DNA of 42,304 nucleotides. Origin: Candidatus Magasanikiibacteriota bacterium (GTDB lineage Bacteria > Patescibacteriota > Patescibacteriia > Magasanikbacterales > UBA922). The stretch lies in contig JABJHO010000014.1 of assembly GCA_018661775.1 (NCBI GenBank), positions 1-42,304 on the forward strand. The letters are read 5' to 3'. Under the pieces are notes generated by a model that was not told the DNA's origin, did not search any database, and saw only the letters and a program-made list of their open reading frames with translations. Numbering within the stretch: position 1 is the stretch's first letter; every line of letters begins with the position of its first letter. Positions 1-42,304 of the stretch are shown here, piece by piece. A program made the position numbers and the translations under genes.

Positions 1-33
1 CGTGATATAATGGGATTGATATAATACACTTTT

Positions 34-1053
34 ATGAAAGAACAACTACAAGATATTAAAAAAGAATTTGATGCTGCTATTGGAAAAGTAATGGATTTTT
101 TGATGCTCGAGGAACTTGAGAAAGAATTTTTTGGCAGAAAATCCGGAAAATTATCACTATTAATGAAAGAGATGAAAGGTCTTTCTGGTGACGTGCGTAA
201 GGGGTTTGGGCAAATGGCAAATGAAGTAAAACAAGAATTAGAAACAATGCTTTGCGTAAAAAAAGAGGTTTTAGAAAAAGAAAAAATAGCTCGCATTGCT
301 CAGGATGAGGCAATAGACATAACTCAACCATATTTGCCAAAAAAAGAACATGGACATATTCACCCAATAACACAAGCTCGTTGGCAATTAGAAGAAACAG
401 CACGAACCATGGGAATGAGGATAGAAGATGGGCCAGAGTTAGAAAGTGATTATTTTATTTTTGGTTCGCTTAATTTTCCAGACGATCATCCGGCCAGAGA
501 ATCAATGGATACTTTTTATATAAAAGACCACAAAACATGGTGTATGCGACCACATGTATCGAATATGCAAGTACGCATGATGCAAAAGTATGGCGCACCA
601 CTGCGCGTTGCGCACCCCGGAAGAGTGTATAGAAATGAAGCGCTTGATGCGACACACGGGCATACATTTTATCAGTTTGATGTATTAATAATAGACAAAG
701 AACTCTCTATTGGTAATTTAACCGCAACAATCACTACGCTTCTGCAAGGGTTTTTTAATAAAGACATAGAAGTGCGCTTGCGACCAGCACACTTTCCTTT
801 TGTAGAGCCCGGTTTTGAGGCAGACATGAAAATTTCTTATAAGGCAGCCGGAAAAGAAAAAGAAAAATGGATGGAAATAGTGGGCTGTGGTATGGTGCAT
901 CCAAATGTAATAAAAGAAGGTGGACTTGATCCAAAAGAATGGAAAGGTTTAGCATTTTCTTTTGGCATAGATAGGCTTGTTATGTCTAAATACGGAATAG
1001 AAGACCTGCGACATATTCATTCAGGAGATTTGCGATTTCTTAAACAATTTTAA
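34..1053 (+). CDS. pheS: Phenylalanine--tRNA ligase alpha subunit
   Basis: This is the catalytic alpha subunit of the tetrameric class II synthetase that charges tRNA-Phe, acting in the cytoplasm with PheT encoded directly downstream. The protein has 339 residues, the normal length. An N-terminal helical tRNA-binding arm (about residues 1-90) precedes the catalytic core. Motif 2 is visible as GRVYRNEALDATH, followed by FYQFD where most bacteria have FHQVEG, and motif 3 as GLAFSFGIDRL near the C-terminus. The ATG at 34 follows a TATAAT box at 20-25 by only 8 nt, so the mRNA may be leaderless; a second TATAAT lies at 6-11. No Shine-Dalgarno site is present. One nucleotide separates it from pheT, so the two are certainly co-transcribed. 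Confidence 0.97.
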   Translation: MKEQLQDIKKEFDAAIGKVMDFLMLEELEKEFFGRKSGKLSLLMKEMKGLSGDVRKGFGQMANEVKQELETMLCVKKEVLEKEKIARIAQDEAIDITQPYLPKKEHGHIHPITQARWQLEETARTMGMRIEDGPELESDYFIFGSLNFPDDHPARESMDTFYIKDHKTWCMRPHVSNMQVRMMQKYGAPLRVAHPGRVYRNEALDATHGHTFYQFDVLIIDKELSIGNLTATITTLLQGFFNKDIEVRLRPAHFPFVEPGFEADMKISYKAAGKEKEKWMEIVGCGMVHPNVIKEGGLDPKEWKGLAFSFGIDRLVMSKYGIEDLRHIHSGDLRFLKQF

Positions 1054-1054
1054 T

Positions 1055-3508
1055 ATGCGTGTTTCAAAAGAATGGTTAGGACAATATATTACATTACCAG
1101 ATTCAGTTACGGCTGATGATTTGGCAAACGATATTATACTCAAGTCGGTAGAAGTAGAGGGTGTTATTTCTTATGCCGCGCTTTTAGATAATATAGTGCT
1201 TGCGGAAATTACTACGATAGAAAAGCACTCAAATGCAGATTCTTTGTATTGTTGCGCTGTTGACAATGGTTCTGGAGAATCGGTGCCGATTGTTTGTGGT
1301 GGAGGAAACCTACGAGAAGGTATGCGTGTTATTCTTGGAATGGTTGGGGCAAAAGTACAATGGCATGGAGAAGGTGATTTGGTAGAGTTGAAAAAAACCA
1401 AGATTAGAGGAGAGGTGTCGCTTGGTATGATTTGTGCGGCAGAAGAAATAGGCTTGGCTTTACTCTTTCCTCAAAAAGACGAAAAAGACATTGTAGATGT
1501 AAGTTTTCTTAAAGATGTTCCACTTGGTACGCCAATTGCTACAGCACTTGAGATTGATGACTATGTGCTTGATATAGAGAATAAAACAATGACACATAGG
1601 CCAGATTTATGGGGCCACTATGGTTTGGCACGTGAATGTTCGGCTATCTACAATATACCTTTACAAGAAATACACTCACCAGATATTGTTTCAGGAAAAG
1701 AAGTAGAGGCAAGTGTGTTGGTTAAAGATGTTGGCTTGTGCCCAAGGTATATGGCGGTAGTTTTGGATAACCTGGTGGATAAAGAAGCACCACTTTGGAT
1801 GCGAAAACGACTCGCGCTTGCAGGATCTCGGTCAATAAATGCTATAGTTGATATTACCAATTATGTAATGCTTGAACTTGGTCAACCGCTACATGCATTT
1901 GATATTTCTACACTTACGAGCCCAGATATTATAGTTCGAAAAGCAAAAAAAGATGAAAAAATTACTGTTCTTGGTGGAGAAGAGTTTGCACTTACTTCAG
2001 ACATGCTTGTGATTGCAGATAAAGAAAAGGTGATTGCGCTGGCAGGAATAAAAGGTGGGGAGAGTACAGGTGTTACAGAAGGAACCACGTCTATTCTACT
2101 CGAAGCAGCGCATTTTAATGGTCAATCAGTTCGTAGAACGTCTTCGGCGCTTGGTTTGCGAACGGATGCTTCGGCGCGGTTTGAAAAAAACCTCGACCCA
2201 TTGCTTGTGCAAAAAGCATTAGCGCGTGCGGTTGCATTTTTTGTGGAGATATTTCCAGAAGTGCGAGTGGTAAGTAATGTGTGCGATGAACAATCTTTTT
2301 CTATAAACAAGCCTGTGATTACTGTTTCGCTTGCAGATATTAACGCAATGATGGGTTGTGACATGGAGGAAAAATTTGTTATAGATACGCTCACAAAACT
2401 TGGTTTTGGTGTCACCATTTCTGATGGTGTTTTTTCTGTGTCTGTTCCTTCGTGGCGCGCTACAGGAGATATTGCAATACCAGAAGACATAATAGAAGAG
2501 ATTGCACGAATGTATGGTTATGGGAATATTCCAGAAGTCTTACCCTCTTTTCCTATTGAGCCATCACCTGCAAGTCCGCTTCGAGATACAAAGAAGCGTA
2601 TTGTGGAAATATTGTCTCGTGTTCATGGATTTACAGAGCATTATAGTTATGCATTTGTATCTCCAGACTGGCTTGATCGACTGAATATAGACAAAACAAA
2701 ACATATTGAACTTGCAAACCCTCTTGCAAAAGATAGACCACTTATTCGTAGAAGTATAGTGCCAAATATGCTTGAAAGTGTGGAGAAAAATTTTCACAGA
2801 TTTGATGAAATAGCATTATTTGAACTCGGTCCAGTATTTTATAGTGAACTCGAAGGTACCTTTGAGGATACAAGTCAAAAAGATAGGCTACCAAAACAAG
2901 ATGAGGTGCTTGGGTTGGTGTATGGTGCTAAGAATGAAAGCACACCATTTTTTACTGTTTCTGATGCAGTTTTGGACTTGTTTGCGCGGCTGGGTGTGGT
3001 AGGTGGGTCCTTGAAGAAGGTGGGTGTTGCAACTGAAAGCGGTTTGGAGCATCCAGGAAGAATGGCCGAAATATTTGTTGGCGACACACTGGTTGGGCGT
3101 ATTGCCGAAGTGCATCCAGTCGTACAAAAAGCAGTAGGAATACCACATAGAGTGGTGTTTGCCGAAATATTTATAGAACGTATTCTTGAACACACTAGTG
3201 AAGTATTAGATTACACACCAATCACATCATTTCCTGTCTCACAAAGAGATGTAGCTTTTACGGTTGCAAAGAGCGTGGCTCATAATGATATTGTGCAAAC
3301 AGTTTCATCATGTAGTGACTTAATTACTTCTGTGGAATTGTTTGATGTGTATGAAGGTGAGAACCTAGAAGAAGGGCAAAAAAGTATGGCGTATCATGTG
3401 GTGTATGGCTTAGGTGATCGCACACTTAAAAATGAGGAGGTGTCAGAAGCCCACAAACATGTTGTGAGTATGTTATCCGAACAATACGACGCGACTGTTC
3501 GCAAATAA
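1055..3508 (+). CDS. pheT: Phenylalanine--tRNA ligase beta subunit
   Basis: This is the beta subunit of phenylalanyl-tRNA synthetase, which binds tRNA and edits mischarged Tyr-tRNA-Phe. The 817 residues match the full bacterial architecture. A tRNA-binding OB fold lies at about 40-155 (IVLAEI, IVCGGGNLREGM, KIRGEVSLGMICA). The B3/B4 editing region follows (MTHRPDLWGHYGLARE, then ITNYVMLELGQPLHAFD). Next come a B5 domain, a degenerate class II core (about 490-700) and a C-terminal FDX-ACB anticodon-binding domain (SFPVSQRDVAFTV). It begins 1 nt after the pheS stop codon. No domain appears to be lost, unlike AlaS in this window. Confidence 0.97.
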   Translation: MRVSKEWLGQYITLPDSVTADDLANDIILKSVEVEGVISYAALLDNIVLAEITTIEKHSNADSLYCCAVDNGSGESVPIVCGGGNLREGMRVILGMVGAKVQWHGEGDLVELKKTKIRGEVSLGMICAAEEIGLALLFPQKDEKDIVDVSFLKDVPLGTPIATALEIDDYVLDIENKTMTHRPDLWGHYGLARECSAIYNIPLQEIHSPDIVSGKEVEASVLVKDVGLCPRYMAVVLDNLVDKEAPLWMRKRLALAGSRSINAIVDITNYVMLELGQPLHAFDISTLTSPDIIVRKAKKDEKITVLGGEEFALTSDMLVIADKEKVIALAGIKGGESTGVTEGTTSILLEAAHFNGQSVRRTSSALGLRTDASARFEKNLDPLLVQKALARAVAFFVEIFPEVRVVSNVCDEQSFSINKPVITVSLADINAMMGCDMEEKFVIDTLTKLGFGVTISDGVFSVSVPSWRATGDIAIPEDIIEEIARMYGYGNIPEVLPSFPIEPSPASPLRDTKKRIVEILSRVHGFTEHYSYAFVSPDWLDRLNIDKTKHIELANPLAKDRPLIRRSIVPNMLESVEKNFHRFDEIALFELGPVFYSELEGTFEDTSQKDRLPKQDEVLGLVYGAKNESTPFFTVSDAVLDLFARLGVVGGSLKKVGVATESGLEHPGRMAEIFVGDTLVGRIAEVHPVVQKAVGIPHRVVFAEIFIERILEHTSEVLDYTPITSFPVSQRDVAFTVAKSVAHNDIVQTVSSCSDLITSVELFDVYEGENLEEGQKSMAYHVVYGLGDRTLKNEEVSEAHKHVVSMLSEQYDATVRK

Positions 3509-3509
3509 T

Positions 3510-3539
3510 TTGGCACACTTTTTGTTTTTGTGTTATAAT
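3510..3539 (+). promoter_or_regulatory. Sigma-70-type promoter for the small membrane protein gene
   Basis: The hexamer TTGGCA (3510-3515) is separated by 18 nt from a perfect TATAAT (3534-3539). Transcription would begin near 3546, giving a leader of about 45 nt before the ATG at 3592 that carries a Shine-Dalgarno site. The match is seen in the sequence; activity is inferred. Confidence 0.6.
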
Positions 3540-3576
3540 ATAGATAACATTTATTTATATTAATGTGCACAAGCAC

Positions 3577-3585
3577 AAGGGAGGG
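3577..3585 (+). promoter_or_regulatory. Strong Shine-Dalgarno site that fixes the start at 3592
   Basis: AAGGGAGGG lies 6 nt before the ATG at 3592. It is one of only two clear Shine-Dalgarno sites seen in the window, and it argues against the upstream in-frame GTG at 3565. Confidence 0.65.
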
Positions 3586-3591
3586 TCTTTT

Positions 3592-3927
3592 ATGTTTCTA
3601 TATTCAGGACAAGAATTGCTTTACGTTGTTTTGGCAATTTGTATTGTGTGGTTTACCATTTTTTTGTGTTGGCTCTTGTATCAGGCCGCGCGTGTATTGC
3701 GTAATGCAAATACAGTGATTGAGACACTGGCACACAAACTTGAATTGATTAATGAAGGAGTGCAATTTATGCGAAATCGCATAGATAAGGTGTCCAAAAA
3801 TGTTAATATTGTGAGTACGTTGCTTGGTGGCTTTGTAGAAAAAATGGTTGTAGGAAAGCTGGGAGACGCATTTGAAAGAAAAGTAAAGAAGCGAGCAACA
3901 AAAAGAAAAACAAAAGCAAAAAAATAA
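3592..3927 (+). CDS. Small single-pass membrane protein, function unknown
   Basis: The product is 111 residues if translation starts at the ATG at 3592, which has a good Shine-Dalgarno site; an in-frame GTG at 3565 would add nine residues. One N-terminal membrane helix (about residues 8-32, rich in aromatic and aliphatic residues) is followed by an amphipathic helical stretch and a strongly basic tail of Lys and Arg (KKRATKRKTKAKK). That layout, a membrane anchor with a cytoplasmic coiled helix and basic end, recalls the DUF948-like small proteins common in Parcubacteria, but I do not recognise a defined function. It has its own promoter and a terminator immediately after the stop codon, so it is probably a single-gene unit. 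Confidence 0.75.
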   Translation: MFLYSGQELLYVVLAICIVWFTIFLCWLLYQAARVLRNANTVIETLAHKLELINEGVQFMRNRIDKVSKNVNIVSTLLGGFVEKMVVGKLGDAFERKVKKRATKRKTKAKK

Positions 3928-3950
3928 AAATACCTGCAAAGGTATTTTTT
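3926..3950. terminator. Intrinsic terminator, probably bidirectional
   Basis: AAAAATACCT pairs with AGGTATTTTT around a GCAA loop, with T runs on both strands. It sits between two convergent genes (stop codons at 3927 and 3952) and could end transcription from both sides. Confidence 0.75.
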
Positions 3951-3951
3951 G

Positions 3952-5133
3952 TTATATCCCAAACTGCACCGCTTCCTTTACAATCTTTTGTGTTTCAACA
4001 TACTCGATGAGTTTGGTGTATTTATCTGTTTTTTTCCACTTCTCGTTAAGTATTAACCTGTTAATACTCACAAGGCTATCTGGGATTTGTGTCATTACAT
4101 CGTTAAAATAAAGATTGAGACTTTCGCCAATATATTGTATATTGTTTGGGAGTCTTGATATGGAATTGTTGAGTAACAAGTCGCCACCAACATGTGTGAG
4201 TGTTTCGGGAAGGTCTTGTATTGTTGTACGCCTTGTGTCTAGGCGTCCACCAACATAAGATAATTTTTTTGGAAGATGTGTTGGGGATGCAGGTAAATGC
4301 AAGTTGTTACCAACGTGTTCGATACTTTCTGGTAATGTTTTTATATGTTTATTGAGGCCAAGGTCTTTTCCAATAAACCGCAGCCCATTTGGTACACTCT
4401 TGATGGTTTCATTTAGTTCTAAATGACCACCCACATATTCAAGTCCTTCGGGCAATGCCGTGATATTACTCTGCCCAATAAGATCAAGATTACCTATAAC
4501 ATGCTTCAAGGTTTTGGGTAATCTATCGATTTTTTGAAAGGGGTCATGTGGGATGTTCCCAAGAAATACCACCATATCATCATTGTTACGAAGATCATCA
4601 GTAGATTCACCAACTTGGTCGACGCGGCACCCATATATTCTTGCGTGGTCTTCTTTTATCTGCTCCATGCGCTCTTTTGTTTTTACGGAGAGAGGTGTTC
4701 CAAAGAAAGGGTTTTTGGTCTTTGTGGTTTGGGTCTGCTCCTGCATTCTTTTTTCTATAATCACGTCCATCTTGTGGTACCTGTCTGTTGCTTTGGGTGT
4801 GTGAAAAGGGTCACGTGGGAAGGATTTAAATACAGGAACATCAATTTCATATAGTATGCGTAAATCACCAACAGAAAGCTCTTCACCAGCTTCTGTTTTT
4901 TTCTCTATTGCATCAATCCGCTGCGAAAGTCTTGTTCTCTTTTCCCATGCCTGTAGCTGAAGCATGAGTTTTTTGTTGCGTCGCAATATTTCTTGTGTTT
5001 GTTCAATCAGTTTTTTGTGTTGCTCAAGATCTTCCGATTGGTCAATTTCGTTATATAGTGTAGTAAGTTGCTGTTCTTTTCCTTGCAACTCTTCAAGAAG
5101 TGTCTTAACACCTTCACAATGTTTTTTTATCAT
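3952..5133 (-). CDS. Coiled-coil and leucine-rich-repeat protein, function unknown
   Basis: This 393-residue protein has no signal peptide or membrane helix. Residues 1-80 are highly charged and predicted coiled coil. A linker contains the motif LSVGDLRILYEID (about 87-98). From residue 205 to about 350 there are seven to eight tandem repeats of 20-22 residues with consensus LPxxLxxVGGxLxLNxxIxx, a short leucine-rich-repeat variant that should form a curved binding surface. A short helical C-terminus follows. It is the last gene of a minus-strand unit, 4 nt after the lipoprotein gene. LRR surfaces generally bind proteins; the partner is unknown. It appears cytoplasmic, although its neighbours are a lipoprotein and a membrane protease. 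Confidence 0.8.
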   Translation of the reverse strand: MIKKHCEGVKTLLEELQGKEQQLTTLYNEIDQSEDLEQHKKLIEQTQEILRRNKKLMLQLQAWEKRTRLSQRIDAIEKKTEAGEELSVGDLRILYEIDVPVFKSFPRDPFHTPKATDRYHKMDVIIEKRMQEQTQTTKTKNPFFGTPLSVKTKERMEQIKEDHARIYGCRVDQVGESTDDLRNNDDMVVFLGNIPHDPFQKIDRLPKTLKHVIGNLDLIGQSNITALPEGLEYVGGHLELNETIKSVPNGLRFIGKDLGLNKHIKTLPESIEHVGNNLHLPASPTHLPKKLSYVGGRLDTRRTTIQDLPETLTHVGGDLLLNNSISRLPNNIQYIGESLNLYFNDVMTQIPDSLVSINRLILNEKWKKTDKYTKLIEYVETQKIVKEAVQFGI

Positions 5134-5137
5134 AAAA

Positions 5138-5683
5138 TCATATATTACGTGTGGGTATTGCGGTAGATGTTGTTATATTTTTTTCTATCTCTTTTTCTTG
5201 TGTCATAACAAATGGTACAGCAGTCATATCTTCAAGCGGTTCATCATGTGGCGGAAATTCAAATCGTCCTATTTTTTTTGTATCTGTATGGATACGTGCA
5301 AAAAGTATATCTCCTGGATCAACACCACGCACCTTGAGAGAAATATTGTGTTGTGTGCCTTTTGAAATGTGCACATGATTGAGTATGGTTCCGGGTGTAT
5401 TATTTATACTTTGGTATATAACAAGCCACCCATCTTCTGGGCTATTAACTTTTACAACATTTATTGTGTCATTCACAAGGTGTTGATTTTTCACTATAAT
5501 TTCTGGGGATATACTTTTTACATGTTCATCTTGTGTGACTTTTGGCTTTAGGATAGTGTTTGGTGGTTTTGTAGCAGCTGCATTATTTGTGCAACCAGAT
5601 CCAGAACATAAAAATATTACAATAAGACAGAATATTTGCATGTAGCGTGTTTTATAAAGTGACAGAGGTCGTGTATGTTTCAT
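5138..5683 (-). CDS. Lipoprotein with a DUF7282-like domain
   Basis: This 181-residue protein has an N-terminal hydrophobic signal ending in a lipobox-like sequence (LCSGSGC, Cys31), so it is probably lipid-anchored outside the membrane. A second Met at residue 15 gives a more typical signal length and may be the true start. After a short Pro/Lys linker, residues 73-150 form a domain with SPEDGWLVIYQS, TPGTILNHVHISKGTQHN and a HTDTKKIGRFEFP segment. This order resembles the DUF7282 family that I know mainly from archaeal surface proteins; the assignment is from memory of the pattern. It lies 12 nt after the zincin gene and 4 nt before the LRR gene, suggesting co-transcription. No enzymatic function is proposed. 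Confidence 0.7.
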   Translation of the reverse strand: MKHTRPLSLYKTRYMQIFCLIVIFLCSGSGCTNNAAATKPPNTILKPKVTQDEHVKSISPEIIVKNQHLVNDTINVVKVNSPEDGWLVIYQSINNTPGTILNHVHISKGTQHNISLKVRGVDPGDILFARIHTDTKKIGRFEFPPHDEPLEDMTAVPFVMTQEKEIEKNITTSTAIPTRNI

Positions 5684-5695
5684 ACAGCCTAGAGA

Positions 5696-6544
5696 TTATT
5701 TTAGCGGGCGTGTTTCATCGGTAAAATGCTGTTTTAGGTGTTTTTGGTAGACTCTTTTTGGCACAATAATGAGTAAAAAAGAGGCAAAATAATGGGTGAT
5801 CGATATAATAAGTGCGTAGAGAAAAATAGTCAGCACAATCGAGAGGCTTTTGAATATTGTACTAATATACTGTGTTGGATCTATCTGTACCAAGAGTAAT
5901 ATGCTATTAATAATAACAAGAAGACCAAAGAACCAGACCGCACCACGCCACATATTTTTTCTATCTTGTGGACTTGGTGCCATATGAGATGAAATACAAA
6001 AAGACACATACAGAAAGAGCCAAAATGTACCAGACCCAAGGTTTTGAAAAGAAAACAACTTGCCAATTGCCAAAAGTATCGACGTGAACAATGAGACAAT
6101 ACGTGTGTCACCACCTTGTAATGGTGCCAACACATCTTGTGCATTTGGGACAAGAAGAAACAAAAAAGCCACAAGCGTTATTGCGCCAAAAATCATCGGT
6201 GCCGCGCCAATAAAAAAATTACCCAAATTTTGGTAAAAACTATGTTTATTGTGTGAGTGGTGTACGTAGCCTAGTCCGCCCGTTTCTGGGTTTGGGTTAA
6301 ATAACGAAACCTCATCGATTTTGTGTCTAAAAATTTTTGCAAAAAAAATATGACCAAACTCATGCACCGGCGTACCAATCCACGCAGTAATATAGATACC
6401 GCGCCATCCAATGGTTTGGGTATAGTGCTTATTGGTTTCTTTTTGGATTTTTGCTAAGACAAAACCAAGGAGAAAAAAAATCCCAAGTATACCAATAACC
6501 TCTGTCGCAACGACTGAAAATAATGTAATAATATATGATTCCAT
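5696..6544 (-). CDS. Polytopic membrane zincin (M50-like, HEFGH)
   Basis: This is a membrane protein of 282 residues with about six hydrophobic segments. HEFGH at residues 61-65 matches the HExxH zinc motif of membrane metalloproteases and lies at the start of the second membrane segment, as in M50-like families. The downstream conserved block NPETGGLGYVHHSH and YQNLGNFFIGAAPMIFG resembles an uncharacterised family of bacterial zincins also found in Firmicutes. A third zinc ligand is not certain. I chose the ATG at 6544 because the upstream in-frame ATG at 6580 lies next to the rpmA terminator; a TATACT box lies 14 nt before the chosen start. A role in membrane proteolysis is inferred from the motif alone; no substrate is evident. 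It is the first gene of a three-gene unit. Confidence 0.72.
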   Translation of the reverse strand: MESYIITLFSVVATEVIGILGIFFLLGFVLAKIQKETNKHYTQTIGWRGIYITAWIGTPVHEFGHIFFAKIFRHKIDEVSLFNPNPETGGLGYVHHSHNKHSFYQNLGNFFIGAAPMIFGAITLVAFLFLLVPNAQDVLAPLQGGDTRIVSLFTSILLAIGKLFSFQNLGSGTFWLFLYVSFCISSHMAPSPQDRKNMWRGAVWFFGLLVIINSILLLVQIDPTQYISTIFKSLSIVLTIFLYALIISITHYFASFLLIIVPKRVYQKHLKQHFTDETRPLK

Positions 6545-6583
6545 ATAACATTTTTTACAGTATATCATGATTTGGCACAAAAC

Positions 6584-6611
6584 AAAAAATAACCAGTACT
6601 GGTTATTTTTT
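6584..6611 (-). terminator. Intrinsic terminator after rpmA
   Basis: A perfect 28-bp palindrome, AAAAAATAACCAGT and its complement, folds into a hairpin ending in a T run on the minus strand, 11 nt after the rpmA stop codon. Being a perfect palindrome, it could also act on the plus strand. Confidence 0.75.
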
Positions 6612-6621
6612 GTTAGAGGTA

Positions 6622-6900
6622 TTATTTTTTGACGATATTTACAAACTTTGTATTTTTTAATCTTCCATCAAATTTTCTCATTTTCTTTTGTGTAAATCTT
6701 ACTACTCCTGTCGCAATAGCAAACAATGTGTCGTCTTTTCCTTTTTTTACATTTTCACCTGGGTGGATTTTTGATCCTCGCTGCCTTACAAGAATCATAC
6801 CTGGTTTTACGCTTTGTCCATCTCCGGTCTTTACACCAAGATACTTAGGATTGGAGTCGCGTAAATTTTTGGCTGAGCCACCTGCCTTCTTATGTGCCAT
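6622..6900 (-). CDS. rpmA: 50S ribosomal protein L27
   Basis: L27 sits near the peptidyl-transferase centre of the large subunit. The 92-residue protein begins [16 protein letters not shown], the conserved N-terminus that reaches the active site. There is no Firmicutes-type leader peptide to be cleaved. The core [21 protein letters not shown] and the block [16 protein letters not shown] are typical. It is transcribed alone, from a near-consensus promoter at 6960-6988 to the palindromic terminator at 6584-6611. The usual partner rplU (L21) is not adjacent. Confidence 0.96.
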
Positions 6901-6959
6901 ATATAATTATATATTAGTTATGTGGTAAGAGGTAATGTTCCTCATTGATATGTAGCAAT

Positions 6960-6988
6960 AGTATACGTGCTTTCACGCTTCTTGTCAA
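6960..6988 (-). promoter_or_regulatory. Promoter of rpmA
   Basis: Read on the minus strand, TTGACA (6983-6988) and TATACT (6960-6965) are 17 nt apart, close to the consensus. The -35 box lies inside the palindrome CTTGTCAAG (6981-6989), which also supplies the -35 of the divergent promoter. Confidence 0.75.
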
Positions 6989-7010
6989 GTGGGTCTGTGT
7001 AACGTATACT
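6982..7010 (+). promoter_or_regulatory. Divergent promoter for the ftsW-murG unit
   Basis: TTGTCA (6982-6987) is followed after 17 nt by TATACT (7005-7010). The -35 box is the other half of the palindrome used by the rpmA promoter, so two RNA polymerases could not occupy both at once. Expected start of transcription is near 7017. Confidence 0.65.
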
Positions 7011-7057
7011 ACTACATGGGTATTTTATCTACGGAAGCCAAAAAACATGTCTTTTTT

Positions 7058-7420
7058 ATGAAAAAACAAGTATATCCTGTAATGCTTTTTATTAAGCATA
7101 GACCTAATAGTATATTACTCTCTTTAGGGGTATTAATGCAAATACTGCTTTGGGTGTGTATTATTTGGTATATACGACCACAAGATCAGCAGCTTTTCTT
7201 GCACTATACAATGTTTTTTGGTGTCGATCTTATTGGTTCTTGGTATATGGCATACATTATACCATTAGCAGGGTTTTGTATTTTTTTGCTCAATAGTTTG
7301 TTGGGATGGTTTATGTTCTCTATAGACCGTCTTGCAGCGTATTTATTTCTCGCTTCCACTATCGGCTGTCATGTGTTTTTGGGTATGGCAGCATATATGG
7401 TAGTATTTTTGAATATCTAA
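7058..7420 (+). CDS. Small four-helix membrane protein upstream of ftsW
   Basis: The product is about 120 residues with three to four hydrophobic helices. The central phrase LHYTMFFGVDLIGSWY followed by a long membrane segment is a pattern I associate with a conserved uncharacterised Parcubacteria membrane protein. The start is uncertain. ATG 7058 gives a basic N-terminus (MKKQ). ATG 7016 would add 14 residues and lie almost on the predicted transcription start, so it would be leaderless. The stop is 6 nt before ftsW, so the gene heads the ftsW-murG unit, which hints at a role in the envelope or division. No function is claimed. Confidence 0.7.
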   Translation: MKKQVYPVMLFIKHRPNSILLSLGVLMQILLWVCIIWYIRPQDQQLFLHYTMFFGVDLIGSWYMAYIIPLAGFCIFLLNSLLGWFMFSIDRLAAYLFLASTIGCHVFLGMAAYMVVFLNI

Positions 7421-7426
7421 CATACT

Positions 7427-8554
7427 ATGGAAAGCAGAAAAATACCAGCACGGTTACGACAGCGAGTAGGGTCTAGTGATTATGTTTTGCTTGGGTTATT
7501 TGGCATATTGCTCATCTTTGGGCTTATTATGCTTACCTCCGCAAGTTCCGTTATTGGATATAATCGCTTTGGGGATACATACTTTTTTATTAAACGACAA
7601 GTGTTTTATGGGGTGCTACCAGGCATAGTTGCATGTATTTTTTTTGCTAAACTCCCATACCAGATGTTAAAAAAGCTTGCTGTACTTATTGCAGTTGGGA
7701 GTGTCTTGTTGCTTATTGCGGTATTGATTCCTGGGGTTGGGTCTTCTTTTAACAAAGGGGCGAAGAGCTGGTTGGTTTTCGGGGGTGTTTCTTTTCAGCC
7801 AGCTGAATTTGCCAAGCTTGGTTTGGTGTTTGGGTTGGCGTTGCTTCTGGAACGCACCGGAAAAAGGATTACTGAACTGAAAGAGGGGTTTCTTCCGGCA
7901 ATTGGGGCGGGGCTATTTTTTATTCTCTGCGTTGTGCTTCAGCCAGACATTGGTACTGCGAGTATTTTGTTTGCCATCGTCCTTGCCTTGCTGTTTGTTG
8001 CTGGTGCACGTCCATCACATATTTCCATACTACTTTTGTTGGCGGCTGTTGCTTTTGGGGCATTAATTGCTGTGGCACCATATCGTGCCGCAAGGTTTAC
8101 CACATTTTTACACCCCGAACTTGACCCTCAGGGCGTTGGGTATCACATTAATCAGGCATATTACGCAATAGGCTCTGGTGGTTGGTTGGGAAGAGGGCTG
8201 GGGTACTCGAGGCAGAAATTCCAGTACTTGCCAGAGGTGCATGCTGATAGTATTTTTGCTATTATTGCAGAAGAGATGGGATTTGTGCTTATTGTGGTGT
8301 TCCTTGTTTTTTTGGTGTGTATTGCTTATCGTGGATTACACATAGCCACCAATGCACCTGATGACTTTGGTAGGTTGGTTGTGGCTGGTATTATCTGCTG
8401 GTTTATTATTCAATCCTTTTTTAATATTGCCGCAATGGTTGGGCTTATGCCTATTACAGGGGTTCCTCTTCCGTTTGTGAGTCATGGGGGAACAGCACTT
8501 GTGATTAGTCTTGCTGCGGTTGGGTGTGTGCTTAATGTAAGTAGACAAACATAA
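7427..8554 (+). CDS. ftsW: SEDS-family peptidoglycan polymerase FtsW
   Basis: This 375-residue polytopic protein is a SEDS glycosyltransferase that polymerises lipid II with a partner class B penicillin-binding protein. About ten membrane helices are visible. Family hallmarks include the GAKSWLVFGGVSFQPAEFAKL block, the LQPDIGTASI block, the extracellular loop with GVGYHINQAYYAIGSGGWLGRGLG, the catalytic-region HADSIFAIIAEEMGF, and the C-terminal PLPFVSHGGTALV. I name it FtsW rather than RodA because murG follows after 2 nt, the arrangement found in division-cell-wall clusters; the sequence alone does not settle this. Confidence 0.92.
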   Translation: MESRKIPARLRQRVGSSDYVLLGLFGILLIFGLIMLTSASSVIGYNRFGDTYFFIKRQVFYGVLPGIVACIFFAKLPYQMLKKLAVLIAVGSVLLLIAVLIPGVGSSFNKGAKSWLVFGGVSFQPAEFAKLGLVFGLALLLERTGKRITELKEGFLPAIGAGLFFILCVVLQPDIGTASILFAIVLALLFVAGARPSHISILLLLAAVAFGALIAVAPYRAARFTTFLHPELDPQGVGYHINQAYYAIGSGGWLGRGLGYSRQKFQYLPEVHADSIFAIIAEEMGFVLIVVFLVFLVCIAYRGLHIATNAPDDFGRLVVAGIICWFIIQSFFNIAAMVGLMPITGVPLPFVSHGGTALVISLAAVGCVLNVSRQT

Positions 8555-8556
8555 TT

Positions 8557-9633
8557 ATGCGTATTTTATTTTCTGGCGGTGGAACGTTGGGGTCCGTAAC
8601 CCCTCTTTTGGGTATGTATGATGCAATAAAAAAACACAAAAGCGGTGCATCATTTTTTTGGATTGGCACAAAGCGTGGACCAGAAAGAGCATTCCTTAAG
8701 CATTCTGTAAATATACCTTTTTTCTCAATTCGCGGTGCAAAATTCCGCAGGTACATCTCAATAAAGAATGTGTGGGATATTGGATATTTTACTATTGGGT
8801 TTTTTCGTTCTCTTATTCTTTTGCGCAAAATTCGTCCCGATATATGCATTTCTGCTGGCGGCTTTGTGTCTGTACCTGTTCATCTTGCAGCGAAATGTTT
8901 GGGTATACCAACGTGGATACATCAGCAGGATATAGAGATTGGGCTTGCAAATAAGATAATGGCGCCACTGGCTAAAACAATTACCGTTTCGGTCAATGTT
9001 TTGTGCAATAGTTTTCCAAAGAAAAAAGCATTACACTTGGGAAATCCTGTACGAGACGTAGTGTATAGTGGAAAAAAAAGTCGAGCAAAAAATGTATTTG
9101 ATGTACACACGACGTTACCGGTGGTGTTGGTTGTAGGCGGGGGCACAGGTGCGGTAGCGCTTAATATGCTTATGTGTGCGGCGCTTCCTCAGCTGGCACA
9201 GGAGTATGAAATTATTCATGTGTATGGAAAAGAAAAAGAGCCAGAAAATCTTGCGGTACTAAAAAAGACATATACAACATATCATCCGTATGCATTTTTA
9301 GCAGAAGAGATGTCTCATGCATATGCGCTTGCTGACATTGTTGTGTTTAGAGGAGGGTTGGGTACACTTACCGAAATTGCCGCACTCAAGAAACCAGCAA
9401 TCTGTGTACCAAAACCAGGGCATCAAGAAAAAAATGCAACTTTTTTTCGTACGTGTAATGCGGTGCGCGTGGTGGGTGAGAAAGCCTCTCCTGCAGATTT
9501 GCAAAAAACCATTGAGGCACTTGTTGAAACAAAGAGTAAAACAAAAGAAATGATAACATCTTTGGCAATAACCTTGCCTATCCCAAAGAGTCAAGAGATT
9601 TTTGATGTGCTTACGCGTACAATAAGCAAATAA
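8557..9633 (+). CDS. murG: UDP-GlcNAc:lipid I GlcNAc transferase MurG
   Basis: MurG adds GlcNAc to lipid I on the inner face of the membrane, making the lipid II used by FtsW. The 358-residue length fits a two-Rossmann GT28 enzyme. The N-terminal loop reads GGGTLGSVTP, where the classic form is GGTGGHxxP, so the usual His is Ser13. Further landmarks are SAGGFVSVPVHLAA with HQQD, then VVGGGTGAVALN, the FRGGLGTLTE donor-binding loop and PKPGHQEKNATFF. It starts 2 nt after ftsW. No clear terminator follows; the 75-nt gap holds two TATA-type boxes for the next gene. Confidence 0.92.
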   Translation: MRILFSGGGTLGSVTPLLGMYDAIKKHKSGASFFWIGTKRGPERAFLKHSVNIPFFSIRGAKFRRYISIKNVWDIGYFTIGFFRSLILLRKIRPDICISAGGFVSVPVHLAAKCLGIPTWIHQQDIEIGLANKIMAPLAKTITVSVNVLCNSFPKKKALHLGNPVRDVVYSGKKSRAKNVFDVHTTLPVVLVVGGGTGAVALNMLMCAALPQLAQEYEIIHVYGKEKEPENLAVLKKTYTTYHPYAFLAEEMSHAYALADIVVFRGGLGTLTEIAALKKPAICVPKPGHQEKNATFFRTCNAVRVVGEKASPADLQKTIEALVETKSKTKEMITSLAITLPIPKSQEIFDVLTRTISK

Positions 9634-9708
9634 AATAACACAAGAAGCAGCTTTATTTTTGGTAGTATCTGTGGTATACTGCTTACATTATGTATAATCT
9701 TTATTATT

Positions 9709-11553
9709 ATGCCTTCTCACCACTTTAATGGTTCAGGTACTGCTGAAGATGCAATTTCTGACTTGTGTCTGTTTGGTAGTATAAATTTTCGTGGCAAGGT
9801 AAAGAAATTTGGTATCAAAACTGATGATAGGCGCCGCCACATGTATATTGTTGGTAAGACGGGCATGGGAAAGTCAACCCTCATGGAAAACATGGTGTTG
9901 CAGGATATTTATAATGGTCAAGGTGTTGGTGTGGTAGACCCTCATGGGGATTTTGCAGAAAAGATTATTAATTTTATCCCAGAAGAACGTATTGATGATG
10001 TGGTGTATTTTAATCCTGCTGACAAGGCTTACCCCATTGGATTAAATATTCTTGAGGTACTAAATGAGGATCAAAGGCACTTGGTTGTGGGGGGTCTTAT
10101 GGCAACATTTAAAAAAATATGGCCTGATGTGTGGAGTGCTCGAATGGAGTATATTCTTGCAAACACACTCTCCTCTTTGGTAGAGGTTCCCGGAACAAGT
10201 CTTATGGGAATTAACCGCATGTATGCAGATAAAAATTACAGAAAAAGTATTATTAGTCAGATGAAAGATCCAATGGTGAAGCGTTTTTGGTTTGATGAGT
10301 ATGATAAGTGGGAACCTCGTTATCAAAAAGAGGCGGTTGCGCCGGTGCAAAATAAGGTGGGACAATTTTTATCTACGTCAGTGATTAGAAACATGGTTGC
10401 CCAAGAAAAATCAGGCTTTGACATTAGGCAGGCAATGGATAACAAAAAAATATTAATTGTTAACTTATCAAAAGGGCGGCTTGGGGAAGACAATAGTTCA
10501 TTATTAGGTGGTATGCTTATTACAAAAATACAGCTTGCCGCAATGGAGCGTGTAGATCAGCCTGAATCAGAAAGAAAAGACTTCTTTTTGTATGTTGATG
10601 AGTTTCAAAACTTTGCTACACCATCTTTTGCAAATATTTTGTCTGAGGCACGAAAATATCGTTTGGGTCTTATTATGGCACATCAGTACATTGCCCAACT
10701 TGATGAGGTTGTGGCTGATGCTGTATTTGGTAATGTTGGTACAATAGTTTCTTTTCGTGTTGGGTCAGCAGATGCCGAGGTGTTGGCCAAAGAGTTTACT
10801 CCGCAGTTTATAGAAGAAGATATTGTTAATTTGGGTAAGTTTAGTATTATTTTAAAACTAATGATTGATGGTGTAGCTTCTGCACCGTTTAGCTCAGGTA
10901 CATTGCCTCCTATTGGGTCACCAACGGGGTCTGAAGAAAAGGTTATTAGCGGTTCGCGAGAAAAGTACGCAGTTGATCGGGAGGTAATAGAAGAAGTGGT
11001 TCAGCAGTGGAGCGAAGACATCGGAGAGGCAAGTAAAAAAAATCCACCGAGTGACACAAAAAGAAAGTTTTCAAAAAAACCCCAAAACAGACCTCAGTCT
11101 TATACACACACACCCTCAAGGGCGCCAGCAATAACCCAAACGATTCAAGATAGGGTAAACATGATTAAGCGCGGTGATGCTGTTCCTAGTGTGCTTCCAA
11201 AAACACAAAAACATGTACAACAGGCAAGTGGGCCACCATTAAAGAAAGAGGGGGATTTGTCTTTTACTGGTTTATTTAAAAAAGAAGAGAAGGGTGGTAT
11301 AGCTCATGCAAAACGTCCTTTGCCTGCACAAAAGCACACAAAGAATGGTTTTCAGAAACCAGGAAGAAGTGTTTCTGGTGTAGATAGTATTAAAAAAAGC
11401 GATCAGAACACCTTACCGCCTGCTGGAGGGAAAAGCAGCGGAAGCTTGCCTTCTAGAACTGATATGTCCGATAAAAAACGAAACAATAGACCAAGACGGC
11501 GCCATTCAAGAGGTCCTCACCAGGCAGGCGGACAGTCCTCACCAAAAATGTAA
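9709..11553 (+). CDS. VirD4/TraD-like DNA-translocating ATPase with a basic disordered tail
   Basis: This 614-residue protein belongs to the HerA/VirD4-TraD group of ring ATPases, which move DNA or nucleoprotein. The Walker A motif is GKTGMGKST (49-57) and Walker B is FFLYVDE (292-298). The QDIYNGQGVGVVDPHGD segment and the AHQY sensor region (324-327) are typical. Residues 410-614 are low-complexity, rich in Lys, Arg, Pro, Ser and Gln, and probably disordered and nucleic-acid binding. No relaxase, VirB4 or pilus gene is near. No N-terminal membrane anchor is seen, unlike conjugative VirD4. The start ATG at 9709 follows TATAAT (9693-9698) by 10 nt; another box, TATACT, lies at 9675-9680. The family is common in CPR genomes; its role there is not established. 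Confidence 0.85.
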   Translation: MPSHHFNGSGTAEDAISDLCLFGSINFRGKVKKFGIKTDDRRRHMYIVGKTGMGKSTLMENMVLQDIYNGQGVGVVDPHGDFAEKIINFIPEERIDDVVYFNPADKAYPIGLNILEVLNEDQRHLVVGGLMATFKKIWPDVWSARMEYILANTLSSLVEVPGTSLMGINRMYADKNYRKSIISQMKDPMVKRFWFDEYDKWEPRYQKEAVAPVQNKVGQFLSTSVIRNMVAQEKSGFDIRQAMDNKKILIVNLSKGRLGEDNSSLLGGMLITKIQLAAMERVDQPESERKDFFLYVDEFQNFATPSFANILSEARKYRLGLIMAHQYIAQLDEVVADAVFGNVGTIVSFRVGSADAEVLAKEFTPQFIEEDIVNLGKFSIILKLMIDGVASAPFSSGTLPPIGSPTGSEEKVISGSREKYAVDREVIEEVVQQWSEDIGEASKKNPPSDTKRKFSKKPQNRPQSYTHTPSRAPAITQTIQDRVNMIKRGDAVPSVLPKTQKHVQQASGPPLKKEGDLSFTGLFKKEEKGGIAHAKRPLPAQKHTKNGFQKPGRSVSGVDSIKKSDQNTLPPAGGKSSGSLPSRTDMSDKKRNNRPRRRHSRGPHQAGGQSSPKM

Positions 11554-11577
11554 AATATGAATATATAATAATTACGT

Positions 11578-13884
11578 ATGCTACACAGCGTGTTTCCTCG
11601 TGCTAAAGATATTATTTATCGCACCATAGTGCATATCCCTTTTGTTTTGATTATGGTGGTAATTTTCAGTTTACCAACCATAGTCTCGTTTGGGGCGCGT
11701 GATAGTTTTGTGGGTATAAAAATGCTCACCCTGTCTACGTGTGTGATCTTGGCATTATTTTTCTGGTTGTTGCGAGCATTTATTACCAGGGAAATACACA
11801 TACAGCGCTCTTTATTTGACTTGCCAGTATGTATTTTTTTAGTCGGCGTTGGGCTGTCGACAGCATTCTCATTGAGTCCGCATGTGAGCTTTTTTGGCGG
11901 TGTTGGTCAGGGTTTTACCAGCTTTCACACATGGTTTTTTCCTATACTACTTTTTTGGCTTATTCTACAAGAATGTACGAATAAAAAACGATGGTTTATG
12001 CTTGTGGCAGCGTGTATTGCTGGTGGTATTCTAAGTGCTGTCGCGTACCTCATGCTTAGCTCTTCAGTATTTTATGGATTCGTGTTAGTACATTTAGGTA
12101 TCACGCTACCTGAGGGGTTTACAAACTTAATGACGAATAGCACATCAGTGTTTTCTGCGTATATGGCGGTTAGTCTTATTCTTTCTGTTGGTGTGCTTTT
12201 GGCACGGTCTACGCCATTATACATATATCGCATGGCATGTTTGGGTGTGTTAGCCACAGGCATGGTGCTACTGTCTCTGGGTTCTTCTTTTGTTTTTCGT
12301 AGTAGTATTATCGGATTATTTCTTGTGTTAGGGATAACCGTTGCTCTGCGAGGGCAAGTTTCACGGAGCAGGGGAGTGGCTTTGGGGGTTCTTACAATAC
12401 TTGTTCTTTGTTTGGGGGTTTTTGGATATTCAAATGCCGTAAAGCATCGATCTCCTTCTGAAGTCACGCTGCACCCAGCCACATCTTCTTATATTGCGCA
12501 AGAAAGCTTGCTTAGTGGGGTAAAATATTTTCTTGTAGGTAGTGGGCCTGGTACATTTTCTTATAGATTTTCTCTATTTCGTTTTCCTGAATTTAATTCA
12601 GGACAGTTCTATTTTTTAACAGAACAAGTGCAGTCGTATAGTGCAGTTCATACCATGCTTGTGGAGTTGGGATTTGTAATTACTATGGTATTTGCACTAC
12701 TCCCACTGCTGTTTATTGGTGTTTTTGTAAGTATTGTTTTTGGGGTGTATATACAAACAAAAAACAATAGAAGAACACAAGGTATACAACATTTTTTTAG
12801 CCTTGAAGGGATATTTATGGGTGCTGGGTTTGTACTTTTTTCTTCAACATTTTTATTTTTTAATGTTGGTGTGGGGGTATTAGGTATGTGGTGGATATTC
12901 TTTGCCCTAGCAATCGTTGGGTTATCTTTTTTGGCACCGCGTATTCGTACTAGCAAGCATATTGTTTTGTCCCTAACACCTGAGTATGAATTAAGCTGTG
13001 TTGTGGCTCTTGCATGTGCTATTATGGGTGGTATTATCTTGTTTGCGTTTCAGGTGAGATTTTATCAGGCAGAAATATATTTTACCAAATTAAACAAAAC
13101 AACAAATCCGGTGGCACAAGATATGTATATAAAGGAGATTTTAGAGAGAGGATCTAGTGTTGCCGCATATCATCATACTTTTGCTGACTTGTATTTGCAA
13201 CGTGCATCTTTTGAGTCGGGGCGTCCAATGCCACAGGCCCAAGTCATTAAAAAATACCTTACATTAGCAGGTAACGCTGCCAAAAAAGCAACAGAAATAG
13301 ACCCAGAGCGTGCACAGTATTGGGAGTTGCTTGGTAAGGTCTATGCACAGACAGTGTACTTTGTTCCTGGTGCAGAAGAGTGGTCGGTTCGTGCATACAA
13401 AAAAGTACTTGAGAAAGAACCAGTCAACCCGTATGCCCACTTTTATCTTGGGTATATAGCGGAGGAGGACGGGCAGCATGCTATGGCACGTTCTTTCTAT
13501 GAAAAAGCAATAACCTTAAAACCTGACTATATGATTGCGTATGTAAGATTAGCACACATGCTTGAGGTTACTCATGATTTGGACAAAGCGATTCTAGTCC
13601 AAGAACAGGCTGTAGCGTTAAACAGTAATCATGTTGAGGTGTTATACGAATATGGCCGAATGCTTTTTAACAGAGGATTGCCTCAGGATGTGTTATTAGC
13701 AAAAGAGGTGTGGAGTGTGGCGGGAGATATTGACCCTAATCATGCAAATACGTTATTTAGCTTGGGGGCATTGTACGAGAGAGAGGGAGAAGCTCATATT
13801 GCTCTTTCATACTATAAGCGCGTTGCTGGGCTCAATCCCGAAAATAAAGAGATACATAAAAAAATAAGTGCTCTTACGTATTAG
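11578..13884 (+). CDS. O-antigen-ligase-like polymerase fused to TPR repeats
   Basis: The 768-residue protein has about twelve membrane helices over residues 15-490, with a Wzy/WaaL-type central region (LVGSGPGTFSYRFSLFRFPEFNSG, then VHTMLVELGF) resembling the periplasmic-loop part of O-antigen ligases and polymerases. The C-terminal 240 residues are soluble and contain about five tetratricopeptide repeats (for example NPYAHFYLGYIAEEDGQHAM and NHANTLFSLGALYEREGEAH). It probably ligates or polymerises surface sugars outside the membrane, with the TPR part binding a partner. TATAAT at 11564-11569 lies 8 nt before the ATG, so the mRNA may be leaderless. The gene ends 53 nt before the SPFH gene. 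Confidence 0.82.
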   Translation: MLHSVFPRAKDIIYRTIVHIPFVLIMVVIFSLPTIVSFGARDSFVGIKMLTLSTCVILALFFWLLRAFITREIHIQRSLFDLPVCIFLVGVGLSTAFSLSPHVSFFGGVGQGFTSFHTWFFPILLFWLILQECTNKKRWFMLVAACIAGGILSAVAYLMLSSSVFYGFVLVHLGITLPEGFTNLMTNSTSVFSAYMAVSLILSVGVLLARSTPLYIYRMACLGVLATGMVLLSLGSSFVFRSSIIGLFLVLGITVALRGQVSRSRGVALGVLTILVLCLGVFGYSNAVKHRSPSEVTLHPATSSYIAQESLLSGVKYFLVGSGPGTFSYRFSLFRFPEFNSGQFYFLTEQVQSYSAVHTMLVELGFVITMVFALLPLLFIGVFVSIVFGVYIQTKNNRRTQGIQHFFSLEGIFMGAGFVLFSSTFLFFNVGVGVLGMWWIFFALAIVGLSFLAPRIRTSKHIVLSLTPEYELSCVVALACAIMGGIILFAFQVRFYQAEIYFTKLNKTTNPVAQDMYIKEILERGSSVAAYHHTFADLYLQRASFESGRPMPQAQVIKKYLTLAGNAAKKATEIDPERAQYWELLGKVYAQTVYFVPGAEEWSVRAYKKVLEKEPVNPYAHFYLGYIAEEDGQHAMARSFYEKAITLKPDYMIAYVRLAHMLEVTHDLDKAILVQEQAVALNSNHVEVLYEYGRMLFNRGLPQDVLLAKEVWSVAGDIDPNHANTLFSLGALYEREGEAHIALSYYKRVAGLNPENKEIHKKISALTY

Positions 13885-13887
13885 GTC

Positions 13888-13917
13888 TTGCAGTTTTTTA
13901 TACTTCTGTGGTATTCT
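13888..13917 (+). promoter_or_regulatory. Promoter for the SPFH protein gene
   Basis: TTGCAG (13888-13893) and TATTCT (13912-13917) are 18 nt apart. The position supports the ATG at 13938 as start, because the upstream in-frame GTG at 13908 would fall inside the promoter. Confidence 0.45.
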
Positions 13918-13937
13918 GGGTAGAACTATACGTTCAT

Positions 13938-15008
13938 ATGTACCAAAAACCACACCCTGGTAAACAGCATCAACAATTTTTTCTTGGAATTGGTCTTATT
14001 CTTTTTGGTTTTCTTACCAAGATGGGTATTTTGGTATTGGTGGGTTTGTTCACGTTGTTTTCTTATTTCAAGCAGAATCCACTACATTCACATCCACTTT
14101 TCGCCCATATTGGACGTGGTAGTTCTTTTTTTTCTCATTCACCTAACACATCTAATCCTATGGAAACACTGGATCCAAGTGCGTCGAAAAAAATCATATA
14201 TTATACTATTGCGTTTGTGGTAGTCTTGTTAACTCTATTTGTTTTGTCAGCATCATGGGTTATTATTGGTGCCGGAGAGACAGGTGTACAATCTCTTTTT
14301 GGGAAAGTGCGAGACGGAGAGTTTTCTTCCGGGTTTCATGTCAAAAACCCATTTGTTCGAATTGACAGAATGAACATTCGTACACAGGACTATACTATGA
14401 GTATTATGAACCAAGAAGGAAAAAAGACTGGAAACGATTCTATTACCGCACTAACAAAAGAAGGTTTGGAGGTTGGGCTTGATATGACTGTGCTGTATAA
14501 TTTAGAAGAAAGTAGGGCATCAGAATTGTTTAAGAATGTGGGCACAGGTTACGATGATGTTATTATAAGACCGCAAATTCGCAGTGTGATTCGTGAGGTT
14601 ATCGCAACATATGAAACAAAAGATATTTATTCAGAAAAGCGGACTGAAGCATCGCGGGAGATTTTACAAAAGCTACAAGGTCAACTAAAAGATAGAGGGA
14701 TTACTGTGCAGGAGGTGTTGTTGAGAAATGTTGGGTTGCCAGAAAAATTATCACAAAGTATAGAGCAAAAACTTTCCGCCGAACAAGATGCGCAGCGCTA
14801 TGACTTTTTACTGCAAAAAGAAGCAAAGGAGGCAGATAGAAAACGGGCTGAAGCTAAAGGGCAGCGTGATGCACAAAAAATAATTAATGAAAGTTTGAGT
14901 AATAAGTATCTTCAATTCTTGTATATTCAAAATCTTAAGGATCGAGAAGGTACAATTTATGTGCCTACGAGCCCAAACAATGGTGTTCCACTGTTTAGAG
15001 GTGTGTAA
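13938..15008 (+). CDS. SPFH/Band 7 (prohibitin-like) membrane protein
   Basis: This 356-residue protein has two N-terminal hydrophobic helices close together, then a low-complexity linker and another membrane helix (IIYYTIAFVVVLLTLFVLSASWVIIGAG). The SPFH domain follows: GETGVQSLFGKVRDGEFSSGFHVKNPF, then LTKEGLEVGLDMTVLYN and a long helical coil ending AEAKGQRDAQKIINESLSNKYLQFLYI. Band 7 proteins assemble into large membrane rings and often regulate membrane proteases. The extra N-terminal helices are not part of the usual family. It is followed by a terminator, so it forms a single-gene unit. Confidence 0.85.
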   Translation: MYQKPHPGKQHQQFFLGIGLILFGFLTKMGILVLVGLFTLFSYFKQNPLHSHPLFAHIGRGSSFFSHSPNTSNPMETLDPSASKKIIYYTIAFVVVLLTLFVLSASWVIIGAGETGVQSLFGKVRDGEFSSGFHVKNPFVRIDRMNIRTQDYTMSIMNQEGKKTGNDSITALTKEGLEVGLDMTVLYNLEESRASELFKNVGTGYDDVIIRPQIRSVIREVIATYETKDIYSEKRTEASREILQKLQGQLKDRGITVQEVLLRNVGLPEKLSQSIEQKLSAEQDAQRYDFLLQKEAKEADRKRAEAKGQRDAQKIINESLSNKYLQFLYIQNLKDREGTIYVPTSPNNGVPLFRGV

Positions 15009-15023
15009 TAGATACCAAAAATC

Positions 15024-15047
15024 AAAAGACGCTGCAAAGCGTTTTTT
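15024..15047 (+). terminator. Intrinsic terminator after the SPFH gene
   Basis: CGCT pairs with AGCG around a GCAA loop, extended by AAAA/TTTT across a GA bulge, and is followed by TTTTTT. The GC core is short, so the strength is uncertain. Confidence 0.55.
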
Positions 15048-15059
15048 GTGTATTATGCC

Positions 15060-15087
15060 TTGATTTTTTTTGTTTTTCTGCTACACT
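15060..15087 (+). promoter_or_regulatory. Promoter for mnmA
   Basis: TTGATT (15060-15065) and TACACT (15082-15087) are 16 nt apart. The start codon at 15097 is only 9 nt beyond the -10 box, so the transcript may have almost no leader. Confidence 0.5.
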
Positions 15088-15096
15088 CTTTAGTAT

Positions 15097-16173
15097 ATGA
15101 AATCAAAAAAAGACACAAAAGTACTTATGTGTATGTCAGGCGGTGTTGATTCTTCGGTAGCTGCCCATCTTTTGCTTGAAGAGGGGTATCAAGTGGTTGG
15201 TGCGTTCATGAAGCAGTGGACTGATGGCGGTGATGTAGCAGGTGTTTGTACGTGGAAAGAGGATCGCCGGGATGCAGTTCGCGTTGCATCATTTTTAGGT
15301 ATCCCACTTTTGACATTAGATTTTGAGAAGGAGTATAAGGAAATGGTTATGGGGTATATGTTTAAAGAATATTCTTTAGGGAGAACACCAAATCCAGACG
15401 TTATGTGTAATAAGTGGATTAAATTTGGTTTTTGGCTTGAAAAGGCAAAAGAGCTTGGTTTTGATAAGATTGCAACAGGACATTATGCGAATATCTCTCT
15501 TACACAGGCGAACATGTACGAATTAACAGCCGCAAAGGACACAGAAAAAGATCAAACATATTTTTTACACCAACTTGATCAGAAGCAATTGTCCCAGACT
15601 ATTTTTCCGCTTGGAAATTTTACGAAGGATGAGGTGAGGGAGGTGGCTCGAAAAATACACATTCCAACAGCAGAGAAAGATGAGAGTATGGGTATATGTT
15701 TTGTGGGAGAGGTTCCTATGCAAGATTTTTTAAAACAAAAAATACCAACAACACCTGGGGATATTATTCATTCAAAAACAGGTGAGACTCTCGGTCGGCA
15801 CCAAGGGCTACCTTTTTACACTATAGGTCAGCGCCATGGTGTGGTACAAAAAGGAGGGGATGAGCCATTGTTCGTTGTACAAAAAAGACAAGAGAATAAC
15901 ACACTTGTGGTGGGGTATCAAGGTGATCCGCTGCTTGTTTCTAATGAGGTTGTTGTAGAAAATATTCATTGGGTAAGTGGACAATCACCAACATTTCCTT
16001 TACAATGTAAAGTAAGGCTGCGCCATAGACAGGTATTACAAGAAGTTCGAGTGGAATACAAAAAAGGGCAGCATGTGTTGCAATTTTCAACACCTCAAAA
16101 AGCTATCACCCCAGGACAGTTTGCTGTACTTTATAGTGAAAACACATGTCTTGGAGGGGGAGTGGTCAAATAA
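15097..16173 (+). CDS. mnmA: tRNA-specific 2-thiouridylase MnmA
   Basis: MnmA installs sulfur at position 2 of the wobble uridine (U34) in tRNA for Lys, Glu and Gln, using ATP. The 358 residues fit the family. The PP-loop SGGVDSS occupies residues 14-20. The catalytic pair is present: Cys104 in GRTPNPDVMCN and Cys201 in MGICFVGE, which form the persulfide and disulfide during catalysis. DQTYFL and GQRHG are further signatures. The second mnm gene for the complex U34 modification is not nearby. It ends 16 nt before alaS, and both are probably co-transcribed. Confidence 0.95.
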   Translation: MKSKKDTKVLMCMSGGVDSSVAAHLLLEEGYQVVGAFMKQWTDGGDVAGVCTWKEDRRDAVRVASFLGIPLLTLDFEKEYKEMVMGYMFKEYSLGRTPNPDVMCNKWIKFGFWLEKAKELGFDKIATGHYANISLTQANMYELTAAKDTEKDQTYFLHQLDQKQLSQTIFPLGNFTKDEVREVARKIHIPTAEKDESMGICFVGEVPMQDFLKQKIPTTPGDIIHSKTGETLGRHQGLPFYTIGQRHGVVQKGGDEPLFVVQKRQENNTLVVGYQGDPLLVSNEVVVENIHWVSGQSPTFPLQCKVRLRHRQVLQEVRVEYKKGQHVLQFSTPQKAITPGQFAVLYSENTCLGGGVVK

Positions 16174-16189
16174 TTATTATAGTCTAATT

Positions 16190-18118
16190 ATGACAATACA
16201 TGAGATTCGGCAAGCATATTTTGATATGTTGTTAGAAAAAGAGCATGTGATACTTTCTTCGTCATCACTGCTTCCTGAGAATGATCCCACGACACTTTTT
16301 ACAGGATCAGGTATGCAACCAATGGTCCCTTACCTTCTTGGACAAGACCATCCGTCGGGAAAAAGAATTGCAAATGCACAAAAATGTTTTCGTGCTGTGG
16401 ATATCGAGGAGGTGGGGGATAATCGTCACACGACATTTTTTGAAATGCTTGGAAACTGGTCACTTGGGGATTATTTTAAAAAAGAGCAGATAGTCTGGGT
16501 TTTTGATTTTTTGGTACATACAATAGGGTTGAACCCAAAACAATTATATGTGAGCGTTTTTAGCGGCGATGATGGTATAGGTGTCCCAAGAGACGAGGAA
16601 GCCGTTGTTTTTTGGCAAGAGCAGTTTGGTGGTGTTGGGGTTGATGCAAAAGCTGTAGATAATGTAGAAAAAGATGGGTTACAAGGTGGTCGCATTTGCT
16701 ATTATGATGAAAAAGAAAACTGGTGGTCAAGAGCTGGGACACCAGAACATATGCCGGTTGGTGAACCTGGTGGACCAGATTCAGAAATATTTTGGGATTT
16801 TGGTAAAGAACACGAGATACACGAACAGTCAAAATGGAAAGATCAGCAATGTCACCCTGCTTGTGACTGTGGACGTTTTATGGAGATTGGGAATAACGTG
16901 TTTATGGCCTACAGAAAAACAGCCGAAGGATTTGTGGGGTTGGATAAAAAGAATGTAGACTTTGGCGGTGGATTAGAAAGAATAGCGGCAGCGTGTAATG
17001 GTAATCCAGATGTATTTTCTATCGATGTGTTTGGTGGTGCACGAAACATGCTTACTGATCTTTCTGGAAAAGTATATGGTGCGAATGAGAAAGAGACGTT
17101 TGCGTTTCGGGTTATTCTTGACCATGTTCGAGCGGCCGTATTTCTTATTGGGGACGGCGCATTACCTTCAAATAAAGATCAGGGGTATTTTACACGCCGA
17201 CTTATTCGTCGCGCTATACGATTTGCAAGAGATTTGGGTATTAGTACACATTTTTGTGGAGAGGTGGCAATGCAATATATTACAGAGTACAAAGAAGCAT
17301 ACCCACAGCTACGCGCGCAGGAAGGTGTCATTGTGGATGCCTTAAGACAAGAAGAAACGAAGTTTCGCAAAACACTTGACGGTGGTATGAAGGAGTTTGA
17401 TAAACTATTAAAAGGGTTTGCAATAGCGCTTGAAAGAACAGGAAAGCATATTACAGAAATTTCAGGCAAACAAGCGTTTAGACTATACGACACCTACGGG
17501 TTTCCTCTTGAGATGACACAAGAACTTGCAATTGAACATGGATTGGTAGTAGACACCAAGGGTTTTGATAGTGCATTTTTACAACACAAAAACACATCCC
17601 GGTCTGCATCAGAAAAAAAATTTAAAGGAGGTCTTGCTGATACGTCGGACATGAGTGTAAAGTATCATACAGCAACACATCTATTGCATATTGCACTAAA
17701 GCGTGTTCTTGGAGATCATGTGGAGCAAAAAGGGAGTAATATTACTCCAGATCGCCTTCGTTTTGATTTTACACACAATGAAAAATTGACTGACGAGCAA
17801 AAAAAAGAGATAGAAAGAATAATAAACGCTGCAATTGAAAAAAACTACCCCATAACATTTTTAGAAATGTCTGTAGAAGAGGCAAAACAACAAGGGGCTA
17901 TAGGGTTGTTTGGAGATACGTATGGTGATACAGTAAAAGTATATGTGGTGGGTGACCCAAGAGAAAAGGCAGAGGGTGATCCAACAGCAGAAACATTTAG
18001 TAAAGAAATTTGTGGTGGCCCGCATGTTGAGCGTACAGGAGCCCTTGGTCATTTGCGTATAAAAAAAGAAGAGTCCAGTAGTGCAGGTATACGAAGAATT
18101 AAAGCGGTTCTAGAATAA
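16190..18118 (+). CDS. alaS: Alanine--tRNA ligase, C-terminally short
   Basis: This class II synthetase charges tRNA-Ala. The start ATG at 16190 gives MTIHEIRQAYFDMLLEKEHV, the conserved N-terminus; the frame stays open upstream inside mnmA. The catalytic domain is complete (LFTGSGMQPMVPYLLGQ, CFRAVDIEEVGDNRHTTFFEMLGNWSLGDYF). The editing domain keeps its four zinc ligands: His493 and His497 (HTATH), Cys608 and His612 (CGGPH). At 642 residues the protein ends just after the editing domain and lacks the C-Ala (DHHA1-type) domain of about 200 residues found in E. coli. There is no frameshift; the stop is clean. A TATAGT box lies at 16178-16183, 6 nt before the start. Confidence 0.95.
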   Translation: MTIHEIRQAYFDMLLEKEHVILSSSSLLPENDPTTLFTGSGMQPMVPYLLGQDHPSGKRIANAQKCFRAVDIEEVGDNRHTTFFEMLGNWSLGDYFKKEQIVWVFDFLVHTIGLNPKQLYVSVFSGDDGIGVPRDEEAVVFWQEQFGGVGVDAKAVDNVEKDGLQGGRICYYDEKENWWSRAGTPEHMPVGEPGGPDSEIFWDFGKEHEIHEQSKWKDQQCHPACDCGRFMEIGNNVFMAYRKTAEGFVGLDKKNVDFGGGLERIAAACNGNPDVFSIDVFGGARNMLTDLSGKVYGANEKETFAFRVILDHVRAAVFLIGDGALPSNKDQGYFTRRLIRRAIRFARDLGISTHFCGEVAMQYITEYKEAYPQLRAQEGVIVDALRQEETKFRKTLDGGMKEFDKLLKGFAIALERTGKHITEISGKQAFRLYDTYGFPLEMTQELAIEHGLVVDTKGFDSAFLQHKNTSRSASEKKFKGGLADTSDMSVKYHTATHLLHIALKRVLGDHVEQKGSNITPDRLRFDFTHNEKLTDEQKKEIERIINAAIEKNYPITFLEMSVEEAKQQGAIGLFGDTYGDTVKVYVVGDPREKAEGDPTAETFSKEICGGPHVERTGALGHLRIKKEESSSAGIRRIKAVLE

Positions 18119-18126
18119 TATATATT

Positions 18127-18567
18127 ATGGTTGACACTGTTTTACAATATGCGTACCGTGTAAGAAAGCAGTTTTTTCGTTATTTTGTTGTAGGGTTTAG
18201 TGGTTTGTTTATTGATATGACACTCTTAATCTTAGCAAAAGAATTGCTCCATGTCCGGCCTGTACTTGCTGTTGTCATGAGCCAAGCAGTTGCTTTGGTG
18301 TATAACTTTACACTTAATAGATTGTGGTCGTTTGGTGGTGCAGGGTTTTGCCGTTCACAGCTTGTAAAGTATGGAGCTTTAGTTCTGTTCAATTACCTTT
18401 TTTCAGTTGGGTGTATGTATGTATTTTCTGAAGTGTATGGGTTTGACTACAGAATAGTGCGTATAGGGAGTATTGCGCTCATGGTGTGCTGGAACTTCTT
18501 TTTGTATAAGTACTGGGTGTATGCCCAAACCCCTGTTACTTGTGAATCTGAGGTGGTTGAGGGGTAA
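18127..18567 (+). CDS. GtrA-family membrane protein
   Basis: This 146-residue protein has four membrane helices in the GtrA pattern: FFRYFVVGFSGLFIDMTLL near the N-terminus, a middle helix before YNFTLNRLWSFGG, and a final NFFLYKYWVY. GtrA-like proteins are thought to help transfer lipid-linked sugars across or within the membrane, often with GT2 enzymes. Here the nearest glycosyltransferases are 5 kb or more away. It lies 8 nt after alaS and probably ends that unit. No clear terminator follows before the infA promoter. Confidence 0.88.
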   Translation: MVDTVLQYAYRVRKQFFRYFVVGFSGLFIDMTLLILAKELLHVRPVLAVVMSQAVALVYNFTLNRLWSFGGAGFCRSQLVKYGALVLFNYLFSVGCMYVFSEVYGFDYRIVRIGSIALMVCWNFFLYKYWVYAQTPVTCESEVVEG

Positions 18568-18603
18568 GTATTTGGTTTATTCACATATTATTTATATCAC
18601 TGC

Positions 18604-18632
18604 TTGACAGTGGCTGTGTAATCATGTATTAT
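18604..18632 (+). promoter_or_regulatory. Promoter of the infA-rpsI operon
   Basis: A perfect TTGACA (18604-18609) is followed after 17 nt by TATTAT (18627-18632). Expected transcription start is near 18639, giving a leader of about 20 nt. It is the only strong promoter seen before the ribosomal cluster. Confidence 0.72.
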
Positions 18633-18658
18633 AAAGCACAGTTAATTAGTATTATTTC

Positions 18659-18874
18659 ATGGCAAATAAAGATGTAATAGAGGTCCAAGGATCTGTAGAA
18701 GAAGTACTTCCTGGCGGAAAATTTCGTGTTATTTTAGAAAATGATCACGAGATTATTGCGTATTTGGGTGGTAAAATGAGAATGTATAGAATTCGTATTG
18801 GGGTAGGCGACCAAGTAAAGGTTCAAATGACCCCGTATGATTTGACAAAAGGAAGGATAACATATAGACTTTGA
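18659..18874 (+). CDS. infA: Translation initiation factor IF-1
   Basis: IF-1 binds the A site of the small subunit during initiation. The 71-residue S1-like OB fold is typical: [35 protein letters not shown], ending [21 protein letters not shown]. It is the first gene of the translation operon and ends in TGA, which supports the standard genetic code. No Shine-Dalgarno site precedes it. A 112-nt gap with possible structure separates it from rpmJ. Confidence 0.97.
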
Positions 18875-18908
18875 TTACATACACCATGTAATAGGTATAT
18901 TCATTCAT

Positions 18909-18974
18909 ATCAATCGGTGCGGTGGAGCTTGATACATTCGAGCTATGATATCGCGGCAGTGGTTGATTTTTTTT
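18909..18974 (+). promoter_or_regulatory. Possible attenuator hairpin between infA and rpmJ
   Basis: ATCAATC (18909-18915) can pair with GGTTGAT (18961-18967) with one G-U pair, then TGC with GCA after a small internal loop. Right after it are eight T residues (18967-18974). It looks like a weak terminator or attenuator that would lower expression of the genes after infA. A folding check was not possible. Confidence 0.35.
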
Positions 18975-18986
18975 CGTATAAGAAAT

Positions 18987-19127
18987 ATGAAAGTACAGGC
19001 ATCAGTAAAAGCACGCTGTAAAGATTGTCAACGCGTAAGGCGACGTGGCGTTGTTTATAATATATGTAAAAACCCTCGTCACAAACAAAGACAGGGAACT
19101 AAACAAAGAAAGAAGGCGATCGTTTAA
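18987..19127 (+). CDS. rpmJ: 50S ribosomal protein L36
   Basis: The start at ATG 18987 gives [21 protein letters not shown], the conserved L36 N-terminus; the frame stays open upstream but the extra residues do not fit the family. The zinc ligands are Cys11, Cys14, Cys27 and His32 (CKDC, CKNPRH), so this is the zinc-binding form. It has 46 residues, about eight more than usual, as a basic tail after HKQRQG. It lies 17 nt before rpsM. Confidence 0.93.
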
Positions 19128-19144
19128 CTTATTAATAACGTATT

Positions 19145-19531
19145 ATGAGAGTAGCAGGTGTAACAATTCCCAAACAAAAAAGAGTCGTTATAGGGTTGAC
19201 ATATGTATTTGGTGTTGGTAGTACAACAGCAGAAAAAATATTAGAAAAGGCTCAAATTGATAAAAGTATTCGTGTTAAGGATCTATCAAGAACTCAAGAA
19301 GATAGTATTCGTGCTATAATAGAAAAAGATCTTACTGTTGAGGGTGATTTACGCAGAGAAGTTTCTGCTAATATAAAAAGATTAAAGGATGTAAAGTGTT
19401 ACCGTGGTGCGCGTCATATCAAAAGATTACCAGTAAGGGGGCAAAGAACAAAGACAAACTCCAGAACAGTTCGTGGTAACAAAAGAAATCTTGCTGTAAG
19501 CGGAAAGAAACCAGGGGCACAAAAAACTTAA
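19145..19531 (+). CDS. rpsM: 30S ribosomal protein S13
   Basis: This is a head protein of the small subunit that contacts the large subunit and tRNA. The 128 residues match the family: [20 protein letters not shown] at the start, a helix-two-turn-helix region, and the conserved [27 protein letters not shown] block. Its place between rpmJ and rpsK is the standard bacterial order. There is no Shine-Dalgarno site. Confidence 0.97.
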
Positions 19532-19561
19532 GTATAGTAGCTAATTCAAGTAATATAAGGT

Positions 19562-19960
19562 ATGGCAAAAAAAGCGACTAAAGTAAAATCTAAAAAAAAG
19601 AAAGTAGTGCGACAGGTGTCAAACGGTCGTGCCTATATTCAGGCAACGTTTAATAATACTATCGTTACAATTACAGATCAGAATGGTGATGTTTTAGGAT
19701 GGGCGAGTGCCGGGATGGTTGGTTTCAAGGGTCCTAAAAAAGCAACGCCGTATGCTGCAGGACAGGTGGTAAAAAAGGCAGTAGACCAAGTTAAGGCTAC
19801 AGGTATTCGAGAGGTTAATGTGTTTGTAAAAGGTGTAGGTGGTGGAAGAGAGGGTGCTATTCGTGCCTTGCATGCTAATGGAGTACAAGTGCTATCTATT
19901 AAGGATGTCACTCCTATTCCACACAATGGATGTCGACCGCCAAAAAGAAGAAGAGTTTAA
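19562..19960 (+). CDS. rpsK: 30S ribosomal protein S11
   Basis: S11 forms part of the platform of the small subunit and contacts mRNA near the E site. The 132-residue protein has a Lys-rich N-terminal tail followed by the family core: [54 protein letters not shown] and [14 protein letters not shown]. It sits 30 nt after rpsM and 17 nt before rpsD in the conserved order. Confidence 0.97.
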
Positions 19961-19977
19961 GTAATCTATTATAACGT

Positions 19978-20601
19978 ATGGGAAGATATATTGGTCCAAA
20001 AAATAAAATCGCACGACGCTTTGGTGTAAACCTTGGCCTTAAGACAAATGCAGCAAAAGTTGCACGTCGTTTATCACAGGCTCCGGGAGTTCATGGCCCT
20101 AATAAAAGACGTAAAACTCGCTCAACATATGGTAAGCAGCTTATTGAGAAACAAAAAGCAAAGTATCTCTACGGTATAAGAGAGAAACAGTTTAGTCGTT
20201 ATGTTCGCGAAGCTGAGCGGCTTACGGGGGACTCTGGAAAAAACTTGCAAGAACTTTTAGAGCGTCGACTTGATAACGTTGTATATAGGATTGGGTTTGC
20301 AAAAACACGAGCTCAGGCAAGGCAGTTTGTGAGTCATAACATGTTTACGCTTAATGGAAAAAAAATGAATATCCCATCCCATTTGGTAAAGAGTGGTGAT
20401 GTGGTTGCATTAAAGAAAAATAAAGAAAAGAAAGGTGTTTTTATAGAAATTACTGAACAGCTTATGCAAACAGACACCCCTTCTTGGGTGCGGGCTGACG
20501 GAAAGAAAAAAGAAGGTACCGTATTACATATGCCGCTTGAAGCTGATTACGATAAGATTTTTGACGTTAAACTTATTATTGAGTATTATTCAACACGTTA
20601 A
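19978..20601 (+). CDS. rpsD: 30S ribosomal protein S4
   Basis: S4 is a primary 16S rRNA-binding protein that nucleates assembly of the small subunit and can repress its operon in some bacteria. The 207 residues match family length. The N-terminus MGRYIGPKNKIARRFGVNL and the S4 RNA-binding domain LERRLDNVVYRIGFAKTRAQARQFVSHNMFTLNGKK are plain. The N-terminal zinc cysteines found in many S4 proteins are absent, so this is the Cys-less form. rpoA follows 48 nt later. Confidence 0.97.
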   Translation: MGRYIGPKNKIARRFGVNLGLKTNAAKVARRLSQAPGVHGPNKRRKTRSTYGKQLIEKQKAKYLYGIREKQFSRYVREAERLTGDSGKNLQELLERRLDNVVYRIGFAKTRAQARQFVSHNMFTLNGKKMNIPSHLVKSGDVVALKKNKEKKGVFIEITEQLMQTDTPSWVRADGKKKEGTVLHMPLEADYDKIFDVKLIIEYYSTR

Positions 20602-20649
20602 TTTATACGGGTTACGTGTACCTGTCTATTTATATAAAAAATGCTTCCT

Positions 20650-21432
20650 ATGGAACATATTCTACTTCCAACATCAATCACAGTTGAAGAGACCAAAAAT
20701 GCACATACGGCTAGTTTAATTGTGTCTCCTTGTCAGCAGGGTTATGGAACAACTCTTGGCAATGCTTTGCGTCGAGTGCTCCTTTCTTCTTTACCGGGAG
20801 CTGCTGTTGAGTCTGTAAAAATTGACGGTGTACAGCATGAATTTGGCGCTGTTGAAGGTGTACAAGAGGATGTAGTAGAAATAATGTTGAATATTAAGCA
20901 AATGGCTGTAACATCTCATTCAGATGACACTGTTGTGTTGCATCTGACTAAAAAAGGTCTCGGCGTTGTTACAGCAGGAGATTTTGAAAAGAATTCTGAT
21001 GTTGAGATTGTGAATCCTGACTTAGTTCTCTGTACTATTACTGATCCAAAAAAAGAGTTAAGAATGGAGATTGTGGTAGGAAGAGGTATGGGGTACGTAC
21101 AAGCTTCAGCAAAAGAGACGGCAAATTTAGATCTTGGTACAATTTTGGTAGATTCTTTATACACACCGGTAAGTGACGTTGGGTATTCTGTTGAGAATAC
21201 TCGTGTTGGAGATATTACTGACTATGAAAAATTGAACTTACGGATTGAAACTAACGGTACGGTTTCTCCAAAAGATGCAATTTGCCAAGCAACTCAGATA
21301 TTGATGGATCATTTTGGTGAGATTTTACAATTTGTTCAATGTGATAGCACCGCGTCAATGGACTTAACAAAGAAACATTCACTTGATGAAGAGTTGGAAG
21401 GCGTTGCCGATGATGAGATATCAAAAGAATAA
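20650..21432 (+). CDS. rpoA: RNA polymerase alpha subunit lacking the C-terminal domain
   Basis: This is the assembly subunit of RNA polymerase. The N-terminal dimerisation domain is complete: GYGTTLGNALRRVLLSSLPGAAVESVKIDGVQHEF, EDVVEIMLNIK and YSVENTRVGDITDYEKLNLRIETNG. The protein stops at about 260 residues with an acidic tail (SLDEELEGVADDEISKE), where E. coli has 329. The whole alpha-CTD, which binds UP elements and many activators, is therefore missing; the stop codon is clean and rplQ follows normally. I prefer ATG 20650 (MEHILLP), which aligns with the usual N-terminus; ATG 20641 in the same frame would add three residues. Confidence 0.96.
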   Translation: MEHILLPTSITVEETKNAHTASLIVSPCQQGYGTTLGNALRRVLLSSLPGAAVESVKIDGVQHEFGAVEGVQEDVVEIMLNIKQMAVTSHSDDTVVLHLTKKGLGVVTAGDFEKNSDVEIVNPDLVLCTITDPKKELRMEIVVGRGMGYVQASAKETANLDLGTILVDSLYTPVSDVGYSVENTRVGDITDYEKLNLRIETNGTVSPKDAICQATQILMDHFGEILQFVQCDSTASMDLTKKHSLDEELEGVADDEISKE

Positions 21433-21465
21433 TTGATTTATATAGTATAACCGTGCAGAACACGT

Positions 21466-21819
21466 ATGAGACATAATAAGAAAACATTTACTTTGGGGAG
21501 GAATAAGGCACAAAAAAAGGCATTGATGCGTTCTTTGGCTAATAGTTTAATTATACACGAGTCAATTAGAACCACTAAAGCAAAGGCAAAAGTTCTTCGA
21601 ACAATTGTTGAGCCAATAATTACCCGAGCAAAAAGAGGGAACATTTTTGATAAACGCTGCATAGCTAAGGTGTTGTACACTAAAGATGCAATAAAAAAGA
21701 TTATGGAAGATGTGGGCCCAAGATTTAAGGAGCGCCCTGGTGGATACACTAGAATAACAAAAATAGGCTCAAGACCAAATGATGGTGCAGATATGGTTCG
21801 TATTGAGCTTGTAAAATAA
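21466..21819 (+). CDS. rplQ: 50S ribosomal protein L17
   Basis: L17 lies near the exit tunnel of the large subunit. The 117-residue protein has the family start MRHNKKTFTLGRNKAQKKAL, with the usual LG and R, then LIIHESIRTTKAKAKVLRTIVEPIITRAKRG and the C-terminal GYTRITKIGSRPNDGADMVRIEL. It follows rpoA by 33 nt in the conserved order and precedes rplM by 6 nt. Confidence 0.97.
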   Translation: MRHNKKTFTLGRNKAQKKALMRSLANSLIIHESIRTTKAKAKVLRTIVEPIITRAKRGNIFDKRCIAKVLYTKDAIKKIMEDVGPRFKERPGGYTRITKIGSRPNDGADMVRIELVK

Positions 21820-21825
21820 TATTAT

Positions 21826-22182
21826 ATGGAAGTACAGAGAAAACATATGTCAATTGATGCAACAGGTAAGGCTGTTGGTCGAATAGCTACGGAAGTAGCA
21901 ACTTATCTTAGGGGGAAACATAGACCAATATTTGACCCAAGCAAGGATTTGGGTGATTTTGTGACAGTAAAAAATATTACTAAAGTGGTGTTTACTGGAA
22001 AAAAGCTTGTGCAAAAAGACTATTACCATCACACAGGATATCCTGGTGGGTTGCGCAAGACATCTATGAAGAAATTGTTTATCACAAAACCAGAAGAGGT
22101 GTTACGAAAAGCTGTGTATGGGATGTTACCAAAAAACAAACTTCGTGGAGGTATGATAAAACGGTTAACGATAACTAAGTAA
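21826..22182 (+). CDS. rplM: 50S ribosomal protein L13, C-terminally short
   Basis: L13 binds 23S rRNA early in assembly. The core IDATGKAVGRIATEVATYLRGKHRP, the YYHHTGYPGG block and AVYGMLPKNKLRGGMIKRL are all present. At 118 residues it lacks about 20 C-terminal residues that follow the last motif in E. coli (142 residues). A second in-frame ATG at 21847 would shorten it by seven residues. It is followed 6 nt later by rpsI, its usual partner. Confidence 0.95.
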   Translation: MEVQRKHMSIDATGKAVGRIATEVATYLRGKHRPIFDPSKDLGDFVTVKNITKVVFTGKKLVQKDYYHHTGYPGGLRKTSMKKLFITKPEEVLRKAVYGMLPKNKLRGGMIKRLTITK

Positions 22183-22188
22183 TATTCT

Positions 22189-22593
22189 ATGGCAAAAGAA
22201 CAGGATACAAAACACATACGAGCCTTGGGAAGAAGAAAGACTGCTGCCGCAAGAGTTAGGCTAACCAAAGGTGCTGGTATAATTACTATAAACAATAAAC
22301 CGCTTTCAGAGTATTTTCCGATTAGTTTTTGGCAAGAAAAAGTAGAAGCACCGCTGCAGGTGGTGGGAAAAATGAAGGAATTTGATATTTCTGTTCGTGT
22401 GCTTGGGGGTGGAGTAAATGCACAAGCTGAAGCAGTTCGTCACGGTATTTCGCGTGTCTTGGTGAAATTTAACGAAGAACTTAAGCCTGTGCTAAAGGCT
22501 GAGGGATTTTTAACACGAGACTCACGAGCAAGAGAGCGAAAAAAATATGGAAAACACCGAGCCAGAAGAGGGCATCAGTGGAGAAAAAGATAA
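22189..22593 (+). CDS. rpsI: 30S ribosomal protein S9
   Basis: S9 has a C-terminal tail that touches the P-site tRNA. The 134 residues include RALGRRKTAAARVRLTKGAG, GGGVNAQAEAVRHGISRVL and the terminal RARERKKYGKHRARRGHQWRKR. Most S9 proteins end in SKR; here the last residues are WRKR. It is the last gene of the operon and is followed within 3 nt by a strong terminator. Confidence 0.97.
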   Translation: MAKEQDTKHIRALGRRKTAAARVRLTKGAGIITINNKPLSEYFPISFWQEKVEAPLQVVGKMKEFDISVRVLGGGVNAQAEAVRHGISRVLVKFNEELKPVLKAEGFLTRDSRARERKKYGKHRARRGHQWRKR

Positions 22594-22595
22594 AG

Positions 22596-22620
22596 AAAAC
22601 GAGCTATTTGCTCGTTTTTT
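22596..22620 (+). terminator. Intrinsic terminator of the ribosomal operon
   Basis: AAAACGAGC (22596-22604) pairs with GCTCGTTTT (22610-22618) around a TATTT loop and is followed by a T run. It lies right after the rpsI stop codon and ends the infA-rpsI operon. Confidence 0.85.
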
Positions 22621-22622
22621 AC

Positions 22623-22651
22623 TTGTTTTTCTTTGATTTTCTATATATACT
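22623..22651 (+). promoter_or_regulatory. Promoter for the phosphatidyltransferase unit
   Basis: TTGTTT (22623-22628) and TATACT (22646-22651) are separated by 17 nt and lie just after the ribosomal terminator. Expected transcription start is near 22658, about 25 nt before the ATG at 22683, which supports that start. Confidence 0.55.
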
Positions 22652-22682
22652 ATCTTGTAGTTTATGCAATGTATTTTTCCAT

Positions 22683-23300
22683 ATGTTTCAGGAATTTGTT
22701 AAGAAAAATAAGACAATGTTTGTGTTTCTTCCAGCAGATCGTGTTTTTTTACATGATAAGGTGTTGGCTCGCTCAATATTACGTATTTTTCCCACATCAA
22801 TTACACCAAACAAGGTGACAGCCATAAGGATATTACTCACTCCTTTTGTTTTTTATTTCCTCTTGAGTGATTTCTACACGCTAGGCATTGTATTTTTTTT
22901 AATTACTGCCAGCACCGACATGATTGATGGATCGCTTGCAAGAACAAGAAATCAAATTACAAAATTTGGGATGCTTTTTGACCCGCTTGCAGATAAGTTT
23001 TTGATAGGCGGTGTGGTTCTTTTGATTGTTTTTGGAAACTTTCACTTTTTGTTTGGTATTCTTATTCTTGTGCTTGAGGTATTGTTTATTGTGGCGGCTT
23101 GTGTGGCAAAGGCTCGCTTTAACACGGTGCGTGCGGCAAATATATGGGGAAAAATTAAAATGATCTCTCAGGTTTTTGCGGTCTTCTTCACTCTTCTTGC
23201 GCTTGGATTAGATGTCCCATTTTTTCTTATTATAGCAACATGGCTCTTTGGGTTTGCTATTGCTTTTGCGGTGGTAAGTTTATTTTTCCATGGAGCATAA
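22683..23300 (+). CDS. CDP-alcohol phosphatidyltransferase family protein
   Basis: This 205-residue integral membrane enzyme transfers a phosphatidyl group from CDP-diacylglycerol to an alcohol, with release of CMP. The signature DGxxARx8GxxxDxxxD is complete: Asp82, Gly83, Ala86, Arg87, Gly96, Asp100 and Asp104. The later residue pattern suggests a PgsA-like glycerol-phosphate enzyme, but the acceptor cannot be told from the sequence. About five to six helices follow. I chose the ATG at 22683 because the open frame reaches back into rpsI and its terminator. The next gene starts 3 nt after its stop. Confidence 0.88.
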   Translation: MFQEFVKKNKTMFVFLPADRVFLHDKVLARSILRIFPTSITPNKVTAIRILLTPFVFYFLLSDFYTLGIVFFLITASTDMIDGSLARTRNQITKFGMLFDPLADKFLIGGVVLLIVFGNFHFLFGILILVLEVLFIVAACVAKARFNTVRAANIWGKIKMISQVFAVFFTLLALGLDVPFFLIIATWLFGFAIAFAVVSLFFHGA

Positions 23301-23303
23301 TAT

Positions 23304-24884
23304 ATGGCAGGTATAAAAAAACATTTTTTTTATTGCTTATTTTTTTTGGGTTGTGTGTTTTTTTTCATTTATGCACATTTTTATTATACTACCTTTCCTG
23401 TATTTAATTCTCCTGATGAGACGGCAAACTTTATATTTATTACAACGGTTATTTCTGATTCACAGATTCTTTTTCCTCATCCATTTGATTATGCACAAAG
23501 TGTAAACTTTGTTTTTCCACGGAGTACCTACGCGACAGAGATGGGTATTCTCCCAACTGGTTTTTGGGGAATCATTCTATTGTTTGGTTTGGTAGGAAAG
23601 TTTTTCGGCACAGCTTCAGTGCTCTATATTACTCCACTACTTACTATACTAGCGGGTTGGTGTTTTTATCAGATAGTCGTGAACATTTTTGGTAAAAGAG
23701 TGGGGCTATGGTCGTTACTTCTGTACATTACTCATCCTGTGGTGTGGTATGTTGCTAGTCGAGGTCTTTCTCCAAATGGAAGTTTTGTTTCTCTGCTTAT
23801 TATAGGGGTGTGTTTTCTATTATCACCATCTTTTTTTTCTCGTATTCCGGATATATATAAAAAGATTTTTGGTAGTATTTGTGTGTGTCTTGGGTTGTGG
23901 ACACGACCAAATGAGGCTATTTGGGTGGGGATGGTACTGTTACTTCTTTGCGTGCTGTATTGGCGAAGAATGCAAAAAAGTACTATGCTCGCTATAATAG
24001 CGACAGGGCTTTCTTGTGTTGGGTTGTATGTTTGGCTAAACGCCCACTTATTTGGGAGTATGCAGGTAAACTATATCACTTCATCTTCTGTGGTCCTTGC
24101 GTCATGGTATGATATTATTTTTCCATTTGGCGTACATCCAAGACATATAATACATGTGTTTTGGGATTATTTCTTTGGATTGTTTTGGTGGTATACCATT
24201 CCAGCTGGTATAAGTATGTGCCTCTTGGTTTTTGTTAAAAAACAACAAGAGGTGTACAAAAACTATACACATGTGAGGAATTATATAATAATCACTTCGG
24301 TAGTCTCTCTTTTTCTTCTTGTGTATTATGGAAGCTACACCGCGCTTGCCCAAACAGAACCTTCAATAGGCGTTTCTTTTACGAGATATTTTTTGCCCAC
24401 ATATATACTTCTTATTCCGCTTGTTGTATATTTTTGGCACAAGATTGTAGAAGCTGTTTCGGTGCGTGCTGGGGTGTATATACAAATACTTCTTTTTTGC
24501 GTATATATTACTTCAAGCATTCATCTGGTGTATAATGGAAAGGATGGGCTTTTGGCTGTTTCTCAAAATATACAACACGCAACGTATGTACGAGAAGACG
24601 TGTCTGGTTACCTAGAAAAGAATGCTATTATCCTTACGTCGCATGAAGATAAGTTTTTTTGGCCAACATTTCAGGTGATGCAAAATATTTTTGATCCAGA
24701 TATTATTTCTGCGGCAAGAGCATTGCATAACAGCGGTTTTCCTGTATACTACTTTGGTGGAATGCCTGAGACGGCAGTATACAATAAGGTACAAGAGTAC
24801 TATGTGAGTGCGCGTATTGAGCCTAGGTTGGTAAAGAAATATTCGCCACACGCATTATATAAATTTTACACTTATGAACAATAA
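23304..24884 (+). CDS. GT39/ArnT-like polytopic membrane glycosyltransferase
   Basis: This 526-residue protein has about twelve hydrophobic segments. After the first helix, the external loop contains NSPDETANFIF, matching the Asp-Glu motif in the first loop of GT-C fold enzymes such as PMT and ArnT. These enzymes use lipid-phosphate sugars and act on the outer side of the membrane. The C-terminal 90 residues are soluble (ILTSHEDKFFWPTFQVMQNIF and following). The substrate is unknown. It starts 3 nt after the phosphatidyltransferase, so the two are co-transcribed. A lipid-linked sugar role is likely but inferred. Confidence 0.78.
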   Translation: MAGIKKHFFYCLFFLGCVFFFIYAHFYYTTFPVFNSPDETANFIFITTVISDSQILFPHPFDYAQSVNFVFPRSTYATEMGILPTGFWGIILLFGLVGKFFGTASVLYITPLLTILAGWCFYQIVVNIFGKRVGLWSLLLYITHPVVWYVASRGLSPNGSFVSLLIIGVCFLLSPSFFSRIPDIYKKIFGSICVCLGLWTRPNEAIWVGMVLLLLCVLYWRRMQKSTMLAIIATGLSCVGLYVWLNAHLFGSMQVNYITSSSVVLASWYDIIFPFGVHPRHIIHVFWDYFFGLFWWYTIPAGISMCLLVFVKKQQEVYKNYTHVRNYIIITSVVSLFLLVYYGSYTALAQTEPSIGVSFTRYFLPTYILLIPLVVYFWHKIVEAVSVRAGVYIQILLFCVYITSSIHLVYNGKDGLLAVSQNIQHATYVREDVSGYLEKNAIILTSHEDKFFWPTFQVMQNIFDPDIISAARALHNSGFPVYYFGGMPETAVYNKVQEYYVSARIEPRLVKKYSPHALYKFYTYEQ

Positions 24885-24900
24885 TACCACAAATACAAGC

Positions 24901-25299
24901 ATGTCTTGTATCTTTTGCAAGATTATTCAAAAAGATATCCCTGCACATGTGGTGCATGAAAGTGACTCCACAATATCGTTTTTAGATATTCATCCGTGCA
25001 CAAAAGGGCATACTGTGGTTATACCAAAAACTCACCTGTCTTCCATAGAAGATGCAGGCGAGCATGTTCTGTCAACACTGTTATCCGGGGTTCAGGAAAC
25101 AGTCGCCATATTGCGAAAAGTCTTATCACCAGATGCCTTTTCTATAGGATGGAACAATGGCGAGGAGGCTGGTCAAGTGGTGCCACATCTTCATGTACAT
25201 ATATTACCAAGGTGGAAGGGTGATGGAGGTGGAAGTATGCATAGCATTGTTCAGAAAGACTCTGTTGGCACCATAGAAGAATTGGCTGCATTGTTTTAA
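24901..25299 (+). CDS. HIT-family nucleotide hydrolase or transferase
   Basis: The 132-residue protein is a Hint-type histidine-triad enzyme; this group hydrolyses nucleoside phosphoramidates and related AMP conjugates. The start MSCIFCKIIQKDIPAHVVHE is typical and chooses ATG 24901. An in-frame ATG at 24874 would add nine polar residues and overlap the previous gene. The catalytic triad lies in HLHVH (96-100), preceded by GWNNGEEAGQVVPH. Cys3 and Cys6 (CIFC) may bind zinc with a later His. It ends 6 nt before the Nudix gene. Confidence 0.93.
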   Translation: MSCIFCKIIQKDIPAHVVHESDSTISFLDIHPCTKGHTVVIPKTHLSSIEDAGEHVLSTLLSGVQETVAILRKVLSPDAFSIGWNNGEEAGQVVPHLHVHILPRWKGDGGGSMHSIVQKDSVGTIEELAALF

Positions 25300-25305
25300 G
25301 ATTCT

Positions 25306-25842
25306 ATGCCAAAAAGACTAAAATCAATTTCTCGCGAAATACTCCATACAAACCCTTGGTGGACGTATAAATATGACAAATACACTTTGCCAGGGGGTGG
25401 GGTTGGGGAGTATTATTATGCAGAAACAGCGGGTTTTTGCATGATTATACCCGTATTACCTGATGGTCGTCTTGTGCTGACACTACAATATAGATATCTC
25501 TCAGATAGGCAAGGTATTGAGTTTCCTGCCGGAGGAATTGGTAATGATAAGAATGTCTTAGCAGCAGCTAAGCGAGAATTGCAAGAAGAGACAGGGTGTG
25601 TTGGTGAACAGTGGCGTAAAGTGGGGGTGTTTGAGGGAAGCAAGAGTATGATTAAGAATAATTTGGCCCATGTTTTTTTGGTCCAAGTGTCATCTCAGTG
25701 TGCACAGCAGTTAGATGAGACTGAAGAAATTGATGTGCTGTACCGCACGCCTACGGAGGTTGATGCAATGATATCGGATAATACTATTTGGGATGGTTCT
25801 AGTATTGCGGCCTGGTGTCTTGCTCGGCCACACGTAGTATAA
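25306..25842 (+). CDS. Nudix hydrolase, ADP-ribose pyrophosphatase-like
   Basis: This 178-residue protein resembles ADP-sugar and ADP-ribose diphosphatases (NudF type), which cleave the pyrophosphate of nucleotide sugars. The Nudix box runs from Gly76: GGIGNDKNVLAAAKRELQEETG. The catalytic REL-QEE-TG is intact (Arg90, Glu91, Glu94, Glu95), but the first Glu of the motif is replaced by Lys82. The upstream LTLQYRYLSDRQGIEFPAG fits the ADP-ribose subgroup. It follows the HIT gene closely, and both would deal with nucleotide by-products. The next gene begins 11 nt after its stop. Confidence 0.88.
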   Translation: MPKRLKSISREILHTNPWWTYKYDKYTLPGGGVGEYYYAETAGFCMIIPVLPDGRLVLTLQYRYLSDRQGIEFPAGGIGNDKNVLAAAKRELQEETGCVGEQWRKVGVFEGSKSMIKNNLAHVFLVQVSSQCAQQLDETEEIDVLYRTPTEVDAMISDNTIWDGSSIAAWCLARPHVV

Positions 25843-25853
25843 TATATATAGTT

Positions 25854-26249
25854 ATGGCTATACAAAACATGAAAAATCCGGAAAGTGATCATATTTTTTG
25901 TTTTAAAGAAGATTCTTCAAAAGAGGGAAGAACATTGTCGCATGTGCAGGTAGGTGGTGTGTTTATGTCTCGCCTTGTTATTGATCCTGGGGTTGTTACA
26001 GGAAATTATTTTTATACCAATACCCATGTGCTAATGAGTATAGAATCTGGCACAGTTGTTGCGCGGTTTGAGCATGTGCACACAAAAGAAAAGAGAGAGT
26101 TGCAGCTCAAACCAGGGGAAGAATTGGTAGAGATACCAAAAAAAGTTGCCAGCGCAACGAAAAATATTGGTAACGAAAAGGCGGTTATTGTTTTTTTTAG
26201 TGACAAGCCGTTGCGAACATCAGAAGCGTTTCATTATAAAGTATTTTAA
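25854..26249 (+). CDS. Cupin-fold protein, paralogue 1 (metal ligands lost)
   Basis: This 131-residue protein aligns over its length with the next gene. Shared landmarks are VGGVFMSRLVIDPG versus VGGVHVSRIEFEPG, a middle strand ending in FEHV versus FEDV, a PGEELVEIPKKVA versus AGGCAIQIPTHVA block, and FFSDKPL versus LFSNKKL. The conserved metal-binding His positions of the cupin are GNYFYTNTH here, so most ligands are gone. TATAAT at 25838-25843 lies 10 nt before the ATG, but without a good -35 box. The frame stays open upstream into the Nudix gene; I chose the ATG at 25854. The role is unknown: it may be a sugar-binding or structural partner of paralogue 2. Confidence 0.75.
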   Translation: MAIQNMKNPESDHIFCFKEDSSKEGRTLSHVQVGGVFMSRLVIDPGVVTGNYFYTNTHVLMSIESGTVVARFEHVHTKEKRELQLKPGEELVEIPKKVASATKNIGNEKAVIVFFSDKPLRTSEAFHYKVF

Positions 26250-26258
26250 ATACGCGGT

Positions 26259-26666
26259 ATGAGTAATCAAAATTTTATTACAGTACACCCTTTTGCCCTA
26301 GACCATTCAACAGCAGGGCGAGTACTTTTTGCCTCAGAAGTTGGTGGCGTCCATGTATCTAGAATTGAGTTTGAACCTGGGTTTGAATTGGGACACCACT
26401 ACCATAAAGAGACACTTGTTACGTGCTATACTGGTATCGGGTCATTGTGTGTTGTGTTTGAAGATGTTGTTACAAAGGCACAACAAGAGATACGTATGGA
26501 CGCCGGTGGTTGCGCCATACAAATCCCCACTCATGTTGCGTTTACTATGAAGAGTATAGGCTCTTCTACTGCGTCATTAGTGTTATTTAGCAATAAAAAA
26601 CTCAATACCGACGATAATTATATATATGAGGTTACACCTCCTTCTGATCAAACCAGTACACCATAA
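26259..26666 (+). CDS. Cupin-fold protein, paralogue 2 (metal site kept)
   Basis: This 135-residue single-domain cupin starts 9 nt after paralogue 1. Its metal site is plausible: GHHYHKET supplies three His and one Glu in the order expected for the first cupin motif. A second-motif His may be in IPTHVAF. Small cupins include sugar isomerases and epimerases, but it is much shorter than RmlC (about 180 residues) and lacks its signature, so I do not call it that. Its last 35 nt overlap the end of the convergent membrane-protein gene on the other strand. Confidence 0.75.
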   Translation: MSNQNFITVHPFALDHSTAGRVLFASEVGGVHVSRIEFEPGFELGHHYHKETLVTCYTGIGSLCVVFEDVVTKAQQEIRMDAGGCAIQIPTHVAFTMKSIGSSTASLVLFSNKKLNTDDNYIYEVTPPSDQTSTP

Positions 26667-28737
26667 TAGCACCATTATCTATTATTTTCTCTCCATCAGC
26701 TATAACCCGAAGACCTTTATTAATGGCCACACTATCGTACCAGTAGCTGTTTAGGACCACATATGCGCGCACAACTCCTGTTTTTGTAAGAATAGCATCG
26801 ATATCAGATTTTTTTTGTCCTTCGTAGAGTAATTTTCTAAATGTAATAGCCAGGTCACCCCCAGAGGGGATGGCGTAGTAAAAGTATGGTCTCTTGTTTG
26901 TGTGGTGATAGGTTTTAAAGCCATATTGGTGAATAGCTGAAGCTGCCGTAATATTACTACTCAGCACAATGTATGATGTATTGCCACCTTCCTGAGTGTC
27001 AATAAATTCTGTTGCGTGAATGTCAGCGCTGGTTACGTTAAATCCTGGGTATGCCATTTTTGCATTTTTTTGTGGATATGTAAGGTACCATGATGTTGTG
27101 ATACATATTGCAAGAATGAGAAAGGCACCGTAAGGTGTTTTCTTTGTTTTTTTGTATTTCTTGAGTAGCAAAAGCGTGCCTGCTATAAAAAATGGTATAA
27201 GAAAATAGAGTGAAATATGCGCAAGACGTTGTGCATAATGTCCTTGTTCAAAGTGGTATAAGTTTGGGAATATAAGCCACGTGCTCATAAAAAACATATT
27301 TACCAGAATAGCAAGAGGGAAAAAAAGATATACATAGTGTGTTATGGAGCGGCATGTTTTGACATAGTAGAGGGAAAAACCAATAAGTAACGCAGGAATG
27401 ATTTTTTGATATCCGTAAGTGTATTCAAGTATATATGAGGCTGGTATGTCTTTTTTAAAATAATATGGGCGATCAAAGAGCGTGGTAAACGATGATATTT
27501 GTCCAAAAATTGTACTGAGAGATGGAATTGGCATGTGTTGTAGTACGAAGTACATGAAAAAGAGCGCGGGGATGCTGATGGCAGAAGTAAAAAAGAGTAC
27601 AAGTAATACGTTTTTTTTGTGCCGCAGGTCTTGTTGGATAATATACACACTGAGTACAAGAAGACAGGCAAAGACACCAGAAATAGGATGGATCATGGCT
27701 GAGGTTATTGCAAGAAGCGTGGCAGGGATATATGCTCTATGGTATGTTTTACAAAGTGAAGTAGTTAAAATAGTGAGCAGCAAAAACAGATTTGCAAGGT
27801 TTTGTGGTGTGGTAATAACCATTGTAGTTAAGGGAAAAACAAGCATGAGTAGAGTGCCAATATTTGCCCATCTTGAGGAAAGGTTAAAACCATGGCGCAT
27901 GCTAATGTAGGTGGTGGCAGGCAGGAGAATGCTACTGAGTAGCGGTACAAGCCATATATCTATGACGTGTACAGATAGGTGGGTTATTTTTGCAAACATG
28001 ATAATGAGACTGTATTGTCCCAAATAAAATGGTGTTTTTGGTGAAGCAAAGCCATGGTGCAAAATATGTTGTTCTGTTGCGCGGTGTAAAAATGGGTCAT
28101 ACCCAAACCCAAGTGGATAGATGAGTGTAATAATGTTGTATGTAATAAAGAAGTGCAGGATGGTGAGGAGAATTCCGGTATGTTTCTTTTTTGACTTCCA
28201 TATATATACAAGAAGGAGGAAGAGTGCGGTGGCGTAGGTAATAAAGAAATGTTTACCAAAAATAAGCCATGGTGTTTGTAGCACGCCTGTGGTTGATCGA
28301 GAAAAGATTGTCCAAACAAGCACGCCCTGTAATAACAAGATAATGAGACTGAGTGCATTTAAAGAAAAAGTTCTTCGTATATCTTTTAATGATGGTGGTG
28401 TCACACCTTTTTTATGTAGAAGTATTGTTCCTATAGAAATACTGCTGAGAATTGCAAGAATTGTTCCGGTGTGTATTTGGTAAAAAAAATAGACAATACT
28501 TTGTATAGTGGTAAAAAAGGTGATTATACTGAGCCCAGTAAAAAACACAGGATATGGGAGTGCTGTGAAGAAGCGGGTCAAAGAAAGTGTGTAGGCATGG
28601 AGTAGTAGATAGTAACCTATTACTGCAAGGCCAAAATATATAGAAAGCGGGTGTTTTGGAAGAAAAAGTGATATACCAACAAGGACTAGACTTGTGCACA
28701 GAATAGTGGTATATTTTTTAGAGAATATATTGTGCAT
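26632..28737 (-). CDS. Large polytopic membrane protein, GT-C-like, function uncertain
   Basis: This protein of 701 residues has about fourteen membrane helices over residues 10-540 and a soluble C-terminal domain of about 130 residues (GFNVTSADIHATEFIDTQEGGNTSYIVLSSN and following, ending VYWFDQKEV). The layout, many helices with a C-terminal extracytoplasmic part, resembles GT-C glycosyltransferases and oligosaccharyltransferase-like proteins. I see no clear catalytic DxD, so this is weak. I chose ATG 28737 (MHNIFSKKYTT); an in-frame start at 28806 would run into the divergent rmlB gene. A TATACT box on the minus strand lies at 28762-28767, 24 nt before the start. It stands alone on the minus strand between sugar-related genes. 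Confidence 0.7.
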   Translation of the reverse strand: MHNIFSKKYTTILCTSLVLVGISLFLPKHPLSIYFGLAVIGYYLLLHAYTLSLTRFFTALPYPVFFTGLSIITFFTTIQSIVYFFYQIHTGTILAILSSISIGTILLHKKGVTPPSLKDIRRTFSLNALSLIILLLQGVLVWTIFSRSTTGVLQTPWLIFGKHFFITYATALFLLLVYIWKSKKKHTGILLTILHFFITYNIITLIYPLGFGYDPFLHRATEQHILHHGFASPKTPFYLGQYSLIIMFAKITHLSVHVIDIWLVPLLSSILLPATTYISMRHGFNLSSRWANIGTLLMLVFPLTTMVITTPQNLANLFLLLTILTTSLCKTYHRAYIPATLLAITSAMIHPISGVFACLLVLSVYIIQQDLRHKKNVLLVLFFTSAISIPALFFMYFVLQHMPIPSLSTIFGQISSFTTLFDRPYYFKKDIPASYILEYTYGYQKIIPALLIGFSLYYVKTCRSITHYVYLFFPLAILVNMFFMSTWLIFPNLYHFEQGHYAQRLAHISLYFLIPFFIAGTLLLLKKYKKTKKTPYGAFLILAICITTSWYLTYPQKNAKMAYPGFNVTSADIHATEFIDTQEGGNTSYIVLSSNITAASAIHQYGFKTYHHTNKRPYFYYAIPSGGDLAITFRKLLYEGQKKSDIDAILTKTGVVRAYVVLNSYWYDSVAINKGLRVIADGEKIIDNGAIMVYWFDQKEV

Positions 28738-28799
28738 AATACGGTAATAGGTTGTTTTTTTAGTATATTCTTCTTTATTTGTATCATAAATCAGAACAT

Positions 28800-29825
28800 A
28801 TGGCAAAAATACTCATAACAGGTGCAGCAGGATTTATTGGGTCAAATTTTGTGCGGTATTGGCTTGAACACCACACAGAAGATGAGGTTATTGGGTATGA
28901 CGCACTCACTTATGCAGGAAACCTAGAAAATTTGGATAGATTCCAAGATAATCCACGGTTTCGCTTTATAAAAGGGGATATTGGTGACATGGATACCGCC
29001 TCTGCTGCGCTCGCAGGAGTGGATGTTGTTGTTAACTTTGCTGCCGAATCTCATAATGATAGGGGAGTCCTTGATCCAGGTATTTTTTTACGGACTAATG
29101 TTTTAGGTACACAAATATTTTTAGAAGCAGCAAGGCGCTGTGGTGTGAAGCGTTTTCACCATATTTCTACATGCGAAGTGTTTGGTGATCTTGCGTTAGA
29201 CGAGGACCGTGCCTTTGTCGAAACTGACCCATATCAGCCAAAAACACCATATAATGCATCAAAAGCTGGGGCAAACCATGTGGTTATGTCGTATTTTCAT
29301 ACGTATGCTATGCCGGTTACAATAAGTCACTGTGCAAACAATTATGGCCCATACCAGTTCCCAGAAAAACTTATTCCACTCTTTGTGACCAATGCACTTG
29401 AGGATAAACCATTACCACTCTACAAAACAAGTCAAAATAAGCGTGAATGGACGCATGTTGATGATCACGCGCGAGCAATTGAAGCTATTTTAGAGAAGGG
29501 TAAGGTTGGAGAAGCATATAATATTGGGACAGGTGTAGAAAAAACAGTAGAGGAGATTACAGATATTATTTTACAGACACTAGAAAAACCAGAATCTCTT
29601 AAAACATATGTACCCGATAGGCTTGGGCATGATCGAAGATATCTTCTTGACGATACAAAACTCAGAAAAGAGACAGGGTGGAAGCCAGAAATTAGTTTTG
29701 ATGAAGGTATTAAAGAGACTATTTTATGGTACAAAGATACCCCAGAATGGTGGAAAAGGGTAAAAAGTGGAGAATATGAGGAGTATTACAATACCTATTA
29801 TAATAACACATTAGGAAAAAATTAA
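28800..29825 (+). CDS. rmlB: dTDP-glucose 4,6-dehydratase (RmlB)
   Basis: This 341-residue extended short-chain dehydrogenase converts dTDP-glucose to the 4-keto-6-deoxy sugar, using bound NAD. The nucleotide-binding loop is GAAGFIGS (8-15). The catalytic Tyr and Lys are in YNASK (Tyr151, Lys155). The NYGPYQFPEKLIPLFVTNAL block and the DRLGHDRRYLLD segment are diagnostic of RmlB-type enzymes. One variation: the usual STDEVYG reads STCEVFG (124-126 is T-C-E), so the Asp that acts in dehydration is Cys125. The start ATG 28800 gives MAKILITGAAG; an in-frame ATG at 28779 would add seven residues. It begins the nucleotide-sugar cluster and precedes the NRS/ER-like gene by 13 nt. Confidence 0.87.
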   Translation: MAKILITGAAGFIGSNFVRYWLEHHTEDEVIGYDALTYAGNLENLDRFQDNPRFRFIKGDIGDMDTASAALAGVDVVVNFAAESHNDRGVLDPGIFLRTNVLGTQIFLEAARRCGVKRFHHISTCEVFGDLALDEDRAFVETDPYQPKTPYNASKAGANHVVMSYFHTYAMPVTISHCANNYGPYQFPEKLIPLFVTNALEDKPLPLYKTSQNKREWTHVDDHARAIEAILEKGKVGEAYNIGTGVEKTVEEITDIILQTLEKPESLKTYVPDRLGHDRRYLLDDTKLRKETGWKPEISFDEGIKETILWYKDTPEWWKRVKSGEYEEYYNTYYNNTLGKN

Positions 29826-29838
29826 TTGTATTATATTT

Positions 29839-30693
29839 ATGAAGATATTACTTTTGGGCGCAAAGGGTTTTGTGGGGAAGCGCTGTGCTAATGCTTGGGA
29901 TGGGGTAATTGCCTATGAAGATCGCATTACATCGTCAGAGCAGGTTGAAGATCTTATATCACAACACAATCCTGATGTGGTGCTCAATGCTGCAGGAGTG
30001 AGAGGAAAACCAAACGTTGATTGGTGTGAAGATAATCAGATAGAAACAATGGTTGGGAATACTGTGCTTCCTATTTTAGTTGCCAAGGCATGTGCCAAAA
30101 CACAGACTTACCTGCTACATATCGGCTCTGGTTGTATTTTCTATGGCGACTCTTCTCATGAAGATAAAACATGGAGAGAAGAAGATTTTGCCAACCCATC
30201 GGTAATCTACTCTCGATCAAAGTACGCAGCTGATTTGGTACTGTCTACGTTACCTCAAGTAGGAATTGCACGCATACGCATGCCAATTGATTGGGTGCCG
30301 TCTCCAAATAATATGATAGATAAATTAACCTCATTCTCAAAAGTAATTGATGTTGAAAACAGTGTTACTGTTGTAGAGGATATGCTTGCTGTATTCTATG
30401 AACTACTTGAAAAAAAGGCAACAGGAGTGTTTCATGTAACTAATCCTGGATTGTTAAAACATCGGGACATTATTCAGCTGTATCAAAAATTTGTTAACCC
30501 GGATCATACAAATGAATGGATTACCGATGAAGATTTAGTGAAAAAAGGGTTATCTTTAAAAGGGCGATCAAACAATGTTCTATCTTCAAAAAATCTAGAA
30601 GCATATGGTATTGAAATGAGAGATGTGCATATTGCGATGGAAGATACCATGAAAAAGTATTCCGCAGCGCTTACCAGCGGTAGAATCTCTTAA
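29839..30693 (+). CDS. NRS/ER-like (UER1-type) 4-keto-6-deoxysugar epimerase-reductase
   Basis: This 284-residue SDR resembles RmlD, but its order of motifs fits the bifunctional 3,5-epimerase/4-reductase of plants (NRS/ER, UER1) and of some giant viruses better. It has GAKGFVGK (8-15), AAGVRGKPNVDWCE, IGSGCIFYGD with Cys99, and YSRSK with Tyr124 and Lys128. Then come RMPI, the SFSKVIDVENSVTVVED block with Lys168, and GVFHVTNPGLLKHRDII. In the plant enzyme a Cys in the GCIF motif and a Lys in the corresponding later block are proposed for epimerisation (from memory); both are conserved here. If correct, the 4-keto-6-deoxy product of RmlB would become dTDP-rhamnose without a separate RmlC. It starts 13 nt after rmlB. 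The next gene has its own promoter. Confidence 0.75.
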   Translation: MKILLLGAKGFVGKRCANAWDGVIAYEDRITSSEQVEDLISQHNPDVVLNAAGVRGKPNVDWCEDNQIETMVGNTVLPILVAKACAKTQTYLLHIGSGCIFYGDSSHEDKTWREEDFANPSVIYSRSKYAADLVLSTLPQVGIARIRMPIDWVPSPNNMIDKLTSFSKVIDVENSVTVVEDMLAVFYELLEKKATGVFHVTNPGLLKHRDIIQLYQKFVNPDHTNEWITDEDLVKKGLSLKGRSNNVLSSKNLEAYGIEMRDVHIAMEDTMKKYSAALTSGRIS

Positions 30694-30710
30694 TGTTGCA
30701 TGTTTTGTAC

Positions 30711-30739
30711 TTGACAATAATTGAAAAATTACGTATAGT
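30711..30739 (+). promoter_or_regulatory. Near-consensus promoter for the HAD phosphatase
   Basis: A perfect TTGACA (30711-30716) and TATAGT (30734-30739) are exactly 17 nt apart. The expected transcription start is near 30746, so a leader of about 70 nt precedes the TTG start codon at 30818, unusually long for this window. Confidence 0.78.
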
Positions 30740-30741
30740 AA

Positions 30742-30765
30742 ATATACTAATGTTATTTAGTATAT
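30742..30765 (+). repeat. Inverted repeat at the start of the HAD-gene leader
   Basis: ATATACTAA (30742-30750) and TTAGTATAT (30757-30765) form a 9-bp perfect dyad with a six-base spacer (TGTTAT). It lies just beyond the -10 box over the predicted transcription start, where it could be a repressor site in DNA or a 5' hairpin in RNA. Confidence 0.6.
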
Positions 30766-30806
30766 AGTATGTTCTTTTACTATTTTTATCTACACAACAA
30801 AGTAAT

Positions 30807-30812
30807 AGGAGG
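30807..30812 (+). promoter_or_regulatory. Shine-Dalgarno site before a TTG start
   Basis: AGGAGG lies 5 nt before the TTG at 30818. It is an ideal site, and no ATG is in range, so it decides the start codon. Confidence 0.8.
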
Positions 30813-30817
30813 TTGTT

Positions 30818-31474
30818 TTGGATATTGCAATTTTTGATTTTGATGGAGTCTTAATTGACTCAAAAGCAGGGTACGTTTCTAGTCTTATTGACGCAGCTAA
30901 AAGTTTTAGTATTACAGGGCTGTCGTCAGATGAGTTGGCTTTGAGAATGAATTTTCCAATGGATAGTCAGCTTCAGTATATCTTAGGCAATACACATACC
31001 ACTGAACGAGAGGATGCCCTACTCGCTTGTTTCCGCAGGGTATGTCTAGAGGAACCAGCACTTGGTGTTACAACCTTTCCTGGTGTGTTTGATATGCTAA
31101 ACCATTTGACTGACACAGGACTTGTTCTTGGGTTGTGTACTAATAAGCCTCATGACCTTGCACGAGTTGTGCTTCGAGAACTTGAGCTTGACCAATTCTT
31201 TACCTTTGTTTACGGAGGTGATGCGGGGGTAAAACGAAAACCAGCTCCAGACATGATTTATGCCATACTTAATGATAGTGGTGTAGCCACCAGTAGAGCT
31301 GTGTTAATAGGAGATTCGGTTTCTGATATTGAGGCGGCCAAAAATGCGTGTATTTCGTCTGTCGCGGTGAGTTGGGGGTACACCTCAAGAGATCGATTAA
31401 TTGCTGCAGAACCAGACCATGTTTTTGATGACTGCGGGGAGATTGTCTCGTATTTTACAGAAGCATCTTTGTGA
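30818..31474 (+). CDS. HAD-family phosphatase (phosphoglycolate phosphatase-like)
   Basis: This 218-residue protein starts with TTG, as fixed by a strong Shine-Dalgarno site. The HAD nucleophile motif DFDGVLIDS carries Asp7 and Asp9, then TNKPH (motif II), KRKPAPD (motif III) and GDSVSDIEAA (motif IV). A helical cap lies between motifs I and II. It should hydrolyse a small phosphate ester; the substrate is unknown. It sits inside the sugar cluster but has its own near-consensus promoter, a long leader with a dyad, and its own terminator, so it is regulated apart from its neighbours. It ends in TGA. Confidence 0.88.
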   Translation: MDIAIFDFDGVLIDSKAGYVSSLIDAAKSFSITGLSSDELALRMNFPMDSQLQYILGNTHTTEREDALLACFRRVCLEEPALGVTTFPGVFDMLNHLTDTGLVLGLCTNKPHDLARVVLRELELDQFFTFVYGGDAGVKRKPAPDMIYAILNDSGVATSRAVLIGDSVSDIEAAKNACISSVAVSWGYTSRDRLIAAEPDHVFDDCGEIVSYFTEASL

Positions 31475-31481
31475 TGCTCTC

Positions 31482-31504
31482 AATGCCCTTACGTGGCATT
31501 TTTT
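31482..31504 (+). terminator. Intrinsic terminator after the HAD gene
   Basis: AATGCC pairs with GGCATT around a seven-base loop (CTTACGT) and is followed by T residues. A second small hairpin, AGCATC/GATGCT at 31462-31478, overlaps the stop codon. Confidence 0.75.
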
Positions 31505-31515
31505 GTTTACCAAAG

Positions 31516-31544
31516 TTGATTTTTTGTTGTATTTTAGCTACAAT
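31516..31544 (+). promoter_or_regulatory. Promoter for the GT2 glycosyltransferase unit
   Basis: TTGATT (31516-31521) and TACAAT (31539-31544) are 17 nt apart. The first ATG at 31556 is only 11 nt beyond the -10 box, so the transcript would have a leader of a few bases; the ATG at 31568 would give a leader of about 17 nt. Confidence 0.55.
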
Positions 31545-31555
31545 GTATAAGTAAA

Positions 31556-32431
31556 ATGAGTATATTTATGGATATTGATGTTTCGATTATTACGGTAACA
31601 TGGAATTCTGCTGAAAAAATATCCGATCAAATCTCATCGGTACGTTTGGCGTGTAAAAAATACACTTTTGAACATTTTATTATAGATAACGCCTCGACTG
31701 ATGACACAGTGTCATTAGTAAAAAAAGATTTCCCCCATATACAGTTGATTGAAAATAAAAAAAATATGGGTTTTGGGTATCCACATAATCAGGCAGCAGC
31801 AGTATCGCGAGGTCGCTACTTTTTACTTCTCAACCCAGACATGAGGTTGACGCCAGGGAGTATAGACACATTGGTTGCGTGGATGGATAAAAAAACTGAT
31901 GTTGGTATTGTTGGGCCCAAACTTGTTGACCCTGATGGTGTTATTGTCAAAGAAGCTGCCCCAAGAAGATTTCCGCGAGTGTGGGAGCATACTGCATTGT
32001 TGTTCGGGTTTGCACGTGTATTTCCTGGGGTATTAGATGGTTATTTGATGAAGGGGTTTGGTTTTGACAAAGAACAAGAGGTAGACTCTGTTCGTGGGTC
32101 ATTTATGCTTATGAGACGAACTGTGTATAATACACTTGGTTGGGTGTTTGATCCAAGATATTTTATATGGTATGAGGATGTGGATTTATGTCGAGAGGTA
32201 AAAAAAATGGGCATGAAGATTGTGTATACACCAATTGTGTCCTGTGTTGATTATGTTGGGCAAAGTTTTAAAAAACGTGACGGATTTTGGAAGAAAAAAC
32301 ATTTTACCCAGTCAATGCTCGTGTACACAAAAAAATGGTATCCGTGGTATGTGTGGATATGGGTAGCGCTTGTTCGACCTGCCGCTTTGTTGATTTCTTT
32401 TGTTTATGGTAAGGTGTCGCGGAATACATAG
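31556..32431 (+). CDS. GT2 glycosyltransferase 1
   Basis: This 291-residue GT-A enzyme resembles the WbbL-type rhamnosyltransferases. Landmarks are VSIITVTWNS, IIDNASTDDT, NMGFGYPHNQAAA, the LLNPDM metal site in place of DxD, GPKLVDPDG, and WYEDVDLCREVKKMG. The C-terminus has one hydrophobic region (WYPWYVWIWVALVRPAALLISFVYG) that probably ties it to the membrane. The ATG at 31568 is an alternative start. It is the first of four successive GT2 genes; the resemblance to rhamnosyltransferases fits the dTDP-sugar genes around it but the acceptor is unknown. Confidence 0.86.
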   Translation: MSIFMDIDVSIITVTWNSAEKISDQISSVRLACKKYTFEHFIIDNASTDDTVSLVKKDFPHIQLIENKKNMGFGYPHNQAAAVSRGRYFLLLNPDMRLTPGSIDTLVAWMDKKTDVGIVGPKLVDPDGVIVKEAAPRRFPRVWEHTALLFGFARVFPGVLDGYLMKGFGFDKEQEVDSVRGSFMLMRRTVYNTLGWVFDPRYFIWYEDVDLCREVKKMGMKIVYTPIVSCVDYVGQSFKKRDGFWKKKHFTQSMLVYTKKWYPWYVWIWVALVRPAALLISFVYGKVSRNT

Positions 32432-32443
32432 TATATAAATAAT

Positions 32444-33514
32444 ATGAGTAAAAAAATAGTTGTACAATTGGTCACGTGGAACGGAGAAAAGTATATCCCA
32501 CTCCTCTTTGATTCACTCAAAAAACAAACCTCAACTGATTGGGAGCTTTTAATATTAGACAATAACTCAGAAGATGGAACCGTGGCTGCCATTGAGACAC
32601 AGTTAGATGATTTACCATTTCCTGTGACGTTCTACAAAGAGCAAAAAAATTATGGATTCGTGGGGGGTCATAATAGGTTATACGATACACACACGGCTGA
32701 GTATGTAGTGCTATTGAATCAGGACATGTATTTGGATAAGCAGTGTTTTGGTGCTATGGCTGAGTACTTGGATCAGTATGCTGAAGTGGCTGCAGTTTCG
32801 CCCCGATTAATGCGTTGGGACTTTGCGAGGGTGGAGGCGGGGAATTTAGAGGATAGTTTTTCTGAGTATATTGATGCTCTGGGGTTGCGTATATTCCGTA
32901 ATAGACGTGTTGTAGAACAATACACACAAGAGCGCTGGGCAGAAGATTCAACACATGGTGATATTCGTAACTTGTACACCAAAGAGACATTTGCTGTTTT
33001 TGGGGTTTCTGGGGCATTGCCTATGTATAGAAATAGCATGCTTAAAAAAGCCTGTTTGACTGATGGCAAAGTGTTTGATGAGATGTATCATGCATACAAA
33101 GAAGATGTGGACTTGGCCTATAGGCTGCAATCTTGTGGTTTTGGTTCAGTTATATTATTAGGTGTTGAAGCATTTCATGACAGAACTGGAGCGGGGCCAC
33201 GTGAACTAAGTGATAGAGCGGCAAGTAATAATAAAAAGAATCAATCTTCTTTTGTTGCATGCAATAGTTACAAGAACCATCTTATGACACTCTATAAAAA
33301 TGAGTATTGGCAAAACATCGTATTAGATTTTCCATACATTCTTTGGTATGAGCTCAAAAAAGGGGTGTGGTTTTTGTGCAATAATAGAAAAGTGTTTACT
33401 GGTTTAGGCTGTTTCTTTGCTCATAGAAAAGTGTTATCTGCAAATAGAAAACACATAAGACAACACTGTAACACATCTTGGAAAGAAATGCGTTTGTGGT
33501 GGAACAAAACATAA
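32444..33514 (+). CDS. GT2 glycosyltransferase 2
   Basis: This 356-residue GT-A enzyme has VVQLVTWNGEKYIPLLFDSL, ILDNNSEDGT, NYGFVGGHNRLY, the LLNQDMYL metal site (QDM for DxD) and YKEDVDLAYRLQSCGFG. A segment of about 70 residues in the middle (EDSFSEYIDALGLRIF through THGDIRNLY) is longer than in its neighbours. The C-terminal 90 residues are basic with short hydrophobic parts and may contact the membrane. It starts 12 nt after GT2 number 1. The acceptor is unknown. Confidence 0.85.
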   Translation: MSKKIVVQLVTWNGEKYIPLLFDSLKKQTSTDWELLILDNNSEDGTVAAIETQLDDLPFPVTFYKEQKNYGFVGGHNRLYDTHTAEYVVLLNQDMYLDKQCFGAMAEYLDQYAEVAAVSPRLMRWDFARVEAGNLEDSFSEYIDALGLRIFRNRRVVEQYTQERWAEDSTHGDIRNLYTKETFAVFGVSGALPMYRNSMLKKACLTDGKVFDEMYHAYKEDVDLAYRLQSCGFGSVILLGVEAFHDRTGAGPRELSDRAASNNKKNQSSFVACNSYKNHLMTLYKNEYWQNIVLDFPYILWYELKKGVWFLCNNRKVFTGLGCFFAHRKVLSANRKHIRQHCNTSWKEMRLWWNKT

Positions 33515-33519
33515 ATTCT

Positions 33520-34353
33520 ATGAAGGATATCTCTATTGTTATTGTGAATTATAAAATGAAAGATGTGCTCGTGGCATGTCTCAGGTCTTTGTATAGGGAC
33601 ATTACAAACTCTCCTTTAGATGTTTCTGTGGTGGTGGTCGATAATAATTCTGAGGATGGCTTAAGAGAGGTGCTTTTACGAGAGTTTCCTACGGCACTTT
33701 GTGTTGAGTTAGGCAATAATCCTGGTTTTGGGGCTGCACAAAATTGCGGCATGGCAGCGACTGAGGCAACATATTATTTTGCATTAAATCCAGACACTGA
33801 TTTTTCTTCTGATACAAATATTGTTGATCGATTGTATGCTTTTATGGAAGAGCATCCAAAGATTGGTATGATTGGGCCAAAGATCCAATACCCTGATGGT
33901 ACATTACAATATTCTTGTTGGCGGTTTCCCACCTTTTTTCAACCACTTTTTAGTAGAACGTCACTTGGAAAAAAGGGAAGAGGGCAGCGGCATGCCGCAA
34001 GATATTTCATGAAAGAGTTTGATCATGGCAGTACTATTCCTGTTGATGCGGTGATGGGTTCTGCATTATTTGTTCGCGGCACTGCAGTAAAAGAGGTTGG
34101 TAATTTTGATGACAGGTTCTTCATGTATTTTGAGGATATTGATTGGTGTCGGCGGTTTTGGGAAGCTAATTGGCCAGTCTATTATGTTCATGATATAGTG
34201 TTAACACATATTCACGGTAGAGGATCAGCAAAAGTTCCTGGACTGTTCACTGCAGTTATAAAAAACAAACTCGCTCGCGATCACATACGAAGTTGGTTAC
34301 TATATATGTGGAAATGGCGTAGTAATAAAAAATTCTATGAAGCAGTTTCCTAA
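33520..34353 (+). CDS. GT2 glycosyltransferase 3
   Basis: This 277-residue enzyme has MKDISIVIVNYKMKDVLVACL, VVVDNNSEDGL, NPGFGAAQNCGMA, the ALNPDTDF metal site, MIGPKIQYPDG, then VDAVMGSALFVRG and YFEDIDWCRRFWEA. These features group it with WbbL-like rhamnosyltransferases. The true start is ATG 33520, 5 nt after the previous stop; the in-frame ATG at 33478 would give 14 residues that do not align with the family. The last 17 nt overlap the next gene, which suggests translational coupling. Confidence 0.86.
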   Translation: MKDISIVIVNYKMKDVLVACLRSLYRDITNSPLDVSVVVVDNNSEDGLREVLLREFPTALCVELGNNPGFGAAQNCGMAATEATYYFALNPDTDFSSDTNIVDRLYAFMEEHPKIGMIGPKIQYPDGTLQYSCWRFPTFFQPLFSRTSLGKKGRGQRHAARYFMKEFDHGSTIPVDAVMGSALFVRGTAVKEVGNFDDRFFMYFEDIDWCRRFWEANWPVYYVHDIVLTHIHGRGSAKVPGLFTAVIKNKLARDHIRSWLLYMWKWRSNKKFYEAVS

Positions 34354-35440
34354 AATAGCCATTGTCTATCTTTTGTTTTATCATAATGAGTCATATGTTG
34401 ATGATGCAGTTTCGGCACTCAAAAAAATTACCTATCCAAAAGATAAGATTGAGTTTGTGATTGTGAGTAACCCTCACCCAGAAGATGGCTCTTTTGTGCG
34501 ATATATTGAAGATGCGGTACTACCTCTTTCTGGAAAAGAAATTCCAAGAGTAACAGTGCTTGCACAGGAAGAAAATACAGGTTTTGCAAAAGGAAATACA
34601 ATTGGTGCACAATGGGCCGTTGCCCATGGGTGCGAGTATGTAGTGTTTCATAATAATGATGGATTTTTTGCTACAAATGCTCTTGAGCCTCTCGTAAATA
34701 CACTAGAACAAGACAGCACAATAGGTGCCGCGCAATCACTAATAATGCTTCACCCAGATACTAACCGTATAAATAGTTCTGGAAATTGTTTTCATTATCT
34801 TGGTTTTGGGTATTGCGATAATTACAGAGTGGATATAAAAGATGTGTCGTTGCCAGAAGTAAAAGATATAGGGTATGCAAGTGGTGCAGCTCTTATGGTT
34901 CGTAGTGATCTTATAAAAAAATATGGCGCTTGGGATGAGGATTTTTTCTTGTATCACGAAGATTTGGAATGGTCACTAAGACTCAAGATGGTTGGATACC
35001 GTATAGTGTTGGTGCGAGATTCAGTGTTTTATCATAAGTATCAGTTTGCACGGAGTATGACAAAATATTTTTGGATGGAGAGAAATAGATATGGTGTTAT
35101 GCTTATGTTTTTTCGTTGGCCAACACTTCTCCTTCTTCTACCTCTTGAGCTATTTCTTGAGTTCGGTCTAATACTGTTTGCCATTAAAGGGGGTTGGATA
35201 AAAGAGCGATTAAGGGTGTATGCATACTGGATTTCACCCAAACATATATGTTTATGGTATAACAAAAGGAAGCGGATACAGAAAATGCGGGGTGTTTCAG
35301 ATAGAGACCTTCTTTCTCGTGCTGTTACGGGTATTCATTTTCAAGATGTGTCGACACATAACACACTGGTCAACAAGGTTGCCAACCCACTGTTTACACT
35401 GTATTATACCGTAGTGGTAAGGGGGCTTATTTGGTGGTAA
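34337..35440 (+). CDS. GT2 glycosyltransferase 4, membrane-associated
   Basis: This 367-residue enzyme starts inside the previous gene (17-nt overlap). The GT-A part has IAIVYLLFYHNESYVDDAV, FVIVSNPHPEDGS, NTGFAKGNTIGAQWA, the VFHNNDGFF metal site and FLYHEDLEWSLRLKMVGY. The Asn-Asn-Asp motif and the LLFYHNE start differ from the other three, so this is a distinct subgroup. A membrane segment follows (FRWPTLLLLLPLELFLEFGLILFAIKGG), then a basic cytoplasmic tail. The mode of attachment to the membrane and the sugar are unknown. Confidence 0.84.
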   Translation: MKQFPKIAIVYLLFYHNESYVDDAVSALKKITYPKDKIEFVIVSNPHPEDGSFVRYIEDAVLPLSGKEIPRVTVLAQEENTGFAKGNTIGAQWAVAHGCEYVVFHNNDGFFATNALEPLVNTLEQDSTIGAAQSLIMLHPDTNRINSSGNCFHYLGFGYCDNYRVDIKDVSLPEVKDIGYASGAALMVRSDLIKKYGAWDEDFFLYHEDLEWSLRLKMVGYRIVLVRDSVFYHKYQFARSMTKYFWMERNRYGVMLMFFRWPTLLLLLPLELFLEFGLILFAIKGGWIKERLRVYAYWISPKHICLWYNKRKRIQKMRGVSDRDLLSRAVTGIHFQDVSTHNTLVNKVANPLFTLYYTVVVRGLIWW

Positions 35441-35451
35441 AGGTAGAGAGT

Positions 35452-35478
35452 ATGAATACACAATCAGTTTGTATATGA
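35452..35478 (+). other. Possible eight-residue leader peptide overlapping the rmlA start
   Basis: ATG at 35452 opens a frame encoding MNTQSVCI, whose TGA (35476-35478) overlaps the ATG of rmlA (35475-35477) as ATGA. A purine-rich GGTAGAGAG precedes it. It may couple translation of rmlA, but a short open frame can occur by chance. Confidence 0.3.
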
Positions 35479-36566
35479 AAGTAAAAAAAGCTATTTTAAC
35501 AGGAGGTGGACGTGCAACACGGTTGCATCCCATCACTGCAACAATAAATAAACACTTACTCCCTTTGGCAAACAAGCCAATGATTTTTCATGCTATAGAA
35601 AAGGCGGTTGAGGCAGGTATTACAGATATTTTTATCAATACAAACCCTGGTGAAACTGAATTACAGAAATATATTGGCGATGGTGGGCATTGGGGGGTTA
35701 CTATTACATATTTTGAGCAAACAGGCGGTCCTCAGGGTATAGCCCATGTGGTGAACGTGGCAAAAGATTTTATAGGAGATGATCCGTTTATGTTTTATCT
35801 TTCAGATAATATATTACTCGGAAGCATAAAAGACATGGTTGCAGAGTTTAATCAAGGTGAACACGATTGCATGTTGGCACTGTCTGAGGTAAAGGATCCA
35901 CAACGTTTTGGTGTCCCTATTTTTGATGAGCACAAGAGACTTGTTGATGTACACGAGAAACCTGCAGAACCGCAAAATAATTTTGCTGTTACCGGCATAT
36001 ATCTTTATGGGCCACGTGTGTTTTTTGATACATTTAAACATATTAAAAAAAGTGATCGTGGTGAGTATGAAATATCAAGTATTCATTCTCATTTTTTACA
36101 ACATAACAAAAAGGTTGGATACAAGGAAATAACAGGATGGTGGAAGGACACAGGAAAAACGAATGACCTGCTTATCGCAAATACATTGCTTTTGGAAAAC
36201 ATGTCGGAAGACGAATTCTCTGTAAATGCTGAAGTGGAAGAGGGGGTAGAAATTTCAGGAAATGTCCACATAGGTTCTGGGTCTCGTATCGGAAAAAACA
36301 CCACTATTAAGGGTCCTGTAATTATTGGAGAAAACTGTATGCTAGATGATTGTACCATTGGACCAAACGTAACACTTGGTGCGGGGAGTGATATTGCATA
36401 TGCCACGATTGAAAACAGTGTATTATTACATAATATTACCATTCGTGTGCCTAAAAAAATTACCCAAAGTATTATAGGAAAAAATGCACAAATTATTCCA
36501 AGAGTAGACACGCACTGCGATGGTCATGCGATGATTATAGGAGATAAAACAATTATAGAAATGTAA
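35475..36566 (+). CDS. rmlA: Glucose-1-phosphate thymidylyltransferase, long form with beta-helix
   Basis: The enzyme transfers dTMP to glucose-1-phosphate to make dTDP-glucose, the substrate of RmlB. The 363-residue protein has an N-terminal nucleotidyltransferase domain: GGGRATRLHPITATINKHLLPLANKPM (the phosphate loop carries Arg-Ala-Thr), YLSDNILLG with the catalytic Asp, FGVPIFDEHKRLVDVHEKPAEP, and GWWKDTGKTNDLLIAN. From about residue 245 a left-handed parallel beta-helix of hexapeptides follows (VHIGSGSRIGKNTTIKGPVIIGENC). This long form is known from the RmlA2/StrD-type branch. The start is ATG 35475; a TTG at 35469 would add two residues. It ends the sugar cluster. Confidence 0.86.
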   Translation: MKVKKAILTGGGRATRLHPITATINKHLLPLANKPMIFHAIEKAVEAGITDIFINTNPGETELQKYIGDGGHWGVTITYFEQTGGPQGIAHVVNVAKDFIGDDPFMFYLSDNILLGSIKDMVAEFNQGEHDCMLALSEVKDPQRFGVPIFDEHKRLVDVHEKPAEPQNNFAVTGIYLYGPRVFFDTFKHIKKSDRGEYEISSIHSHFLQHNKKVGYKEITGWWKDTGKTNDLLIANTLLLENMSEDEFSVNAEVEEGVEISGNVHIGSGSRIGKNTTIKGPVIIGENCMLDDCTIGPNVTLGAGSDIAYATIENSVLLHNITIRVPKKITQSIIGKNAQIIPRVDTHCDGHAMIIGDKTIIEM

Positions 36567-36630
36567 TGTTCTTATAAAACGGACACACTATTCAAAAAGC
36601 ACTATTTTTTTTCTTTTCTGCATAAGTTTT

Positions 36631-38028
36631 TTGTGTGGCATTGTTTGTGGATGCTTGTTTAGTGGCCGTGTTGGTTTTCTCCCTGTATATGGGAGTTTTT
36701 TTGTTTTAGTAAGTTGCTGTATATTGTTTTGGAAAAAAACACGTGTACGGACGTTATTTTTTTTGGGTATAATTTTTCTTTGTGGTTTTGTCCGCGTGAT
36801 ATATGCTTTTTGGTCTTTGGGTAGTAATGCAGAGATACAGTGGTATAGGGAGCATCGAGTAACCGGATATATTTCTGCGGAACCAGATATTCGCCAAGAT
36901 GGTGTTCGATATAGTGTTACACCAAAAGAAGGCAGTATAAAAGGAAAGATATATGTGCCATATGATCAGTACCCTGTTTTTCATTATGGTGATGTGGTTG
37001 ACGTAAGATGTGGGAGACTAGAAAAGCCCGAACCAATAGAAGATTTTCGCTATGATATGTATTTGGCGCGGTTTGGTATATCGTATATTTGTCGATCACC
37101 AGAAATAAAAAAAATAGGAGAGGGTGGGGGGTACAAACTATTTGTGAATATATTTTCTTTCAAGGACCAGGTTGCTGACCGTGTGAATCGGCTGTGGCAC
37201 GAACCATATGCTGGGTTTATGGCAGGATTGCTTTACGGATATCGTGGTGGGTTGGGATCTCTCAACGAGCTTTTTGCAAAAACTGGCGTAACGCACATTA
37301 TAGCAATTTCCGGATATAATATTACTATTGTCGCAACCATATTGATCACACTTTGTATTCATTTATGTGTTCCAAGAAAAAGAGCGTTTTATTTTGTGGT
37401 TACAGGAATTGTTTTTTTTGTATTGTTTACTGGTGCTAGTGCATCAGTGGTACGTGCTGGTATTATGGGGGTGTTGGTGTTATTTGCACAGCAGCGTGGA
37501 AGGCGTCGGAATATTCATAGTGTACTGATCTGTACTGTAATGATTATGGTGGTGCATAATCCACTTGTATTACTTTGGGATGCAGGGTTTCAGCTCTCAT
37601 TTCTTGCCACTGTCGGATTACTCTATATTGCACCAATTATTGAACAAAAAGTATGTTGGTTACCAAGATCATTTGGCCTAAGAGAATCGTTTTCATCAAC
37701 TATTTCTGCTATACTGGTAACATTGCCACTGATTTTGTTTCAGTTTGGTCGCCTTTCTGTCGTTGCGCCAGTTGTAAACATGCTTATATTATGTACAATT
37801 CCATTTATCATGCTATTGGGTTTTTTTGGTGTAGTGGTATCGTTTGTATCATATCCATTAGCTAAGATTATTTCTTGGGTTGCGTGGTTTGGTATGGAGT
37901 ATGTGGTTTTGGTGGTACAGTTTTTTTCCTCACTTCCTTTTTCTTATGTTGATGTGCATATCCCACTTGTATTTGTATTTTTTTGCTATGTTGGGGGATT
38001 CTTTTTTTATCAAAAAATAAAAAAGTAG
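36631..38028 (+). CDS. comEC: ComEC/Rec2-type DNA-uptake channel, without its nuclease domain
   Basis: This 465-residue membrane protein carries the N-terminal OB-fold domain (RVTGYISAEPDIRQDGVRYSV, then DVVDVRCGRLEKPEPIEDFRYDMYLARFGI). The Competence domain follows, with about ten helices and the landmarks GFMAGLLYGYRGGL, FAKTGVTHIIAISGYNI, TGASASVVRAGIMG, and WDAGFQLSFLATVGLLY. The metallo-beta-lactamase part that normally forms its C-terminus is a separate gene 1 nt later. No ATG is available in frame; TTG 36631 is the likely start, or a non-standard codon further upstream. A TATAAA box lies at 36573-36578. The role, passage of single-stranded DNA across the membrane, is known for the family. 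Confidence 0.88.
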   Translation: MCGIVCGCLFSGRVGFLPVYGSFFVLVSCCILFWKKTRVRTLFFLGIIFLCGFVRVIYAFWSLGSNAEIQWYREHRVTGYISAEPDIRQDGVRYSVTPKEGSIKGKIYVPYDQYPVFHYGDVVDVRCGRLEKPEPIEDFRYDMYLARFGISYICRSPEIKKIGEGGGYKLFVNIFSFKDQVADRVNRLWHEPYAGFMAGLLYGYRGGLGSLNELFAKTGVTHIIAISGYNITIVATILITLCIHLCVPRKRAFYFVVTGIVFFVLFTGASASVVRAGIMGVLVLFAQQRGRRRNIHSVLICTVMIMVVHNPLVLLWDAGFQLSFLATVGLLYIAPIIEQKVCWLPRSFGLRESFSSTISAILVTLPLILFQFGRLSVVAPVVNMLILCTIPFIMLLGFFGVVVSFVSYPLAKIISWVAWFGMEYVVLVVQFFSSLPFSYVDVHIPLVFVFFCYVGGFFFYQKIKK

Positions 38029-38029
38029 T

Positions 38030-38965
38030 ATGAAAAAATACGCCATACCTATTGTCTTGTTTCTTATTTTGTGCACACTGGGAATGCTCGCACATATTTC
38101 ATTTGATGGTGAAAAAAAGATTCAGGATGGTGACACTGTATTTTTGGAAGGCAGTAATGCTTTACGTGTTGCGTACCTTGATGTGGGACAAGGGGATGCC
38201 ACGTTTATTACATTTCCAAATAATCAACAAATGCTTATTGACTGTGCAGTAGATGGTAGGATTCTTGAGGCACTTGGTCGTGAAATGCCATTTCATGATA
38301 AAACCATTGACTACCTTCTGATTACACATCCAGACAAAGATCATTATGGTGGATGCATTGATGTGCTTAAGCGGTTTGACGTAGACCATATTGTGTACTC
38401 CGGAGTAAAAAAAGATCATGTATTTTTTCATACATTTGAGAATGCTATGTTTGAAGAGGGCGCACAATACCATCAGGTTGTTGGAGAGCATGTGTGGCAT
38501 ATTGCGAGCACGACACTTCACTTTCTTTATCCGGACCACAACCTTGAGGACAATCATTTTTTGCCTGGTGCAAAAAAAGACACCGGGTATAATAATACCT
38601 CTATCGTTTTTTCTCTTGAGTATGCGGGTAAAACCTTTTTGTTTACCGGTGACGCAGAATCTGAACTTGAAGAGTACTTGTTATCAAAGTATGGTCAGGA
38701 GCTTGATGTTGATGTATTGAAGGCTGGACACCATGGAAGTGGCGGGTCTTCTGTACAAGCGTTTATAGAAAAAGTGACCCCAATACACACTATTTTTTCT
38801 GCAGGAAAACAAAATACATATGGTCATCCGTCGCCCAGGATTATGAATCGTGTTGCACGTGTAGGGAGTGAGATTTGGCGAACCGACCTACAAAGTGATA
38901 TACTAGTGTATATTTTATCATCTGAAAAATATTATGTTACGTCTACACGTACTTCTTCTTTTTAG
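38030..38965 (+). CDS. ComEC-type metallo-beta-lactamase protein (separate gene)
   Basis: This 311-residue protein has an N-terminal membrane helix (about 5-23) and a metallo-beta-lactamase domain: VAYLDVGQGDATFITFP, ITHPDKDHYGG (HxDxDH at 100-105), GYNNTSIVFSLEYAGKTFLFTGDAESELEEYLL, and AGHHGSGGSS. It matches the domain found at the C-terminus of full-length ComEC, which is thought to degrade one DNA strand during uptake. Starting 1 nt after comEC, it may work with it as a split protein. The next gene overlaps its last 32 nt. Confidence 0.87.
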   Translation: MKKYAIPIVLFLILCTLGMLAHISFDGEKKIQDGDTVFLEGSNALRVAYLDVGQGDATFITFPNNQQMLIDCAVDGRILEALGREMPFHDKTIDYLLITHPDKDHYGGCIDVLKRFDVDHIVYSGVKKDHVFFHTFENAMFEEGAQYHQVVGEHVWHIASTTLHFLYPDHNLEDNHFLPGAKKDTGYNNTSIVFSLEYAGKTFLFTGDAESELEEYLLSKYGQELDVDVLKAGHHGSGGSSVQAFIEKVTPIHTIFSAGKQNTYGHPSPRIMNRVARVGSEIWRTDLQSDILVYILSSEKYYVTSTRTSSF

Positions 38966-40367
38966 TGTACTTCTCTGTTTTCCATTTTTTGTACAAGCAC
39001 AAACATTTAATTTTGTTGCCGATGAAAACATTATGCTCTCTAACGATGAGGCATTTGCCGGAGACAGGGTAAAAATTTATACAATTGTGGTAAACAATGA
39101 CTTTCAGTCTTTATCAGCTGATGTTGTTTTTTATAACAAGAAAGAGGAGATTGGACGTGTTTCTGTGACAAATCTTGGGTTTGAAGAGGCAAAACAAGTT
39201 TGGGTTTCCTACAGCCTTCCTGCGGGTGAACAAGAGCTAGAAGTTGAATTGGTTCAGGCTATTGGGACAAGAGATGGTGGAGAGGTTGTCGATATTCCAG
39301 ATGAACAGATTGCTGATTTTGAAATTTCCCGTGTATTTAATATAGACACAGACACTGACGGTGATGATATTGGTGACACCGAAGACACTGATGACGACAA
39401 TGACGGACTTGAAGATACTGATGAAGAAGGGCGAGGAACAGACCCATTAAAGCCGGATACCGATGGAGACGGTTTAAATGATAAACAGGAGGTGGACGCT
39501 GGCTTGAACCCGGTTCGCAGTGATACTGATGGTGATGGGCACGGAGATAAAGAGGATCTTTTTCCTACAAACGGAAAAGAGTGGGCCGATGCTGACAGTG
39601 ATGGGGTGGGGGACAATAGTGATATTGATGATGACAATGACGGCCTGTCGGACGAAGACGAAAAAGCTTTTGGGAGTGACCCGCTTGATGCCGACACCGA
39701 TGATGATGGGGTTTCTGATAATGAGGAAAAAATTCATGGCAGTGATCCACAAAAACCTGATTCTGACAATGATGGCATATCTGATAAAGACGAAATAGAT
39801 GCTGGGTTAAATCCGGCTGATTCTGACTCTGACCATGATGGTGTTGAGGATAATATTGAGTATGAGCTTGGTACTGATCCGCTCAATCCAGATTCAGACG
39901 ATGATGGCTTGACTGATGGGAAAGAAGTTGAGATTGGGACCAACCCACTACAGTCTGATACCGATGGCGATGGTGTACCTGATCAGTTAGACATGTTTCC
40001 AATAAATGCAGAAGAAAGTGTAGATACTGATTTGGATGGTGTGGGAAATAACGAAGACACTGATGATGATAATGATACTTTGGAAGACGTAGAAGAGCAC
40101 TCTTTTGGCTCTAACCCACTAAAGGCTGACTCGGATGATGATGGGCTTACAGATAGTGAGGAAAAAGACCAAGGCACCAACCCTGTCTCTGCTGACACAG
40201 ACAGCGATGGGCAGTTAGATAGTGAAGATGAGGAGCCGCTCAAGCCATCGCGCCAGTCATTGTTTTCTGGGTCAATGGCCGCTAAAAGGATTGTGCAGTT
40301 TTCTGCGTTACTCTCTTTTATTCTGTTTATTGTATTTTATGGATGTTACGTTCAAAAGAAAAGATAG
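38934..40367 (+). CDS. Secreted TSP3-repeat protein with a C-terminal membrane anchor
   Basis: This 477-residue protein has a signal peptide (1-23, ending VQAQT). A beta-rich domain (24-140, with NDEAFAGDRVKIYTIVVNN and VSYSLPAGEQELEVELVQ) may be CARDB-like. Then come about 12 thrombospondin type 3 repeats rich in Asp and Asn (DTDGDGLNDKQEVDAGLNP type), which bind calcium. A membrane helix near the C-terminus (FSALLSFILFIVFYGCYV) precedes a basic end, so the protein would be anchored with the repeats outside. The ATG at 38934 lies within the previous gene (32-nt overlap), which suggests coupled translation. It may hold or interact with the cell envelope; no enzymatic domain is seen. Confidence 0.8.
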   Translation: MLRLHVLLLFSVLLCFPFFVQAQTFNFVADENIMLSNDEAFAGDRVKIYTIVVNNDFQSLSADVVFYNKKEEIGRVSVTNLGFEEAKQVWVSYSLPAGEQELEVELVQAIGTRDGGEVVDIPDEQIADFEISRVFNIDTDTDGDDIGDTEDTDDDNDGLEDTDEEGRGTDPLKPDTDGDGLNDKQEVDAGLNPVRSDTDGDGHGDKEDLFPTNGKEWADADSDGVGDNSDIDDDNDGLSDEDEKAFGSDPLDADTDDDGVSDNEEKIHGSDPQKPDSDNDGISDKDEIDAGLNPADSDSDHDGVEDNIEYELGTDPLNPDSDDDGLTDGKEVEIGTNPLQSDTDGDGVPDQLDMFPINAEESVDTDLDGVGNNEDTDDDNDTLEDVEEHSFGSNPLKADSDDDGLTDSEEKDQGTNPVSADTDSDGQLDSEDEEPLKPSRQSLFSGSMAAKRIVQFSALLSFILFIVFYGCYVQKKR

Positions 40368-41127
40368 TGCGGTGATGGGAGTTTTTTTCCTGCTTGTTTT
40401 TTTGCTTCCTTGTTCTGTGTTTGCTGGCACCGTTCCAGACACCGATGGGGATGGTATTGTAGATTCAGAAGAGATGGTGGTGTATTTTACTGACCCAAAT
40501 AACCCAGACACAGATGGTGATGGGTACACTGATGGAGTGGAAATTAAAAATGGCTATTCTCCTCACAAAGGGGGTGCAGCAAAAATACATGAATTTGACT
40601 ATGACAAAGATGGGCTCGATGATTGGGTTGAACTTTGGTTTGGGAGTAGTATTGGTATAAAAGACACCGATCGAGACGGGTTTACAGATTTTTATGAGGT
40701 GGTTCGGGGGTATGACCCAACATCCACGAGTATGGTTCGTTTTCCACAAAGAATTGTTGTTGATAGGACGCTGCAGCGGCTATACTATTATGTGGCAAAT
40801 ATAAAAATGTATAATTGGCCCGTATCAACAGGAAACCCAAGCACAGAGACACCATTTGGGCGGTTTGCTATAGATAAAAAAATCCCAAATAAGCGCTATG
40901 TTGGCCCAGGATATGATTTATCTGGTGTAAAGTGGAATATGCAGTTTAAACCATCGTATTATATACATGCCGCATATTGGCATAATGATTTTGGTATTCG
41001 TACCCATTCGCATGGCTGTGTAAATATGCGACTCGCTGACGCTGCATTGCTATATTCGTATGTTGATGAAGGTGCACCAGTTTCAGTTATTGGCAAAACG
41101 CCTTCTGGCTACAATGTGGGGTCTTAG
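40339..41127 (+). CDS. TSP3-repeat L,D-transpeptidase (YkuD-type)
   Basis: This protein of 262 residues starts with a signal peptide (basic FKRKDS, then MGVFFLLVFLLPCSVFA). A block of TSP3 repeats follows (DTDGDGIVDSEE to DTDRDGFTDFYEVVRGYDP). The C-terminal YkuD domain runs from RIVVDRTLQRLYYYV through STGNPSTETPFGRFAI to the catalytic motif HSHGCVNMRL with Cys227. It should make 3-3 cross-links in peptidoglycan or attach proteins to it. I prefer ATG 40339, because the charged N-region helps the signal; ATG 40375 would drop it. The former overlaps the previous gene by 29 nt. The pairing with another TSP3 protein suggests calcium-dependent surface function, which is inferred. Confidence 0.83.
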   Translation: MDVTFKRKDSAVMGVFFLLVFLLPCSVFAGTVPDTDGDGIVDSEEMVVYFTDPNNPDTDGDGYTDGVEIKNGYSPHKGGAAKIHEFDYDKDGLDDWVELWFGSSIGIKDTDRDGFTDFYEVVRGYDPTSTSMVRFPQRIVVDRTLQRLYYYVANIKMYNWPVSTGNPSTETPFGRFAIDKKIPNKRYVGPGYDLSGVKWNMQFKPSYYIHAAYWHNDFGIRTHSHGCVNMRLADAALLYSYVDEGAPVSVIGKTPSGYNVGS

Positions 41128-41129
41128 GT

Positions 41130-42014
41130 ATGGATAGAAAAAAAACTATTATCATACCAGTATTACAGTGGTATTCTCAGAACAAAAGAAATCTTCCTTG
41201 GCGGCGTACTGTGTCTCCGTATCGCATATTAGTGAGTGAGGTAATGCTGCAGCAAACACAGGTTGATCGTGTCATTTCTAAGTATCGTAATTTTTTGCGA
41301 CAGTTTCCTTCTATTAAAAAACTTGCCACTGCTTCGGCTGGAGATGTGATTATAGCTTGGCAAGGTTTGGGGTATAACAGGCGTGCGCTGTATCTACAAA
41401 AAACAGCCACAGCATTACGAAAGGAATATGGTGGAAGATTTCCACAAGATATGGCACTACTGAAACAGTTGCCTGGGGTGGGGGATTATACAGCGCGAGC
41501 ACTTCTTTCTTTTGCCTTTGATAAACCGGTTGCCATGCTTGATACAAACCATCGAAAGTTTTATTCTCGTTTGTTTCATCAAGATGCTATATTCTCAGAC
41601 CGGAATTTATTAGAAAAAACACAAGAACTTGTGGAAGAGATTCTCGTAACTCCAACTCTTTTTTGTGATGGAAAAAGTATGATGTATCATTGGAACCAGG
41701 CACTCATGGATTTTGGTGCCCATTTTCTTGTGCGAGGTGCGGATTTTTCCAAATGCCCAATACGTGATTTTAACGAGCATTTTCCAGAAATTTTAGGAGA
41801 AAAAAAGAAAAAAAATACTATACCTTTTCGACAAACTGATAGGTATTATCGAGGAAGGATTGTTGAACTGCTGCGTAAAAAAAAATCAATGAAAACGAAG
41901 GATATTGCTCAAATCTGTGCTGATATACCCAAGTCTCGCCAGCAGCACATTATTCAAGGTCTGGTTCGTGACGGATTGATTAAAAAAGTTGGATATAGTA
42001 TGCTATTACCATAA
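41130..42014 (+). CDS. mutY: A/G-specific adenine glycosylase MutY without the Fe-S cluster
   Basis: This 294-residue HhH-GPD enzyme removes adenine mispaired with 8-oxoguanine. NLPWRRTVSPYRILVSEVMLQQTQV has Glu37, and the hairpin LPGVGDYTARALLSFAF is followed by AMLDTN with Asp138, both at the catalytic positions of E. coli MutY. The usual four-cysteine cluster site is not present: only Cys209 (FSKCPI) remains of the Cys-X6-Cys-X2-Cys-X5-Cys motif. The Nudix-like C-terminal domain is also missing; instead residues 230-294 form a short helical, winged-helix-like end (RQTDRYYRGRIVELLRKK, QHIIQGLVRDGLIKKVG). It starts 2 nt after the transpeptidase gene. Confidence 0.88.
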   Translation: MDRKKTIIIPVLQWYSQNKRNLPWRRTVSPYRILVSEVMLQQTQVDRVISKYRNFLRQFPSIKKLATASAGDVIIAWQGLGYNRRALYLQKTATALRKEYGGRFPQDMALLKQLPGVGDYTARALLSFAFDKPVAMLDTNHRKFYSRLFHQDAIFSDRNLLEKTQELVEEILVTPTLFCDGKSMMYHWNQALMDFGAHFLVRGADFSKCPIRDFNEHFPEILGEKKKKNTIPFRQTDRYYRGRIVELLRKKKSMKTKDIAQICADIPKSRQQHIIQGLVRDGLIKKVGYSMLLP

Positions 42015-42030
42015 TTAATATAAAACTTTT

Positions 42031-42304
42031 ATGAATATACTTATCCGTTGGGCGATTAATGCAATGATGTTGCTGCTTATTGCTCAACTTTTGCCTGGGA
42101 TTATGATTAGTGGGTGGTATGCGGCATTTATTACTATACTTATTTTAGGGCTTGTTAATGCTATTATTAGACCAATAGTGCTATTCTTCACCTTGCCTAT
42201 TAATATTCTTTCTCTGGGCCTTTTCACTTTTGTTGTAAATGGTTTCTTGTTTTGGTTTGTGAGCACCGTAGTAAAAGGTTTTGAGGTTTCTGGGTTTGTT
42301 CCTG
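42031..42304 (+). CDS. Holin-like (Phage_holin_4_2) membrane protein, cut by the window end
   Basis: The first 91 codons are seen. The translation begins MNILIRWAINAMMLLLIAQ and continues with LPGIMISGWYAAFITILILGLVNAIIRPIVLFF, then LPINILSLGLFTFVVNGFLFW. This spacing of helices and the NAIIRPI motif match the four-helix PF04020 family (annotated as phage holin family), which is common in ordinary chromosomes and does not imply a prophage here. The start is the ATG at 42031, 16 nt after mutY. The C-terminus is outside the window. Confidence 0.8.
   Translation, partial: MNILIRWAINAMMLLLIAQLLPGIMISGWYAAFITILILGLVNAIIRPIVLFFTLPINILSLGLFTFVVNGFLFWFVSTVVKGFEVSGFVP

Follow-up and report, generated by a model that had tools for sequence, protein, structure and literature searches.

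The gene at positions 29,839 to 30,693 of the window (the whole 42,304-nucleotide stretch analyzed here) very probably encodes a bacterial NRS/ER, which together with RmlA and RmlB would form a three-protein route to dTDP-L-rhamnose, replacing both the cupin epimerase and RmlD. This reading rests on sequence, residues, phylogeny, gene context, fusions, and module exchange, from which we infer catalysis, the order of steps, and the dTDP carrier; the comparative evidence for the function is strong and convergent. In the proposed mechanism, the enzyme would take up the RmlB product dTDP-4-keto-6-deoxy-D-glucose, and C3 and C5 would be inverted by Cys99 and Lys162 acting as an acid/base pair. The same site, through Tyr124/Lys128, would then use NAD(P)H to reduce C4, and the resulting dTDP-L-rhamnose would pass to adjacent glycosyltransferases. 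Because rmlA and rmlB lie in the same cluster as the NRS/ER gene, the enzyme probably acts on dTDP sugars and not on UDP sugars.

Bacterial rhamnose synthesis is taught as the RmlA-B-C-D pathway, and NRS/ER is presented as an enzyme of plants, fungi, and viruses. The literature covers NRS/ERs of plants, fungi, algae, and giant viruses, enzymes that prefer UDP sugars (PMC6556577, PMC9741107). A 2011 survey listed only four bacterial homologues, all from Verrucomicrobia, and called the origin of the gene unknown (PMC3220709). One Parcubacterium is reported to carry a normal rmlABCD set (PMC5220378). A bacterial RmlA-RmlB-NRS/ER route did not turn up in our search of the open-licence literature, and a paper on rfbC deletion in Synechocystis does not mention an NRS/ER-type enzyme.

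The gene is a genuine open reading frame with an ATG start (Table 1). Its product carries the SDR cofactor motif GxxGxxG as GAKGFVG (residues 7 to 13), along with AGVRGKPNVDWCE, GCIF with Cys99, YSRSK (Tyr124/Lys128), SFSKVIDVENSVT, and FHVTNPGLLKHRDI, all the motifs whose order the first-pass annotation had judged to be closer to plant NRS/ER than to RmlD. That judgment held when the protein was compared with solved structures using phmmer: the best match was Arabidopsis NRS/ER (4QQR; E = 8.7e-41), followed by the mimivirus UDP-L-rhamnose synthase (7JID; E = 4.3e-30), whereas the best RmlD in the same ranking reached only 1.7e-8 and other RmlDs were weaker. A predicted AlphaFold model (pLDDT 80, pTM 0.82, weak exactly at residues 99 to 112) likewise returned 7JID and 4QQR at the top of a Foldseek search, and VIA-align gave Z scores of 24.5 for 4QQR, 23.5 for 7JID, and 20.7 for the best RmlD. 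Named relatives belong to Magasanikbacteria, Uhrbacteria, and other Parcubacteria-type genomes; the phage, plasmid, and viral collections searched yielded RmlD-like relatives only, or none.

Table 1. Coordinates in the window of the predicted rhamnose pathway genes, key codons of the NRS/ER-type gene, and upstream cupins
Feature	Position	Strand	Evidence or remark
cupA, CapF-C-like cupin; metal-site histidines not conserved; judged outside the pathway	25815..26249	+	weak CapF C-terminal-domain resemblance
cupB, second cupin paralogue; judged not to be the epimerase of the route	26259..26666	+	
RmlB, dTDP-glucose 4,6-dehydratase	28800..29825	+	TIGR01181 428 bits, cut-off 365; STCEVFG replaces STDEVYG
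NRS/ER-type bifunctional 3,5-epimerase/4-reductase (predicted), 284 aa	29839..30693	+	phmmer to 4qqr/7jid, tree, residues, structure comparison
Cys99 codon (GCIF)	30133..30135	+	aligns with Arabidopsis Cys115; every intact homologue (62/62) has C; RmlD has Tyr
YSRSK (Tyr124-Lys128), SDR reductase YxxxK motif	30208..30222	+	invariant across NRS/ER and RmlD
Lys162 codon (IDK)	30322..30324	+	aligns with Arabidopsis Lys183; every intact homologue (62/62) has K; RmlD has mostly Thr
RmlA (long form), glucose-1-phosphate thymidylyltransferase	35475..36566	+	TIGR01208 334 bits, cut-off 320

Phylogeny separates the protein from RmlD. In a tree of 62 sequences, whose bacterial sampling is Patescibacteria alone and to which the plant and mimivirus enzymes were added, a split with 100/100 support divided all 18 RmlDs from the NRS/ER types, all of which fell together with the plant enzyme and the mimivirus enzyme. 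The window protein thus groups with plant and viral NRS/ERs, outside every sampled RmlD. A divergent but ordinary RmlD, with a convergent resemblance to NRS/ER and an RmlC gene that was missed, is scarcely conceivable as an explanation. Pfam and NCBIfam do name the protein as a member of the RmlD superfamily (RmlD_sub_bind/rmlD), and the assembly of its genome is fragmented; however, its score against the NCBIfam rmlD equivalog (TIGR01214), 72.7 bits, falls far under the cut-off of 224, the 100/100 split runs against it, and most relatives lack RmlC, including one with a single-contig genome.

The rest of the pathway in this genome (981,017 bases, a draft in 59 contigs with an estimated completeness of 100%) is consistent with an NRS/ER-based route. 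RmlA and RmlB, noted in the same cluster by the first-pass annotation, both pass curated cut-offs, and RmlC, which had not been seen in the cluster, had no match to PF00908 in the whole genome, although 11 of 14 control genomes were positive. Neither RmlD (TIGR01214 at 1e-25) nor an FdtA cupin (PF05523) was found in the genome, and the remaining RmlD-domain matches were RmlB itself, a PseB, and three GalE/dehydratase-like SDRs. With no rmlC/rmlD pair elsewhere in the genome and with the position of the protein in the tree, the original suggestion of a plant/giant-virus-type NRS/ER in place of RmlC and RmlD is supported.

Alignment to the Arabidopsis enzyme identifies the residues that would make such a replacement possible. 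In 4QQR, Cys115 and Lys183 form what we take to be the catalytic acid/base pair for epimerization. Plant Cys115 aligns with Cys99, as first proposed, and plant Lys183 (ITK) aligns with Lys162 (IDK, within NMIDKL). The second half of the original proposal, Lys168, is ruled out: it aligns with plant Lys189, at a variable position where K, R, H, T, or N occurs and the viral enzyme has Arg. All 62 intact bacterial homologues share Cys99, Lys162, Arg147, Asn174, Asn202, Arg243, Tyr124, and Lys128 without exception; of these residues, Cys99, Lys162, Arg147, Asn174, and Arg243 are kept in the plant and viral enzymes as well. SGCIF in the window protein replaces the RmlD active-site segment STDYVF; RmlDs have Tyr at position 99 in 17 of 18 cases and mostly Thr at position 162.

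Natural losses of Cys99 point the same way. Four homologues lack it, and all four of their genomes have RmlC, adjacent to the homologue in three. In these three (G225, G342, and G440), the Cys99 site is occupied by Met, RmlC is the neighboring gene in each, and two also carry Arg for Lys162. The fourth (G389) has Tyr at the Cys99 site and Arg for Lys162, with an RmlC-RmlD pair on another contig. The Cys-less homologues occupy two separate positions in the tree, with the RmlC-adjacent clade forming the deepest branch on the NRS/ER side. The presence of RmlC in the genomes of Cys-less homologues, set beside RmlC hits in just 4 of the 37 close NRS/ER genomes of the order, supports Cys99 as the residue that renders RmlC dispensable.

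An alternative hypothesis is that the protein acts as a 4-reductase only and that the 3,5-epimerase is one of the two cupins whose genes precede rmlB within the cluster. The cupins have weak CapF-C/FdtA matches, and similar cupins lie upstream of RmlB in several relatives. Strong matches to the family occur in 18 genomes of the order; 11 of these have NRS/ER, and the other 7 lack it and have the RmlD module. Of the 37 NRS/ER genomes, 26 are without the family, among them the single-contig G066. With cupin histidines that are not conserved and an NRS/ER Cys/Lys pair that is invariant, distribution and residues speak against either cupin as the epimerase, and we consider this division of labor very unlikely. 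Tandem CapF-C-related cupins upstream of rmlB accompany both types of rhamnose module, and their histidines are eroded in many copies.

A survey of 86 genomes of the order (NRS/ER counted at ≥56% identity, RmlD at >150 bits, and FdtA-family cupins at >about 75 bits) revealed two exchangeable modules. NRS/ER was found in 37 genomes, RmlD in 45, an FdtA-family cupin in 43, and RmlC in 10; RmlD and FdtA occurred together in 40, and the operons inspected read RmlB, FdtA-like cupin, RmlD. Both NRS/ER and RmlD were present in 4 genomes, NRS/ER only in 33, RmlD only in 41, and neither in 8 (p = 6e-12), and NRS/ER and FdtA were close to mutually exclusive (p = 5e-12); these values are optimistic because genomes were treated as independent. 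In contrast, RmlC showed no association with NRS/ER (4/37 genomes with and 6/49 without; Fisher p = 1), so its absence was rejected as sole proof of the NRS/ER route; the RmlC-family hits in 4 of the NRS/ER genomes weigh against that route. Sister genomes that use RmlD are likewise without PF00908 and have the FdtA-family cupin in its place, so the mere lack of RmlC carries no weight by itself. Lack of RmlC characterizes the order, and the informative fact is the exchange of the two modules. The RmlB tree tracks module type with 3 changes, compared to a mean of 12.6 after shuffling (0/500 as low), and NRS/ER-linked RmlBs are split among several separate subgroups. The earlier argument that three enzymes would be economical for a small genome is weak, since relatives of equal size use the longer module.

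An FdtA-family (PF05523) cupin lies between RmlB and RmlD, without a PF00908 RmlC, in about 40 genomes of the order (e.g., L054:2362-2796, L055:2353-2784, L066:2372-2788, L071:2353-2814 [minus strand]). These cupins are possibly a second, unrecognized replacement of RmlC, or a different 6-deoxysugar may be made in such operons.

The exchange can be seen at a single site in G053, the only other sampled genome of the genus. Over the part of the window that runs from 24.8 kb (the HIT protein) to 42.3 kb, G053 is collinear, with flanking proteins 39 to 82% identical, and at the site of RmlB, NRS/ER, and HAD it encodes RmlB (41% identical), an FdtA-like cupin, and RmlD; rmlA had no match in the collinear block. 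A module swap at one syntenic site suggests that the NRS/ER and FdtA-RmlD modules play equivalent roles for the same downstream glycosyltransferases. Wherever flanks in the order reach far enough, RmlB almost always adjoins NRS/ER, and the two are fused in frame in G066 (617 aa, single-contig genome) and G007 (695 aa). In-frame NRS/ER-RmlA fusions of 540 to 555 aa occur in G169, G251, G156, and G389; at loci L106, L107, L108, and L110, such fusions (540-555 aa) directly follow RmlB.

Whether the same bifunctional chemistry could act on another carrier or yield another product bears on the RmlB of the window. Plant and viral relatives prefer UDP (PMC6556577), which would give UDP-rhamnose, and an RmlB with an Asp-to-Cys change could make an unusual ketosugar that leads to another 6-deoxyhexose. 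The window RmlB belongs to a small clade (also L027/L095, L039/L083, and L103) in which STCEVFG and ESHND replace STDEVYG and ESHVD, with Cys substituting for the usual catalytic Asp and NRS/ER adjacent or fused in every carrier. Because of this Cys, the product of the window RmlB is less certain than that at other loci. However, RmlA and RmlB score above dTDP-pathway equivalog cut-offs, RmlA is fused to NRS/ER in relatives, and RmlB at most NRS/ER loci has the normal STDEV motif, making a different carrier or product unlikely.

Among known systems, the dTDP-L-rhamnose enzyme proposed here most closely resembles plant NRS/ER (Arabidopsis UER1, 4QQR), its top match in sequence and structure, with which it shares a single SDR domain, the Cys115/Lys183 pair, and the motifs RMPI, NSxT, TNPG...H, and RSNN. 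It differs in being bacterial, in lying beside rmlA/rmlB, and in probably using dTDP sugars, and identity in the structure alignment is about 28%. The mimivirus L780 UDP-rhamnose synthase (7JID) shares the fold and the epimerization Cys/Lys but is viral, acts on UDP sugars according to the literature, and is more diverged. RmlD, the dTDP-4-dehydrorhamnose reductase (1VL0, 3SC6, 1KBZ), shares the SDR fold, YxxxK, and the position in the pathway, but lacks equivalents of Cys99/Lys162, needs a separate epimerase, and belongs to another clade. GDP-L-fucose synthase (GMER, 1E6U) is another SDR that combines 3,5-epimerase and 4-reductase activities in one site, and it has a catalytic Cys in a comparable position; it differs in acting in the GDP-mannose pathway and in its lower similarity. 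Plant and nematode RHM, a dehydratase fused to the epimerase-reductase, has the same pathway activities, whereas the window has two separate genes; the RmlB-NRS/ER order of RHM is also found in fusions of the bacterial relatives L039/L083 and L098.

In the tree, with its Patescibacteria-only bacterial sampling, the plant and virus enzymes are nested among families f49 and f140 (98/94) and not outside the bacterial set. We speculate that NRS/ER could be a bacterial invention ancestral to plant, fungal, and giant-virus UDP-rhamnose enzymes, with the G225/G342/G440 clade preserving an intermediate between an RmlD-like reductase and the bifunctional enzyme, and with bacterial RmlB-NRS/ER fusions as parallels or ancestors of plant RHM; taken jointly, this scenario is tentative and somewhat doubtful. 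Distant NRS/ERs of families f82 and f49 (L111-L120 and L122-L126; 36 to 42% identity) keep the Cys/Lys residues, with no RmlB or RmlA recognized within the flanks read, and those of f49 are neighbors of the plant and virus enzymes in the tree. In a divergent subgroup (L097, L099, G355 [L138], and L098), RQL (RQP in G355) replaces RMP and RVD/RID replaces RSN, while Cys and Lys are kept; it perhaps uses a different substrate.

No NCBIfam model caught the window protein above its cut-off, and annotators of such genomes will therefore see a seemingly incomplete rhamnose pathway. Fusions, module swap, and natural residue losses make the origin and the catalytic residues of NRS/ER testable, and RmlA, RmlB, and NRS/ER could offer a compact enzyme set for dTDP-rhamnose production. 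Within one order of Patescibacteria, NRS/ER is a standard module, and it is found across the phylum; the best reading is that the three-protein route to dTDP-L-rhamnose is widespread in Patescibacteria.
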